64,000 bases of DNA, from assembly GCF_000959445.1 (NCBI RefSeq), contig NZ_CP009631.1, forward strand, positions 2,976,001 through 3,040,000, written 5' to 3'. The notes beneath the pieces were generated by a model. It saw nothing but the letters and a program-made list of their open reading frames with translations, did not search any database and was not told where the DNA came from. Source of the DNA: Burkholderia vietnamiensis LMG 10929 (GTDB lineage Bacteria; Pseudomonadota; Gammaproteobacteria; Burkholderiales; Burkholderiaceae). Below, one piece after another: positions 1 to 64,000 of the stretch. Each line of letters starts with the position of its first letter. Positions within the stretch are counted from its first letter, which is position 1. Position numbers and translations under genes: made by a program.

Positions 1-1
1 C

Positions 2-1768
2 CTGTTCGCGTGCGCGGACTACCTGCAGGCGCGCGCGCAGTTCTACGACCTCGACGCGGATCTCGACGAGTGCTACCGCAATCTCGTCGCCAAGCAGATC
101 ACGGCGGTCGAAACGCAGGAAACCGCCCGCGACATCGTGCTGCGCAACCTGCCGAAGCTGCGCCGCGGCAAGCTCGATCCCGGCCGCACGACGATGTACA
201 ACCTGTTCATCAACAGCGTCGACCTGCACGAGCTGTTCGTCGGCGCGCATACCGACTATCCGCTCGTGCGCAACACGTTCGGCGGCTCAGACCTGATCAT
301 TTTCTATCGCGACCTGATCGGCAAGGCGGCGGCCGATCTCGAGGAAATCGGCCTCGCGGTGCTCGAGAACCGCGCGCCGCATTCGCGCATCAGCGTGAAG
401 GCCGAACTGCGCGCGATCGAGTACGAGATCGAGCTGATGCGCAAGAAGAACTTCGCGGCGGCCAATGCCGAGGCGTACGCGGCCGTGCTCGCGACGTTCC
501 GGCGGATCTGGAGCGCGACGCGGCTGATCGACCGGATGCGCCGCAACCTGTCTGGCCACGCCGATCCGCAGCAGACCGAACTGAAGATCGACAAGGCGCT
601 CGTGCGTTTCCTGCAGCGGCGCCGGATGTCGCCGCTGCTGATCTTCTCGAACCTGAACATGCGCTCGCCGAGCTTTCGCCACGCGCTGCGCGTGACGATC
701 GCGGTCGCGGTCGGCTTTTGGCTCGGCCGGCTGCTGCCGCTCACGAATGCCTACTGGATCGTGATGACGACCATCATCATCCTGAAGCCGGGCTACTCGC
801 TGACCAAGCAGCGCAACGCGCAACGTATCGTCGGAACGCTGATCGGCTGCGCGGCGAGCATCGCGCTGATCTATTCGGTGAAGGAGCCGCACGTGCTCAT
901 CGCGATCATGTTCGGATCGATGGTGATGAGCTACAGCCTGCTGCTGTTCAACTATGCGGCGAGCGTCGTGTTCACTTCGTCGTACGTGCTGCTGATGTTC
1001 CACCTGCTCGCGCCGGGCAGCATGCGCATCATCGGCGAGCGCGCGATCGACACCGTGGTCGGCTGCATGATTGCGATCGCCGCGAGCCGGCTCTTCCCGT
1101 ACTGGGAATACCGGCTGATGGGCAAGCTCGTGACCGACATGCTGAGCTCGACCCGCAAGTATTTCGAGGCGGCGTGGCGCGCCGGGCGCGGCGCCTCGGC
1201 GCCTGCCGTGCCGGTCGCGGACGGCGCGGCTGCCGTGCCGGTCGTTGCCGCGGCGATCGAAGCGCCGTCCACCGCGCTCGACGACGACTATCGCTACCGC
1301 CTCGCGCGCAAGGACGTGCACATCGCATTCGCGAACCTCGGGCAGGCGTTCCAGCGGATGATGATCGAGCCGAAGGCGCACCAGCGCTTCGTCGCCGAAC
1401 TCAACGACCTGCTGGTACAGGCCCACGTGCTCGGCGCGCAGATCACCGCCGCCGCGCCGCTGATTCGCAGCGCATGCTCAGCCGACGGGCAGCGCGTTCA
1501 CGACGACGCGCTGCATCGCGGCCTGTCCGCCGTGCTCGACAACCTCGAAAAGGCGGAAGCCGGCGAGCCGCCGCCGGCCGACCATCTCGATACGACCAGA
1601 CAGATCACGCGCGCGCTCGACGAAATGGTCGTGTCGGCGGAAAAATCGGACGCCGTGGGCGCCGACCTCACGCACGACCTGAAGGTTCTCGCGCACCAGT
1701 GCAAGCAGATGCTGGCGTCATCGCTGCTGATCCGCAAGGACGCGAGCGTCATCCGGCTGCCGGCGTGA
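2..1768 (+). CDS. FUSC/YccS-family inner-membrane transporter, 5'-truncated by window start
   Basis: The frame is open from base 2 to the TGA at 1768 (588 residues seen), so the true start lies before the window. The visible part has a soluble region of about 215 residues, then a cluster of hydrophobic segments (bases about 690-1100) that includes a WLGRLLPLTNAYWIVMTTII stretch, then a cytosolic tail of about 215 residues. This matches the FUSC/YccS arrangement, in which two membrane blocks each precede a cytosolic domain; here only the second block is complete. Family members are fusaric-acid-resistance-type or aromatic-acid efflux proteins, but the substrate cannot be read from sequence. 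An Ala/Val/Pro-rich linker (about bases 1190-1275) splits the tail and is probably unstructured. An internal ATG at 137 exists, but homology-like sequence continues upstream of it. Confidence 0.85.
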   Translation: MFACADYLQARAQFYDLDADLDECYRNLVAKQITAVETQETARDIVLRNLPKLRRGKLDPGRTTMYNLFINSVDLHELFVGAHTDYPLVRNTFGGSDLIIFYRDLIGKAAADLEEIGLAVLENRAPHSRISVKAELRAIEYEIELMRKKNFAAANAEAYAAVLATFRRIWSATRLIDRMRRNLSGHADPQQTELKIDKALVRFLQRRRMSPLLIFSNLNMRSPSFRHALRVTIAVAVGFWLGRLLPLTNAYWIVMTTIIILKPGYSLTKQRNAQRIVGTLIGCAASIALIYSVKEPHVLIAIMFGSMVMSYSLLLFNYAASVVFTSSYVLLMFHLLAPGSMRIIGERAIDTVVGCMIAIAASRLFPYWEYRLMGKLVTDMLSSTRKYFEAAWRAGRGASAPAVPVADGAAAVPVVAAAIEAPSTALDDDYRYRLARKDVHIAFANLGQAFQRMMIEPKAHQRFVAELNDLLVQAHVLGAQITAAAPLIRSACSADGQRVHDDALHRGLSAVLDNLEKAEAGEPPPADHLDTTRQITRALDEMVVSAEKSDAVGADLTHDLKVLAHQCKQMLASSLLIRKDASVIRLPA

Positions 1769-2080
1769 CTAAGCGGGTGCGCAATGGTTCGACCGGCCGA
1801 TCTTCCCGGCCGCGCGTGCCTCGTGACGCGTGATTCCGCGCGCGATCAACACGGTGCGTGAGCGCATTCTGCTGTTCCACGTGTTGCCGATGCCGTGCTG
1901 ATGTCGATCGGCCGGTGGACCGGCGTGGGCAGCGACGGCAGCCTTCGGAGGCGAGCGCAGGCTTCGGCGGCCGCGTCGGTCCCGACGCAACAGAGCGCGT
2001 CGTCACGCCTCACGCCTCTTAGGCGCACATCGCTCCCGCCCCGTAGAGCACGCGCCTGCGGCTGCGCGCCCGCGCCGACG
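1769..2080. other. Intergenic, no gene seen
   Basis: This is about 310 bases between the FUSC gene and the convergent small membrane-protein gene. I see no ORF with family features, no clear intrinsic terminator and no RNA-like structure. Short GC-rich inverted repeats are present but have no T-tract. Confidence 0.5.
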
Positions 2081-2242
2081 TCAGTGCGACGCGGCGCTCG
2101 CGGCCTCGGCCGGGTGGGCTTCGTCGTACGCGTGCTTCTGCGAGATCGCGTTGTACATGATCGTCCCGATCACCAGGAGTACGGCCACGACGATCAGGAT
2201 GCTCACGTTGCGGACTGGGTTCTTCTTGCGCTGATCGTTCAT
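2081..2242 (-). CDS. Small single-pass membrane protein (53 aa), unknown function
   Basis: The ORF runs from ATG at 2242 to TGA at 2081. The translation begins MNDQRKKNPVRNVS, then has one strongly hydrophobic segment (residues about 14-29), and ends in a polar Ala/Glu/His-rich tail (SQKHAYDEAHPAEAAS). A basic N-terminus, one membrane helix and a short polar tail suggest an N-in inner-membrane microprotein. A GGAG lies about 11 bases upstream of the ATG. The gene is easily missed because of its size. No function is assigned. The clean hydrophobic helix bounded by charged ends, in a region where other frames read only Arg/Pro-rich sequence, is the main support for it being real. Confidence 0.6.
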   Translation of the reverse strand: MNDQRKKNPVRNVSILIVVAVLLVIGTIMYNAISQKHAYDEAHPAEAASAASH

Positions 2243-2432
2243 GGCCGGTGCGGCTCCGTCGAATTCGTCGAAGCGGGCATTCTACGCGCTTGCGCCCGTT
2301 ACGACGCGCCGGGTTGCGCCGTCGCACTGCGCCCCTGGTTTTCCGTCGAACATCGTTTCCGTGCGCGGGCGCGCGCCGCTGACGGGCAGGCAACACGCCG
2401 CACAGCGCCGACCGATGTGCGCGCGCACCGCG

Positions 2433-2903
2433 TTACGCCGGTTCGGACACGTCGCGCACCGGCAACGCGGTCGAATACTTGATCTGCTCCATGGCGAACG
2501 ACGAGCTCACGTCGAACAGCGGCACCATGCGGATCAGCTGCTTGTACACGCGGTCGTAATCGTCGATGCCCGCCACCACGACACGCAGCAGATAGTCGGT
2601 TTCGCCGCTCATCCGATAGACCTCGACGACTTCCGGCATGTCGCGCACGACTTGCGTAAAGCGCTGGGCCCACTCCTCGGTGTGCTGGTTCGTGCGGATC
2701 GCGACGAACACGGTGGTGCCGACGCCGAGCTTGCGCGGGTCGCACAGCGCGACCTGCGCACGGATCGCGCCGGTTTCCTTCAGTCGCTGCACGCGCTTCC
2801 AGCACGGCGTCTGCGACAGGTTCACGCGCTGCGCGAGTTCGGCGATCGGCAATGTGGCGTCCGCCTGCAACAGCTCCAGCAGCTTGCGATCGATGGCATC
2901 CAT
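2433..2903 (-). CDS. Lrp/AsnC-family transcriptional regulator
   Basis: The 156-residue product has the Lrp plan: an N-terminal winged helix-turn-helix starting MDAIDRKLLELLQAD (residues 1-60, with the recognition-helix sequence LSQTPCWKRVQRL) and a C-terminal RAM/AsnC ligand-binding domain (about 65-145, with MSGETDYLLRV). Lrp-family proteins form dimers to octamers, sense amino acids and often repress themselves. The start ATG at 2903 follows a good GAGGGA ribosome-binding site. A perfect 17-bp palindrome lies 19 bases upstream (2922-2938), which fits autoregulation. There is no divergent metabolic gene, so the ligand and the other targets are unknown. Confidence 0.93.
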   Translation of the reverse strand: MDAIDRKLLELLQADATLPIAELAQRVNLSQTPCWKRVQRLKETGAIRAQVALCDPRKLGVGTTVFVAIRTNQHTEEWAQRFTQVVRDMPEVVEVYRMSGETDYLLRVVVAGIDDYDRVYKQLIRMVPLFDVSSSFAMEQIKYSTALPVRDVSEPA

Positions 2904-2921
2904 TTATCTGGTCCCTCGTAG

Positions 2922-2938
2922 ATAGAAATTTTTTCTAT
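2922..2938. promoter_or_regulatory. Candidate Lrp/AsnC operator (perfect palindrome)
   Basis: The sequence is ATAGAAA-TTT-TTTCTAT, with 7-bp arms and a 3-base spacer. It sits directly upstream of the Lrp-family gene in a locally AT-rich patch. Lrp-family boxes are typically AT-centred palindromes of about 15-17 bp, so autoregulation is a reasonable inference. Confidence 0.6.
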
Positions 2939-3080
2939 GCATCCAGCATAACGGGGAACAATATGGAAAGCACTCGCTGCCGTCGACCGGGATAAATACC
3001 AATCCGCGCGCATCCAACACCGCCTCACCCCCGGTTCGGGCGCGGGCGGCGCCGAGTTACGCCGCCCGTCAAACGAAACA

Positions 3081-3110
3081 GGCGACTTCACCCGTTCGGG
3101 TGAAATCGCC
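3081..3110 (-). terminator. Rho-independent-type terminator after the oxidoreductase gene
   Basis: Two 13-base arms (GGCGAYTTCACCC type) pair across a 4-base loop with one wobble. On the minus strand the stem is followed by a T-rich stretch (TGTTTCGTTTG). It sits 57 bases past the stop codon of the minus-strand gene ending at 3167. Confidence 0.65.
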
Positions 3111-3166
3111 TGAAGTCACGACAACGGCGGCCGCCGCGCATGGACGGCGCGGCGGCGCGGCAGCGG

Positions 3167-3808
3167 TCAATACGCGACGGTCGCGATCTCGCGCACGAAG
3201 CTGTGCTGCTCGAGCGCATCGACGAACGCGACGGCGTAATCCTCCGCCGAGATCCGGCTGTCGCCGTGCGCGTCGGCGATCAGCGTGCCCGCGCCGGTGC
3301 GGAACGTGCCGGTGCGCTCGCCGGGCGCGATCAGTGCGGCGGGCGCGAAGAACGTCCAGTCGAGATCGCCGACCGTTTTCAGATAGTCGAGCGCTTCGCG
3401 ATGCGCCAGCGCGACCGCCTTGTACGCCTGCGGGAAGCCGTCGGTGTCGACCAGTTGCCGGCCGGGCGCGACTTCGAGCGAACCCGCGCCGCCGACCACG
3501 ACGAGCCGCTTCAGCCCGGCCTGCCGTGCGCCCGCCACGAGCGCCCGCGCGGCCGCGACGACCTTCGCGGCATCGTCCTGCTGCGGGCCGTATGCGCTCG
3601 CGACCACGTCGTGACCCGGCAGCACGGCCGCAATGCTGGCCGGCTCGAACAGGTCGGCCGCCTGCGCGACGATGCCGTCGCCGGCCGCGCCCGGTCGGCG
3701 CGACAACGCGGTCACGCGATGGCCGCGGCGGGCCGCTTCAGCGGCGATGCGCGAGCCGATCATCCCGGTGGCGCCGAACAGCGCGATGTTCAATGGATGG
3801 TGCGTCAT
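3167..3808 (-). CDS. NAD(P)-binding (NmrA/YwnB-like) oxidoreductase
   Basis: The 213-residue protein is an atypical short-chain dehydrogenase fold. An N-terminal Rossmann motif GATGMIG (residues 12-18) follows MTHHPLNIALF, and RR of the ALSRRPG segment probably contacts NADP phosphate. It lacks a classical YxxxK pair and is closest in pattern to NAD(P)H-binding proteins of the YwnB/BLVRB group. The start ATG (3808) has a GGAG 8 bases upstream. It lies downstream of an Rrf2-family regulator, an arrangement like Bacillus ywnA-ywnB. A shared palindrome precedes both genes (3829-3847 and 4429-4447), so Rrf2 control is likely. Substrate unknown; a redox or electrophile-stress role is only inferred. 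Confidence 0.85.
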   Translation of the reverse strand: MTHHPLNIALFGATGMIGSRIAAEAARRGHRVTALSRRPGAAGDGIVAQAADLFEPASIAAVLPGHDVVASAYGPQQDDAAKVVAAARALVAGARQAGLKRLVVVGGAGSLEVAPGRQLVDTDGFPQAYKAVALAHREALDYLKTVGDLDWTFFAPAALIAPGERTGTFRTGAGTLIADAHGDSRISAEDYAVAFVDALEQHSFVREIATVAY

Positions 3809-3828
3809 GTCGATTCTCCAGAAATAAA

Positions 3829-3847
3829 AGTAACTATAGCGATTACA
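3829..3847. promoter_or_regulatory. Candidate Rrf2 operator, site 1
   Basis: The element AGTAA-N9-TTACA lies 20 bases upstream of the oxidoreductase ATG. The same GTAA-N9-TTAC core occurs at 4429-4447 in front of the Rrf2 gene, with identical spacing. Two matching copies, each in front of a gene of this pair, make an operator likely. Confidence 0.65.
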
Positions 3848-3857
3848 TATAAGGCCG

Positions 3858-3880
3858 AAAAAAAACGGAGCGAACTCCGT
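3858..3880 (-). terminator. Intrinsic terminator after the Rrf2 regulator
   Basis: On the minus strand, CGGAG and CTCCG pair around a TTCG tetraloop, followed by a run of eight T. It lies between the regulator stop codon (3940) and the oxidoreductase promoter region, so the two genes are probably separate transcription units. Confidence 0.8.
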
Positions 3881-3939
3881 TGCGCGAACCACCGCGCGGT
3901 CCACCAGGCGCCGCCCCAGCGCCTTCACCAGCCGGCGCC

Positions 3940-4380
3940 CTACCCCGCGCCGCTGCGTTGCTCCGATGCGAGCACGTCCGCCGTGACGTCGGCGAGCGTG
4001 CGCGTGGCGAGCGATGCTTCCATCGCGCGCTGCGCATCGCCGATATAGTCGATCAGCACGCCCTGGATGTGCCGCCCGACCATGCACGCCGGATTCGGCG
4101 CCTCGCGATGGAGCGCGAACAATTGCGCATCGTCGACCGCGCGATACACGTCGAGCAGCGAGATGTCGCCCGGCTCGCGCGCGAGCAGCGCCCCGCCGCC
4201 CGCGCCGAGCTGCGACGTGGTCAGCCCGGCCGCCGCCAGCATCGACAGCAGCCGCCGGATCAGCGCCGGGTTCGTGTTCACGCTGCCCGCGATGATCTCG
4301 GACGACAACGGCACGCCGTCCTGCATCGACAGCAAGGCAAGCACGTGCACGGCAAACGCGAACCGGCTGCTGGTATTCAT
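3940..4380 (-). CDS. Rrf2-family transcriptional regulator (YwnA-like)
   Basis: The 146-residue protein starts MNTSSRFAFAVHVLALL and has the Rrf2 winged helix-turn-helix (residues about 1-80), including the SEIIAGSVNTNPALIRRLL recognition region and the LGAGGGALLA wing. It then has the dimerisation helix. It has a single cysteine (in NPACMVG), not the three that ligate an Fe-S cluster in IscR or NsrR, so it is likely a non-cluster member like YwnA or CymR. Cysteine-based redox sensing is possible but unproven. A palindrome in its own promoter (4429-4447), also found before the downstream oxidoreductase, supports auto- and co-regulation. Confidence 0.9.
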   Translation of the reverse strand: MNTSSRFAFAVHVLALLSMQDGVPLSSEIIAGSVNTNPALIRRLLSMLAAAGLTTSQLGAGGGALLAREPGDISLLDVYRAVDDAQLFALHREAPNPACMVGRHIQGVLIDYIGDAQRAMEASLATRTLADVTADVLASEQRSGAG

Positions 4381-4428
4381 TCGTCACTCGCTCAACGACG
4401 CCGGCCCGAACCGCGACCGGCGACAATG

Positions 4429-4447
4429 TGTAACCACTATAATTACA
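4429..4447. promoter_or_regulatory. Candidate Rrf2 operator, site 2
   Basis: The element TGTAA-N9-TTACA is a perfect 5-bp inverted repeat 49 bases upstream of the Rrf2 ATG. Its spacer contains CTATAA, so it probably overlaps the promoter. It matches the core and spacing of the site at 3829-3847. Confidence 0.65.
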
Positions 4448-4472
4448 TTTGACGACTTGCGCAAGCGCACCG

Positions 4473-4901
4473 TCACTGGCCGCTGGCAGGCTTTGCGCCG
4501 GCCGCGTTCTGCTGGCTCCACTGCTGGAGCTTCTTGCCCGCCTCGGCCATCTTCGCGCCGGCTTCGGACGCCGCATGCGCGACGACCGCCGACGCGGCCG
4601 CATCGAACTGCGCCTGCGCGGCCGATGCCAGCCCGCTCGCGGAAAGCGGCGGCACCGCAGACGCAGCCGACGCGATGCCGGCCTTCGCGGCATTGAGCTG
4701 CTGGCTCACGGTGCTCGCTACCTGGTCGAGCGCCTGGGCCGCATGGTTCGCGGCATCGGCGGCCGCGCTCGCGGCCGTATCGGGTTGGTTCGCCGGTGCG
4801 CCGGACTTCTCGCAGCCCGCGAGCAACAGCACCGTAGCGGCGGCCGCAGCCGCCAGCATCGCGCCGGGCGCGCGTCGCGCCGGCCAAGTCTTCATCTTCA
4901 T
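4473..4901 (-). CDS. Ala-rich putative lipoprotein, unknown function
   Basis: The 142-residue product starts at 4901 (MKMKTWPARR), chosen because GGAG precedes that ATG by about 7 bases. Residues 14-29 form a hydrophobic signal ending in the lipobox LLAG-C, so Cys30 is the likely lipidated residue. The mature part is very Ala-rich with heptad-like helical character (AADAANHAAQALDQV and similar), suggesting an extended helical or coiled-coil periplasmic lipoprotein. It ends in a Gln/Lys/Ala-rich tail. No enzymatic motif is seen. Localisation is well supported; function is unknown. Confidence 0.75.
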   Translation of the reverse strand: MKMKTWPARRAPGAMLAAAAAATVLLLAGCEKSGAPANQPDTAASAAADAANHAAQALDQVASTVSQQLNAAKAGIASAASAVPPLSASGLASAAQAQFDAAASAVVAHAASEAGAKMAEAGKKLQQWSQQNAAGAKPASGQ

Positions 4902-5092
4902 CAGCAATCTCCGGCCATGCACGTACGGCCTGGTTGGTTGGACCGGTGTCGATGATACCGCCTGTGTCACCGCAGCCATGAAGCGTCGCGATCGAACATG
5001 CCGTGCAATTTCGAATTCGTCTGATTCAAGCGCCTGCGCAACGCCACTAAAGTCGGCAGGCCTACAACCGTTTCGTTCGCCTCCCGCTCCTT

Positions 5093-5428
5093 ATGGCTTT
5101 TCTCATCGACTGGTTCATCGCGCTGGCCGCGGCACTCGCCACCAGCCTGTTCGTGTGTCTTCGCGCGCCAGCCGCGCGGCGCTTTCGCGACGACGGCCGC
5201 CCGCGCCGCGTCGCATCCGCGCGCCTGCTCGCCCAGGCAGTGATCGGCTTCTGGACGGCGGCGCTGATCGTCGTGCAGGGCATTCTCGGCCCCGACGGCC
5301 ACGGACAATCGGTCACCGGCTTCGCCTCGCTGGCAATCGCCGCGCTCGGGCTCGCCGCCGTCGCCACCTATTGGACCGCCCGCGCGCTGCGGCTGCGCCG
5401 CCCGCGCCACATGTTCACGCGCCACTGA
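5093..5428 (+). CDS. Small integral membrane protein (111 aa), unknown function
   Basis: The protein has three hydrophobic segments (about residues 2-23, 42-64 and 74-96) separated by Arg-rich loops such as RRFRDDGRPRR, which fits the positive-inside rule. It ends in a basic tail. I do not recognise a named family. The gene stands alone between a lipoprotein gene on the other strand and the ammonium transporter. Codon use is typical of the neighbourhood. Confidence 0.7.
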   Translation: MAFLIDWFIALAAALATSLFVCLRAPAARRFRDDGRPRRVASARLLAQAVIGFWTAALIVVQGILGPDGHGQSVTGFASLAIAALGLAAVATYWTARALRLRRPRHMFTRH

Positions 5429-5629
5429 CGCACCAGACCGGCGCATCGCACCGCACCACCACGCGCCACACGCGCCAGCACGCGCACCAGTTGCGCACAC
5501 TCCGCACCGCACGCGTGCGTTTTCTGCCGAAATGACGCCGTCGGCAGCTCGCCCCGTTTTCGTGCAACCCTCACCGGAAAGCCGCGCCGCACGGCACTTC
5601 GCACCAACTACACGCACTCACTCACCAAC

Positions 5630-5646
5630 TTGGCTCGAAATTTGCA
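5630..5646 (+). promoter_or_regulatory. Sigma-54 (RpoN) -24/-12 promoter of the ammonium transporter
   Basis: TTGGCTCG-AAAT-TTGCA matches the consensus YTGGCACG-N4-TTGCW with one mismatch in the -24 box. GG (5632-5633) and GC (5644-5645) have the exact 12-base phase required. It ends 35 bases before the amt start codon, predicting a transcript start near 5657. Ammonium transporter genes are classic RpoN/NtrC targets. I did not find a convincing NtrC enhancer upstream by eye. Confidence 0.75.
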
Positions 5647-5681
5647 TTCCTTGCCCATTTTTTGCGCAAGGATGTAACGGC

Positions 5682-6875
5682 ATGGATGGTCTGAAATCCG
5701 GCGTCGACACACTGTTCCTGTTGATCGGCGCCGTCATGGTGCTCGCGATGCACGCGGGCTTCGCTTTCCTCGAACTCGGCACGGTCCGCAAGAAGAACCA
5801 GGTCAACGCGCTGGTGAAGATCCTGGTCGACTTCTCGGTGTCGACGCTCGCGTACTTCTTCATCGGCTACACGATCGCGTACGGCGTCGAATTCTTCGAC
5901 GACATCGGCTCGCTGTCGCAGCACAACGGCTACGCGCTGGTGCGCTTCTTCTTCCTGCTGACGTTCGCCGCGGCCATCCCGGCAATCGTGTCCGGCGGCA
6001 TCGCGGAACGCGCGAAATTCAATCCGCAGCTCGTCGCCACGATGATCATCGTCGGCTTCATCTATCCGTTCTTCGAAGGGATCGCATGGCACGAGCGCTT
6101 CGGCGTGCAGGCGTGGCTCACGCACGCCTTCGGCGCGCCGTTCCACGATTTCGCGGGCTCGGTCGTCGTCCATGCCTTCGGCGGCTGGGTCGCGCTGCCG
6201 GCCGTGCTGCTGCTCGGCGCACGCCACGGCCGCTATGCGAAGGACGGCCGCATCGCCGCGCATCCGCCGTCGAACATTCCGTTCCTCGCGCTCGGCGCGT
6301 GGGTGCTGGCGGTCGGCTGGTTCGGCTTCAACGTGATGAGCGCGCAGACGCTCGACAAGATCAGCGGCCTCGTCGCCGTGAACTCGCTGATGGCGATGGT
6401 CGGCGGCACGCTCGCCGCGTGGATGGCCGGCCGCAACGACCCGGGCTTCACCTACAACGGCCCGCTCGCCGGCCTCGTCGCGGTGTGCGCGGGCTCCGAC
6501 GTGATGCACCCGATCGGGGCGCTCATCACCGGCGCCGCGGCCGGCGCGCTGTTCGTCGCGATGTTCACCTGCGTGCAGAACAAGTGGCGCATCGACGACG
6601 TGCTCGGCGTGTGGCCGCTGCACGGCATGTGCGGCGCGCTCGGCGGCCTCGCGGCCGGCGTGTTCGGGATGCCCGCGCTCGGCGGCCTCGGCGGCGTGTC
6701 GTTCATGTCGCAGCTGATCGGCACGCTGGGCGGCATCGCGATCGCCACCGCGGGCGGCACGCTGGTGTACGGCGCGCTGAAGGCGACCGTCGGCCTGCGG
6801 CTCGATCGCGAAGCCGAGTTCGACGGCGCGGATCTGTCGATCCACCGCATCTCGGCGACGCCGGAGCGCGACTGA
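5682..6875 (+). CDS. amt: Ammonium transporter (Amt family)
   Basis: The 397-residue polytopic protein starts MDGLKSGVDTLFLLIG at an ATG preceded by AAGGA. It has about 11 hydrophobic segments and the Amt signatures: FLELGTVRKKNQVNA early, SGGIAERAKF, the HDFAGSVVVH region and PLHGMCGALGG. The two pore histidines correspond to H164 and H314, with D156 nearby; these line the ammonia-conducting channel in AmtB-type proteins. The N-terminus is short with no cleavable signal. No glnK (PII) gene is adjacent, which is unusual for Gram-negative amtB loci. A sigma-54-type promoter precedes it, so induction under nitrogen limitation is likely. A 21-bp duplication spans the stop codon. Confidence 0.95.
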   Translation: MDGLKSGVDTLFLLIGAVMVLAMHAGFAFLELGTVRKKNQVNALVKILVDFSVSTLAYFFIGYTIAYGVEFFDDIGSLSQHNGYALVRFFFLLTFAAAIPAIVSGGIAERAKFNPQLVATMIIVGFIYPFFEGIAWHERFGVQAWLTHAFGAPFHDFAGSVVVHAFGGWVALPAVLLLGARHGRYAKDGRIAAHPPSNIPFLALGAWVLAVGWFGFNVMSAQTLDKISGLVAVNSLMAMVGGTLAAWMAGRNDPGFTYNGPLAGLVAVCAGSDVMHPIGALITGAAAGALFVAMFTCVQNKWRIDDVLGVWPLHGMCGALGGLAAGVFGMPALGGLGGVSFMSQLIGTLGGIAIATAGGTLVYGALKATVGLRLDREAEFDGADLSIHRISATPERD

Positions 6876-6907
6876 GCGACGCCCGAGCGCGACTGAGCGT
6901 CGTCAGC

Positions 6908-6941
6908 GCGTGAGGCGGGCGTCGGGCCGCCCGCCTCACGC
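6908..6941 (+). terminator. Strong hairpin after amt, possible terminator
   Basis: Arms of 13 bp (GCGTGAGGCGGGC and its complement) pair perfectly across an 8-base loop, 32 bases after the amt stop. There is no good T-tract, so termination is probable but not certain. Confidence 0.5.
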
Positions 6942-7089
6942 CGGCCCGCCTCATCATTACGTTTTCAATTCAAAAAACTTTCATCTAGCATCCCTACACT
7001 TCCGTCCAGTTTTCACCTTGCCTTCGTCTTGCTTTCCGCTTGCCTGCACGACGAAAGCCATTCTTCCAACATCTGAAACTGGACTCCAC

Positions 7090-9045
7090 ATGCCCGCGTT
7101 GCCCAATGCTTCCCGTCGTCAGGCCCTGAAGATCCTCGCCGGGGCGCCGATGCTGCCCCTTTCCGGCCTCGCGCTGCCGGCCCTGTTGACCGGCTGCGGC
7201 GGCGACGACAATCCGACGGCCACGCCGGCCGCCGCCTATACGTCGGCCGCGTTCGCGGCGATGGCCGCGCCGACGCTCGACAATCCGGGCGCGATGGCCG
7301 CCACGACGGTGGGCTCGACGCTGGCGGTGTCGTTCTCGGACGGCTCGTCGCGCAACTTCAAGCTCGCGTACCGGCCGTTCTTCGTGACGGGCGACATGGT
7401 GCCGGACGGCAAAGGCGGCACGATCCTCGCGGGCGGCTACTACGACATCAACAACCAGCCGATCATCGACCGCTCGGTGGCCGGCAAGGAGCGCCAGTTC
7501 TATTCGGACTGTCCGGACGGCAGCTCGCTGCTCACGCTGAAGAACGCGAACGTGGCGGGCGTGAAAGGCAACACGGTGTTCGCCGTCGTGCAGTTCGAAT
7601 ACACGACGCGCGACCAGGCGAGCGCGTCGCAGTACGGCCAGCTGCCGTCGCCGATCGCGGTCATCACGCTCGACCAGGATCCTGCCACCGGCGCGCTGAA
7701 GGTCGTCAAGTATCACAACGTCGACACGTCGAAGGCGCACGGGCTGTGGATCACCTGCGGCGCGAGCCTGTCGCCGTGGGGCACGCACCTGTCGAGCGAG
7801 GAATACGAGCCGGACGCGACGAAGGCCGCGACCGACGCGCAGTTCAAGGCGTTCAGCCGCAACACGTTCGGCGACGAGACGAAGGCGAACCCCTACCACT
7901 ACGGCCATCTGCCCGAGATCACGGTGAATCCGGACGGCACCGGCACGGTGAAGAAGCACTACTGTCTCGGCCGCATCTCGCACGAGCTGATCCAGGTGAT
8001 GCCGGACCAGCGCACCGTGATGATGGGCGACGACGCGACCAACGGCGGCCTGTTCATGTTCGTCGCCGACAAGGCGGCCGACCTGTCGGCCGGCACGCTG
8101 TACGTCGCAAAATGGACGCAGACGACCTCGGCCGGCGCCGGCAGCGCGACGCTCACGTGGATCAGGATCGGCCATGCGACGAGCAGCGAGATCGAGACGC
8201 TCGCGAACACGCTGAAGGCGTCGGACATCATGGACGTCGCGACGGTCGATCCGGCCGACGCGAGCTATACGAAGATCCACTTCGGCGGCAAGTTCAACTG
8301 GATTCGCGTGAAGCCGGGGATGGAAAAGGCCGCCGCGTTCCTGGAGACGCACCGCTACGCGGCGCTGATCGGCGGCAGCATGGCGTTCACGAAGCTCGAG
8401 GGCACGACGGTCAACGCGCGCGACAAGATCGTCTACTCGGCGATGTCGCGGATCGAGACGTCGATGATCAAGGGCAACGCGGTGTCGCGCGACGTCGCGC
8501 TCGACAAGAAGATCGCCGCGGGCGCCGTCTACGCGCTGAACCTGAAGGGCAGCCAGCGCGACACGACGGGCGCCGCGATCGACAGCGACTGGGTGCCGGT
8601 CGACATGAGCGCGCCGGCCGCGCTGGTCGGTGAGGACCTGGCCGCCGCCGACGCGCTCGGCAACCTCGCGAACCCGGACAAGATCGCGAACCCCGACAAC
8701 CTGAAGTTCTCGGAAAAGCTGCGCACGCTCTTCATCGGCGAAGACTCGGGCATGCACGTGAACAACTTCCTGTGGGCGTACAACGTCGACACGAAAGTGC
8801 TCACGCGCGTGCTGTCGTGCCCGGCGGGCGCCGAATCGACGGGCCTGCACGCGGTGGACGAGATCAACGGCTGGACCTACATCATGAGCAACTTCCAGCA
8901 CGCGGGCGACTGGGAAACGCCGCTGCACGACAAGGTCAAGCCGACGCTCGATCCGCTCGTGCGCGCGAACTTCAAGGACCGCTTCGGCGCAAGCGTCGGC
9001 TATCTGACGGCCGAGCCGACCAGCATCAAGCTCGCGAAGGCCTGA
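7090..9045 (+). CDS. PhoX-family (DUF839) Tat-exported lipoprotein, putative alkaline phosphatase
   Basis: The 651-residue protein begins with a twin-arginine signal (SRRQALK, residues 8-14), a hydrophobic stretch, and a lipobox-like ALLTG-C with Cys36, so it is probably a Tat-exported, membrane-anchored protein. The body matches the PhoX/DUF839 pattern: ITCGASLSPWGTHLSSEE (Cys223 region), SHELIQVMPD, GDDATNGGLFMF and a late GEDSGMHVNNFLWAY segment. PhoX enzymes use an Fe-Ca cofactor with an iron-ligating Cys; Cys223 is the candidate. The motif is a variant of the usual TPWGT / CEE sequence, so it may be a divergent subfamily with a different substrate. The start at 7090 was chosen for the signal peptide; its ribosome-binding site is weak. 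No phosphate-regulation site was identified. Confidence 0.8.
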   Translation: MPALPNASRRQALKILAGAPMLPLSGLALPALLTGCGGDDNPTATPAAAYTSAAFAAMAAPTLDNPGAMAATTVGSTLAVSFSDGSSRNFKLAYRPFFVTGDMVPDGKGGTILAGGYYDINNQPIIDRSVAGKERQFYSDCPDGSSLLTLKNANVAGVKGNTVFAVVQFEYTTRDQASASQYGQLPSPIAVITLDQDPATGALKVVKYHNVDTSKAHGLWITCGASLSPWGTHLSSEEYEPDATKAATDAQFKAFSRNTFGDETKANPYHYGHLPEITVNPDGTGTVKKHYCLGRISHELIQVMPDQRTVMMGDDATNGGLFMFVADKAADLSAGTLYVAKWTQTTSAGAGSATLTWIRIGHATSSEIETLANTLKASDIMDVATVDPADASYTKIHFGGKFNWIRVKPGMEKAAAFLETHRYAALIGGSMAFTKLEGTTVNARDKIVYSAMSRIETSMIKGNAVSRDVALDKKIAAGAVYALNLKGSQRDTTGAAIDSDWVPVDMSAPAALVGEDLAAADALGNLANPDKIANPDNLKFSEKLRTLFIGEDSGMHVNNFLWAYNVDTKVLTRVLSCPAGAESTGLHAVDEINGWTYIMSNFQHAGDWETPLHDKVKPTLDPLVRANFKDRFGASVGYLTAEPTSIKLAKA

Positions 9046-9116
9046 GCGTCAACCGGGGCGCGCGGCGCCCCGCTTCATCGTCACGTTTCATTCGTCGGCG
9101 CTCCACGCCGTCTTCT

Positions 9117-9152
9117 GCGCGATGCCCATTGCGGGCGTCGCGCTTTTTTTTT
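9117..9152 (+). terminator. Intrinsic terminator of the PhoX-family gene
   Basis: An 11-bp stem (GCGCGATGCCC with one G-T wobble) and 5-base loop are followed by nine T. It is 72 bases past the stop codon. Confidence 0.85.
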
Positions 9153-9280
9153 GCACGGCGATGAAGGCGGTGCGAACGACGACGCGGCCGGGCGATAGAC
9201 TCGCGGTTGACGCGGTAGACTGCGCTGTCGGGGAAACTGCGGCGTTCGGCCGCAGGTGTCGGCGTTGCGTCGGCGGCGGG

Positions 9281-9316
9281 CAAAAAAAAGCGCCACGGAG
9301 ACCGTGGCGCTAAAAA
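9281..9316 (-). terminator. Intrinsic terminator 2, bidirectional type
   Basis: A 10-bp perfect stem with a 3-base loop is flanked by A/T tracts on both sides (eight on the minus-strand 3' side, six on the other). Confidence 0.8.
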
Positions 9317-9347
9317 AGTTCTAGCCATTCCGAGGGCCGTGCTAGAA
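9311..9347 (-). terminator. Intrinsic terminator 1 of the candidate RNA
   Basis: An 8-bp perfect stem with a 15-base loop is followed by six T in the minus-strand sense. It lies immediately upstream of a second terminator. Confidence 0.65.
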
Positions 9348-9630
9348 CCTGAGAGACTGCGCGAAACACCGTAGCGGGTTAAACTCCTGAAACGATGTTT
9401 CGAAAACGTGAGACATTCTTTCCGTTTCCGGCCGCCAAGTCAAGCGGTATTTGCACCGGCCTCTTCACTTTCCGGCAATAGTGAGTTGGCGGTTTCCCCA
9501 GTAAACCCAAGGGTGAACCCGTAAAATATCATACGATGAACGATTCACCCATGGAACATGCATGTTTTGACAATCATCGTACAATTCTAACAAAATTGAA
9601 ATCGAGTTTCGGAAATAGAGAGAACCGCAC

Positions 9631-10455
9631 GTGTCGACATCTGTAACGCCTCCTGCGCCCCGAGATCGCGAATCGTCGCCGGACGAGATCACCGCCCTCG
9701 CGCGCGGTCTCGCCGTGCTGCGCCGCATCGCTGCGGCCGACGCCCCGGTCAGCAATCGCGAGCTGACCGAATTGACCGGCATCCCGAAGCCGACGGTGTC
9801 GCGCATCACCGCGACGCTCGTCAGCGCCGGCTTCCTGTTCCAGCTGCCGGACAGCGAACGCTTCGTGCTGACGGCGTCCGTCCTCGAGCTGAGCCACGGC
9901 TTCCTGCGCAACTTCGACATTCGCGCACGCTCGCGGCCGTTCATGATCGAACTGGCCGAACGCACGTCGCTGTCGGTGCACCTCGCGGTGCGCGACCGGC
10001 TCGACATGGTCGCGATCGACGTGATCCGGCCGCGCTCGGCGGTGCTGGTCACGCGTCTGGAAATCGGCTCGCGGATGGACATCGCGCGCACGGCGGTCGG
10101 CCGCGCGTATCTCGCGGCGCTCGAGGACGACGAGCGCGACACGCTGCTCGACGCGCTGCGCGCGACGGCCGGCGACGACTGGCCGCTCGTGTCGGCGCGC
10201 CTGAAATCCGGCCTCGACGAAGCGCTCCGCGACGGCCATGCGCTCGCGGTCGGCGAGTGGCGCGAAGGGCTGAACGCCGTTGCGGCCGGATTCGTCGGGC
10301 CGTCGGGCCAGCGCTATTCGGTGAACTGCGGCGGCGCGTCGAGCCAGTGCGCGCCCGAATGGCTGCAGGAACACGTGGTGCCCGCGCTGCACGAATGCAT
10401 CGCGAAGATCACGCGCGAAATCGGCGGCTCGCCGGCGCGGCGCAGCGTCGTGTAA
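9631..10455 (+). CDS. IclR-family transcriptional regulator
   Basis: The 274-residue protein starts at GTG 9631. It has an N-terminal winged helix-turn-helix (residues about 20-85; SNRELTELTGIPKPTVSRIT is the recognition region) and an IclR effector-binding domain (about 95-265). The domain includes the segments ARTAVGRAYLAAL and NCGGASSQ near the ligand pocket. IclR proteins bind small acids or aromatics as tetramers. The gene stands 288 bases upstream of an RND efflux operon on the same strand. IclR-type repressors of RND pumps are known (TtgV of Pseudomonas putida), so control of the pump is a reasonable but untested inference. Confidence 0.92.
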   Translation: MSTSVTPPAPRDRESSPDEITALARGLAVLRRIAAADAPVSNRELTELTGIPKPTVSRITATLVSAGFLFQLPDSERFVLTASVLELSHGFLRNFDIRARSRPFMIELAERTSLSVHLAVRDRLDMVAIDVIRPRSAVLVTRLEIGSRMDIARTAVGRAYLAALEDDERDTLLDALRATAGDDWPLVSARLKSGLDEALRDGHALAVGEWREGLNAVAAGFVGPSGQRYSVNCGGASSQCAPEWLQEHVVPALHECIAKITREIGGSPARRSVV

Positions 10456-10743
10456 TCGATTCGTCATCGTCGCGTCGCGTTCTTCGTGTGCTGTAACGGC
10501 CGTAACCCGTTGAAAGATGGGCCACTGGACTGTAGCGGGGACGGCACGTAGGATCATGCCCATCGTCGCGCCGCAGCCGCGGCGCACAATGCGCTCTTTC
10601 CCGCGCGGATCTGACGGGCCGGACCGAGCCGGCCCCGCCGGCGCTGCATGCGCACGCGCGATCGGCGCGATCGGCGCATTCGCCGCGTTTACCGCGTGTA
10701 CGGCGCCTACCGGCACGCCGCGCCGCCTTCCCGACAGAACACG

Positions 10744-12147
10744 ATGGACAACCAACCCAAGCCCACGCCCCCTTCGAAGGACCCTGCCCCCACTGCCGCA
10801 CGGCGCCCGCGCCGCACGCTCGCGATCGGCACGCTCGCGGTCGTCATCATCGGCGGCCTGCTGTGGTGGCATCCGTGGCGGCGCACGCCCGCCGACGCAA
10901 CCGGCGCCGCCGGCCCGGCGTCCGGCGCGATGGCCGGCGGCGACCATCGCGGCCGCGGCGGCCCCGCTGCGATGGCGAACGTGCCGCAGCCCGTGTCGGT
11001 CGCAACCGCGACGCAAGGCGAGATGCCGATCGTGCTGTCCGCGCTCGGCACCGTGACGCCGCTCGCGAACGTCACCGTCAAGAGCCAGTTGTCGGGCTAC
11101 CTGCAGTCGGTCGCGTTCCAGGAAGGCCAGATCGTGAAGAAAGGCGACCTGCTCGCGCAGATCGACCCGCGCCCGTACCAGGTCTCGCTCGAGAACGCCG
11201 AAGGCACGCATGCGCGCGACGCGGCGCTGCTCGCGACCGCGCGTCTCGATCTGAAACGCTATCAGACGCTGCTGTCGCAGGACTCGATCGCATCGCAGAC
11301 GGTCGACACGCAGGCGTCGCTCGTCAAGCAATATGAAGGCACGGTGAAAACCGACCAGGCCGCGATCGACTCCGCGAAGCTCAATCTCACGTACGCGCGC
11401 ATCACCGCGCCGGTCGCGGGCCGCGTCGGCCTGCGTCAGGTCGACGCCGGCAACTACGTGACGCCGGGCGACACGAACGGGATCGTCGTCATCACGCAGC
11501 TGCAGCCGATCAGCGTGATCTTCACGACCTCGGAAGACAACCTGCCGGCGATCCTCGAGCAGGTGAACGCGGGCCGCAAGCTGTCGGTCACCGCCTACAA
11601 CCGCAACAACACGGTGCCGCTCGAGACGGGCTCGCTCGAGACGCTCGACAACCAGATCGACACGAGCACCGGCACGGTGAAGCTGCGCGCCACGTTCGCG
11701 AACGCCGCGGGGCGGCTGTTCCCGAATCAGTTCGTCAACACGCGGCTGCTCATCGACGTGATCCGCAATGCGACGATCGTGCCGACCTCGGCGGTGCTGA
11801 CCGGCTCGATCGGCCAGTTCGTGTACGTCGTCAAGCCCGACAACACGGTGACGGTGCGCAAGGTCAAGACCGGCCCGGTCGACGGCGAACGCACGAGCAT
11901 CGTCAGCGGCGTCGCGCTCGGCGAGCGCGTGGTCACCGACGGCTCCGATCGCCTGCGCGAAGGCTCGAAGATCTCGATCCCCGCCGACAAGCCGAACGGC
12001 GCGTCGGGCGCACATGGGGCCGGCGCGGCAGCGGGTGCGTCGGGGGCTTCAGGCACAACCAGTGCATCGGACGCATCGCGCACGGGCGCCCATCGCGGCG
12101 GCCACCACACCGGCGCGTCGCACGCAGCGGCCGCGTCGGCCCCGTAA
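10744..12147 (+). CDS. mdtA: RND efflux periplasmic adaptor (MdtA/MuxA-type)
   Basis: The 467-residue membrane-fusion protein has an N-terminal membrane anchor (residues about 24-42, LAIGTLAVVIIGGLLWW), then a lipoyl/barrel-sandwich half (VTVKSQLSGYLQSVAFQEG), an alpha-helical hairpin (about 155-215), the second lipoyl half (ARITAPVAGRVGLRQVDAG) and beta-barrel and membrane-proximal domains to about residue 415. The tail is Ala/Gly/Ser/His-rich low complexity. It bridges the inner-membrane pump to an outer-membrane channel. It is first in an operon with two pump genes (gaps of 15 and 3 bases), which matches mdtABC of E. coli and muxABC of Pseudomonas. The start at 10744 gives the anchor directly after a short cytosolic leader. 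Confidence 0.93.
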   Translation: MDNQPKPTPPSKDPAPTAARRPRRTLAIGTLAVVIIGGLLWWHPWRRTPADATGAAGPASGAMAGGDHRGRGGPAAMANVPQPVSVATATQGEMPIVLSALGTVTPLANVTVKSQLSGYLQSVAFQEGQIVKKGDLLAQIDPRPYQVSLENAEGTHARDAALLATARLDLKRYQTLLSQDSIASQTVDTQASLVKQYEGTVKTDQAAIDSAKLNLTYARITAPVAGRVGLRQVDAGNYVTPGDTNGIVVITQLQPISVIFTTSEDNLPAILEQVNAGRKLSVTAYNRNNTVPLETGSLETLDNQIDTSTGTVKLRATFANAAGRLFPNQFVNTRLLIDVIRNATIVPTSAVLTGSIGQFVYVVKPDNTVTVRKVKTGPVDGERTSIVSGVALGERVVTDGSDRLREGSKISIPADKPNGASGAHGAGAAAGASGASGTTSASDASRTGAHRGGHHTGASHAAAASAP

Positions 12148-12162
12148 CGCACGGGCCGCTCG

Positions 12163-15100
12163 ATGAATCCATCCCGCCTGTTCATTCTCCGGCCGGTCGG
12201 CACTGCGCTGCTGATGGCTGCGATCATGCTGGCCGGCCTCGTCGCGTTGCGCTTCCTGCCGCTCGCCGCGCTGCCCGAAGTCGACTATCCGACGATCCAG
12301 GTCCAGACCTTCTATCCGGGCGCGAGCCCGGAGGTGATGACGTCGTCGGTCACCGCGCCGCTCGAGCGGCAGTTCGGGCAGATGCCGTCGCTGAACCAGA
12401 TGTCGTCGCAGAGCTCGGCCGGCGCATCGGTGATCACGCTGCAGTTCTCGCTCGACCTGCCGCTCGACATCGCCGAGCAGGAAGTGCAGGCCGCGATCAA
12501 CGCGGCCGGCAACCTGCTGCCGTCCGATCTCCCTGCCCCGCCGATCTATGCGAAGGTGAACCCGGCCGACGCGCCGGTGATCACGCTCGCGATCACGTCG
12601 AAGACGCTGCCGCTCACGCAGGTGCAGGACCTGACCGACACGCGCCTCGCGATGAAGATCTCGCAGATCGCGGGCGTCGGCCTGGTGAGCCTGTCGGGCG
12701 GCAACCGGCCGGCCGTGCGGATCCAGGCGAACCCGACCGCGCTCGCGAAGTACGGGATGAACCTCGACGATCTGCGCACGACGATCTCGAACCTGAACGT
12801 CAACACGCCGAAGGGCAATTTCGACGGCCCGACGCGCGCCTACACGATCAACGCGAACGACCAGCTCACGAGCGCCGACCAGTACAACGACGCGGTGGTC
12901 GCATACAAGAACGGCCGCCCGGTGATGCTCACCGACGTCGCGCAGATCGTCGCCGGCTCGGAGAACACCAAGCTCGGCGCCTGGGTGAATGCGGAGCCGG
13001 CGATCATCCTGAACGTGCAGCGCCAGCCGGGCGCGAACGTGATCGCGACCGTCGACGCGATCAAGGCGCAGTTGCCGAAGCTCCAGGAGACGCTGCCGGC
13101 CGCGCTCGACGTGCAGATCGTCACCGACCGCACGACGATGATCCGCGCCGCCGTGCGCGACGTGCAGTTCGAGCTGCTGCTCGCGGTCGCGCTGGTCGTG
13201 CTGGTGATGTACCTGTTCCTCGCGAACGTGTACGCGACGCTCATCCCGAGCCTGTCGGTGCCGCTGTCGCTGATCGGTACGCTGGCGGTGATGTACATGG
13301 CCGGCTTCTCGCTGAACAACCTGTCGCTGATGGCGCTCACCATCGCGACCGGCTTCGTCGTCGACGATGCGATCGTGATGATCGAGAACATCGCGCGCTA
13401 CGTCGAGGAAGGCGACTCCGGGCTCGAGGCCGCGCTAAAGGGTTCGAAGCAGATCGGCTTCACGATCATCTCGCTGACGGTGTCGCTGATCGCCGTGCTG
13501 ATCCCGCTGCTGTTCATGGGCGACGTGGTCGGACGCCTGTTCCACGAATTCGCGATCACGCTCGCGGTGACGATCGTGATCTCGGCGATCGTGTCGCTCA
13601 CGCTCGTGCCGATGATGTGCGCGACGCTGCTGCGCCATTCGCCGCCGCATGAAAGCCATCGCTTCGAAGCGCGCGTGCACCGCGCGATCGACTGGGTGAT
13701 CGCCCGCTACGCGGTCGCGCTCGAATGGGTGCTGAACCGCCAGCGCTCGACGCTGGTGGTCGCGCTGCTCACGCTCGCGCTGACCGCGCTGCTCTACGTG
13801 TACGTGCCGAAGGGCTTCTTTCCCGCGCAGGACACCGGCGTGATCCAGGCGATCACGCAGGCGCCGCAGTCGATCTCGTACGGCGCGATGGCCGAGCGCC
13901 AGCAGGCGCTCGCCGCCGAGATCCTGAAGGATCCGAACGTCGAGAGCCTCACGTCGTTCATCGGCGTCGACGGCACCAACATCACGCTTAACAGCGGCCG
14001 CATGCTGATCAACCTGAAGGCGCGCGACGCGCGCAGCGAGTCGGCCGCGCAGATCATTCGCGACCTGCAGCGGCGCGTCGCGAACGTGACCGGCATCTCG
14101 CTGTTCATGCAGGCCGTGCAGGATCTGACGATCGACTCGACCGTGAGCCCGACGCAATACCAGTTCATGCTGACGAGCCCGAACCCCGAAGAGTTCGCGA
14201 CCTGGGTGCCGAAGCTCGTCGCGCGGCTGCAGCAGGAGCCGTCGCTCGCCGACGTCGCGACCGATCTGCAGAGCAACGGGCAGTCGGTCTACGTCGAGAT
14301 CGACCGCGCGAGCGCCGCGCGTTTCGGCATCACGCCGGCGACCGTCGACAACGCGCTGTACGACGCGTTCGGCCAGCGCATCGTGTCGACCATCTTCACG
14401 CAGTCGAACCAGTACCGCGTGATTCTCGAATCGGAGCCCCGCGAGCAGCATTACGCGCAGTCGCTGAACGACATCTATCTGCCGTCGGCCGGCGGCGGCC
14501 AGGTGCCGCTCGCGTCGATCGCGACGTTCCACGAACGGCCGTCGCCGCTGCTGGTCGCGCACCTGTCGCAGTTCCCGTCGACCACGATCTCGTTCAACCT
14601 CGCGCGGGGCGCGTCGCTCGGCGAGGCCGTGAAGGCGATCGGCGCGGCCGAGCACGACATCGGCCTGCCCGGCTCGTTCCAGACGCGCTTCCAGGGCGCG
14701 GCGCTCGCGTTCCAGGCGTCGCTGTCGAACCAGCTGTTCCTGATCCTGGCGGCGATCGTCACGATGTACATCGTGCTCGGCGTGCTGTACGAGAGCTACA
14801 TCCATCCGATCACGATCCTGTCGACGCTGCCGTCGGCCGGCGTCGGCGCGCTGCTCGCGCTGATGATCACCGGCCACGACCTCGACATCATCGGCATCAT
14901 CGGCATCGTGCTGCTGATCGGCATCGTCAAGAAGAACGCGATCATGATGATCGACTTCGCGCTCGAAGCCGAGCGCGTCGAAGGCAAGCCGCCGCGCGAG
15001 GCGATCTACCAGGCGTGCCTGCTGCGCTTCCGGCCGATCCTGATGACGACGCTCGCCGCGCTGCTCGGCGCGGTGCCGCTGATCGTCGGCGCCGGCGCGG

Positions 15101-15276
15101 GCTCCGAGCTGCGCCAGCCGCTCGGCATCGCGATCGCGGGCGGCCTGATCGTGTCGCAGGTGCTGACGCTGTTCACGACGCCGGTGATCTATCTCGGCTT
15201 CGACAGCCTCGCGCGCCGGACGCGCGGCTGGTTCGAGCGGCACGGCCCCGGCGCCGGCAAGCGGACCGGTGCGTAA
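12163..15276 (+). CDS. mdtB: RND multidrug efflux permease, MdtB/MuxB-type
   Basis: The 1037-residue protein has the RND plan: 12 membrane helices and two large periplasmic loops (after TM1 and TM7), an N-terminal [17 protein letters not shown], and the TM4 motif [14 protein letters not shown] with D401 and D402, which carry the proton-relay acids. The C-terminal block [20 protein letters not shown] is typical of the MdtB/MdtC subgroup. In E. coli, MdtB and MdtC form a B2C heterotrimer in which proton translocation and drug binding are divided. The partner gene follows after 3 bases. Likely substrates in the family include bile salts, novobiocin and aromatic compounds; this one is not determined. 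Confidence 0.95.
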
Positions 15277-15279
15277 GCG

Positions 15280-18200
15280 ATGAACCTGTCGCGCCCGTTC
15301 ATCACCCGCCCCGTCGCGACGACGCTGCTCGCGCTCGGCGTCGCGCTCGCGGGGCTGTTCGCGTTCATCCGGCTGCCGGTGTCGCCGCTGCCGCAGGTCG
15401 ACTTCCCGACCATCCTGGTGCAGGCGTCGCTGCCGGGCGCGAGCCCCGAAACCGTCGCGACCAGCGTGACGAGCCCGCTCGAGCGGCATCTCGGCTCGAT
15501 CGCCGACGTCAGCGAGATGACCTCGACCAGCACCGTCGGCAACGCGCGGATCGTGCTGCAGTTCGGGCTGAACCGCGACATCGACGGCGCCGCGCGCGAC
15601 GTGCAGGCCGCGATCAACGCGGCGCGCGCCGATCTGCCCACGTCGCTCAAGAGCAATCCGACCTACCGCAAGGTCAACCCGGCCGATTCGCCGATCATGG
15701 TCGTGGCGCTGACGTCGGAGACGTCGTCGCCGGCGAAGCTGTACGACGCCGCCTCGACGGTGCTGCAGCAGTCGCTGTCGCAGATCGACGGGGTCGGCCA
15801 GGTGGCGATCAGCGGCTCCGCGAATCCGGCCGTGCGCGTCGAGCTCGAACCGCAGGCGCTGTTCCACTACGGGATCGGCCTCGAGGACGTGCGGGCCGCG
15901 CTCGCGTCCGCGAACGCGAACAGCCCGAAGGGGGCGATCGAGTTCGGCCCGACGCACTACCAGCTCTATACCAACGACCAGGCGTCGCGCGCGTCGCAGT
16001 ACAGCGATCTGGTGGTCGCGTACCGCAACGGCGCGGCCGTGCGGCTGTCCGACCTGTCCGACGTCGTCGATTCGGTCGAGGATTTGCGCAACCTCGGGCT
16101 GTCGAACGGCAAGCGCGCGGTGCTCGTGATTCTGTACCGCTCGCCCGGCGCGAACATCATCGAGACGATCGACCGCGTGAACGCGGCGCTGCCGCAGCTC
16201 ACCGCGTCGCTGCCGGCCGACATCACGGTCACGCCGGTGCTCGACCGTTCGACCACGATCCGCGCGTCGCTGAAGGACACCGAGCGCACGCTGCTGATCG
16301 CGATCAGCCTGGTCGTGATGGTCGTGTTCCTGTTCCTGCGCAACTGGCGCGCGACGCTGATTCCGAGCGTCGCGGTGCCGATCTCGATCGTCGGCACGTT
16401 CGGCGCGATGTACCTGCTCGGCTTCTCGATCGACAACCTGTCGCTGATGGCGCTGATCGTCGCGACCGGCTTCGTCGTCGACGACGCGATCGTCGTGCTC
16501 GAGAACATCACGCGCCACATCGAGAACGGCAAGCCGCGCTTGCAGGCGGCGTTCGACGGCGCGCGCGAGGTCGGCTTCACGGTGCTGTCGATGAGCCTGT
16601 CGCTGGTCGCGGTGTTCCTGCCGATCCTGCTGATGGGCGGCATCGTCGGGCGGCTGTTCCGCGAATTCGCGCTGACGCTGTCGCTCGCGATCGGCGTGTC
16701 GCTCGCGGTGTCGCTCACCGTCACGCCGATGATGTGCGCGCGGCTGCTGCGCGAAGCGCACGACGTGCACGAGGAAGGCCGCATCGGCCGGTTCCTCGAG
16801 CGCTGCTTTGCGCGGATGCAGCGCGGCTACGAGCGCACGCTGTCGTGGGCGCTGCGCCGCCCGCTGCTGGTGCTGCTGATCCTGTTCGCGACGGTCGGGC
16901 TGAACGTGTATCTGTACATCGTCGTGCCGAAGGGCTTCTTCCCGCAGCAGGACACCGGGCTGATGATCGGCGGCATCCAGGCCGACCAGTCGACGTCGTT
17001 CCAGGCGATGAAGCTGAAATTCTCGGAGATGATGCGCATCGTGCAGGGCAACCCGAACGTGAAGAGCGTCGCGGGCTTCACCGGCGGCTCGCAGACCAAT
17101 TCGGGCTTCATGTTCGTCACGCTGAAGGACCGCACCGAGCGCAAGCTGTCGGCCGATCAGGTGATCCAGCAACTGCGTCAGCCGCTGTCGCACGTCGCGG
17201 GCGCGCGCACGTTCCTGCAGGCCGCGCAGGACATTCGCGTGGGCGGCCGGCAGAGCAACGCGCAGTACCAGTTCACGCTGCTCGGCGATTCGAGCGCCGA
17301 GCTGTACAAATGGGGGCCGCTGCTGACCGAAGCGCTGCAAAAGCGCCCCGAGCTCACCGACGTGAACTCCGATCAGCAGCAAGGCGGCCTCGAGGCGATG
17401 GTGACGATCGACCGGGCGACGGCCGCGCGGCTCGGCATCAAGCCCTCGCAGATCGACAACACGCTGTACGACGCCTTCGGCCAGCGCCAGGTGTCGACGA
17501 TCTACAACCCGCTGAACCAGTACCACGTCGTGATGGAAGTGGCGCCGAAGTACTGGCAGAGCCCGGAGATGCTCAAGCAGGTGTGGATCAGCACGTCGGG
17601 CGGCAGCGCCAACGGTTCGCAGACGACCAACGCGACGGCCGGCACCTTCGTCGCGACGGCGGCCGGCACGTCGAGCGCCAGCACGGCCGCGACCAGCGCC
17701 GCGGCGATCGCGGCCGATTCGGCGCGCAACCAGGCGCTGAACGCGATCGCGTCGAGCGGCAAGTCGAGCGCGTCGTCGGGCGCCGCGGTGTCGACGTCCA
17801 AGTCGACGATGATCCCGCTGTCGGCGATCGCGACGTTCGGCCCGAGCACGACGCCGCTGTCGGTCAACCATCAGGGCCTGTTCGTCGCGACGACGATTTC
17901 GTTCAACCTGCCGCCCGGCGTGTCGCTGTCGCAGGCGACCCAGGCGATCTACGAGACGATGGCGCGGATCGGCGTGCCGCCGACGATCGTCGGCAGCTTC
18001 CAGGGCACCGCGCAGGCGTTCCAGCAATCGACGAACAACCAGCCGATCCTGATCCTCGCCGCGCTGCTGGCCGTCTACATCGTGCTCGGCGTGCTGTACG
18101 AGAGCTACATCCATCCGATCACGATCCTGTCGACGCTGCCGTCGGCCGGCGTCGGCGCGCTGCTCGCGCTGCTGCTGTGCAAGACCGAGTTCAGCATCAT

Positions 18201-18588
18201 CGCGCTGATCGGCGTGATCCTGCTGATCGGCATCGTGAAGAAGAACGCGATCATGATGGTCGACTTCGCGATCGACCAGACCCGCCACGCCCACAAGTCG
18301 TCGTTCGACGCGATCCACGAGGCGTGCCTGCTGCGCTTCCGGCCGATCATGATGACGACGATGGCGGCGCTGCTCGGCGCGCTGCCGCTCGCGTTCGGTC
18401 ACGGCGACGGCGCCGAGCTGCGCGCGCCGCTCGGGATCGCGATCGCCGGCGGGCTGATCATGTCGCAGGTGCTGACGCTCTATACGACGCCGGTCGTGTA
18501 TCTGTACATGGACCGGCTGCGCGTGTGGAGCGAGAAGCGGCGCGGACGGCGCGGCGATACGGGTGGGCCGGCGGTGGCTGGGGAGTGA
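15280..18588 (+). CDS. mdtC: RND multidrug efflux permease, MdtC/MuxC-type, with low-complexity insert
   Basis: The 1102-residue RND pump is a close paralogue of the preceding gene; the [20 protein letters not shown] and [16 protein letters not shown] blocks are nearly the same. TM4 has D401 and D402. It is longer than the usual 1025-1050 residues because of a Ser/Ala/Thr-rich insert at about residues 776-844, in the second periplasmic domain where homologues have a short loop before VPLSAIATF. The insert lies near the docking-domain part. The C-terminus is basic and then Gly-rich. No outer-membrane factor gene follows, so an OprM/OpmB-like channel must be encoded elsewhere. The heterotrimer role with the upstream gene is inferred from MdtB/MdtC. 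Confidence 0.94.
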
Positions 18589-18612
18589 GGGGTGTGGGTG
18601 GGTGACTCAGGC

Positions 18613-18910
18613 GATCGCCGTAAGCCGTCCGCGAAAGGCGTCGTGATCGACGGGGCGATGCAGGTGGGCTGACCGTGGTCGGTGAGTGAGCCGTGCAAGC
18701 GGTCGGCTCCTGTGATCGCCGTAGGCCATCCACGAAAGGCGTCGTGATCGACGGGGCGATGCAGGTGGGCCGACCGTGGTCGGTGAGTGAGCCGTGCAAG
18801 CGGTCGGCTCCTGTGATCGCCGTAGGCCATCCACGAAAGGCGTCGTGATCGACGGGGCGATGCAGGCGCGCTAACCGTGGCCGGCGAGTGAGCGGCGCAA
18901 GCGACCTGTG
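18613..18910. repeat. Tandem repeat, 101-bp unit, about 2.9 copies
   Basis: Copies start at 18613, 18714 and 18815. Copies 1 and 2 differ at a few bases (for example TAAGCCGTCCGCG against TAGGCCATCCACG); copy 3 decays after its first half. A period of 101 is not a multiple of three, so the open frames across it are periodic artefacts. It lies between the convergent ends of the RND operon and the NYN-domain gene. Confidence 0.9.
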
Positions 18911-19014
18911 CCGACGATAGGCGTAGGTGCTCCGCGCGGGGCAACGGTGCGGGAAAACGGCGGCACCGGCACCGACGTTCCCCCGCCGAACTGCCGAACC
19001 GCCGCTATTCCCCG

Positions 19015-20538
19015 TTATTCGCTCGCAGCTGCCGTCTTGCGCGGGCGACGTGCGCGCGGCGCCGTCTTGCGGGCCGGTTTCTTCGGCTTCGCTTCGCTCG
19101 ATGCTTCACCCGTCGCCTCGGCAGCCGCTTCGGCAACCGGTGCGGCCGCTGACGGTTCACGCGGCGTCGCGCCGCTCGCCGGCGCAACGGGCTCACCCGA
19201 TGCCTGCGCTACGCGCCGGTCGTCGTCGTGCGCGGCGCGCGCGTGCTGGCGGTCGGCATGCCTGGTATCCGCATGCTCGGGGTTCGCGTGCTGGTCTCGG
19301 CCATGCCTGTCGCCGTCGTGCGTCGCGTCGTCGGGCTTCGCTTCGCCATGGCGGGCAGCGCCCTTCGCATCGCCGCCCTTCGCATCACCGCCCTTCTTCG
19401 CGCCGGCCTTCTTCGCGGCGCTCTTGCGTGTGCGCTTGCGACCTTCCTTCGCGTCGCCATGCGTATCCACCGCCTCCACCGCTTCGCCGGACGCCGTGCT
19501 TTCGGCCGCATCAGCCGCCTGCGCCGCGACGATCGCCGCTTCGTCGACGAACTCGACGGCGGCTGCATCGTCCGCATCCGCGTGCGTGCTCTCCGGCACC
19601 CCCGCATGAGCGCCGTGCCCGCGACGGCGCGGCTCGCGCGCGGGCTGTACAGCGTCGCGCCCGCCGTGACCATGGTGCCCGCCCGCCTCGCGCGTGGCCG
19701 CCGGCTCCGCCGCAACGGGATGCCGCGGCCGCGACACGAACGCGCCCGACTTGTCGTCGCGCCCCACTTCGAGCAGGCCGCGCGCCTGCGCTTCGTCGAG
19801 CAGGTTGCCGAACGCGCGGAAGCCGTAGTACGACTCGTTGAAGTCGGGCTTGCGGCGCTTGATCGCGCTCTTGAGCACCGACGCCCAGATCTTGCCGACG
19901 TCGTCGCGCTCCGACGCGAGCGCATCGAACGTCTCGACCGCGAGCGCGATCGCCTCGCTGCGCCGCGCTTCCAACTCCGGCTTGCGCGACGGCTCGTCCG
20001 CGCGCTTCGCGCCGCCGTTGCCGGTTCGCTGCTGCTCGCGCTTGGCGAGCGCACGCTGCTGCTCGCGCACCAGGTCGTCGTAGAAAATGAATTCGTCGCA
20101 GTTCGCGACGAGCAGGTCCGACGTCGACTTCTTCACGCCGACGCCGATCACCTTCTTCGCGTTCTCGCGCAGCTTCGACACGAGCGGCGAAAAATCCGAG
20201 TCGCCGCTGATGATGACGAACGTATCGACATGCGACTTGGTGTAGCAGAGGTCGAGCGCATCGACGACGAGCCGGATGTCGGCCGAATTCTTGCCCGACT
20301 GGCGCACGTGCGGGATCTCGATCAGCTCGAAGCTCGCCTCGTGCATCGACGCCTTGAAGCCCTTGTAGCGCTCCCAGTCGCAATAAGCCTTCTTCACGAC
20401 GATGCTGCCCTTGAGCAGCAAGCGCTCGAGCACGGGCTTGATGTCGAATTTCTCGTACTTCGCGTCGCGCACGCCCAGTGCGACGTTCTCGAAGTCGCAG
20501 AACACGGCCATGCTGATGTTGTCCAGGGGTAATGCCAT
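19015..20538 (-). CDS. NYN-domain (LabA/DUF88) putative ribonuclease with OST-HTH/LOTUS domain
   Basis: The 507-residue protein has an N-terminal NYN (PIN-like nuclease) domain at about residues 9-155, with the acidic set D15 (FCDFENV), D87, D93 and D113/D115 (ISGDSDFSPL), consistent with metal-dependent RNA cleavage. A winged-helix OST-HTH/LOTUS-type domain follows at about 190-270 (WASVLKSAIKRRKPDFNE...GYYGF-like). Residues about 271-507 are low complexity: His/Asp-rich, repeated GGDAKGGDAKG, then a Lys/Arg/Pro-rich basic tail that could bind RNA. The start at 20538 follows GGAG. LabA-like proteins are widespread, but the cellular target is generally unknown. Confidence 0.88.
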   Translation of the reverse strand: MALPLDNISMAVFCDFENVALGVRDAKYEKFDIKPVLERLLLKGSIVVKKAYCDWERYKGFKASMHEASFELIEIPHVRQSGKNSADIRLVVDALDLCYTKSHVDTFVIISGDSDFSPLVSKLRENAKKVIGVGVKKSTSDLLVANCDEFIFYDDLVREQQRALAKREQQRTGNGGAKRADEPSRKPELEARRSEAIALAVETFDALASERDDVGKIWASVLKSAIKRRKPDFNESYYGFRAFGNLLDEAQARGLLEVGRDDKSGAFVSRPRHPVAAEPAATREAGGHHGHGGRDAVQPAREPRRRGHGAHAGVPESTHADADDAAAVEFVDEAAIVAAQAADAAESTASGEAVEAVDTHGDAKEGRKRTRKSAAKKAGAKKGGDAKGGDAKGAARHGEAKPDDATHDGDRHGRDQHANPEHADTRHADRQHARAAHDDDRRVAQASGEPVAPASGATPREPSAAAPVAEAAAEATGEASSEAKPKKPARKTAPRARRPRKTAAASE

Positions 20539-20777
20539 GTGTACTCCAACCGGTTGGCCGCCGCGTTGTACTGCATGGCGGCGAAAAATGCATCGCGCAC
20601 ATGATAGCCGGTCGGCGGCCCGATTCCGCCATTCGCGCGTGCAGCCGCATCGAGCGGCGCGCGGCCAGCGGTACAGCCCCAATTACACGCGCGCCGCCTG
20701 CGCAATTCGACATACACTTGAGTAACGGTCGTCCGTCCCTATCTGGAAGGATGACGCATCGAGCAAGGAGCGGTTTC

Positions 20778-21407
20778 ATGACGACGAAGGTACTGCTGAT
20801 TGGCGCCACCGGCCGCACGGGCCAGGCCTGCGCGGATCTGCTGCTCAAGCAGCCGGAATTCGAGGTGACGGCGCTGGTGCGCCGGCACGGCTATGCGCTG
20901 CCGGGCGCGAAGGTCGTCGAGGCCGACCTGACGGGCGATTTCTCGCACGCGTTCCAGGGCATCACGCACGTGATCTACGCGGCCGGCTCGGCCGAAGCGG
21001 AAGGCGCGGCCGAAGAGGAGCAGGTCGATCGCGACGCGGTCGCGCGCGCCGCCGACTATGCGCTCGCCTGCAACGTGCAGAAGCTGGTGGTGATCAGCTC
21101 GCTGACCGCGTACTGGCCCGAGCGCAGCAGCGACGCCCTGCGCCATTACTCGCAGATGAAGCACGAGGGCGACGAGCGCGTGATCGCGTCGGGCATCGAC
21201 TACGTGATCCTGCGCCCCGGCCCGCTCGCCGACGGCCCGGGCGTCGGCAAGATCGCGCTGGCCGAGGAGCCGCTCGACTCGCCGCCGCCCGTGTCGCGCC
21301 AGGACGTCGCCTGGGCCGCGATCGAAGCGATCAAGCTCGGCATTTCCCGCAAGGTGATCGGTTTCGTCGGCGGCAGCGTGCCGATCGAGCAGGCGCTGCG
21401 CGCGTAA
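20778..21407 (+). CDS. Atypical SDR / NAD(P)-binding protein
   Basis: The 209-residue protein starts MTTKVLLIGATGRTGQA with a Rossmann glycine motif GATGRTG (residues 9-15), ALVRRHG for NADP phosphate, and a DVAWAAIEAI helix. It has the NmrA/atypical SDR outline used by redox sensors and small reductases. A Tyr in ALRHYSQMKHEGD with a downstream Lys (YxxxK: YSQMK) could serve catalysis. A GGAG lies 8 bases before the ATG. It is not in an obvious operon: the left neighbour is divergent and the right neighbour convergent. Substrate unknown. Confidence 0.85.
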   Translation: MTTKVLLIGATGRTGQACADLLLKQPEFEVTALVRRHGYALPGAKVVEADLTGDFSHAFQGITHVIYAAGSAEAEGAAEEEQVDRDAVARAADYALACNVQKLVVISSLTAYWPERSSDALRHYSQMKHEGDERVIASGIDYVILRPGPLADGPGVGKIALAEEPLDSPPPVSRQDVAWAAIEAIKLGISRKVIGFVGGSVPIEQALRA

Positions 21408-21611
21408 CGCGCGCCGTGGCCGTGACCGGGTGCGGGCGGGCGCGCAGCCCGTCGCACCGGCGCCCTGCGTCGTGGCCGGGTTTCGCATTGCATCGCGCGT
21501 TTCGCGCCGCCCGGACACGCGATTTCCTTCAACAGGCGCTCGCGCTCGCGTGCGGCCGCGACGTCGATTACCGCCGGCCCGCCGCGCCGCCGCACACCTT
21601 CGGCGCGATGC

Positions 21612-22163
21612 CTACTGCTTCGGATGAGCGTCGGCCCACGCCTTCACCGCCGCGAGCGTATTCTCGACGTGCTTGTCCGGCGACAGGCTCGTGTACTCGT
21701 AGAGCACCTTCCCTTCCGGCGAAATCACGTACGACACGCGGTTGGCGCGATCGAGCGCGGGCAGCTTCGCGTCGTATTCGCGGATGATCTTCGCGTCCGG
21801 ATCGGCCGCGACCGGGAATTTGCTGCGGCACTCGCTCACCGAAAACTTCGTCAGCGTGTCGATGTTGTCCGCCGACACGCCGATCACCGTCGCGCCGTAA
21901 GCCTTGTAACGATCGACCGCGTCCGCGAACGCGTGCGCCTCGATCGTGCAGCCCTTCGTGAACGCGGCCGGGTAGAAATACAGCACCACCGGCCCACGCT
22001 TGAGCGCATCGGCCAGCGTGTACGTGTACGTCTTGCCGCCCAGCGACGCCTGCGTCGTGAAATCCGGCGCCCGTTGGCCCGGTTTCAATTGTGCGTGCGC
22101 AACCAGCGCATGGCCGGCCACCAGCGCCGCTGCCGCGGCGCCCAGCAATAGTTTTCGCTTCAT
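21612..22163 (-). CDS. Secreted peroxiredoxin (AhpC/TSA, PrxQ-like) without the usual resolving cysteine
   Basis: The 183-residue product has a signal peptide (MKRKLLLGAAAAALVAGHALVAHA), so it acts in the periplasm. The thioredoxin-fold motif is FYPAAFTKGCTIEAHAF, with peroxidatic Cys72. In PrxQ/BCP proteins the resolving cysteine is five residues later; here that position is His77, so it must work as a 1-Cys enzyme or use Cys112 (SVSECRSKF). The ATG at 22163 is preferred because GAGGA precedes it; an in-frame ATG four codons upstream is the alternative. It reduces peroxides using an unknown periplasmic thiol donor. Confidence 0.88.
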   Translation of the reverse strand: MKRKLLLGAAAAALVAGHALVAHAQLKPGQRAPDFTTQASLGGKTYTYTLADALKRGPVVLYFYPAAFTKGCTIEAHAFADAVDRYKAYGATVIGVSADNIDTLTKFSVSECRSKFPVAADPDAKIIREYDAKLPALDRANRVSYVISPEGKVLYEYTSLSPDKHVENTLAAVKAWADAHPKQ

Positions 22164-22349
22164 CTGCGTCCTCATTTCTTATAAAGTCGGCCTCGATGCA
22201 GGCCATGCCGGCGTTCGCCTGCCGAACACCGGAGGTACGACCCGGCGCGGCACGTAGTCTCAGCCCCGGCCGGACGGTTAAAGATTTCGCGCAGGCTGCC
22301 GTTATTCCTTCCGGACAACCGGTTCCAGCCCTTCACGTCAGCGAGACAC

Positions 22350-24182
22350 ATGGAAGCCAACAGGAAACAGACGCCACTCAAGGGCTCCTGGCGCAACGCC
22401 TTGCATACGCTGCGCCGCTTTGCCTGGTCGGGCGGCGCGCTGATGCCTGCGCGCGCCGGCACGCCGCGGCGCGACGATACCGTGCGCGACTGGCTGGAAC
22501 AGACGGTGGGCACGGTCGATTTCCTGGCGCACGTCGATCGCGAATTGCGCTTCCTGTACGTGTCCGACGCCAGCCTGCGCTTCATCGGCTATCACCGCGA
22601 CTACCTGCACACGCTGACGCTGCGCGACCTGATCGCCGAACAGGATACCCCGGCGCTCGAAGCGCTGCTCGCCCGCGCCGCGCGCTCGGGCCAGGTCGAG
22701 AAGACGACGCTGTGCATCGTCAAGTCGCTCACCTACCCGCTCGACGTCGAGATCCGGGCGTTCAAGAGCCGCCACCACGGCGTCGACGGCTTCGCGATCG
22801 CCGCGTTCGACGTATCGGCGTGGCGCGCGCTGGAGGCGCGTCTCACCTACGAGATGCACCACGACCCGATGACGGGGCTCGACAACCTGTCCTCGCTCGT
22901 GCCGGCGCTGATGCGCGCGCAGCAGGCCGCCGACGAGTCGGGCACCTGCGCGGCGCTGCTGCTGCTCGACCTCGACGACTACCAGCGCATCAACCGCGCG
23001 CTCGGCTACGACGCCGGCGACGTGCTGCTGCGCGAAACGGCGAAGCGGCTGCAGGCGCTGATGTCGCCGGACGAACAGCTCGCACGCGTGGCGAGCGACA
23101 AGTTCGCGGTGGTGCTGACCGCCCCCGACCGCGCCCGCGCGAGCAGCGCCGCCGACGCGCTCGCGCGCCGGCTGCAGGCCGCGGTGCGCGAGCCGTACGT
23201 GCATCAGGGGCAGACGGTCCACCTGTCCGCGAGCATCGGCATCGCGCTGTACCCGGACGAACGCACGGCATCGCACCGCGCGCAGCATCACAGCCCGCTG
23301 CTGCGCCGTGCCGATCACGCGCTGTCGCAGGCGAAGGCGTCGGGCGGCAATGCGCTGTCGTTCCACGCGCCGGTCGACGATCCGGCCGACGCCGAGCGGC
23401 TCAAGCTCGAAGCCGACCTGTACGACGGCGTGCGCAACGGCGAATTCTCGCTGCACTTCCAGCCGATCACGCGCAGCCAGTCGGGCGCGGTGGTCGGCGT
23501 CGAGGCGCTGATCCGCTGGCGCCATCCGCTGCACGGCCTCGTGCCGCCGGTGACCTTCATTCCGCTCGCCGAATCCATCGGCCTGATCAACTATCTCGGC
23601 AACTGGGTGCTCAAGGCCGCGTGCATGCAGCTCGTCGCATGGGACCGCCAGGGGCTTCCGCTGCAGTACGTGGCGGTCAACGTGTCGCCGCAGCAGTTCC
23701 GCGACCCGCGCTTCACGCAGAGCGTGCGCGAGGCGATCGCGCTGACGGGCATCGACCCGCGGCGCATCGTGCTCGAGATCACCGAGAGCCTGCTGATGCA
23801 CGACCCCGCGCAGGCCAAGGGCCTGCTCGAGGAGCTGACCGAACTGGGCATCCGCTTCGCGATCGACGATTTCGGCACCGGCTACTCGAGCCTCGCGTAC
23901 CTGCAACGCTTCCCGCTCGCGAAGCTGAAGATCGACCGCAGCTTCGTCGAGAACCTGCTGACCTCGCGCAACGACCGCGCGATCGTATCGGCCGTGGTCG
24001 GCCTCGCGCAGACGCTCGATCTGGAGCTCGTCGCCGAAGGCGTCGAGACCGAGGCGCAGCGCGAGCTGCTGACCGAGATGGGCTGCAACCATATCCAGGG
24101 CTGGCTCGTGTGCCAGGCGCTGCCGTCCGAGGAACTCGCACGGCGCTTCGAGGCGCAGCAACTGCGCCTTCACGCCGCCTGA
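22350..24182 (+). CDS. PAS-GGDEF-EAL protein, probable c-di-GMP phosphodiesterase
   Basis: The 610-residue protein has no clear membrane helix. A PAS domain (about residues 45-165, FLYVSDASLRFIGYHRD) is followed by a GGDEF-like domain (about 170-340) whose signature is replaced by ASDKF (A248-F252), so cyclase activity is unlikely. The EAL domain (about 355-605) keeps E385-A386-L387 (GVEALIRWRHP), EITES, the DDFGTG motif (D506, D507), KIDRSFV and AEGVET, so it should hydrolyse c-di-GMP. The PAS domain probably senses a ligand or redox state, and the dead GGDEF may bind GTP to activate. An HDOD-domain gene starts 30 bases later on the same strand, implying co-transcription. Confidence 0.92.
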   Translation: MEANRKQTPLKGSWRNALHTLRRFAWSGGALMPARAGTPRRDDTVRDWLEQTVGTVDFLAHVDRELRFLYVSDASLRFIGYHRDYLHTLTLRDLIAEQDTPALEALLARAARSGQVEKTTLCIVKSLTYPLDVEIRAFKSRHHGVDGFAIAAFDVSAWRALEARLTYEMHHDPMTGLDNLSSLVPALMRAQQAADESGTCAALLLLDLDDYQRINRALGYDAGDVLLRETAKRLQALMSPDEQLARVASDKFAVVLTAPDRARASSAADALARRLQAAVREPYVHQGQTVHLSASIGIALYPDERTASHRAQHHSPLLRRADHALSQAKASGGNALSFHAPVDDPADAERLKLEADLYDGVRNGEFSLHFQPITRSQSGAVVGVEALIRWRHPLHGLVPPVTFIPLAESIGLINYLGNWVLKAACMQLVAWDRQGLPLQYVAVNVSPQQFRDPRFTQSVREAIALTGIDPRRIVLEITESLLMHDPAQAKGLLEELTELGIRFAIDDFGTGYSSLAYLQRFPLAKLKIDRSFVENLLTSRNDRAIVSAVVGLAQTLDLELVAEGVETEAQRELLTEMGCNHIQGWLVCQALPSEELARRFEAQQLRLHAA

Positions 24183-24211
24183 CGCGCACGCCGAACTGGA
24201 CAGATTCCCGT

Positions 24212-25744
24212 ATGTCACTCACCGCACACCTGCCCCGCACAGCGCTGCTCGACAAGCTGTGGGCCCGGATGAACGAACGCGGCGACTTCCCGCTGCTGTC
24301 GGAATCGCTGCGCACGACGATGGCCGCGATGAAGAACGACGAGCTCGACTTCACCGCGCTCGTGCGCGTCGTGCTGTCCGATTTCGCGCTCACGCAGAAA
24401 GTGCTGCGGCTCGCGAATTCCGCCATGTACATGGCCTTCGGCGGCAACATCACGACCGTCACCCGAGCGCTGATGGTGCTCGGCATGGACACCGTCGGCC
24501 ATCTGGTCGTCGGGCTGAAGCTGGTCGACCATTTCCACCAGAGCACGCCGCGTCGCATCGACGCGAAGCTCGAGCTGAACCGCGCGCTGCTGTCCGGCTG
24601 CGTCGCGCGCAAGCTGACCGAGCATGCGGAACTGCGCGGCGGCGAGGAAGCCGTCGTCTGCACGCTGATGCGCCAGGTCGGCAAGCTGCTGGTGGTCTGC
24701 TATCTCGACAGCGAATGGGACCGGATTCGGCGCCGCGCGGCCGAGCTGGACGGTGACGACGAGCGCGCCTGCGTCGACGTGCTGGGCGTCAGCTTCGAAG
24801 CGATCGGCCTCGAGGCGGCGGCCAGCTGGCGGCTGCCCGACGTGATCCGCGCCGGGATGGCCAATGGCGACGACGACGTCGAGCCCGACGAGATGGACGA
24901 CGACGCCGACGACCTCGACGACGAGCGCCGGTTCGCGCCGGACACGCGCGCCGACGAAGGCGAGGAGCGCGTGCGCTGGCTGCGCGCGGTGAGCCGCTGC
25001 TCGACCGACGTCGCCAGCGCGCTCACCACGCCCGCCGGCCCGCAGCGCGACGCGCACATCGCCGCGCTCGCGCAGCGCTACGGCGCGGCGCTCGACATCG
25101 AAGCCGACGCGCTGGTCGAAATCGCCGACCGGCTCGCACGCGAGGAAGCGAGCGACACCGTGATGCGCGAGATCGTCGAGCTGCGCGCGAATGCCGACGC
25201 GATCGCCCGCGCGCAAGGCCAGCCCAAGGCATGCATCGAAGCCGGCCTCGCGGACCTGCGCGCGCTGCCGTCCGAACACGTGCTCACGCCGGTGCTCGCG
25301 CTCGCGTCGGAAAGCCTGCTCGCGGGCCTCGCGTTCACGCGCACGGTGATGTTCGTGCGCCGCGACGACGGCATCTTCGCCGCGCGCCTCGGCTTCGGCC
25401 CGGGCGTCGACGCAGCGCTCGACCGGCTGCAGTTCACCGAGCGCTTCGAGCCCGACGTCTTCCATCTGGCGATCACGAACTCGGTCGGCATCTTCATCGA
25501 ACAGGCGCAGGACCCGAAGATGGCGAAGCGCCTGCCCGCGTGGTACGTCGACGCGCTGCCCGATGCGCGCGCCTTCGTGCTGCTGCCGGTGCGCATCGGC
25601 ACGACGAGCGTCGCGCTGCTGTACGGCGACTGGGCCGGCGCGCAGACCGCGCGCAAGATCACGCAGCAGGAGATGAGCGTGCTCAACGAACTCGCGCGCG
25701 AGCTCGCGCGGTTCTTTCCCACGCAGCCCACACCGGCGACGTGA
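24212..25744 (+). CDS. HDOD-domain signalling protein with C-terminal GAF-like region
   Basis: The 510-residue protein has an HDOD domain at about residues 15-215 (FPLLSESLRTTMAAM, LRLANSAMYMAFGG, ALMVLGMDTVGHLVVGL) and a C-terminal region (about 350-500) that looks GAF-like (GLAFTRTVMFVRRDDG, VLLPVRIGTTSVALLYGDW). HDOD domains resemble HD hydrolases but usually lack the catalytic residues, acting as scaffolds in two-component and c-di-GMP networks. Between the domains is an extremely acidic linker (about residues 223-255: DDDVEPDEMDDDADDLDD). It follows the PAS-GGDEF-EAL gene after a 29-base gap, so a shared pathway is likely. The start is the first ATG after the upstream stop. Confidence 0.88.
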   Translation: MSLTAHLPRTALLDKLWARMNERGDFPLLSESLRTTMAAMKNDELDFTALVRVVLSDFALTQKVLRLANSAMYMAFGGNITTVTRALMVLGMDTVGHLVVGLKLVDHFHQSTPRRIDAKLELNRALLSGCVARKLTEHAELRGGEEAVVCTLMRQVGKLLVVCYLDSEWDRIRRRAAELDGDDERACVDVLGVSFEAIGLEAAASWRLPDVIRAGMANGDDDVEPDEMDDDADDLDDERRFAPDTRADEGEERVRWLRAVSRCSTDVASALTTPAGPQRDAHIAALAQRYGAALDIEADALVEIADRLAREEASDTVMREIVELRANADAIARAQGQPKACIEAGLADLRALPSEHVLTPVLALASESLLAGLAFTRTVMFVRRDDGIFAARLGFGPGVDAALDRLQFTERFEPDVFHLAITNSVGIFIEQAQDPKMAKRLPAWYVDALPDARAFVLLPVRIGTTSVALLYGDWAGAQTARKITQQEMSVLNELARELARFFPTQPTPAT

Positions 25745-25776
25745 CGCGGGCACGGCGCCCGCAACGCGCCGCGCCC

Positions 25777-25805
25777 AAAAGCAAACCGGCCGCGAACGCG
25801 GCCGG
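25777..25805 (-). terminator. Intrinsic-type terminator after the amino-acid-binding protein gene
   Basis: CCGGCCGC and its complement pair around a 4-base loop, followed on the minus strand by TTTGCTTTT. It is 26 bases past the stop codon at 25832, which marks the end of the arginine gene block. Confidence 0.7.
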
Positions 25806-25831
25806 CTGCATCGTGCGACGGATCGAAACGC

Positions 25832-26626
25832 TTACTTGAGCGTCACCGGCACGCTGAAGTATTTCTTCGCGAGCGTGTCGATCGTGCCGTCGGCCTTCAG
25901 CTCCTTGAGCGCCTGATCGAGCGCGGTCTTCAGCGCCGCGTCGTTCTTGCGCAGGCCGAAGCCGACGCCCGAGCCGAGAATCTCGGCATCGCTGACGGTG
26001 CCGCCCGCGAATGCGAAGCCCTGGCCTTGCGGCTTCGACAGGAAGCCCTTCGCGCCCGCTTCCGAATCCTGGAACGTCGCGTCGAGACGGCCCGACTTCA
26101 GGTCGGCGTATGCGAGGTCCTGGGTCTGGTACGGCACGACTTCGACGCCGGCCGGCGCCCACTTCTTCTTCGCGTAGGCTTCCTGGATCGTGCCCTGCAG
26201 CACGCCGACGCGCTTGCCCTTCAGCGCTTGCGGCGTCGGCAGCAGGCCGCTGCCCTGCTTCGCGATCAGCTGGTTCGGGATCGTGTAGATCGGATCGGTG
26301 AACGCGACCGCGTGCTTGCGCTGCTCGGTGATCGTCATGTCCGAGTTGATCGCGTCGAACTTGCGCGCCTGCAGCGCCGGAATCAGCCCGTCGAAGTCGT
26401 TCTCGACCCACACGCACTTGGTTTTCAGCTTCGCGCACACCGCGTTGCCGATGTCGATGTCGAAGCCGGTCAGCTTGCCGTCGGGCGTCTTGTATTCGAA
26501 CGGCGCATACGAGGCCTCGACGCCGAACCGGATCTCCTTCAGATCCGCGGCCATCGCGCTGCCTGCCGCCACGACCGATGCTGCCACGACCGCGTGCGCG
26601 GCCAACTTACGCCAAACCAACTTCAT
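25832..26626 (-). CDS. Basic amino acid ABC transporter, periplasmic binding protein (AotJ/HisJ/ArgT-like)
   Basis: The 264-residue protein has a signal peptide (MKLVWRKLAAHAVVAASVVAAGSAMA) and a family-3 solute-binding fold: IRFGVEASYAPFEYK at the mature N-terminus, GFDIDIGNAVC, and FDGLIPALQARKFDAINSDMTIT. These match lysine/arginine/ornithine/histidine binders. The start at 26626 removes a 15-residue upstream extension. It is the last gene of a co-directional block that also holds the permease pair and ATPase (36.1-38.3 kb), about 9.5 kb away and on the other side of the aru genes. In Pseudomonas, aotJ leads the aot operon instead. A 269-base gap separates it from astE, so it may have its own promoter. 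Confidence 0.9.
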   Translation of the reverse strand: MKLVWRKLAAHAVVAASVVAAGSAMAADLKEIRFGVEASYAPFEYKTPDGKLTGFDIDIGNAVCAKLKTKCVWVENDFDGLIPALQARKFDAINSDMTITEQRKHAVAFTDPIYTIPNQLIAKQGSGLLPTPQALKGKRVGVLQGTIQEAYAKKKWAPAGVEVVPYQTQDLAYADLKSGRLDATFQDSEAGAKGFLSKPQGQGFAFAGGTVSDAEILGSGVGFGLRKNDAALKTALDQALKELKADGTIDTLAKKYFSVPVTLK

Positions 26627-26895
26627 CAGGTGTTCTCCTCGATACTCGAATGTTCCGGAACCACGGCGCATGCATCATGGCAGCGCCGGACCACTACCAC
26701 CATCCCGATGCCGCGCGTTGATGCGGCGCAACAGCCGCAAGGCCGCGATTGTACCAATCCGCGCCGCCCGCGACGGCAAAGCGGCGGCGGCCGCGCGGTG
26801 CTGCCGCCGCCGGCGCGCGTGCGGCGCGCGGCGCCGGCGAACGCGCAAGACGATGTCGCTGTCGCGCAAGCGCGACACGCGGACGCCGCCGTCGG

Positions 26896-27981
26896 TCACA
26901 CGAGCGCGGCGAGCGTGTCGCGCGTCGTGTCGACGACCAGCAGCCCCGCGCGCAAGCCCGGCTTCACCGACGGATTCGGAAACACGAGGCGCTCCTCGTC
27001 GTGCCTGACCGTGTAGCGGTAATCGCCGTCCTGCGCGAGCACGGTGCCGCGCGCGAACGCGGTGAAGTTCGCGACGTCGGGCGCGACGAACAGCTCGAGC
27101 GCGTCGCTGCGCTTCGTGATCTGGTCGATCACGGTGAACACGCGCGGCAGCGGCGCGTCGCCGCGGGCAGCGCCGGCGTCACCCTTGTCACCCACATCGC
27201 CGGCCGCGCGCGACACGAGCTGGCGTACCGCGCGGTCGGCCGCCGCGAAGCGCGACAGGTCGTTCTGCCCGAACGGGCGCACCTTGCCGAGCTCGAGCGT
27301 GCATGCGAGCGCGCCGCATTGCTCGGCCGTGAAATGCGAATACGTATTGCCCTTCGCGGTATGCAGCAGCACGGCCGCGATGCGCGCGTCGCCGAGCCAT
27401 TCGATCATCGCGCGGGTCGGCGGCGTGCCGGTGTGCGGCAGCAGCGCGAACTGCTCGAACACCGATGCGCGGATCGCCGTATGCATGTCGATGTGCCAGC
27501 GCGTGCCGCCGGCCGGCGCGGCCGCGAAGAACGCGGCGGCCGCCGCTTCGAGCTGCTGCGCACGCGGCGCCTCGCGGCTCGCCGGCAGTTGTGCGTGACG
27601 GCCGCCGAACAGGCGGTTCAGGTCGTCGTCGAGATAGCGCTTGCCCGCGCGCATCGCCGGCACGTTGCCGAGCACGACCAGCAGCCGGCAGCCGAGCGCG
27701 GCCCTGCCCGCCGCGAGATCGCGCACGAGCAGCGACAACAGCTCGATCGGCGCGGTCTCGTCGCCGTGCACACCGGCCGACACGAGCACGCTCGCGCGGG
27801 CCGCCGCGCCGGCCGCGGCCGGCTCGAGCGCGAGCAGGCCGTCGCCGAGCCAGCGCCAGCGCAGCGCGCCGCCCGCACACACGCCGTCGCGCTCGGCCGG
27901 CGTGCGGCCCGCGAGCGTGAACGCGAGGAAATCGTCGAGCAGCCCGGCAGCCGCCACGCGCGACTCAGCGCTGGAAGTCAT
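26896..27981 (-). CDS. astE: Succinylglutamate desuccinylase
   Basis: The 361-residue zinc hydrolase catalyses the last step of the arginine succinyltransferase pathway, N-succinylglutamate to glutamate and succinate. Metal-site sequence: H72 and E75 in [14 protein letters not shown] and the later WHIDMHTAI histidine; a conserved [11 protein letters not shown] supplies the catalytic glutamate region. These are hallmarks of the AstE/aspartoacylase family. Length agrees with the usual 320-350 plus a short Ala-rich extension. The ATG overlaps the end of astB by 17 bases, showing translational coupling in the aru operon. Confidence 0.95.
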
Positions 27982-29305
27982 ACAGCGAGCCCACCCGCAG
28001 GATCTGCGTGAGTTCGTCGAGCGCCGTGCGCGATTCGTCGAGCAGCGCCGGATCGGCGAGGTCTTCCGGGGCGATACGGTCGCGATAGTGCGTGTCGATC
28101 CACGCGTCGAGCGACGCGAACAGCGTGTCGTTCATCCACACGTTCGACGTGACGGCCGCGCGCTCGGCGTCGGTCAGCACGACGCGCAGGCGCAGGCACG
28201 CCGGGCCGCCGCCGTTCTTCATGCTTTCGCGCAGGTCGAACACCAGCACGTCGCCAATCGGCCCGTTGGCCGCCGCGAGACGATCGAGATAGGCGGCCAC
28301 ATTCGCGTTCTCGCGGCATTCCTGCGGCACGACGAGCACTTGCGAGCCGTCCGCGCGCGACAGCAGCTGGCTGTTGAACAGATACGACGTCACCGCGTCG
28401 TTCACGCTCACGGCCGCGTCGGGCACCTCGATCACGTTCAGCCGCGCGCCGCGCGCGTCGAGCGCGGCCGTCAGCGTGTCGTACACCGCCTGCTTGTTGA
28501 CGAATGCACGCTCGTGCGTGAACAGCGTGTCGCGGTTGCCGACCGAAATCACGTCGTTGTGGAACACGCCCGCATCGATCACGTCCGGGTCCTGCTGCGC
28601 ATAGACGGTCGCCGTTTCGTCGAGACCGTGGCGCTGCGCGACCGCGCGGCTCGCCTCGAACGTCTGCCGCGCCGGAAAGCGCTTCGGCTCCGGCCCGCGG
28701 CGATATTCGGCGCGGCCGTACACGAAGAACTCGACGCCCGGCTTGCCGTATGCCGCGCAAAAGCGCGTATGGTTCGCCGCGCCTTCGTCGCCGAGCGCCG
28801 GCGTGCCCGTCAGCGCGTCGTGCACCACGAAGCGCGCGGGATCGGCGAACAGCGTCGACAGCATGCGGCGCGTCGCCTCGTGTTCGATCGCGCGATGCAG
28901 CTTGCTGCACAGGTTGGCCGGCGTGAAGTGGACGCGGCCGTCGGCGGTGTCGGCCGACGGGCTGACGGTCGCCGCGTTCGCGGTCCACATCGCCGACGCC
29001 GAGCTCGCCGCGGCGAGTAGCTCGGGCGCCTGCTTCGCGGCCTTCGCGATCACGTCGGCGTCCTTGCCGGAGAAGCCGAGCTCGCGCAACAGGCGCAACG
29101 ACGGCCGCTCCTGCGGCGGCAGCACGCCTTGCGCGAAGCCGAGATCGGCGAGCTGCTTCATCTTGCGCAGCCCCTGCTTCGCGGCTGCCTTCGGGTTCGC
29201 GGCCGATTTTTCGTTGTTGAGCGACGCCACGTTGCCGAACGACAGCCCGGCGTAGTTGTGGGTCGGGCCGACGAGTCCGTCGAAATTGGCTTCTTGTGCG
29301 TTCAT
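27965..29305 (-). CDS. astB: N-succinylarginine dihydrolase
   Basis: The 446-residue protein (family standard about 445) begins [20 protein letters not shown], the AstB signature. It converts N-succinylarginine to succinylornithine, CO2 and two ammonia, using a pentein fold. The catalytic cysteine is probably C370 ([11 protein letters not shown]), with a histidine in [14 protein letters not shown]. The start follows AACGAGGGAAC-type Shine-Dalgarno sequence. It lies 14 bases after astD and overlaps astE. Confidence 0.96.
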
Positions 29306-29319
29306 CGTCGTTCCCTCGT

Positions 29320-31818
<2,499 letters not shown>

Positions 31819-31822
<4 letters not shown>

Positions 31823-32895
31823 GCTGCGTCTCCCTTCATGTCTTCATCGTCGCGGCGATGCAGCGGCACGCAGCGCACGACATCGCCATCCTTCACACCG
31901 AGCGCCGCGCGCACGTCGGCGGCGAGCGGCGCGTCGGCGCCATGTGCGCCGGCCGCATCGGCCGCTTCGGCGGGCAGATCGGCCAGCACGCAGCGGAACG
32001 CTTCGCCGCTGCCGCTCGACACCATGTACGCGACGTCGCCCTGCTGACGCGAGGCTTCGCGCACGGTGCGCTCGGCGGCGAACTTCACGCAGGCGGTGCG
32101 GTCGACCTGCGCGGTGAGCACCGGGCCCGCGTCGAAGATGTCGACGAAGCGGTCGGGTTCGAAGCCTTCCTCGAGGTGGATGTCGTACGCGAGCAGCGCC
32201 GATTCGTTCGGCTCGCCGAGTACGCGCTGCGCGGCTTCGGGCAGCAGCGGCACGTACAGCGGATAGGCCGGCATCACTTCGGCGATGAAGGTGCGGCTGC
32301 GGCCGCCCGATGCGATGTCGACGTCGGTGAAGTCGCGGCCGAAGAACTTGCGGCCCACCGCTTCCCAGAACGGCGATGCGCCCGTCGCGTCGCTCACGCC
32401 GAGCAGCAGCGTGAACACTTCGGGCGTGAAGCGGCGGCGGTTCGCGGCGATGTACATCATCCGCGCGCGCGAGATCAGGTGCGCGGCCGCGTCGCCGCGC
32501 AGCGACGGATCGACGTAGAAGCCGGCGAGCCGGCTCTTGCCGGTGAGCTCGTGCGACATCGTGAGCGCATGGATCTTGCGGTTCACGTGCAGCTCGCGCG
32601 ACGCATGGATCAACGCGTCGTTGCGGAACGCGTAGAACGGTTCCGAGTAGCCGGCCGCGGCGACGATGCTCGCCGTGCCGAGCAGCTTGCCCGTCGACGC
32701 ATCTTCGAGCACGAACAGGTAGAACTCTTCGCCGGCGAAGTCGACGTCCGCGCGAAACGAGTCTTCGGAGAGCGCCACGCGCGCTTCGAGCGCTGCGCGG
32801 TCGTGCGGCAGCGAGTGCAGGACCGGCTGCGCGGTGCGCGCCATCTGCGCGAGCGCATCGAGATCCGTGAGTTTGCCGGGGCGGACAAATAGCAT
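31819..32895 (-). CDS. aruF: Arginine/ornithine N-succinyltransferase, alpha subunit
   Basis: The 358-residue AstA-fold paralogue begins MLFVRPGKLTDLDALAQMA and shares the FVDIFDAGPVL block with the next gene. It is more divergent than the beta subunit, with an Ala-rich stretch near the C-terminus (AEAADAAGAHGADAPLA), which fits AruF, the subunit that in Pseudomonas is needed for activity of the complex. It lies 30 bases after aruC and overlaps the beta-subunit gene by 4 bases. Confidence 0.94.
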
Positions 32896-32925
32896 CGTCG
32901 TTCCTGTCTGCGGTGGGTGCGCCGC

Positions 32926-34158
32926 TCAGCGCGCGGTGGCTTCGTGGGCCGCGAGCACCTGCTCGACCGCCTTTTCGAAGCGCTTCACGCCTTCGTCGAG
33001 CAGGTCGAACGGGATCACCAGCGACGGCACGAAGCGCAGCACGTTCGGGCCGGCGATCAGCATGATCAGGCCGTTGTCGGCGGCCGCGTTGACGAAGTCC
33101 TTCGCGCGACCGTCGAACGCCGCGGTCAGTTCCGCGCCGACCAGCAGGCCCTTGCCGCGGATGTCCTTGAAGATGCCGAAGCGTGCGTTGATGCGTTCCA
33201 GCGCGCCTTTCAGGCGCACGCTGCGTTCGCGCACGCCTTCGAGCAGCGCGGGCTCGGCGATCAGTTCGACGACCTTGTCGGCGATGGCCGACGCGAGCGG
33301 GTTGCCGCCGTAGGTGGTGCCGTGGACGCCGACCTTGAAGTGCGCGGCGAGTTCGTTGGTCGTCAGCATGGCGCCGATCGGGAAGCCGTTGCCGAGTGCT
33401 TTGGCGGTGGTGAGGATGTCGGGCGTGACGCCCGTATCCATGTACGCGTAGAAATGGCCGGTGCGGCCGACGCCCGTTTGCACTTCGTCGAAGATCAGCA
33501 GTGCGTCGTTCGCATCGCATGCGTCGCGCAGGGCTTTCAGGAAGGCCGGATCGGCCGGGATCACGCCGCCTTCGCCCTGCACCGGCTCGACGATCACCGC
33601 GCAGGTTTGCGGGCCGATCGCGGCCTTGGCGGCTTCGATGTCGTTGAACGGCAGGTGTTTGATGCCGGCCGGGACGGGGCCGAAGCCTTCGGAGTATTTC
33701 GGCTGGCCGCCGACGCTGACCGTGAATAGCGTGCGGCCGTGGAACGACTGGACGAACGAGACGATTTCATATTTGTCGGCGCCGTGGCGATCGAATGCGA
33801 CGCGGCGGGCGAGCTTGAGGGCGGCTTCGTTCGCTTCGGCGCCCGAGTTCGCGAAGAATGCGCGGTCGGCGAAGGTCAGCGATTCGAGGCGTTTCGCGAG
33901 GCGCAGGACCGGTTCGTTCGTGTAGCCGTTGCCGATGTGCCAGAGCTTGCGGCCCTGTTCGTCGAGCACCTTCAGCAGTTCCGGATGGCCGTGGCCTAGC
34001 GACGTGACCGCGATGCCGCATGCGAAATCCACGTACTCGCGGCCGGCCGTGTCCCACACGCGCGAGCCCTCTGCACGGTCCGGCACGAACGGCGCGGGGG
34101 AGAATACCGGCACCATCACTTCGTCGAATGTCTGGCGGGTCACGGTCGAGGTCGTCAT
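32926..34158 (-). CDS. aruC: Succinylornithine / acetylornithine aminotransferase (class III, PLP)
   Basis: The 410-residue class-III aminotransferase has the expected motifs: [18 protein letters not shown], the [11 protein letters not shown] aspartate that holds the PLP ring, and K253 in [13 protein letters not shown], the Schiff-base lysine. In the aru/ast pathway it moves the delta-amino group of succinylornithine to 2-oxoglutarate. The start at 34158 ([14 protein letters not shown]) was chosen over an upstream ATG because a purine-rich GGAACGACC leader precedes it. It is the first gene of the six-gene aru operon; the preceding 890 bases contain no gene but a large inverted repeat. Confidence 0.94.
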
Positions 34159-35048
34159 GGTCGTTCCTTTCGGGTTCGTAAGAGGGTTCAACAGGTTCAA
34201 GTTTAGGTAAGGGCTGCGCAAGCGTCTTGCGGAATTGCGACGGGTTCTATCGGAAGCGGTTTTGTCGGGCTGACTTGCTGGTGGCGCTGGCGTTGGCGTT
34301 GGCGTGAAATACCTGTGATCGTGTCGGTCTATTAGCGTCGCCCCTGCGCGGGGCGGCGGTTACTTTTCTTTGTCTTGCCAAAGAAAAGTAACCAAAAGAA
34401 AGGCGCTCAGATAACGCATGACCTCCCGGTGCCATGGCACCCGGAGTGGCCACCGCCTAAGTGTCCGCGCCAGACAGGAACCCGGAGTGGTTCGAGAAAT
34501 AGTTCTGACATCACTCACCACACCACAGAGCGGTATACCGCCCGCCAGCTCCATCCTCGCTGCGCTCGGCTGCAAGGTACTTCAACCGCAAAATCTGCGC
34601 CACGTGCGCGAGCTGGCCATGAAATAAGTGCTCCGGATCAATTAGCCCTTCACGATTACAACCGGACGATTTTCTCCGTGCTGGCGCGATGGGGAACCAT
34701 TGCGGATACACGGATCGCTCACCTTGAAACCGGGGAGTTGCCCGTCGTCCGAGCGAAGCGAGGACGGAGCTAGCGGGCGGTATACCGCTCTGTGGTGTGG
34801 TGAGTGATGTCAGAACTATTTCTCGAACCACTCCGGCTTCGTTACTGGCGCGGACACTTAGGCGGTGGCCACTCCGGTGACCATGGCACCGGGAGGTCAC
34901 GCGTTATCTGAGCGCCTTTCTTTTGGTTACTTTTCTTTGGCAAGACAAAGAAAAGTAACCGCCGCCCCGCGCAGGGGCGACGCTAATAGACCGACACGAT
35001 CACAGGTATTTCACGCCAACGCCAAGTCGCACGACAAAACCGCGCTAG
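34159..35048. other. Intergenic region between the regulator gene and aruC
   Basis: This 890-base gap has no credible gene. Most of it is the inverted repeat described at 34256-35043. Short frames inside both arms read the same repeat sequence on opposite strands. The aru promoter must lie in the roughly 100 bases next to aruC or inside the repeat; I could not identify it. Confidence 0.6.
34256..35043. repeat. Large near-perfect inverted repeat (788 bp) with 179-base centre
   Basis: The core arms are 34293-34569 and 34749-35025, both exactly 277 bases and differing at only about a dozen positions. The repeat extends outward to GCGGTTTTGTCG (34256-34267) and its complement (35032-35043); the left arm carries about 19 extra bases of GGCGTT-like repeats. 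Each arm holds its own 15-bp perfect hairpin (GGTTACTTTTCTTTG, at 34358-34393 and 34925-34960) and a CCCCTGCGCGGGG stem. The right end lies five bases from the stop codon of the regulator gene. No transposase or target duplication is seen. Confidence 0.92.
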
Positions 35049-36089
35049 CTAATCCCCATGACGCTCGACCAACGCCCCAGCCCGCGGCTCACTCCCACCC
35101 CCGGTCTGCTTCTCGAGCCACGCCCGCCGATCCTCCCGCGGCGTCACCCCAAACCGCTCGCGATAAGCATTGGAAAAATGCGCAGCAGAAGAAAACCCAC
35201 AGGCGAGACTGACCTGCACGACCGACTTGCTGGTCCGCTGCAACTGCGTACGCGCCTTGAGCAACCGAAGATTGAGGTAATACTTCGACGGCATCGCCCC
35301 AAGATACTGCCGAAACAACCGCTCGAGCTGCCGCCGCGACACCCCCACCAACCCGGCAATCTCGTCGGTCGTGAGCGGATCCTCGATATTGGCCTCCATC
35401 AGCAACAACGCATCGTTGAGCCGCGGATGCCGCTCGCCGGGCGCAGTAACGAACGGAATCCGCTGCCGCTCCTCGCCGCTGCGCAGCGTGCCGGCGCCCA
35501 GCGCATCGGCAATCCGCTCCGCCAGATCGGCCCCATGCTCACGGCCGATCATCGCCAGCATGAAATCGACCGTCGCCTGCCCGCCCGCACAGGTCGCCCG
35601 ATCACGATCGATCTCGAAGATCTGCTGCGTGACGATCGAACGCTCGAACTGCTCGGCAAACTGCTGATACGTCTCCCAGTTCACACTCACGCGATACCCG
35701 GACAACTGCCCCGCCATCGCCAGCCACCACACGCCGTGGTGAATCCCGCTGACGACCGGCGTACGCTGCCCGACCCGCGCCAGGCTCGCGAGAAACAACC
35801 GATAGTCGGCGAACTGCTGAAACCGCTCCGACACGACGATCAACCAGTCACACGCAATCGCATCGTTGAACGCCGCATCGGCATGCCAGTGCGCACCGCC
35901 GGCGAGCGGCACCGGCCGCCCGTCCCACGAACACACCTGCCACCGATACAACAGCCGCCCGTCGATCTCGTTCGCGAGATTCAACGCATCGACGATCGGC
36001 CCCACACCCGACATCGACACGGGCGGCAACGCAACGATCGCCACCTGCGTCGTGCGGGTGGCGCCTGCGGGACGAGACACCGGGACCAC
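35049..36089 (-). CDS. argR: AraC/GlxA-family transcriptional regulator, probable ArgR of arginine catabolism
   Basis: The protein is about 346 residues, with an N-terminal DJ-1/PfpI-like domain (about 10-190, VAIVALPPVSMSGVGPIVDALNLANE) and a C-terminal AraC DNA-binding domain with two helix-turn-helix motifs (TTDEIAGLVGVSRRQLERLF and VVQVSLACGFSSAAHFSNAYRERFG). No ATG fits; GTG at 36089 or at 36080 is the likely start. It follows hisP by 20 bases on the same strand and precedes aruC. In Pseudomonas aeruginosa, argR is the last gene of aotJQMOP-argR and activates both aot and aru. The position here argues for the same role; the symbol rests on that context. The ligand-binding histidine/cysteine of the DJ-1 part is not obvious. 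Confidence 0.85.
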   Translation of the reverse strand: MVPVSRPAGATRTTQVAIVALPPVSMSGVGPIVDALNLANEIDGRLLYRWQVCSWDGRPVPLAGGAHWHADAAFNDAIACDWLIVVSERFQQFADYRLFLASLARVGQRTPVVSGIHHGVWWLAMAGQLSGYRVSVNWETYQQFAEQFERSIVTQQIFEIDRDRATCAGGQATVDFMLAMIGREHGADLAERIADALGAGTLRSGEERQRIPFVTAPGERHPRLNDALLLMEANIEDPLTTDEIAGLVGVSRRQLERLFRQYLGAMPSKYYLNLRLLKARTQLQRTSKSVVQVSLACGFSSAAHFSNAYRERFGVTPREDRRAWLEKQTGGGSEPRAGALVERHGD

Positions 36090-36109
36090 GATGAAAACCG
36101 CCCGTCGCG

Positions 36110-36910
36110 TTACTTGAGACTGCCCGACAGGAACTGCTTCAGACGCTCGCTCTGCGGACGCACCAGCACTTCCTTCGGATCGCCCTGCTCCTCGGTCCGC
36201 CCCTGATGCAGGAACATCACGTGGTTCGACACGTTGCGCGCAAAACCCATCTCGTGCGTGACGACGATCATCGTGCGCCCCTCCTCGGCGAGCTTCTGCA
36301 TCACCTTCAGCACCTCGCCGACGAGCTCCGGATCGAGCGCCGAAGTCGGCTCGTCGAACAGCATCACGTCCGGATGCATCGCGAGCGCCCGCGCGATCGC
36401 GACGCGCTGCTGCTGGCCGCCCGACAGATGCGACGGATACTGCTTCTCGACGCGCGGCGGCAGACCAACCTTCTCCAGATACTCGCGCGCACGCTCCTCG
36501 GCCTCTTTCTTCGTGATGCCGAGCACATGCACCGGCGCTTCCATCACGTTCTCGAGCACGTTCATGTGCGCCCACAGATTGAAGTGCTGGAACACCATCG
36601 CCAGCTTCGTGCGGATCCGCTGCAACTGCTTGTGATCGGCAACTTCCAGCGCGCCGGCACGGTCGGTCTTGGTACGCACGGTCTCGCCGTCGACGACGAT
36701 CTGCCCCGCGTTCGGCCGCTCGAGAAAATTGATGCAGCGCAGGAACGTGCTCTTGCCCGAACCGCTCGCGCCGATGATGCTGATGACGTCGCCGGCCTTC
36801 GCGTTCAGCGACACGCCCTTGAGCACCTCGTTATCGCCATAGCGCTTGTGAATGTCGACCGCGGCAAGCTTGACGGAAGCGGACGCGCTCGTTTGAGTGA
36901 TCTCGGCCAA
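36110..36910 (-). CDS. hisP: Basic amino acid ABC transporter ATP-binding protein (AotP/HisP)
   Basis: The 266-residue ABC ATPase has Walker [10 protein letters not shown] (residues 47-55), signature LSGGQQQR (162-169) and Walker B VMLFDEP (182-188), followed by the switch histidine in VVTHEMGFA. It resembles HisP/GlnQ of polar amino acid importers. The start codon is TTG at 36910 with GAGGAG 7 bases upstream. It works with the two permeases encoded just upstream and presumably with the binding protein at 25.8 kb. It is 21 bases downstream of the second permease gene. Confidence 0.94.
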
Positions 36911-36931
36911 CTGGCTCTCCTCGAAGTGAAA

Positions 36932-37645
36932 TCAATGACGTCCGGCCGCGAGATACGCGAGCCAGTGGCGCTCCGCCCGGCGAAATGCCGCGACGAGTGC
37001 GAACGATACCGCAAGATAGATCAGCGCGGCGAGGCCGAACGACTGGAACGCCATGTAGGTCGCGGAATTGGCGTCGCGCGCAACTTTCAGAATGTCCGGC
37101 ACGGTCGCGGTGAACGCGACGGTGGTCGCGTGCAGCATCAGGATCACCTCGTTGCTGTACAGCGGCAGCGCACGCCGCAGCGCCGACGGTACGATCACGC
37201 GCCGGTACATCGTGAACGGCGACATCCCGTATGCGCGCGCAGCCTCGACCTCGCCGTGCGGAATCGCACGGATCGCACCGGCGAAGATCTCCGTCGTGTA
37301 CGCACACGTGTTCAGCGCGAACGCAAGAATCGCGCAGTTGAAGCCGCTGCGGAAAAACGCGTCGAGCAGCGAATGCGAACGGACGAACTCGAGGCTGTAC
37401 ATTCCCGTGTACATCAGCAGCAACTGCACGTAGAGCGGCGTGCCGCGAAACACGTACGTGTAGAGGCGCACCGGCGTCGACACCCAGCGCTTCTTCGACA
37501 CGCGCGCAACGGCGAGCGGCACCGCGCACACGAAGCCGAGCGAAATCGACGCGACCAGCAGCCACAACGTCACCGCGAGGCCGGACAGCCGCTGGCCGTC
37601 CCAGTAAAGAAACGCCTGGCCGAATTCCTGGAGAATCTCGATCAT
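36932..37645 (-). CDS. hisM: Basic amino acid ABC transporter permease (AotM/HisM)
   Basis: The 237-residue inner-membrane permease has about five hydrophobic helices and the EAA loop that contacts the ATPase (EVEAARAYGMSPFTMYRRVIVPSALRRALP). FRGTPLYVQLLLMY is typical of HisM-type subunits. Its ATG overlaps the preceding permease stop by 4 bases, so the two subunits are probably made in equal amounts and pair as a heterodimer. Direct evidence for arginine as the substrate is lacking; it is inferred from the aru neighbourhood. Confidence 0.93.
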   Translation of the reverse strand: MIEILQEFGQAFLYWDGQRLSGLAVTLWLLVASISLGFVCAVPLAVARVSKKRWVSTPVRLYTYVFRGTPLYVQLLLMYTGMYSLEFVRSHSLLDAFFRSGFNCAILAFALNTCAYTTEIFAGAIRAIPHGEVEAARAYGMSPFTMYRRVIVPSALRRALPLYSNEVILMLHATTVAFTATVPDILKVARDANSATYMAFQSFGLAALIYLAVSFALVAAFRRAERHWLAYLAAGRH

Positions 37646-38331
37646 AGTTCTGCGTGCCGCACGCCCATGGAATAACGCTTCTCGAGCTGGATCAGCACGA
37701 GATTGGAAACGGTCGTGATCGCAAGATAGATCAGCGCCGCAACGAGAATGAAGAAGAACATGTTGAAGGTGCTCTTGCCGGCGTCCTGCGCGGCCTTCAC
37801 GACGTCCGCGAGGCCGATGATCGACACCAGTGCGGTCGCCTTCACGAGCACCTGCCAGTTGTTGCCGATGCCCGGCAGTGCGAAGCGCATCATCTGCGGA
37901 AACATGATCCGCGCGAACACGCGCGCGCCGCTCATCCCGTAGGCCGCGCCCGCTTCGAGCTGGCCGCGCGGCACCGACAGGAACGCGCCGCGGAACGTCT
38001 CGGTGAAGTACGCACCGTAGATGAAGCCGAGCGTCAGCACGCCGGCGACGAACGGATCGATGTCGATCTGGTCCCAGCCCAGCAGGTCGGTGAACTGGTT
38101 CAGCCAGATCTGAATGCTGTAGAACAGCAGCAGCATCAGGACGAGATCGGGCACCGAGCGGATCAGCGTCGTATAGCCGGTCGCGATCGCTCGCAGCACC
38201 CGGTTGTGCGACAGCTTCGCCACCGCGCCGATCAGCCCCAGCGCCACCGCGGTGGCGAGCGACAGAACCGACAGCTCGATGGTCTGCACGGTGCCGGCCC
38301 ACAGGACGGGACCAAAGCCGTAAAGGAACAC
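37642..38331 (-). CDS. hisQ: Basic amino acid ABC transporter permease (AotQ/HisQ)
   Basis: The 229-residue permease starts at GTG 38331 (V/MFLYGFGPVLWAGT), chosen because GGAG lies 6 bases before it and HisQ proteins are about 228 residues; a longer frame to 38379 exists. The EAA loop is QLEAGAAYGMSGARVFARIMFPQMMRFALPG-like (residues about 140-170). It is the first gene of the hisQ-hisM-hisP-argR unit, with the promoter region upstream of 38331. It pairs with hisM to form the channel. Confidence 0.92.
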   Translation of the reverse strand: MFLYGFGPVLWAGTVQTIELSVLSLATAVALGLIGAVAKLSHNRVLRAIATGYTTLIRSVPDLVLMLLLFYSIQIWLNQFTDLLGWDQIDIDPFVAGVLTLGFIYGAYFTETFRGAFLSVPRGQLEAGAAYGMSGARVFARIMFPQMMRFALPGIGNNWQVLVKATALVSIIGLADVVKAAQDAGKSTFNMFFFILVAALIYLAITTVSNLVLIQLEKRYSMGVRHAEL

Positions 38332-38500
38332 GCGCGTCTCCAGTGTTGACAGGGTTACCGGCGCGCATACCTGTCCCACGCCGGGCTGACGCGGATAGTC
38401 GCAAGCGAAAATATTTGTCTCAAATCACCTCGTCCGCCATTGCTGCGTCGCAGCAAACGATGCGGCGATTTGAACGCGCGGGCTACGGCGCTGTTTCAAA

Positions 38501-38554
38501 AGGAAAAAAGCCGCTCCCTGACAGTCGTACAACACGCAGGGAAGCGGCTTTTTT
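38501..38554 (-). terminator. Intrinsic terminator after the SmpA/OmlA lipoprotein gene
   Basis: The stem AGCCGCT-CCCTG against its complement (one bulged base) has a 16-base loop and A/T runs of six on each side, so it can act on both strands. It lies 44 bases past the minus-strand stop at 38598 and 170 bases before hisQ, and so insulates the arginine block. Confidence 0.8.
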
Positions 38555-38597
38555 GCAATTTTCCGGTCGCTTTTTCGATATCGCGACGCGCCGGGAG

Positions 38598-39152
38598 TCA
38601 GCGCCCCTTCAGGATGTCGGAGCGCGAAGTCGTGTAGACGAGCCCGTCCGGGCCGAAATGGACGTTGAAGAACGCGTCGGTGTTCACGCCGTCCTCGAGC
38701 CAGCGCCAGCTCCATACCGTCTCGGGCTTGAGCGGATACTGCGCGACGTCGCCCGGCTTGCCGAGCAGGCGCCTAACCTCGTCCTCGTTCATGCCGGGGC
38801 GCACCTTCGCGAAATTCTCGGCGGTGAGCACCTGGGTCGCGCCGACGTAATGGCCGCTCGCGTCGAGATCGACGAACCAGGTCTGGTTGCCCATCGGCCC
38901 GCGCGGATATTCGAGGCGTTTCGAGCCGTCGGTGAACATGCGCTCGGTGTCGGGCTTGCCCATCGTCTCGCGCACGTCGGCCTCGGTCGACACGCCGACC
39001 TTCAGCCCCTTGAGCAGCAGCGGCGCCGGCTTGATCGCGGTGAAGAAATCCCTGATGCGTTGCACGTCGAGATCGCCCTTGTCGTTGCAGCCGGACAGCG
39101 CGAGTGCGGCAGCCAGCAGCGTCACGGGAAACAGCCGGAAACGAAAGATCAT
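38598..39152 (-). CDS. SmpA/OmlA (BamE-domain) outer-membrane lipoprotein
   Basis: The 184-residue protein has a lipoprotein signal (MIFRFRLFPVTLLAAALALSG-C, Cys22) and two stretches with the SmpA/OmlA fold pattern: VGVSTEADVRETMGKPD and VRPGMNEDEVRRLLGKPGD, each a helix followed by GKP. A tandem of two such units is longer than BamE itself (about 100-150 residues), so it is a relative rather than the assembly-complex subunit. It is 88 bases downstream of hpnL on the same strand. Its ribosome-binding site is weak. The role may be envelope lipid or protein assembly, but this is inferred only from the fold. Confidence 0.82.
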   Translation of the reverse strand: MIFRFRLFPVTLLAAALALSGCNDKGDLDVQRIRDFFTAIKPAPLLLKGLKVGVSTEADVRETMGKPDTERMFTDGSKRLEYPRGPMGNQTWFVDLDASGHYVGATQVLTAENFAKVRPGMNEDEVRRLLGKPGDVAQYPLKPETVWSWRWLEDGVNTDAFFNVHFGPDGLVYTTSRSDILKGR

Positions 39153-39240
39153 CGGAAGAATTGCGCGTCGAGAAAACACGCGGCAAGCATACCCGCGCCG
39201 CGCCAAAAGCGCGAGACGGGCCGCGCGGCCCGTCACCCGT

Positions 39241-40284
39241 TCAATGGGTCGATTCGGTCCGACGCTCGCGCTCGCCGCGCAGCGGCTGCGCGACGCGCGC
39301 GGCGGCCGGGATCGCGGCGATCCGGCCGCGCGTGCGCACGAGCTCGGCCAGCTGCCACGAGCCGAGCGCGAGACAGCCGAACAGCACCTCGCGGCCGCGC
39401 TTGACCAGCGCGAGCGACAGCGCGCTCTCGCGATCGACGCCGAACATCTGCGCGAGCAGCACGACGGTGGCCTCCTGCACGCCGAGGCCGCCCGGCACCA
39501 TGAACGCCGCATGGCGCACGGCCTGCGTCATCGCCTCGATCGCGACCGCGCCGCCGATCGACACCGGATGGCCGAGCAGCGCGAGCGCCCAGTAGATCTC
39601 GAGCGCACCGAGCACGTAGCCGGCCAGCTGCCAGAAGAACGCGCTGAACAGCAGCGCGGTGCGCGACATCAGCGCATCGATGTCGCGATCGAGCCGCCGG
39701 CCGTCGACGCCCTGCAGCAAGCGGTGCGAATCGCCGAGCAAGCGCCCGGCGAAGCGCTCGATCGCGTGGAAGACGCCGCCGCGGCGCATCAGCACGACGC
39801 CGAGCACCGGCAACGGCAGCGTCAGCACCAGCGCGAGGCCGATCGTGCCGCCGCCCATGTCGTGCGTGGTCGCCAGCAGCAGCACGAGGCCGAGCGCCGC
39901 GAACGCATACTGGACGACGATCGTCACCAGCACCTCGACGATCACCGACGCGGTCACGCGGCTCGCGTCGGCCACCTGCCAGCGCGCGAGCCGGATGCCG
40001 ACCAGCTCGCCGCCGATGCCGACGACCGGCAGCAGCCGGTTCACCGCCTCGCGCACGGTCGCGATCCACCACAGGAACGGCAGCGTCGCGCGACGGTCGA
40101 GCAACTGATGCCACGCGTACGCGTCGAGCAGCAGCGGCAGCGCGTGAAACGGCACGAGCCACAGCAGCGCGAAGCCGGCGCGCTCGATCATCCGCGACAC
40201 GTCGCCGATACCCTCGTGCAGGCCCAGCGCCAGCAGGATCCCGATGCCGATCGGCCAGCCGAGCCATTTGATCCACTTGGTCAC
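39241..40284 (-). CDS. hpnL: HpnL-type membrane protein (hopanoid-associated, AglD/MprF-like TM domain)
   Basis: The 347-residue polytopic protein starts at GTG 40284 and overlaps the end of hpnK by 4 bases (GTGA). It has about eight hydrophobic helices, with VPFHALPLLLDAYAWHQLL, ELVGIRLARW and AAFMVPGGLGVQEA, the last being a hallmark of the lysylphosphatidylglycerol-synthetase/AglD-type transmembrane family. HpnL proteins cluster with hopanoid genes, but their step is unknown; transport or flipping of the modified lipid is a possibility. It ends in a basic tail (RGERERR). Confidence 0.88.
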   Translation of the reverse strand: MTKWIKWLGWPIGIGILLALGLHEGIGDVSRMIERAGFALLWLVPFHALPLLLDAYAWHQLLDRRATLPFLWWIATVREAVNRLLPVVGIGGELVGIRLARWQVADASRVTASVIVEVLVTIVVQYAFAALGLVLLLATTHDMGGGTIGLALVLTLPLPVLGVVLMRRGGVFHAIERFAGRLLGDSHRLLQGVDGRRLDRDIDALMSRTALLFSAFFWQLAGYVLGALEIYWALALLGHPVSIGGAVAIEAMTQAVRHAAFMVPGGLGVQEATVVLLAQMFGVDRESALSLALVKRGREVLFGCLALGSWQLAELVRTRGRIAAIPAAARVAQPLRGERERRTESTH

Positions 40285-41165
40285 GACGGCTGCGCCCCCG
40301 CTGCGCGCGCGCGCTGCGCGCCGCGCCGCGCCGCCCGCTGACCGAACACGTCGGCGAACCCGCCGGTCGCGACGCCGGCCGCCTTCAGCGCCGCCGCGAC
40401 GCGCGGCGACAGCAGCGCGTCGAGCTCGTCGGCCGGACGGTAATCGGCCATCGTCGGCGTGATCGGGCCGTCGCCGGCTTCGGCCGGATGGCAATAGATC
40501 TCGCCGACACCGGGCGGCAGCGCGGCGAGCGCGTCGAGCAGCACGCGCTCGTCCATGGCGCCCGTATGCTCGATGCCGACCACGTAATCGTTGTGCGCGA
40601 GCCCCGCGCGGTCGAGCCGCGCGCGCACCAGCGCGATCCACGGCTTGAGCAGCGCGCTCGCGCTCGCTTCGTACGGCAGCCGCACGGCGCGCAGCCCGTA
40701 GTCGCGACCGATGTCGATGATCATCGACAGCACGGTCGGATGCAGATGGAAATGCTTGTGCGCGTTCACGTGGTCGAGCGGCAGGCCGCTCGCCGCGAAC
40801 GCCTCGAACTGCGCGCGGATCTCGCGGCGCAGCTGCGCGCGCACGTGCGGCAGGAAGAAGAAGCGGCAGCCGTCCTTCGCCATCGCGTCGCCGAAGCGCC
40901 CGTCGCGGCCGACGAGCGCCGGTATCTCATGCGCGGGCAGCGTGGCCGGCCCGTCCGCGAGCACCAGATGCAGACCGACCGCGAGCGACGGCAGCCGCCG
41001 CGCGCGCTCGATCGCATCCTGCGCGGCGCTCGCGCCGACCATCAGGCTCGCGGCGTTGAGCACGCCGTCGCGATGCGCGCGCTCGACCGCCGCGTTCACG
41101 CGCGGATGCAGCCCGAAGTCGTCCGCGGTGAAGATCAGCGCCCGCGCCGCCCGCTGCGTCGTCAC
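40281..41165 (-). CDS. hpnK: Hopanoid-associated deacetylase HpnK (YdjC/ChbG fold)
   Basis: The 294-residue YdjC-family protein has the metal-binding motifs TADDFGLHP (D15, D16) and HVNAHKHFHLHP (about residues 132-143), plus GEIYCHPAE near the end. Published work on B. cenocepacia assigns HpnK the deacetylation of the N-acetylglucosaminyl hopanoid made by HpnI, giving the glucosamine form used by HpnJ. It sits 3 bases after hpnJ and overlaps hpnL, so the genes are tightly coupled. The tail is Ala/Arg-rich low complexity. Confidence 0.93.
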   Translation of the reverse strand: MTTQRAARALIFTADDFGLHPRVNAAVERAHRDGVLNAASLMVGASAAQDAIERARRLPSLAVGLHLVLADGPATLPAHEIPALVGRDGRFGDAMAKDGCRFFFLPHVRAQLRREIRAQFEAFAASGLPLDHVNAHKHFHLHPTVLSMIIDIGRDYGLRAVRLPYEASASALLKPWIALVRARLDRAGLAHNDYVVGIEHTGAMDERVLLDALAALPPGVGEIYCHPAEAGDGPITPTMADYRPADELDALLSPRVAAALKAAGVATGGFADVFGQRAARRGAQRARAAGAQPS

Positions 41166-41168
41166 GAA

Positions 41169-42590
41169 TCAGGCCTCGTGCGCGCGCAGGAAGCGGAAGA
41201 ACTCCACGCCTTCGCGCAGACGGCGCTTCATCATGTCCCAGCTCGTCAGCATCTCGCGGACGATTTCCCAGATCTTCGACGGACGGAAATAGAACTCGCG
41301 ATAGAACTGCTCGAGATGGTGATAGATCTCGTCGCGCGACAGGTGCGGATAGCCGATCGCGGCCAGCTGCACGCCTTCCTTGCTGACCAGGTTGATCGTC
41401 TTGTTCTCTTCCATCCAGCCGTTCTCGACGGCCTGCTTGTACAGCGTCGTGCCCGGATACGGCGCGGCGAGCGACACCTGGATCGTGTGTGGATTGATTT
41501 CCTTCGCGTACTCGATCGTCTTCTTGATGGTTTCCGGCGTCTCGCCCGGCAGGCCGAGGATGAAGGTGCCGTGGATCTTGATGCCGAGCTTCTTGCAGTC
41601 AGCGCTGAAGCGGCGCGCGAAATCGGTGCGCACGCCCTTCTTGATGTTCACGAGGATCTGGTCGTCGCCGGATTCGAAGCCGACCAGCAGCAGGCGCAGG
41701 CCGTTTTCCTTCATGATCTTCAGCGACTTGTACGGCACGTTCGCCTTCGCGTTGCACGACCACGTCATGCCGAGCTTGCCCAGGCCGATCGCGATCGCTT
41801 CGGCGCGCGGCAGGTCGTCGGTGAAGGTATCGTCGTCGAACATCAGTTCCTTCACTTCCGGCATGTTGTCGCGGATCCACTTCGCTTCGGCGAGCACGTT
41901 CTCGACCGAGCGCGTGCGATAGCGATGGCCGCTGACCGTCTGCGGCCACAGGCAGAACGTGCAGCGCGACTTGCAGCCGCGACCCGTGTAGATCGACACG
42001 TACGGATAGTTCAGGTAGCCGATGAAGTAGTTGTCGATCTTCAGGTCGCGCTTGTAGATGGGCGCGACGAACGGCAGCTCGTCCATGTTCTCGAGGATCG
42101 GACGCGCTTCGTTGTGCTCGATCGAGCCGTCCTTCGCGCGCCAGCTCAAGCCCTTGATCTCCGGGAACGGCTTGCCTTCGGCGATTTCCTTGCAGGTGTA
42201 GTCGAATTCCTCGCGGCACACGAAGTCGATCGCGTCGCTCGCCGTCAGCGAATTGTGCGGATCGACCATCACCTTCGCGCCGACCATGCCGACCAGCAGC
42301 GACGGCTTCATCTTCTTCAGGTCCTGCGCGAACATCGCGTCGGTCGGGAACGACGGCGTGCTCGTGTGGATGATCACGAGATCGTAGTCGTTGGCGATCT
42401 TCAGCGTCTCCTCGACCGACAGGCCGTCGGCCGGCGCGTCGACGACGCGGCTACCCGGCACGAGCGCGGCCGGCTGCGCGAGCCAGGTCGGGTACCAGAA
42501 GGAACGGATTTCGCGCTTCGCCTGATAGCGCGAGCCGGCTCCGCCGTCGAAGCCATCGTACGAAGGGGCCTGCAAGAACAGCGTTTTCAT
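41169..42590 (-). CDS. hpnJ: Hopanoid-associated radical SAM/B12-binding protein HpnJ
   Basis: The 473-residue enzyme has an N-terminal cobalamin-binding-like domain (about 1-150) and a radical SAM core with the CxxxCxxC cluster site at C206, C210 and C213 (GRGCKSRCTFC). HGTFILGLPGET and LGIKIHG follow, typical of this superfamily. HpnJ is required for the cyclitol-ether hopanoid, presumably by contracting or rearranging the glucosamine ring. The ATG at 42590 has GGAG about 8 bases upstream; an upstream in-frame ATG (42611) is less likely. It follows hpnI after 185 bases. Confidence 0.94.
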   Translation of the reverse strand: MKTLFLQAPSYDGFDGGAGSRYQAKREIRSFWYPTWLAQPAALVPGSRVVDAPADGLSVEETLKIANDYDLVIIHTSTPSFPTDAMFAQDLKKMKPSLLVGMVGAKVMVDPHNSLTASDAIDFVCREEFDYTCKEIAEGKPFPEIKGLSWRAKDGSIEHNEARPILENMDELPFVAPIYKRDLKIDNYFIGYLNYPYVSIYTGRGCKSRCTFCLWPQTVSGHRYRTRSVENVLAEAKWIRDNMPEVKELMFDDDTFTDDLPRAEAIAIGLGKLGMTWSCNAKANVPYKSLKIMKENGLRLLLVGFESGDDQILVNIKKGVRTDFARRFSADCKKLGIKIHGTFILGLPGETPETIKKTIEYAKEINPHTIQVSLAAPYPGTTLYKQAVENGWMEENKTINLVSKEGVQLAAIGYPHLSRDEIYHHLEQFYREFYFRPSKIWEIVREMLTSWDMMKRRLREGVEFFRFLRAHEA

Positions 42591-42775
42591 GAATGCTCCG
42601 GTAGCCTGCATAATTCGATTCGTTTCAACGATTCAGTTTCAATCAACCGCGGGCCGCGCTGTGGGCGCCCGCCTCTGTCATGTCGCGTCGCGCGGCGTGG
42701 CCGCGCGGCGCGTCTCGGCCCTCGGGCCGGATTCGCTCGGGAGCGGGCGCGCGGCCGGCTCCCCCAACATGCTCG

Positions 42776-43948
42776 TCAGCAGCCGTCGCCGCCTTCCACC
42801 GCCGGCGCGCGCTCGCCGCCGACCACCGTCATCCGCGCGCCGCGCCACACGACCTGCGAGCCGTACGCGGCCGCCAGCCATTCGAGCGCGAGCAGCGTGT
42901 CGCGTACCGCCACGAGTGGAAGGTCGCGCCAGAACGCACTCCAGCCGTCCTCGCCGCGCGCATGCAGCACGAGCCGCCCGAACGCACCGACGATGGCCGC
43001 GCCGCCCGCGAGCGTGCCCGCGACGGTGCCGTCCAGCCGCAGCGCGAGCGCCGCGCCGATCGCGAGCCACGGCACGGTGAACGTGATGAACAGGAACGCG
43101 AAGCCCATCGGGTTCAGCGACCGGATCGTGCGCAGCCAGCGCGTCTCGCGATGCCACAGCGGGCCGAACGACGGCTCGATCACGTCGGTCGCGACGTCGA
43201 CCTCGGACAACACGGTGCGCCGCCCGAGGCGGCGCGGCAGCTCGGCGAGCCAGAAGTCGTCGGCGAGCTCGTCCTTCAGCGCGAGAAAACCGCCGATCCG
43301 ATCGAGGGTATCGCGCGTGACGGCGAGCGTCGCGCCGAACCCGAAGCGGCTCGAGCGGCCCAGGTGCGTGATCCGCACCGACGGCGCGAACCACGCGTCG
43401 ACGAACTGCGCGCCGATCCGCGTCCAGAAGCCGCCGACGCTGCGCGCATGATACAGGCACGTGACGACGCCGACCGACGGATCGGCGAGCGGCGCCGTCA
43501 CGCGCTCCAGATAATCGGGCTGCACCGCGATGTCGCTGTCCGCGATCACGATGCGGCCGTACTTCGCGCGCTCGGCCAGGTTGATCAGGTTGCTGACCTT
43601 CAGGTTCTTGCCGTGCACGCGCGCGTCGATCACGAGCGTGATGTCGCATTCCGGATAGTCGGCACGCAGCCGCTCGACCACCGCGATCGCCGGATCGGAC
43701 GCCGACGCGACGCCGAACAGCACTTCATGGCGCGGGTGGCGCTGTTCGCAGAAGGTCGCGAGGTTCTCGTACAGATGCGGCTCCGCGCCGCACAGCGGCT
43801 TGAGCACGCTGACCGGCTCGAAGCCGTCGCGCGCGGCGGTGCGCGGCGTGCGCGGCGCCGGCGCGAAGGCCGCGACGAGCGCATAGCCGGCCGCGGCGAG
43901 CGTGAAGGCGACCAGCAGCCAGTCGAGCAGCGTGACGGTCGGCATCAT
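42776..43948 (-). CDS. hpnI: Hopanoid-associated glycosyltransferase HpnI (GT2)
   Basis: The 390-residue protein has an N-terminal membrane segment (LLDWLLVAFTLAAAGYALVAAF), a GT-A catalytic domain with VSVLKPLCGAEPHLYENLATF, the metal-binding DSD in IVIADSDIAVQPDYLE, ELADDFWLAEL and a RETRWLRT motif of the Q/RxxRW type, then two or three membrane helices. It is the hopanoid relative of ceramide glucosyltransferases. HpnI adds N-acetylglucosamine to bacteriohopanetetrol. The start at 43948 follows GGGAGG; the next codon is also ATG. It is first in hpnI-J-K-L, with about 640 bases of promoter region upstream. Confidence 0.93.
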   Translation of the reverse strand: MMPTVTLLDWLLVAFTLAAAGYALVAAFAPAPRTPRTAARDGFEPVSVLKPLCGAEPHLYENLATFCEQRHPRHEVLFGVASASDPAIAVVERLRADYPECDITLVIDARVHGKNLKVSNLINLAERAKYGRIVIADSDIAVQPDYLERVTAPLADPSVGVVTCLYHARSVGGFWTRIGAQFVDAWFAPSVRITHLGRSSRFGFGATLAVTRDTLDRIGGFLALKDELADDFWLAELPRRLGRRTVLSEVDVATDVIEPSFGPLWHRETRWLRTIRSLNPMGFAFLFITFTVPWLAIGAALALRLDGTVAGTLAGGAAIVGAFGRLVLHARGEDGWSAFWRDLPLVAVRDTLLALEWLAAAYGSQVVWRGARMTVVGGERAPAVEGGDGC

Positions 43949-44586
43949 GCGGCATGCCTCCCGGCACCGCGGGCGGCACGTCGATCGTTCGAACCGGGTT
44001 GAACGTGATGGGGTATTACGACAGCGACGAACGCGGGCACGACCCGACTCCTTGTTCCAGCAGCGTCTGTATGAGGGGCGGCACGGCTCGCCCCGAAAGC
44101 GGCCATGCCCGGCTTCGCGCGGCCGCCCCCTCACGCGAAACCCGGAACGGGATGCGGGAAGACTCGAATGGCTGGCATCGGCAAAACATGGACAGGCGCA
44201 GGATTTTAGCAGCCCGCGCACCGTCACGCGCGGAGCAACATGAAACGGACTGGTGCAATTTCGGCAAAGCTGCGCGGCCGGCAAACCATTTCGGCGCCGG
44301 CCTGCCGACATTAGCGTAAGCGCTTTGCAGGCGTATTGCCGTCTGCAAAATCAAACATTTCGTTGAGAATTGTGCGTCGGTGCGAAGACACGTGGAATCG
44401 CCGTAAAGTTTGGTAATTATTCGTGGATTAGATCGATTTTCGCAACAATGAAATGGGCGTGGCTTGCAGCCCTGTAAGGCGTGTGGGTATCCGTGCGTCG
44501 CCAGCGCGCGGCGCGGCCCTTTGGCAGAATCGTCGTCATCTGTTGCGCATGCGCATCACCGCGCCCCTCCTTTCGAAGGCCATCCG
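43949..44586. other. Long divergent intergenic region between hpnI and the luciferase-like gene
   Basis: This 638-base gap is less GC-rich toward its right end (about 44300-44460) and holds promoters for hpnI and for the plus-strand oxidoreductase. I see only short frames with no family features, no T-tailed hairpin and no recognisable RNA or riboswitch. Confidence 0.5.
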
Positions 44587-45585
44587 ATGATTCCGTTTTC
44601 CGTACTCGACCTCGCCCCCATCCCCGAAGGCGCCGACGCCGCGCAGGCATTCCGCAACACCGTCGATCTGGCGCAGCATGCGGAACGCCTCGGCTACCGC
44701 CGCTACTGGCTCGCCGAGCACCACAACATGCCGGGCATCGCGAGCGCGGCGACCGCCATCGTGATCGGCCACGTGGCGGGCGCGACGCAGACGATCCGCG
44801 TCGGCTCGGGCGGGATCATGCTGCCGAACCACGCGCCGCTCGTGATCGCCGAGCAGTTCGGCACGCTGGCGTCGCTGTACCCCGGCCGCATCGACCTCGG
44901 GCTCGGCCGCGCGCCCGGCACCGACCAGACCACGTCGCGCGCGCTGCGGCGCGACCTGATCGGCAGCGCCGATTCCTTTCCGGACGACGTCGCCGAGCTG
45001 CAGCGCTATTTCGCGGCGCCGGTGCCCGGCCAGCGCGTGCGGGCGGTGCCCGGCGCGGGGCTCGACGTGCCGATCTGGCTGCTCGGCTCGAGCCTGTTCA
45101 GCGCGCAGCTCGCCGCGATGCTCGGCTTGCCGTTCGCATTCGCATCGCACTTTGCGCCGGACTATCTGATGCGCGCGCTCGAACTCTATCGCGCGCAATA
45201 CCGCCCGTCGGCCGCGTGGCCGAAGCCGTATGCGATGGTCGGCGTGAACGTGTTCGCCGCCGATACCGACGAAGAAGCACGGCGCCTCTTCACGTCGCTG
45301 CAGCAGCAGTTCATCAACCTGCGCCGCGGCACGCCGGGCAAGCTGCCGCCGCCGGTCGACGCACTCGAGGCCAGCGAATTCGAACTCGCGAACGTCGCGC
45401 ATGCGCTGTCGTTCGCGGCCGTCGGCTCGCGCGACACGGTGCGCGACCAGTTACGCGACCGGATCGCGCAGACGGGTGCGGACGAGCTGATCGTCACCGC
45501 CCAGATCTACGATCACGCGGCGCGGCTGCGCTCGTTCGAGCTGGCCGCGCAGATCCGCGACGAGCTGGCGAGCGAAACGCGCTGA
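44587..45585 (+). CDS. LLM-class flavin-dependent oxidoreductase (YhbW-like)
   Basis: The 332-residue protein is a luciferase-like (bacterial luciferase alpha / TIM-barrel) monooxygenase with the segments [37 protein letters not shown] and [16 protein letters not shown], which form the reduced-flavin site in the group-1 subfamily. These enzymes depend on FMNH2 from a separate reductase, and the substrate is not predictable. The gene is monocistronic: both flanking genes are on the opposite strand. Length is typical (about 330). Confidence 0.92.
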
Positions 45586-45645
45586 CGGTGCGGCCGCGCC
45601 GCCGCTCGCGGCGCGCGCCCGCCCGCCCGTCGCTTCGTCACTTCG

Positions 45646-46704
45646 TCACTGCGGATGGACCGCAGCCATCCCGTCGAGCAGCGCCTTGTGGAACGCGTCC
45701 GGATCCTGGATCTGCGGCGCGTGCCCGAGCGCCGGGAATTCGATCAGTTGCGCACCGGGAATCGCCGCCTGCGTGCGCTTCGCAAGCTCCGGATAACGGC
45801 CGAGCTTCGCGTGCACGTCCGGCGGCGCGGCGTCCTTGCCGATCGCGGTCGTGTCCTTGTCGCCGATCAGCAGCAGCGTCGGCACGCGAATCACGCCGAG
45901 CTCGTAGACCACCGGCTGCGTGAAGATCATGTCGTAGACGAGCGCCGAATTCCACGCGACCGCGTCGCGGCCCGCGCCGCGATACATGCCGGCGAGCATC
46001 TGCACCCAGCGCTCGTACGACGGCGCCCACTTGCCCGCGTAGTAGGTCGCCTGCTCGTAGCGGCGGATGCCGTCGGCCGTCGTCTTCAGCTCGCGTGCGT
46101 ACCAGTAATCGACCGACAGCGGCGGCACGCCGAGCGCCTTCCAGTCCTCGAGGCCGATCGGGTTCACCAGCACCAGCTGGTCGGTCGCCTTCGGATACAT
46201 CAGCGCGTAGCGTATCGCCAGCATGCCGCCGGTCGAATGGCCGACGAGCGTCGCCGACTTCACGCCGATCGACTCGAGCAGCGCGTGCGTGTTGCGCGCG
46301 AGCTGCTGGAAGCTGTACTGATAGCGCTCCGGCTTCGACGACTTGCAGAAGCCGATCTGGTCCGGCGCGACCACGCGATAGCCAGCGTGGCTCAGCACGT
46401 CGATCGTGTCCTCCCAGGTCGCCGCGCAGAAGTTCTTGCCGTGCAGCAGGACGACGGTGCGGCCGTTCGGGTGCGCCGGCTGCACGTCCATGTAGTCCAT
46501 TTCGAGCGTTTCGCGCTGCGACACGAACGCATGGCGATGCACCGGCGCCGGATAGGCGAACCCTTCCAGCCGCGGGCCGTACGCGGGCCCGTCGTTGCCG
46601 GCCGCCATCGGGGCGGCGGCCGTGGCGACGCTCGCAGCGGCGGCGATGCCGGCGGCCAGCCACGCGGCGCGCGCGACGGACAAGATCGGGGAAGTCGAAA
46701 ACAT
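45646..46704 (-). CDS. Exported alpha/beta hydrolase
   Basis: The protein is about 352 residues with a signal peptide (MFSTSPILSVARAAWLAAGIAAAASVATAAA), so it is likely periplasmic or secreted. The core shows the oxyanion-hole VVLLHGKNFCAATWE, the nucleophile elbow GHSTGG (Ser157) and a late FPALGHAPQ histidine. The acid is probably in LLIGDKDTT. It belongs to the epoxide-hydrolase/haloperoxidase-like branch; substrate unknown. A GTG three codons earlier (46713) is an alternative start; neither has a clear ribosome-binding site. It is divergent from pdxY. Confidence 0.85.
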   Translation of the reverse strand: MFSTSPILSVARAAWLAAGIAAAASVATAAAPMAAGNDGPAYGPRLEGFAYPAPVHRHAFVSQRETLEMDYMDVQPAHPNGRTVVLLHGKNFCAATWEDTIDVLSHAGYRVVAPDQIGFCKSSKPERYQYSFQQLARNTHALLESIGVKSATLVGHSTGGMLAIRYALMYPKATDQLVLVNPIGLEDWKALGVPPLSVDYWYARELKTTADGIRRYEQATYYAGKWAPSYERWVQMLAGMYRGAGRDAVAWNSALVYDMIFTQPVVYELGVIRVPTLLLIGDKDTTAIGKDAAPPDVHAKLGRYPELAKRTQAAIPGAQLIEFPALGHAPQIQDPDAFHKALLDGMAAVHPQ

Positions 46705-46879
46705 GGCGCTCACGGTAATGGGACGGGCACGCGCGGCGGCCGGGCAGCCACACGCCCCGCGATTCTACGCGGTCGGGCTGACGGCGGCGCGCAACACTCG
46801 AAGGCCGCGCGACTTCCGCGCGCGCGACGAACTCGGGTATCTTGTGACGTGACCCTGAAACGCCTGCAGGCGAGCGCCC

Positions 46880-47740
46880 ATGAAAAACGTCCTCAGCATT
46901 CAGTCGCACGTGATCTACGGACATGCCGGCAACAGCGCGGCCGTGTTTCCGATGCAACGGCTCGGCGTCAACGTCTGGCCGCTCAACACCGTCCAGCTGT
47001 CCAACCACATGCAGTACGGGCACTGGGCCGGCAGCGCGATCGACGCCGCGAAGATGGAGCAGCTGGTCGACGGTGTCGCCGCGATCGGCGGCCTGAAGCG
47101 CTGCGACGCGGTGCTGTCCGGCTTCGTCGGCTCGCCGGCGCAGGCGCGCGCCACGGTCGAGATCGTGCGCACGGTGAAGGCGATGAACCCGAACGCGTGG
47201 TACTTCTGCGATCCGGCGTTGGGCCAGACCGGCGGAATCCGGCCCGAGCCCGGCGTCGAGGAATACATCGTCGACGAGATGCCGGCGCTCGCCGACGGCA
47301 TGTCGCCGAACCACACCGAGCTGCAGAAGCTCGCGGGGCGGCGCATCGAGACGGTCGCCGAAGCCGTGGACGCGTGCCGCGCCCTGATCCGCCGCGGCCC
47401 GAAGCTCATTCTCGTCAAGCACCTGCACGACCGTAACAGCCCGGCCGACCGCTTCAACATGCTGGCCGTCACCGAAACCGAAGCATGGATCGGCCAGCGT
47501 CCGCTCTATGCGTTTCCGCGCCATCCGGTCGGCGTGGGCGACCTCACCAGCGCGATCTTCGTCGCGCGCCGGCTGCGCGGCGATTCCGTGCGCGGCGCGT
47601 TCGAGCACACGCTCGCGGCCGTGCACGCGGTGGTCAAGGCGACCTACGACGCACGCCGCTACGAGCTCGAGCTCGTCGCCGCCCAGGATGAAATCGCGCG
47701 GCCGAGCGAGTGGTTCGGCGCGTGGGTGACCGACGCCTGA
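46880..47740 (+). CDS. pdxY: Pyridoxal kinase
   Basis: The 286-residue PfkB/ribokinase-fold kinase of the pyridoxal type begins [26 protein letters not shown], which holds the substrate-binding serine and histidine. It has the WYFCDPALG segment and the ATP/anion-hole motif [10 protein letters not shown], where the Asp acts as catalytic base. It phosphorylates pyridoxal to PLP in B6 salvage. Length equals the E. coli PdxY (287). It is divergent from the hydrolase gene and about 285 bases upstream of the phospholipase gene. Confidence 0.96.
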
Positions 47741-48024
47741 CGCAGCCGCAGCGCGGCGTGCGGCGCCGCGTGTCGAAGCCTGCGCGGCGCGCCGCGCGCC
47801 GCCCTTCTCCCGCCGTCCACGCGGGCCATCGCTGCCCCAACCGAACCCGCGCCGTACCTGCAAACCGTGCAAACGTTTCCGACTTCACATGAATGACACC
47901 GTTTGCTCGCTATGCTCGCGTCCGCACGACCGACGCAGCCGCATCCTGCGTCCGGGCGCGCCAGCCTGTTCCGTTGTTCCGCATGTCCCGCCAACCGGCT
48001 CCCCTTTACCCCACGATAACGACC

Positions 48025-50169
48025 ATGACCCGATCGACCCGTCGTGACTTCCTCCGCGTCGCCGCCGGCACCGCCGGCGCCGCCGCGCTGAACCTGTTCC
48101 CGCCCGTGATCCGCGATGCGCTCGCCATTCCCGCGAACCGCCGTACCGGCACGATCCGCGACATCGAACACATCGTGATCCTGATGCAGGAGAATCGCTC
48201 GTTCGACCATTACTTCGGCACGATGCGCGGCGTGCGCGGCTTCGGCGACCCGCGGCCGCTGCGCCTCGCGAGCGGCAAGTCCGTGTTCCACCAGCCGGCC
48301 GGCCCGGCCGAGGTGCTGCCGTTCCATCCGGGCGCCGACAACCTCGGCCTGCAGTTCCTGCAGGATCTGCCGCACGGCTGGCAGGACATGCATGCCGCGT
48401 GGAACAAAGGCCGCTACGACCAGTGGGTGCCGAACAAGGGCACCACGACGATGGCGTACCTGAAGCGCGACGACATCCCGTTCCACTATCAGCTCGCCGA
48501 CGCGTTCACGATCTGCGACGCGTACCACTGCGCGATCCCGAGCTCGACCGACCCGAACCGCTACTACATGTGGACCGGCTACGTCGGCAACGACGGCACG
48601 GGCGGCGGCCCGGTGCTCGGCAACGAGGAACAGGGCTACGGCTGGACGACCTATCCGGAAGTGCTCGAGCAGGCCGGCGTGTCGTGGAAGATCTACCAGG
48701 ACGTCGGCACCGGGCTCGACGCGAAGGGCTCGTGGGGCTGGACGCAGAACCCGTACATCGGCAACTACGGCGACAACGCGCTGCTGTACTTCAACCAGTA
48801 CCGCAACGCGCTGCCCGGCACGCCGCTGTACGAGAAGGCGCGCACCGGCACCAACATCAGCGCCGGCGGCACGCTGTTCGACGTGCTGGAGCAGGACGTG
48901 AAGAACGGCACGCTGCCGCAGGTGTCGTGGATCTGCGCGCCGGAAGCGTACTCCGAGCATCCGAACTGGCCGGCGAACTACGGCGCGTGGTACATCGAGC
49001 AAGTGCTGAAGGTGCTGGTGTCGAATCCGGACGTGTGGAGCAAGACCGCGCTCTTCATCACCTACGACGAGAACGACGGCTTCTTCGACCACGTGCCGCC
49101 GCCGTTCGCGCCGCAGTCGCGCGATAACGGGCTGTCGACCGTCGCGACGACCAACGAGGTGTTCGCCGGCGACGCGTCGCACATGGCGGGCGCGTACGGG
49201 CTCGGGCCGCGCGTGCCGATGCTCGTGGTGTCGCCGTGGACCAAGGGTGGCTGGGTCTGCTCGCAGACCTTCGATCACACGTCGCTGCTGCAATTCATCG
49301 AAGCGCGCTTCGGTGCGCAATATCCGATCACGGCCGCGAACGTATCGCCGTGGCGCCGCGCGGTGTGCGGCAACCTGACGTCGGCGTTCGACTTCTCGAA
49401 CGCCGACGCCGCCTGGCCGACGCTGCCGGACACGAGCGGCTACGCGCCGCCCGACCGCGTGCGCCATCCAGACTACATCCCCGTGCCGCCGGCGCTGCAG
49501 ACGGTGCCGAAACAGGAAGCCGGGCTGCGTCCGGCGCGCGCGCTGCCGTACGAACTGTTCGTGCACGGCCGCGTCGAGCCCGCGAGCGGCCAGTTCCGGC
49601 TGACCTTCGCGAACACGGGCCGCGCCGGTGCGGCGTTCCAGGTGCAGTCGCGCAACCGCGTCGACGGCCCGTGGACGTACACGGTCGAAGCCGGCAAGCG
49701 GATCGCCGATACGTGGAGCGCCGCCGCGTCGCTCGGCCTGTACGACCTCGACGTGTACGGCCCGAACGGCTTCTACTGCCATTTCCGCGGCTCGTTCGCG
49801 AGCGGCGTCGGCGGCACGAGCGGGAACCCCGAGGTCGTCTACGGCTACGACGTCGCGAACGGCAACATCACGCTGCGTCTGATGAACCGCGGCCACAAGG
49901 CGGTGCGGCTCAAGGTGAGCAACGCGTACGGCCACCGCGGCGCACGCACGTTCGAGCTCGCGCCGGGCGCCCACGTCGACGACTACTGGGACCTGCGCGG
50001 CAGCCACGGCTGGTATGACCTGACCGTCAGCGACGAGCGGCCGCTCGGCTTCGTGCGCCGCTTCGCGGGGCACGTCGAGACCGGCCGGCCGAGCACCAGC
50101 GACCCGGCGATCCGCACGAGCGCGACGCAGGACGTCGTAGAAGCCGCGTCGGACGCGCTGGCCGACTGA
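48025..50169 (+). CDS. plcN: Phosphocholine-type phospholipase C, Tat-exported
   Basis: The 714-residue protein has a twin-arginine signal (STRRDFLRVAAG, residues 4-15). A phosphoesterase domain (about 45-440) contains MQENRSFDHYFG (residues 54-65) with the catalytic-type asparagine/histidine set, CAIPSSTDPNR, and YDENDGFFDHVPPP. Two C-terminal beta domains of the bacterial PLC C-terminal type follow (about 500-690; VHGRVEPASGQFRLTF and YDLTVSDERP). It matches PlcN/PlcH-type enzymes that cleave phosphatidylcholine and related lipids after Tat export. Haemolytic or non-haemolytic type cannot be told from sequence. An in-frame ATG at 47983 would add 14 residues. No plcR gene follows. Confidence 0.92.
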   Translation: MTRSTRRDFLRVAAGTAGAAALNLFPPVIRDALAIPANRRTGTIRDIEHIVILMQENRSFDHYFGTMRGVRGFGDPRPLRLASGKSVFHQPAGPAEVLPFHPGADNLGLQFLQDLPHGWQDMHAAWNKGRYDQWVPNKGTTTMAYLKRDDIPFHYQLADAFTICDAYHCAIPSSTDPNRYYMWTGYVGNDGTGGGPVLGNEEQGYGWTTYPEVLEQAGVSWKIYQDVGTGLDAKGSWGWTQNPYIGNYGDNALLYFNQYRNALPGTPLYEKARTGTNISAGGTLFDVLEQDVKNGTLPQVSWICAPEAYSEHPNWPANYGAWYIEQVLKVLVSNPDVWSKTALFITYDENDGFFDHVPPPFAPQSRDNGLSTVATTNEVFAGDASHMAGAYGLGPRVPMLVVSPWTKGGWVCSQTFDHTSLLQFIEARFGAQYPITAANVSPWRRAVCGNLTSAFDFSNADAAWPTLPDTSGYAPPDRVRHPDYIPVPPALQTVPKQEAGLRPARALPYELFVHGRVEPASGQFRLTFANTGRAGAAFQVQSRNRVDGPWTYTVEAGKRIADTWSAAASLGLYDLDVYGPNGFYCHFRGSFASGVGGTSGNPEVVYGYDVANGNITLRLMNRGHKAVRLKVSNAYGHRGARTFELAPGAHVDDYWDLRGSHGWYDLTVSDERPLGFVRRFAGHVETGRPSTSDPAIRTSATQDVVEAASDALAD

Positions 50170-50181
50170 CGACGGCCAGCG

Positions 50182-50210
50182 CGACGCAGCCCCGCCGCGG
50201 GGCTGCGTCG
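50182..50210 (+). terminator. Hairpin after the phospholipase gene, probable terminator
   Basis: CGACGCAGCCCC pairs perfectly with its complement across a 5-base loop, 13 bases after the stop codon. A T-tract is missing, so it may work by RNA stabilisation or weak termination. Confidence 0.5.
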
Positions 50211-50490
50211 CCTGCCGCATCCTCCTGCTCTACCCGCCTTCCGCCCTGCCTCCATTCGTCCGTCCGCTCGTGACGGGAAACTCCCGATACCGGCCGCTGC
50301 CGCACGCGCGGAAGCTATGCGCAAATCCGCATCGAATGCGCGGCAAATTGCCAAGACCCGCACATATCGGCGACCTATAAATCGAAGCGATCGGGGCTCC
50401 TCGCCGAGCCTGCCGGGAGCGTCTTCCCTGGAATGGCAGCACGCCGGACCTACCCGCCCGATCGGAGAAGCGGTTGAACCGCCCGCCCGT

Positions 50491-50519
50491 CGCGCGCATC
50501 CGGCTGCCGGATGCGCGCG
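50491..50519 (+). promoter_or_regulatory. Perfect leader hairpin before the orphan binding-protein gene
   Basis: Arms CGCGCGCATCCGG and its complement (13 bp) flank a 3-base loop, ending 36 bases before the ATG at 50556, with the AAGAGGA ribosome-binding site between. It could be a weak attenuator or an RNA-stability element. There is no T-run. Confidence 0.45.
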
Positions 50520-50555
50520 GTATCCACCCGCTGGTGTAGAACAAGAGGAACGAAC

Positions 50556-51704
50556 ATGAAATTTCGTCATTCCCTGCTGTCGGTATCGGTCGTATCCGCA
50601 TTGGCACTCCTCTCGCAACAGGCCGCCCGCGCCGCCGACGCAACCGACGTGAAGGTCGGTTTCGCCGCTCCGCTCACGGGCGTGAACGCCGGCTACGGCA
50701 AGGATCTACAGAACGGCGTGCAGCTCGCGCTCGACGATGCGGTCGCGCAGAAGGTGCAGATCGCCGGCAAGCCCGCGCATTTCGACCTCGTCGTGCAGGA
50801 CGACCAGGCCGACCCGCGCATCGGCGTGCAGGCCGCGCAGGCGCTGGTCGACCAGAACGTGTCGGTGGTGATCGGCCACTTCAACTCGGGCACGACGATT
50901 CCGGCGTCGGTCGTCTACGACAAGGCCGGCATCCCGGTGATCGACCCGGCCGCCACCAACCCGACGCTCACGTCGCGCGGGCTCGCGAACATGTTCATGG
51001 TGATCGCGACCGACGGCCAGAACGCGGGCAACGCAGGCAAGTACGCCGTCGACGTGACGAAGGCGAAACGCATCGCGATCATCGACGACCGCACCGCGTT
51101 CGGCCAGGGCGAGGCCGACGAGTTCGAGAAGGCCGTGAAGGCGGCCGGCGGCAACATCATCGGCCGCGAGTTCACCAACAACCAGGCCGTCGACTTCCGC
51201 GCGCAGATCACCAGCCTGAAGGGCAAGAATCCCGACCTGATCTTCTTCGGCGGCCTCGATTCGCTGGCCGCGAACTTCATCAAGCAGATGCGCCAGCTCG
51301 GGCTGACCGCGCAGTTCGTCGGCGGCGGCGGCGTGAAGGACAACGAGTTCGTGAAGATCGCCGGCCCGGCCGCCGAAGGCGCGATGGCGTGGGAATACGG
51401 CCGGCCGCTCGATGAACTGCCGCAAGGCAAGGATTTCGAGAAGCGCTTCAAGAAGCGCTTCGGCGTCGACGTGCTGTCGTACGCGCAGTTCGGCTACGAC
51501 GCCGCATGGGCCGCGATCAAGGCGATGCAGGCGGCCAATTCGACGGATCCGAAGGTCTATCGCCCGGCGCTGAAGAAAGTGGACTTCGAAGGCGTGACCG
51601 GACGCATCTCGTTCGCCAACGACGGCTCGCTGAAGAGCGGGATGTCGACGCTGTACCAGGTGAAGAACGGCACGTGGAAGACCATCGTGACGAAGGGAGG
51701 CTGA
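50556..51704 (+). CDS. Branched-chain amino acid-type periplasmic binding protein (LivK-like), orphan
   Basis: The 382-residue type-I periplasmic binding protein has a signal peptide (residues 1-27, ending QQAARA-A). The mature N-terminus VKVGFAAPLTGVNAGYGKDLQNG and the VVIGHFNSGTTIPAS and AFGQGEADEF segments are typical of LivJ/LivK. No permease or ATPase gene is next to it, so it must share a transporter encoded elsewhere or serve a sensor. The ligand may be leucine, isoleucine, valine or another amino acid/amide. The start ATG at 50556 has AAGAGGA upstream. Confidence 0.92.
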   Translation: MKFRHSLLSVSVVSALALLSQQAARAADATDVKVGFAAPLTGVNAGYGKDLQNGVQLALDDAVAQKVQIAGKPAHFDLVVQDDQADPRIGVQAAQALVDQNVSVVIGHFNSGTTIPASVVYDKAGIPVIDPAATNPTLTSRGLANMFMVIATDGQNAGNAGKYAVDVTKAKRIAIIDDRTAFGQGEADEFEKAVKAAGGNIIGREFTNNQAVDFRAQITSLKGKNPDLIFFGGLDSLAANFIKQMRQLGLTAQFVGGGGVKDNEFVKIAGPAAEGAMAWEYGRPLDELPQGKDFEKRFKKRFGVDVLSYAQFGYDAAWAAIKAMQAANSTDPKVYRPALKKVDFEGVTGRISFANDGSLKSGMSTLYQVKNGTWKTIVTKGG

Positions 51705-51919
51705 TCGACCGGCAGCACCGCGCCCGGACGACTGTACCGGGCGCCCGGCGCGGGCCGCGACGACGATGCGCGTCGCGACCGCTCCTGACCCGGCGTGCGT
51801 GGCGAGCGGTCGCGACGCGCGCCGGCGGCCACTGCGCCGACAAGGTCGCCACCATCTCATACGACGACCGATCTCAATACACTCTGCATGCGGCGCACGT
51901 CACCGCGTGGCCATGCGTC

Positions 51920-52681
51920 TCAGCCGGCTTGCGTATCACGCTCCGCTTCGGCCGCCTCGTGCGCGCGGCGCAGCCGCTCGCGGCTATTGGTGAGGTGCGT
52001 GCGCATCGCGGCGCGCGCGGCCTCCGGGTCGTGGCGTGCGATGGCCTCGTAGATGTCCTCGTGCTCGTGATTGAGCCGGCCCACGTAGCGCTCCAGGTCG
52101 TCGCCCGCGAAGCGGGCGGAATTCACCCGCGTGCGCGGAATGATCGACGCGCCCAGCTGCGTCATGATGTCGACGAAATAGCGGTTGCCGGTCGACTGCG
52201 CGATCTGCAGATGGAACTGGAAGTCGAGCTGCGCGGTGTCGTGACCGCCGCCCGCCCCCGAGGCGATCGCGTCGAGCGCGCGGCGCAGCGCGGCGAGATC
52301 CGCGTCGCTCGCGCGTTGCGCGGCAAGGCTCGCGCACTCGCTCTCGAGGCTGATCCGCAGCTCGAGCACCGCGAGCACGTCGCGCAGCGTCGTGATGGTC
52401 GCGGGATCGATCCCGAGCGCCCGACGACGCGACGGCTCCAGCACGAAGCTGCCGATCCCGTGGCGCGTTTCGATCAGGCCGCTCGCCTGCATCCGCGAGA
52501 TCGCTTCGCGCACGACCGTGCGGCTGACGCCCTGCGCCGCCATGACTTCGGTTTCGGTCGGCAGCTTGTCGCCGGGACGCAGCGTGCCGTTTTCGATCTG
52601 CGCGGTCAGCGCGTCGACGACATCTTGTGCGAGGCTGCGGGCGCGACGGCGCGGCGCTGCGGGAAGCGTGGGCACGGACAT
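51920..52681 (-). CDS. GntR/FadR (FCD)-family regulator, likely controller of glucarate use
   Basis: The 253-residue protein has an N-terminal GntR winged helix-turn-helix (about residues 15-85; LPTETEVMAAQGVSRTVVREAISRM) and a C-terminal FCD helical ligand domain (about 95-235) with metal-ligand-type histidines (DFQFHLQIAQ, HEDIYEAI). The start at 52681 (MSVPTLPA) has an AAGGA upstream; a longer frame reaches 52771. It lies divergent to glucarate dehydratase with a 422-base gap that holds an inverted repeat (52774-52796) over its own promoter. Regulation of gudD is inferred from position; sugar acids are common FCD ligands. Confidence 0.9.
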   Translation of the reverse strand: MSVPTLPAAPRRRARSLAQDVVDALTAQIENGTLRPGDKLPTETEVMAAQGVSRTVVREAISRMQASGLIETRHGIGSFVLEPSRRRALGIDPATITTLRDVLAVLELRISLESECASLAAQRASDADLAALRRALDAIASGAGGGHDTAQLDFQFHLQIAQSTGNRYFVDIMTQLGASIIPRTRVNSARFAGDDLERYVGRLNHEHEDIYEAIARHDPEAARAAMRTHLTNSRERLRRAHEAAEAERDTQAG

Positions 52682-52756
52682 GAGGCCGGTTCCTTTTTGA
52701 GTGATCGTAATGTGAGCCGAGGGTTTACGCGGGGTTTGAGCGAACGCCGTGGATTC

Positions 52757-52796
52757 ATTATACTGCGTCACAAGTCATCCGACGACTGATGATGAC
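52757..52796 (-). promoter_or_regulatory. Promoter of the FCD regulator with overlapping inverted repeat
   Basis: On the minus strand a consensus -10 TATAAT (52762-52757) lies 75 bases upstream of the regulator ATG. An inverted repeat GTCATC (52774-52779) / GATGAC (52791-52796) with an 11-base spacer spans the -35 position. This is compatible with autorepression by the regulator. The -35 itself is weak (TCGTCG). Confidence 0.55.
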
Positions 52797-53103
52797 CACA
52801 CGGATCTCCTGTCGACCACGGCAGGCGCAGTGCCTGCCCGGTCCCGTGATAGGTCTTCATCGACGTTCGCACCTGCGTGCAGATGCCGGCGTGCGGTTCG
52901 GCAGTGGACGAGGCGCACATGCGCGCCTGGCTTCCGTCCGATGCGGCACCGGCATCGGGCGCGCGTCGCTCGCCCCTCGCGGGTTGCTGTCGACGGGCGC
53001 GGTTCGTGCGCCGCGCACGTCGGTTGTCGAATGATCGCATCTCGCGCCGCGCGCGGCAAAGCATTTGCCGCACGGCATCGCCTACTCTCTCGTCATCGCC
53101 GCC
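52797..53103. other. Remaining spacer before gudD
   Basis: About 307 bases of GC-rich sequence without a credible gene. It must include the gudD promoter, which I could not place. Confidence 0.4.
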
Positions 53104-54456
53104 ATGAACGCCGTCACCGCCTCGCCTTCCCACGACACGCCGCGCATCGTCGATCTGCAAGCCATTCCGGTCGCCGGCCACGACAGCATGCTGCTGAACC
53201 TGAGCGGCGCGCACGGCCCGTTCTTCACGCGCAACCTCGTGATCCTGAAAGACAGCGCGGGCCGCATCGGCGTCGGCGAAGTGCCGGGCGGCGAAAGCAT
53301 TCGCCGCACGCTCGACGATGCGCGCGCGTGCGTCGTCGGCCAGCCGGTCGGCAATTACCACGCGGTGCTCAACGACGTTCGGCGCACGTTCGCCGATCGC
53401 GACGCGGGCGGCCGCGGGCTGCAGACCTTCGACCTGCGCACGACGATCCACGCGGTCACCGCGCTCGAAGCCGCGCTGCTCGACCTGCTCGGCCAGCATC
53501 TCGGCGTGCCCGTGGCCGCGCTGCTCGGCGAAGGCCAGCAGCGCGAGCAAGTGGAAATGCTCGGTTACCTGTTCTACGTCGGCGACCGCACCAGGACCGC
53601 ACTGCCCTACCGCGACGGCCGCGACGCGACCGACGACTGGACGCGCGTGCGCGACGAAGCCGCATTGACGCCCGACGCGGTCGTGCGCCTCGCAGAAGCC
53701 GCACATGCCCGCTACGGCTTCAACGACTTCAAGCTGAAGGGCGGCGTGTTCGAAGGCGCGCGCGAAATCGAGGCCGTGACGGCGCTCGCCGAGCGCTTTC
53801 CCGACGCGCGCGTGACGCTCGACCCGAACGGCGCGTGGTCGCTGGACGAAGCCGTGCGGCTGTGCCGCGACCAGCATCACGTGCTGGCCTATGCGGAAGA
53901 CCCCTGCGGCGCAGAGAACGGCTATTCGGGCCGCGAGGTGATGGCCGAGTTCCGCCGCGCGACCGGGCTGCCGACGGCGACCAACATGATCGCGACCGAC
54001 TGGCGCCAGATGGGCCACGCGATCCAGCTGCAGGCCGTCGACATCCCGCTGGCCGATCCACATTTCTGGACGATGCAGGGCTCGGTGCGCGTCGCGCAGA
54101 TGTGCCGCGACTGGGGCCTCACGTGGGGCTCGCATTCGAACAACCATTTCGACGTGTCGCTCGCGATGTTCACGCACGTCGCGGCGGCGGCGCCCGGCCA
54201 GGTGACCGCGATCGATACGCACTGGATCTGGCAGGACGGTGAGCGGCTGACGCGCGAGCCGCTGAAGATCGCCAACGGGCTCGTGGAAGTGCCGAAGCGG
54301 CCGGGCCTCGGCATCGATATCGACATGGACGCGGTCGCGCGCGCGCACGAGCTGTACAAGCAGCACGGGCTCGGCGCCCGCGACGATGCGGCCGCCATGC
54401 AATATCTGATTCCCGGATGGACGTTCGACAACAAGCGTCCGAGCCTGGTGCGCTAA
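53104..54456 (+). CDS. gudD: Glucarate dehydratase (enolase superfamily)
   Basis: The 450-residue enzyme dehydrates D-glucarate (and often L-idarate) to 5-keto-4-deoxy-glucarate. Residues match the E. coli enzyme with an offset of five: K210/K212 in FKLKGG, D240 in DPNGAW, E265 in EDPCGAENG, and H344 of the His-Asp dyad in GSHSNNHFD. These bind Mg2+ and perform acid-base chemistry. The start at 53104 avoids a 13-residue upstream extension. Downstream catabolic genes (garD, kdgD, transporter) are absent in the window, so the pathway is completed elsewhere. Confidence 0.95.
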
Positions 54457-54544
54457 AAGGTAAGGCGAAGCCGGGCCGCGCAACGGCCCGGTAGAGACGA
54501 TGCGCGGCTCGCCGGCCGCGCCCGCGCTTCGACGCCGCGCTACG

Positions 54545-55009
54545 CTAGCCGGCGAGCCCGATGCCGCGCGCCATGCCCGCCGCGGCGAACACGATCACCA
54601 TCACGAGCACCGCCTGCCAGTGGCCGATCCGCACATAGGTGCGGGCGCGCCGCAGATCGGGGGTCTGCTGCCGCCGCACGGCGCCGCGCCAGCGCAGCAG
54701 CCCGAGCATCGGCACGATTTCGAGCAGCAGGATCAGCACGAGCGCGGTCATCTTGAGGTGGAAGAGCGGCTCGTGAAGGTAGTACGCGGTGCCCTTCTCG
54801 AAACCGCCGAAGGCGCGCGCAAGCCCCGTCGCGATCAACACCAGCGCCGACGCGCCCCACACCGCGTCGGCCTTGAACACACCGGGCAGGTCGGCAGCCT
54901 GTGCCGACGCGATCACGCGCCGCAGCGCGCGATTGCGTGCCGCGATCCCGGCGAACGCGACGCCGAATGCCATCAGGTGAACCGCTGCGAGCAACCATCG
55001 GACGATCAT
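54545..55009 (-). CDS. DUF2214-type membrane protein
   Basis: The 154-residue protein has four hydrophobic segments (about residues 4-24, 48-70, 83-104, 132-150) and matches the DUF2214 pattern: an early MAFGVAFAGIAARNRAL and a FKADAVWGASALVL segment with FEKGTAYYLHEPLFHLKM. AAGGAG precedes the ATG by 6 bases. It is 37 bases downstream of the larger membrane-protein gene on the same strand, and both likely share the promoter at about 55.9 kb. Function unknown. Confidence 0.8.
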   Translation of the reverse strand: MIVRWLLAAVHLMAFGVAFAGIAARNRALRRVIASAQAADLPGVFKADAVWGASALVLIATGLARAFGGFEKGTAYYLHEPLFHLKMTALVLILLLEIVPMLGLLRWRGAVRRQQTPDLRRARTYVRIGHWQAVLVMVIVFAAAGMARGIGLAG

Positions 55010-55046
55010 TGAGGCTCCTTGTCGCCCGCGCGCCGCGCGAGCGCGA

Positions 55047-55847
55047 TTAGACGATCTGTTTGAGCGCCGCGTCGAGCGCGAGGACCGCGACGCGGTCGCC
55101 TTCGGTCGCGAGCGGCGCGCGCAACACGGTCTGCCGGTTATGGCCGACGGCCGCCGGCGAATCCCACAGCAGCTCCACTTTGGGCCGCCGGAACAGGCTG
55201 CCGCGCGGCGGCGCGGCGACGGCCGATGCGGCGAGCCCGTCCGCCGCGGCCGCGGCCGGCCGGCCGGGCCAGCGCACCGACAGCTCGCGCGCGTCGTACT
55301 GGCCGACCTTGCGGCTCTCCATCCAGACGATCGCGGTGCGGGTGAGCGTGTCGAGCGAAATCGCATAGCGGCCGATCGCGAAACGGCGCGCGGCGACGTT
55401 GGTGCGCCACAGCGGCCGCGGACGGCACATCCACACGATCGCCGCATACAACGCGGGCGCGGCGACGAGCCAGCCGTTGGTCGCCGTCACCGCATGCAGC
55501 GCGCGGCGCCAGCCGGCCGCCCACGCGAACGCGCCGATCGACCAGACGGCGAACAGGAAACCGATCAGCGCGAACACGCGCAGCGCCTGGCGCAGCCATT
55601 GCGGCAGCGGATGAAACGGACGCTCGGCGCGCGCGGCGGCGCCGGGCAGCGCGAGCAACAGGAAGATCAGCACCAGATAGACGAACGCCCAGGGCGACGA
55701 CACCATCGCCGACAGCGAGGCGCGATAGCCCATCTGCGACATCGAGAACAGCCAGCGCGCGAGCAGCACGAGACCGATCGCGCGCAATGCGAAGATCACG
55801 CCGGCGCCGGGGGCCGGCGCTGCGCGCGTGGTTTTCGTTCTCGCCAA
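55047..55847 (-). CDS. Polytopic membrane protein of unknown function
   Basis: The 266-residue protein has a basic Arg/Lys/Pro N-terminus, then four hydrophobic segments (about 18-33, 49-68, 91-113, 125-140) and a soluble C-terminal half with a PRPLWRTNVAARRFAIGRYAISLDTLTRTAIVW-like beta-rich stretch. The start is TTG at 55847 with AGGAG 8 bases upstream. I do not recognise the family. A repressible-looking promoter lies 50-80 bases upstream, and the DUF2214 gene is next in the same unit. Confidence 0.7.
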   Translation of the reverse strand: MARTKTTRAAPAPGAGVIFALRAIGLVLLARWLFSMSQMGYRASLSAMVSSPWAFVYLVLIFLLLALPGAAARAERPFHPLPQWLRQALRVFALIGFLFAVWSIGAFAWAAGWRRALHAVTATNGWLVAAPALYAAIVWMCRPRPLWRTNVAARRFAIGRYAISLDTLTRTAIVWMESRKVGQYDARELSVRWPGRPAAAAADGLAASAVAAPPRGSLFRRPKVELLWDSPAAVGHNRQTVLRAPLATEGDRVAVLALDAALKQIV

Positions 55848-55897
55848 GACTGCTCTCCTATCGATGTTCGTGCGGGGCCGGATTTCGCGGCACGGCC

Positions 55898-55928
55898 ATT
55901 ATAGGGACATTACCGTCTGGACAGACGG
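55898..55928 (-). promoter_or_regulatory. Promoter with TetR-like palindrome upstream of the membrane-protein operon
   Basis: The palindrome CCGTCTG-GA-CAGACGG (55913-55928; 7-bp perfect arms, 2-base centre) sits where the -35 box should be. A consensus TATAAT (-10) lies at 55903-55898 on the minus strand, about 50 bases before the TTG start. TetR-family operators often have this form, so a repressor encoded elsewhere is likely. No tetR gene is in the window. Confidence 0.6.
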
Positions 55929-56023
55929 CTCGATCGCGTGCCCGATCGGTTCCCGCGCCGTTCGCGGCGTCGGGCGCGGCGAGAATACAACAGATCGCAA
56001 CGGCTCGGCACGGCAGATGTGAC

Positions 56024-56054
56024 GACGCCCCGCCGGAAACCCGGACGGGGCGTC
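56024..56054 (-). terminator. Hairpin after the glycosyltransferase gene, weak terminator candidate
   Basis: GACGCCCCG and its complement form a 9-bp stem 40 bases past the stop of the minus-strand glycosyltransferase gene. No T-tract follows, so termination is uncertain. Confidence 0.4.
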
Positions 56055-56093
56055 GGTGCCGACACCGGCCGCAGCGCGGCCGGCGACTCGGCG

Positions 56094-57158
56094 TCAGCCT
56101 GCGTTGACTTCGCGCAGCACCGTGCGGCGCTTCTGGCGCAGCAGTTCCTCGTACGCCTTCACGTAGTTCTGCGCCATCACCTTCGACGAGAAGCGGGCTT
56201 CGAACGCGGCGCGCACCTTCTCGCGCGGCAGCGTATCGAGGCGCTTGAGCGCGGCGACGGCCGACAGCTCGTCTTCGACGACGAAGCCCGACACGCCGTT
56301 GTCGATCACTTCCGGCACCGAGCCGCGCTTGAACGCGATCACCGGCGTGCCGCAGGCCATCGCCTCGATCATCACCAGGCCGAAGGGCTCCGGCCAGTCG
56401 ATCGGGAACAGCAGCGCGTGCGCATTGCCGAGGAATTCGGTCTTTTCGGCTTCACTGATCTCGCCGATGTACTCGACGTGCGGCAGCGCGAACAGCGGCT
56501 TGATCTTCTCTTCGTAATACGCGCGGTCGGCCTTGTCGAGCTTCGCGGCGATCTTGATCGGCAGGCCGGCCTGCTCGGCGATGCGGATCGCGGTGTCGAC
56601 GCGCTTTTCCGGCGAGATGCGGCCCAGGAACGCGAGATAGCTCGGCTTCACGTTCGGGATCGGCGTCAGCAGGTTTTCCGGCAGGCCGTGGTACACGGTC
56701 GACAGCCAGTTCGCCTGCGGCAGCGGGATGCGCTGGTTGTCGGAGATCGACACGACCGGCACGTCGCTGAACGCGTTGAAGATCGGCTGCAGTTCGGGCA
56801 GGTCGAGACGGCCGTGCATCGTCGTCAGATGCGGGACCGGCTGACGCGAGAACAGCGAGAACGGGTAGTAGTCGATGTGGCAGTGCAGGACGTCGAACTC
56901 TTCCGCGCGGCGGCGCACTTGCTCGAGCAGCAGCATGTGCGGGGCCATCACGTCGCGGATCGTCGGATCGAGGCGCAGCGCCTGCGGCCAGCACGCTTCG
57001 AGCTTCGCCGACGTTTGCGAATCGCCGCTCGCGAACAGCGTGACGTCATGCCCCATCTCGACGAGTGCTTCGGTCAGATAGGACACCACTCGCTCGGTCC
57101 CGCCATAAAGCTTCGGGGGAACCGCTTCGTGCAACGGAGCGATTTGGGCGATTCGCAT
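56094..57158 (-). CDS. GT4-family glycosyltransferase
   Basis: The 354-residue GT-B glycosyltransferase begins MRIAQIAPLHEAVPPKLYGGTERVVS, with the nucleotide-sugar half at the C-terminus (FLGRISPEKRVDTAIRIA, WPEPFGLVMIEAMACGTPVIAF, the ExxE-type motif). No signal or membrane segment is clear, so it acts in the cytosol or at the membrane face. It is opposite to the ABC exporter gene but not in an operon. The acceptor is unknown; a surface polysaccharide, glycolipid or glucan role is possible. Confidence 0.9.
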   Translation of the reverse strand: MRIAQIAPLHEAVPPKLYGGTERVVSYLTEALVEMGHDVTLFASGDSQTSAKLEACWPQALRLDPTIRDVMAPHMLLLEQVRRRAEEFDVLHCHIDYYPFSLFSRQPVPHLTTMHGRLDLPELQPIFNAFSDVPVVSISDNQRIPLPQANWLSTVYHGLPENLLTPIPNVKPSYLAFLGRISPEKRVDTAIRIAEQAGLPIKIAAKLDKADRAYYEEKIKPLFALPHVEYIGEISEAEKTEFLGNAHALLFPIDWPEPFGLVMIEAMACGTPVIAFKRGSVPEVIDNGVSGFVVEDELSAVAALKRLDTLPREKVRAAFEARFSSKVMAQNYVKAYEELLRQKRRTVLREVNAG

Positions 57159-57729
57159 GCGTAACTCCTAAAAATTCGGCTAAAAACCAGGTATGGGTCG
57201 GCAACCTGCCGGCGGTCCGGGCTGGATGCATTTCGTCCTATCATCGGACGAATCAGCCTGCCGGGGGCGTCGAGCCCGCGCTGCACAAGGAGCGTCGGCG
57301 ACGCGACAGGCTTAGAACGTTTGAAACGAAGACCCGTTGACAGGGGTTCGTAAAAACCTGGGACCGAACCCGGAGCCGATTATCTAGGGTTAATCCCGAT
57401 ACGGCGCCCGCCATTTCAAACTCTTTACTTTGTTACAAAGGCGCAACACTTTGCAACCCGCGGACTCGGACGTCCGTTCTAGAGTGGAAGGCCCGTTCGG
57501 CACTCCATGTCCGTCATCGCTGCCGGCATTGCCTTTGCGACACGTAAGGCCCTTGCGGCGAACGGGATGTCGGATTTTATCTCAAAACTGGTCGTGCGCC
57601 CCCAGGCTCGCGCAAGATTCGCACAGCGCAACGCACGGCCTTGTTTACAATGCCGGATTATTCAGTCCGGGCGACCGCCGGCTGGGCTCCAGCCGCCCCG
57701 CTCAATCACCGAATCACCGCACGCATATT
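57159..57729. other. Long divergent intergenic region between the glycosyltransferase and ABC exporter genes
   Basis: About 570 bases with mixed composition and a drop in GC near 57380-57450. It should contain both promoters. I see a TTGACA at about 57336 on the plus strand but no good -10 at proper distance. No gene, riboswitch or terminator is recognised. An open frame continuous with the exporter runs through it from 57430 but does not look like protein. Confidence 0.45.
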
Positions 57730-59562
57730 TTGGAATATCTCACCCCTGCCCAGCGCAACGCCCACAACGCGAAGCTGTCGAGCTACGCGCATCGGCCGAT
57801 CGCGTTCCTGTTCCGCTACATCCGCCTGCACCCTGTCGCGCACCTGATCGTGCTCTGCAGCGTGCTGGCCGCCGTCGGCTGCGCGCTCGGCTCGCAATAC
57901 GCGATCAAGCATCTGATCGACGTGCTCGCGGCCGGACGCCATCATCCGGGCCCGCTGTGGAGCGCGTTCGCGCTGCTCGTCGGGCTGATCGCGGCCGACA
58001 ACCTGCTGTGGCGGGTCGGCGGCTGGACCGCCGCGCACACGTTCGTCGCGGTGACCGGCGACCTGCGGCGCGATCTGTTCCAGTATCTGATCGGCCATTC
58101 GCCGACGTATTACGCGGAGAAGCAGCCGGGCACGCTCGCGAGCCGCATCACGGCCACGTCGAACGCCGTCTATACGTCGGAGAACACGATGGCGTGGAAC
58201 GTGCTGCCGCCGTGCATCGCGGTGATCGGCGCGATTCTGATGATCATCGTCGTGAATCCGCTGATGGCCGCCGGCCTGCTCGGCTGTTCGGCGCTGCTCG
58301 CGATCGTGCTGTTCAAGCTCGCCGGGCGCGGCTCCGCCCGCCATCACACGTTCGCGGCGAAGGCCGCCGCGGTGGACGGCGAGCTCGTCGACGTGATCGG
58401 CAACATGGGGCTCGTGCGCGCATTCGGGATGACGCTGCGCGAACAGAAGCGCTTCAGCGCGACCGTGAAAGCCGAGATGGACGCCCGTCAGCAAAGCCTG
58501 CTCTATCTCGAGAAGCTGCGGCTGCTGCACGCGGTGATCACCGCGATGCTGTCGGCCGGGCTTCTCGGCTGGGCGCTGTGGCTGTGGGATCAGGGCCGCG
58601 CGACCTCCGGCGACATCGTGCTCGTCAGCTCGCTCGGCTTCACGATCCTGCACGGCACGCGCGATCTGGCCGTCGCGCTGGTCGACGTCACGCAGCACGT
58701 CGCACGCCTGTCCGAAGCCGTGAAGACGCTGCTCGAACCGCACGGCATGCCCGATCGCTCCGACGCGCAGCCGCTGTCGGCCAAGGGCGGGCGCGTCGAC
58801 TTCGAGCGCGTGACGTTCGCGTATCCGCACCGCCGCGCGATCCTCGACCACTTCGACCTGCATATCGAGGCCGGCCAGCGCGTCGGACTGATCGGCAAGT
58901 CGGGCGCCGGCAAGTCGACCGTGCTCGCGCTGCTGCAGCGCTTCTACGACACGCAGGACGGCGCGGTGATGGTCGACGGCCAGGACGTCAAGACGATCAC
59001 GCAGGACAGCCTGCGCCAGGCGATCGCGCTCGTGCCGCAGGACATCTCGCTGCTGCACCGGACCATCTACGACAACATCGCGTACGGCCGCCCCGACGCG
59101 ACCCGCGAGCAGGTGCTCGCAGCCGCGCGCGACGCACGCTGCGCGGAGTTCATCGAGGCGATGCCGGAAGGCTATGACACGATCGTCGGCGACCGCGGCG
59201 TCAAGCTGTCGGGTGGCCAGCGCCAGCGCATCGCGATCGCGCGCGCGATCCTGAAGGACGCGCCCATCCTGCTGCTCGACGAAGCGACCTCGGCGCTCGA
59301 CAGCGCATCGGAAGAAGCGATCCAGAGCGCGCTCGACCGCCTGATGGTCGGCCGTACGGTGATCGCGATCGCACACCGGCTGTCGACGCTGCGCAACTTC
59401 GACCGGATCATCGTGATGAGCAACGGCAAGGTGATCGACGATGGCAGCCCCGACGTGCTGCGCAGCCGCCCCGGGCTGTATCGCGACCTGCTCGCGAAGC
59501 AGCACGGCCGGCTGCACGCGCCCGACGGCGCCGCGCCGACCACCGGCGAACGCGTCGCGTGA
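57730..59562 (+). CDS. ABCB/MsbA-type exporter, fused permease-ATPase
   Basis: The 610-residue half-transporter has six membrane helices in the first about 315 residues (starting PIAFLFRYIRLHPVAHL) and an ABC domain: Walker A GKSGAGKST, Q-loop PQDISLL, signature LSGGQRQR, Walker B ILLLDEATSALD and switch AHRLST. It dimerises to move a lipid, peptide or drug outward; the substrate is not determined. The start is a problem: the frame is open upstream to 57430, and I chose TTG 57730 (MEYLTPAQ) because the preceding part looks non-coding. No good ribosome-binding site is seen. Confidence 0.88.
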   Translation: MEYLTPAQRNAHNAKLSSYAHRPIAFLFRYIRLHPVAHLIVLCSVLAAVGCALGSQYAIKHLIDVLAAGRHHPGPLWSAFALLVGLIAADNLLWRVGGWTAAHTFVAVTGDLRRDLFQYLIGHSPTYYAEKQPGTLASRITATSNAVYTSENTMAWNVLPPCIAVIGAILMIIVVNPLMAAGLLGCSALLAIVLFKLAGRGSARHHTFAAKAAAVDGELVDVIGNMGLVRAFGMTLREQKRFSATVKAEMDARQQSLLYLEKLRLLHAVITAMLSAGLLGWALWLWDQGRATSGDIVLVSSLGFTILHGTRDLAVALVDVTQHVARLSEAVKTLLEPHGMPDRSDAQPLSAKGGRVDFERVTFAYPHRRAILDHFDLHIEAGQRVGLIGKSGAGKSTVLALLQRFYDTQDGAVMVDGQDVKTITQDSLRQAIALVPQDISLLHRTIYDNIAYGRPDATREQVLAAARDARCAEFIEAMPEGYDTIVGDRGVKLSGGQRQRIAIARAILKDAPILLLDEATSALDSASEEAIQSALDRLMVGRTVIAIAHRLSTLRNFDRIIVMSNGKVIDDGSPDVLRSRPGLYRDLLAKQHGRLHAPDGAAPTTGERVA

Positions 59563-59596
59563 CGCCGCGGCATCGCGCCGCCCGCCGATAGACGAT

Positions 59597-59634
59597 AAAA
59601 AGGCCGCCGTGCTCGTAGCACGGCGGCCTTTTTT
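59597..59634. terminator. Bidirectional intrinsic terminator between the ABC exporter and otsA
   Basis: AGGCCGCCGTGCT pairs perfectly with its complement across a 3-base loop, with a run of A before and T after. It serves both converging genes. Confidence 0.9.
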
Positions 59635-59677
59635 CAGCGCGGCGCGCGACCAGCGCTCGATGTGCAACCGCCCCAGG

Positions 59678-61054
59678 CTACGCGCGCTGCAAATCGCGCA
59701 GGAAGTTGTCGCGCCACACCGACACGTTGTTCTCGCGCAGCTGCGCGATCATGTCCGCATAACGCGCGCGCCGCTCGGCGAGCGGCATCGTCAGCGCCTG
59801 TGACAACGCATCGGCCATGCCGTCGATGTCGATCGGATTGACGATCAGCGCGCCGGTCAGCTCGCGCGCCGCGCCTGCGAAACGCGACAGCACCAGCACG
59901 CCCGGATCGTCCGGATTCTGCGCGGACACGTATTCCTTCGCGACGAGGTTCATCCCGTCGCGCAGCGGCGTCACGAAGCCCACGCGCGCGAGGCGATACA
60001 GCGCGGCCAGCACCTGCCGGTCGTACTGGCGATGAATGTACAGAATCGGCGCCCAGTCGAGCTCCGCGTAGCGTCCGTTGATGCGCCCCGATTCCGCTTC
60101 GAGCTGCAGCCGGATGTCCTGATACGCGCGCAGGTCGGCGCGCGTCGACGGCGCGATCTGCAGGAACGACACGCGATTGCGGATCGACGCCTGGTGCTCC
60201 AGCAGCTTCTCGAACGCGCGGAACCGCTCGACGAGGCCCTTCGAATAATCGAGCCGGTCGACGCTCATGATCAGCTGGCGCCCGCGCAGCGACGTGGCCA
60301 TGCGCGCGGCCTTGCCGTGCTCGCCCGCCTGCGCGAGCGACGCGATCTCGTCCGGATACACGCCGATCGGATAAGCCGCTGCGCGCAGCGTGCTGCCGAA
60401 CGCGCTCACGCGTACCGTGCGGCCGTCGCGCGTCACTTCGCCGCCGGCTTCGAACTCGACGTAATCGCAGAACGCACGCAGGTCGGGCTCGGTCTGGAAG
60501 CCGAGCAGATCGAACGCGCACAGCGACTCGACCAGCTCGCGATGCGGCGGCACGTTCACGAGCACCTGCGCGGCGGGAAACGGGATGTGCAGGAAGAAGC
60601 CGATCCGGTTCTTCACGCCCGACGCGCGCAGCGCGCGCGCGAACGGGATCAGGTGATAGTCGTGGACCCAGATCACGTCGTCGTCCTGCAGCAGCGGCAC
60701 GAGCTGCTGCGCGAGCCACACGTTCACGCGGCCGTAGCCTTCGAACTCGTGACGGTCGTACTGGATCAGGTCCGCGCGGTAGTGGAACGCCGGCCACAGC
60801 GTCGCGTTCGAGAAGCCGCGGTAGTACTGGTCGTAATCGCGGCGCGACAGCCCGACGGTCGCGAACGTCACGGGGCCGCGCTCCTCGATGCGGATCTGCG
60901 GCGCACCGGACGCGACCACTTCGCCGCTCCAGCCGAACCACATGCCGCCCGTCTCCTTCAGCGCGTCGTACACGCCGATCGCGAGACCGCCCGCCGCCGG
61001 CTCGCCTTCCGAAATCGGCGCGACGCGGTTTGAAACGATGATCAGTCGGCTCAT
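59678..61054 (-). CDS. otsA: Trehalose-6-phosphate synthase
   Basis: The 458-residue GT20 enzyme makes trehalose-6-phosphate from UDP-glucose and glucose-6-phosphate. Signatures: [20 protein letters not shown] (loop that moves on substrate binding), [22 protein letters not shown] (Arg/Lys binding nucleotide phosphates) and [12 protein letters not shown]. Length fits the bacterial enzyme (about 460-470). The ATG overlaps the otsB stop by 4 bases (ATGA), so the two steps are translationally coupled. Trehalose protects against osmotic and desiccation stress. Confidence 0.96.
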
Positions 61055-61803
61055 GCGCCCGGCAGCTCCAGATCGAGCCAGCGGGCGATCTGCGCGTGCA
61101 GCGCGGCGACCGAATCGAGCCGCATGCGCGCCGACGTCTCGCCGGCGCCGACCTTGATCGACAGGCCGCCACGCGCGTTCACCACCGCGAAGCCCTTCTC
61201 GTCGGTCAGATCGTCGCCCGCGAACAGCGGCACGCGGCCCGCGAACGGCGGCTCGTCGAGGAACGCGGCCAGCGCGCGCCCCTTGTCGACGCCCTTCGGC
61301 TTGATTTCGAACACCATCTTGCCGGGCTGCAGTACGTACGCGTCCGCATATTCGGCGACGAGGCGCTCGGCCGCTTCGCGCGCGACCGGCTCACGGTCGG
61401 CCGCGTTGCGGTAGTGCAGCGCGACGGCCGCGCCCTTGATCTCCAGCAGCATGCCCGGATGACGGTCGACCACGGCCGCCAGCTCGCGCTCGATGCGCAG
61501 CAGGCGTTCGTCGTTGAAGCCGATGCGCTGCGTGTCACCGTTCGAATCGCGACGCTCGGCACCGTGCAGGCCGGCGATCGGTAGATCCGGCATGCTCAGG
61601 AACGTGTCGAGATTGTCGATGCCGCGCCCCGACACCACCGCGACCGCGCCATGCGAGCGCTGCCTGAGCGTATCGAGCAGCGTCAGCAGCGACGGCGGCA
61701 CGTGAATGCTGTCGGGCGTGGGGGCGAGCTCGACGAGCGTGCCGTCGAAGTCGAAAAAGAACGCGGTATCGGTCAGGGACAGGGAAGCCGGAACGGATTG
61801 CAT
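61051..61803 (-). CDS. otsB: Trehalose-6-phosphate phosphatase
   Basis: The 250-residue HAD-superfamily phosphatase has the nucleophile motif FDFDGTL (D18, D20), VVSGR (motif II), the KPKGVDKG lysine and GDDLTDEKGF (motif IV). It removes phosphate from trehalose-6-phosphate. It is the first gene of otsB-otsA. The ATG at 61803 (MQSVPASLSLTD) is preferred over one ten codons upstream because it matches the usual OtsB N-terminal length. The 270-base region to the divergent SCO gene holds the promoter. Confidence 0.95.
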   Translation of the reverse strand: MQSVPASLSLTDTAFFFDFDGTLVELAPTPDSIHVPPSLLTLLDTLRQRSHGAVAVVSGRGIDNLDTFLSMPDLPIAGLHGAERRDSNGDTQRIGFNDERLLRIERELAAVVDRHPGMLLEIKGAAVALHYRNAADREPVAREAAERLVAEYADAYVLQPGKMVFEIKPKGVDKGRALAAFLDEPPFAGRVPLFAGDDLTDEKGFAVVNARGGLSIKVGAGETSARMRLDSVAALHAQIARWLDLELPGA

Positions 61804-62074
61804 CGATTCGAGAGTCCGAGCGGCGGCCGGCAAACGCCGGGCCGCCGCGACGAGAATGGAATTGTGCGCATCTTACCGCGCCTGCGTACCGAGATGGGCG
61901 AAACCGGCCGCCGCGCGCCGCCCGCGCCGCCGCTGCGACATATTGCCCCGCCCCGCGCGACCGCAGGGATTTCGAAAGCGCGCAGGCGCGGGAATTGCGT
62001 TACAGTCGGCAACCGCCGGTCGCGCGCCCCAGTGCGGCGCGACCGACGTCATTCCGTCCGATTCGAGTCCCAGG

Positions 62075-62719
62075 ATGTCGCTTGCCCGTCCCGCGCCGCG
62101 CCGGCGCCGCCCCAGCTTCAACCGTTTCGCGCGCATGGCCGCGGCAATGGCCGTTGCCGTCGCGCTCGCCGCGTGCACGCGCGACGAGCCGGGCTGGCAC
62201 CTGGCCAACGTCACCGGCCATCTGCCCGACCTGTCGTTCACGCTGACCGGCGGCGACGGCCGGCCCGTCGACGCGAGCGCGTTCCGCGGCCGCGTCGCGC
62301 TCGTCTACTTCGGCTACACGCACTGTCCCGACGTCTGTCCCGAGACGATGGCGCGGCTGATGGAAGTGCTCGCGAAGCTCGGCCCGCGCGCGAACGACGT
62401 GCGCATCCTGTTCGTGTCGGTCGATCCCGCGCGCGACACGCCGCAGGCGCTGCAGTCGTACGTCGCCGCGTTCGACGCCGCGCACGCGCGCGGCCTGACC
62501 GGCAGCGACGGCCAGATCGAATCGCTCGCGAAGCGCTACCGCGTCGCGTACCAGATGGAACAACGCGATCCGTCCGGCGGCTACGAGGTCACGCACAGCT
62601 CGGCCGTCTACATCTTCGACGCCCACGGCCGCGCGCGCCTGCTCGCGACCGACGGCGACTCGCCGGACGCCATCGCCGCCGACGTGCGGCGGATCATCGA
62701 CACTGCCCCCACCACGTGA
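62075..62719 (+). CDS. SCO1/SenC-family copper chaperone lipoprotein
   Basis: The 214-residue protein has a basic N-terminus (RRRRPSFNRFARM), a hydrophobic signal ending in LAA-C (Cys34, lipidation site) and a thioredoxin-like domain. Copper ligands: C84 and C88 in THCPDVCPE and H174 in EVTHSSAVYIFD. Sco proteins deliver copper to, or reduce, the CuA site of cytochrome oxidase in the periplasm. The start at 62075 (caggATG) is the only one that gives a proper signal. It is followed after 7 bases by the PCu(A)C chaperone gene. Confidence 0.92.
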   Translation: MSLARPAPRRRRPSFNRFARMAAAMAVAVALAACTRDEPGWHLANVTGHLPDLSFTLTGGDGRPVDASAFRGRVALVYFGYTHCPDVCPETMARLMEVLAKLGPRANDVRILFVSVDPARDTPQALQSYVAAFDAAHARGLTGSDGQIESLAKRYRVAYQMEQRDPSGGYEVTHSSAVYIFDAHGRARLLATDGDSPDAIAADVRRIIDTAPTT

Positions 62720-62726
62720 ACCAGAC

Positions 62727-63173
62727 ATGAAGCCGAAAACGATCCTCAAGACGTTCGCCGCCCTCGCCGCGCTGTGCGCCGGCGCACACGCCTATGCGGC
62801 CGGTGCGATCACCGCGCAGAACGCATGGGTACGCTGGCTGCCGAACCAGCTGCCCGCCGGCGGCTACGTGACGCTCGTGAACACCGGCGACAAGCCGGTC
62901 GATCTCGTCGACGTCGACAGCCCCGACTACGGGATGGCGATGCTGCACCAGACGGTGTCGAACGGCTCGACGCAGAAGATGGAAATGGTCGACAAGCTGA
63001 CGATCCCCGCGCGCGGCAAGGTCGACATCGCACCGGGCGGCTACCACTTCATGCTCGAGGAGCCGAAGCACGCGATCAAGCCGGGCGACACGGTGCGCCT
63101 GCGCCTGAAATTCTCCGACGGCGAAACCGTCGACGCGCCGTTTGCGGTGAAGTCGCCGGCCCAGGCGAAGTGA
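62727..63173 (+). CDS. PCu(A)C-type copper chaperone
   Basis: The 148-residue periplasmic protein has a signal peptide (residues about 1-25, ending AHAYA-A). The copper motif H-x10-M-x21-H-x-M is intact at H74, M85, H107 and M109. These proteins bind Cu(I) and pass it to Sco or to the CuA subunit of cytochrome c oxidase. Its place between the SCO and CtaG-family genes makes a shared oxidase-assembly role very likely. Confidence 0.93.
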   Translation: MKPKTILKTFAALAALCAGAHAYAAGAITAQNAWVRWLPNQLPAGGYVTLVNTGDKPVDLVDVDSPDYGMAMLHQTVSNGSTQKMEMVDKLTIPARGKVDIAPGGYHFMLEEPKHAIKPGDTVRLRLKFSDGETVDAPFAVKSPAQAK

Positions 63174-63183
63174 TGCGCGTGCG

Positions 63184-64000
63184 ATGAACGTCCTGTACTG
63201 GCTCGATCCGTGGGAACCGTCGCCGACCGTGGTGATCGCGGTGCTGACGGCCGCCGTGCTGTTCGCGCGCGGTGTGAAGAAGGCGAAGGTGTCGCCGCTG
63301 CGGCAGTTCTCGTTCTGGCTCGGGCTGACGGCGCTCTACATCGCACTGCATACGCGGCTCGACTATTTCTTCGAGCACGAGTTCTTCATGCACCGCGCGC
63401 AGCATCTGGTACTGCATCACCTCGGGCCGTTCTTCATCGCGCTCGCCTATCCGGGCGCGGCGATCCGCGCCGGCATTCCGTTTCGCTGGCGGCAACGCTT
63501 CGTGCGCCCCGCGCTCGCATGGGCGCCCGTGCGCGCGGCGCTCGACCTGGTGTTCCATCCGGTCGTGGCCGTCGTGCTGTTCGTCGGGCTGATCTATTTC
63601 TGGCTGCTGTCGCCGATCCACTTCGTCGCGATGCTCGACTGGCGTCTGTATCGCGTGATGAACTGGAGCATGGTGATCGACGGGCTGCTGTTCTGGTGGC
63701 TCGTCGTCGATCCGCGTCCCGCGCCGCCCGCGCGGCTGTCGCCGGGCCGCCGGATTCTGATCGTCGTCGCCGCCATCCCGCCGCAGATCGCGCTCGGCGC
63801 GCTGATCTTCTTCACGCCGCACGAGCTGTATCCGATCTACTCGATCTGCGGGCGCGCCTTCACGTGGCTCAGCCCGTTGCGCGACCAGCAGATCGGCGGC
63901 CTGCTGCTGTGGATTCCCGGCTCGATGATGAGCGTGATCGGCGCGCTGATCGCACTGCGGCACTGGATGCGGCTGTCCGCTCGCGGCCGGCTGATCGACG
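63184..64000 (+). CDS. CtaG/Caa3-type cytochrome c oxidase assembly membrane protein, 3'-truncated by window end
   Basis: The frame is open from ATG 63184 to the window end (272 residues) without a stop. It begins MNVLYWLDPWEPSPTVVIAV and has about seven hydrophobic helices, with histidine-rich patches LDYFFEHEFFMHRAQHLVLHHLGPF, LVFHPVV and FFTPHELYPIYS. Such histidine-rich membrane proteins of the Caa3-type CtaG family are involved in copper insertion into the oxidase. It starts 10 bases after the PCu(A)C stop, so SCO, PCu(A)C and CtaG form one operon. Confidence 0.88.
   Translation, partial: MNVLYWLDPWEPSPTVVIAVLTAAVLFARGVKKAKVSPLRQFSFWLGLTALYIALHTRLDYFFEHEFFMHRAQHLVLHHLGPFFIALAYPGAAIRAGIPFRWRQRFVRPALAWAPVRAALDLVFHPVVAVVLFVGLIYFWLLSPIHFVAMLDWRLYRVMNWSMVIDGLLFWWLVVDPRPAPPARLSPGRRILIVVAAIPPQIALGALIFFTPHELYPIYSICGRAFTWLSPLRDQQIGGLLLWIPGSMMSVIGALIALRHWMRLSARGRLID

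Follow-up and report, generated by a model that had tools for sequence, protein, structure and literature searches.

MITEs and REP/BIME sequences are the nearest known kinds of element to the repeat described here. MITEs are bounded by inverted repeats at their ends and carry no recognised gene of their own. REPs are dispersed extragenic palindromes of 20-40 bp whose units often stand in opposite orientation as BIMEs or REPINs (PMC2817692, PMC3733652) and whose ends bear a constant GTAG or CGTC tag (PMC3733652). Two further systems bear on the locus. Rfam family RF02421 (Bp1_684) is a small-RNA candidate of Burkholderia pseudomallei; a figure legend names flanking genes that include pdhB and lpdA, and eight of 15 candidates were detected, Bp1_684 not being named among those eight in the section concerned (PMC3521395). 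Type VI Tae4 effector-immunity modules are represented by the B. cenocepacia pair BCAM1464-1465 on chromosome 2 (PMC6612558). The "palindromic GC-rich repeats" of PMC12326997 are junctions of 5-16 bp and a different thing, and PMC10175445 contains none of the terms looked for. No description of a paired-arm family was found in the titles and abstracts searched, a coverage outside which most subscription journals lie.

The window analysed is a stretch of 64,000 nucleotides from Burkholderia vietnamiensis LMG 10929 (G and L numbers below are our labels for genomes and loci). Its minus strand carries, in order, an ABC-transporter ATPase gene, an AraC-type regulator gene, the repeat, aruC, aruF and aruG. 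The aru names hold up, since the NCBIfam models TIGR03246, TIGR03245 and TIGR03244 all score above their cut-offs. We call the regulator ArgR from its position, because its best NCBIfam model, GbdR, scores below its cut-off (281.6 versus 480 bits). An earlier note on this DNA had described a near-perfect inverted repeat at 34256-35043, and our comparison confirms it: the 788 nt comprise two arms of 277 nt (34293-34569 and 34749-35025) that are 96% complementary across a 179-nt spacer, the match extends to the outer ends (34256-34270 and 35029-35043; 93% over 15 positions), the left side has its claimed surplus of about 19 bases (314 nt versus 295 on the right), and each arm has its own perfect 15-bp hairpin. 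As claimed, the right end of the repeat (35043) lies five bases from the regulator stop codon (35049-35051), and the repeat is upstream of aruC, which starts about 97 bases past its left end. The parts of the repeat and the adjoining genes are as follows.

32926-34158, minus strand: aruC of the succinylornithine transaminase family, which heads the aru operon (open reading frame and NCBIfam)
34256-34569, plus strand: left arm with its outer end, 96% identical to the right arm across 277 bp
34358-34393, plus strand: left-arm hairpin, 15-bp perfect, near-invariant across species including its loop TCTTGC
34423-34446, no strand: second palindrome of the left arm (CTCCCGGTGCCATGGCACCCGGAG)
34530-34541, no strand: GCGGTATACCGC palindrome of the left arm
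34570-34748: centre of 179 bp, aligning poorly with that of most other species
34749-35043, minus strand: right arm with its outer end, from self-comparison
34777-34788, no strand: GCGGTATACCGC palindrome of the right arm
34872-34895, no strand: second palindrome of the right arm
34925-34960, minus strand: right-arm hairpin, 15-bp perfect, near-invariant core
35049-36071, minus strand: AraC-type regulator at the argR position, start codon unsettled

Three open frames, 115-132 aa long, traverse the arms (34375-34773, plus strand; 34511-34900, minus strand; 34865-35212, plus strand), one of which contains FGYFSLARQRKV. They are probably spurious, and similar proteins may pollute databases.

The repeat resembles REP/BIME sequences in belonging to a set of dispersed extragenic palindromes with units in alternating orientation, and single units occur too. 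Unlike REPs, its arms are 200-300 bp long, although each has a 36-nt hairpin core, and they appear to bear no constant GTAG or CGTC tag: by eye, CGTC lies at the base of the GC stem in Burkholderia arms and is absent from a copy in G282, a genome of another genus. As to copy number, there are three hairpin places in the own genome and many more in other genera. With MITEs the repeat shares terminal inverted repeats and, in some genomes, tens of copies; the three probably spurious frames aside, it also has no recognised gene of its own. It differs from them in that most of its length is taken up by the repeated arms, each with a hairpin, and in that no clean target-site duplication was seen in the flanks, which were read by eye.

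The earlier note called elements of this type common between genes in Burkholderia. In this genome the hairpin is not common: the exact 15-mer has five matches at three places, namely the two arms and one further locus. The paired element is unique there, a search with its full sequence returning itself and one other place that shares 81 bp. On these own-genome searches we rejected the idea of an element common in Burkholderia, if that means numerous copies in this genome. Both arms exceed the RF02421 threshold and share the hairpin core of that family.

34281-34369, minus strand: RF02421 (Bp1_684) match from the hairpin to the arm's outer end, 52.6 bits (gathering score 44)
34949-35054, plus strand: RF02421 (Bp1_684) match, 53.8 bits (gathering score 44)

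Judged by these matches, the arms could be a divergent pair of small-RNA genes from the Bp1_684 family. We regard this as improbable, given that the genome's top RF02421 match lies elsewhere: it is a single hairpin unit at G000:C3:1896609-1896720 (L103), scores 118 bits and sits between genes that we take, by eye, to be pdhB-like and lpdA-like. That locus fits the genes named in the figure legend, and the candidate described is a single unit, in contrast to the paired, inverted arms here (PMC3521395). With strict filters, RF02421 matched three of 200 sampled genomes of the order, above the cut-off in one. Since matches occur in so few genomes, the model would appear hardly to see the repeat family, to which this Rfam small-RNA family may nonetheless be tied.

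The repeat is not an oddity confined to this genome, a possibility excluded by matches in 59 of 65 Burkholderia genomes. Among 60 resolved argR-aruC gaps of the genus, both arms are present, whole or in part, in 50, a single arm in one (G041) and short remnants in two (G048 and G049), while seven have none (G014, G015, G016, G028, G039, G043 and G051). Four genomes without a self-comparison match were counted among these 50 on the strength of other comparisons (G010, G021, G063 and G064; the arms are 81% identical in G010 and 87% in G063), and the contig of G023 stops within the second arm. Five more gaps (G001, G006, G013, G025 and G027) lack closure, at a contig end or with aruC unreached, and each has an arm adjoining the regulator. 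Outside the genus we took 18 genomes selected for arm matches elsewhere; the regulator is present in 17, and the gap was resolved in 16 (114-303 bp). A hairpin or arm match is absent from all 16 gaps. The comparison of orthologous gaps that had been proposed in the earlier note finds no arm in seven of 60 resolved Burkholderia gaps and in 16 of 16 from other genera. On a tree of argR and aruC codons, which we rooted on the armless G014, G015, G028 and G051, the armless G016, G039 and G043 fall inside the tree, so that losses must be assumed. An exact pattern search of named genomes returned 25 stretches, every one labelled Burkholderia and mostly, as we take the species, of the B. cepacia complex. 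Full arms at another Burkholderia locus were not found among the matches listed for the own genome and the genus, so recent mobility within the genus is unsupported.

Beyond Burkholderia the arms are dispersed. Of 299 genomes sampled from the family, 125 have a match to the right arm; they belong to 10 of the 25 genera, its own included, and among the matches listed outside Burkholderia it is mostly the outer hairpin region that is covered. Twenty regions that we picked from arm matches, some for looking paired, comprise 16 inverted pairs of one polarity and four single arms (one of them cut by a contig end). Seven pattern matches in G490 make up three inverted pairs and one single unit; the hairpin pattern went unmatched in four of five genomes searched, despite arm-like copies there. 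G282, which we take from its gene order to be Ralstonia-like, gave 101 matches when searched with its own element. Of the 26 places drawn from the best 30 of these, 14 have a single arm and 12 a pair, always in one polarity, which contradicts the earlier view that a head-to-head pair is unusual; two elements lie three kilobases apart. Followed through relatives, one G282 place holds the element in nine of 12 genomes and a short gap in three (a 13th genome has a paralogue only). The three short alleles seem to retain the outer ends of the element, and so may have arisen by deletion instead of never having held it. Seven 50-kb pieces of Paraburkholderia megaplasmids contain six pairs about 510 bp apart, six of six in one polarity, and one single hairpin, with nothing in two of the pieces, and a Variovorax megaplasmid has two joined matches within a convergent gap. 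Copies in other genera adjoin unrelated genes, and a phage search gave no match to the element. A 47-bp match to the hairpin core (91.5%) is also found in a distant genus, in Pasteurella multocida NZ_CP020346.1, CP084164.1 and NZ_CP113523.1. The dispersed copies in sister genera and the armless gaps favour the earlier suggestion of a non-autonomous mobile element or REP-like unit; abundance of the hairpin in the own genome and rarity of the pair find no support.

Comparison of the two arms was possible at 36 of 41 loci, five having been left out for broken or cut arms. Identity averages 93.3% within a genome (range 77-98%) versus 87% between the 36 genomes, and because the arms are closer within than between genomes they evolve in concert. 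The mean between-genome distance is 0.130 for the left arm and 0.131 for the right, versus 0.200 at fourfold sites of argR and aruC (630 pairs), and in a block of about 80 columns round the hairpin most columns are near-invariant across 72 arms, loop included. Mismatches between arms that can still pair as G-U number 216 on the argR/aru strand versus 170 on the other; the excess is on the argR/aru strand in 24 genomes and opposite in nine, with three ties (p 0.014, in genomes that are not independent of each other). This hints at pairing as RNA, although a mutational strand bias could have this effect too. When folded as RNA, the 788 nt are predicted to reach -671.7 kcal/mol versus a mean of -290.4 in 20 shuffles (z -50), and the right arm alone has a z of -3.2 (200 shuffles).

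A giant transcript hairpin of this kind, once cut or terminated, might uncouple argR from aru, as a selected RNA attenuator or insulator. In favour are the predicted fold, the excess of G-U-tolerant mismatches on the argR/aru strand and the retention of both arms in 50 of 60 resolved gaps. However, related copies stand beside unrelated genes in other genera, the pair is missing, single or reduced to remnants in 10 of 60 gaps, and centres of 1.8-2.7 kb as well as IS256-type insertions in four gaps are tolerated. We rate an attenuator or insulator as rather unlikely.

The inward stem of each arm has nine pairs, is GC-rich and is followed by the T-rich GTTACTTTTC. Consensus matching, on which these calls depend, places a GC-rich stem followed by a T-rich tract at four sites of the repeat, compared with 1.3 +/- 1.1 in shuffles.

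34336-34358, plus strand: inward terminator-like stem of the left arm (consensus match), which would meet transcripts from the aruC side
34403-34417, minus strand: weaker outward terminator-like site of the left arm (consensus match)
34901-34915, plus strand: weaker outward terminator-like site of the right arm (consensus match)
34960-34982, minus strand: inward terminator-like stem of the right arm, then GTTACTTTTC (consensus match), which would meet transcripts leaving argR

Against a terminator, the stem sits a few bases from its T-tract. By our own crude calling of open reading frames, of which an earlier pass classed at least two places otherwise, the 26 places of G282 are co-directional in 14 cases, convergent in 11 and divergent in one. 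The corresponding figures in Paraburkholderia are 3/2/1 versus 129/46/40 of 215 gaps there, gene annotation being present in one of the seven plasmid pieces taken for context; one further Paraburkholderia element lies in an annotated divergent gap. A preference for the 3' ends of genes is seen in G282 only and not in Paraburkholderia. Single units in co-directional gaps of G282 are oriented against the genes in six of seven cases, so the inward stem cannot be the main terminator of those units. Our view is still that the units may terminate transcripts where genes end.

Short centres measure 95-379 bp and diverge fast, with conserved end motifs that occur in either order. Some alignable centres lie flipped relative to each other, as in G046 versus G047, which are 83% identical once flipped, and in G042 versus G007, G026 and G040. 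Orientation was assigned for 30 of the 36 loci, six with undecided ends or centres above 400 bp being omitted, and divides these 30 tips 13 versus 17. Parsimony requires at least five changes, versus a mean of 10.0 and a lowest value of 5 in 1000 label shuffles; orientation thus tracks the tree, yet switches several times. A centre could be misplaced in a short-read assembly, but both orientations occur among assemblies of three to four contigs (G042 and G059 versus G026, G032 and G040). Short tandem repeats of GTGCTCAT-like units are present within the centres of G058 (L067) and G018 (L071).

These flips, their recurrence on the tree and their presence among assemblies of few contigs would suit an invertible switch, in which recombination over the arms turns the centre round and alters expression of a neighbour. 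Yet with one genome per species the orientation changes are observed between species only, a scan of 34100-35100 found no promoter-like site (sigma-70 consensus only), and the Tae4 matches in the longer gaps described below point one way in nine of nine cases. Such a switch is in our view a long shot.

The whole gap exceeds 1.2 kb in 13 of 60 cases. In eight of these 13 gaps PAAR, Tae4 and membrane-protein matches occur together, and a ninth has a degraded set (G024). We take this cassette to be typical of type VI secretion; it sits between the arms in other species, whereas this window has none. PAAR and Tae4 domains were found above cut-off with Pfam PF05488 and PF14113 in one representative of each kind, NCBIfam gave no match for the Tae4 or DUF6402 proteins, and the 111-aa membrane protein matched neither Pfam nor NCBIfam. 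The Tae4 frame is open from ATG in all eight cassettes, the PAAR frame is open and of equal length in six (G031 lacks the usual start and G030 has a different end), and the membrane-protein match starts with ATG in six and TTG in two. From its position, our guess is that the membrane protein confers immunity. Other gaps hold other genes: four tandem DUF1120 genes (fimbrial-like) lie between the arms in G011 (L111), and a DUF6402 gene with a membrane-protein gene lies beside the single arm of G041 (L112). IS256-type matches occur in four gaps (G024, G030, G033 and G056), and in G033 and G056 they are the only extra gene. The IS256-type transposase genes are situated within or between the arms in four species (L073, L074, L109 and L110).

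That the cassette takes the place of the short centre between the arms, and does so patchily over the tree, might indicate a composite mobile cassette, with the arms as ends of a transposable unit carrying effector genes. This is doubtful: the arm-cassette-arm arrangement was met at the argR-aruC locus, the one locus looked at for it, most paired regions of other genera have a short centre, and the IS256-type genes are confined to four gaps and resemble separate insertions. On the points set against each, we dropped both the phase switch and the composite transposon as main readings.

Replacement of the centre is seen in the sister tips G012, with a cassette, and G061, with a 202-bp centre, whose alignment breaks at the inner ends of the arms. 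A 63% homologue of the membrane protein encoded after the DUF6402 gene of G041 lies behind the Tae4 cassette of G012. We tentatively propose, at well below even odds, that the conserved paired arms are a docking site at one chromosomal address throughout Burkholderia, where the centre is repeatedly swapped for accessory modules: the PAAR-Tae4 cassette, the DUF1120 array and, next to the lone arm of G041, the DUF6402 module. Genes for membrane proteins would perhaps sometimes stay behind as orphan immunity, and the homologue in G012 looks like such a gene.

We favour, with a probability of roughly 0.65, the reading that the repeat is a settled relic of a mobile repeat from a dispersed Burkholderiaceae family, which would act as a terminator and a recombination hotspot. 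This reading starts from the observed distribution of the arms, their pairing and shared polarity, their concerted evolution, the flipping and replacement of centres between species, and the cassettes; the two functions are read from sequence. The family plan would be two inverted arms, each built round the same terminator-like hairpin core. The element would have arrived between argR and aruC in a common ancestor of most Burkholderia, once a clade with an armless gap had branched off. Long inverted repeats get cut and are then repaired by recombination, which would explain the homogenised arms, the flips and the replacement of the centre. As a hotspot, the long repeat would allow pairing or recombination from arm to arm to homogenise the arms and flip the centre, and breaks at the repeat, along with exchange via the conserved flanks, would permit gain and loss of accessory modules like PAAR-Tae4-membrane protein. 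In each arm the GC stem and T-rich tract would end transcripts arriving from either side, and the main role of the element at this locus would be that of a terminator between argR and aru.

On this account, intergenic repeats that lie scattered through Burkholderia, Paraburkholderia and their relatives would belong to one two-arm family, and the question is raised whether an Rfam "sRNA" family is partly a dispersed repeat. A single locus followed over some 60 species offers a natural test case in which to study homogenisation, flipping and gene uptake by long inverted repeats, and points to a small site at which antibacterial effector modules are gained and lost.
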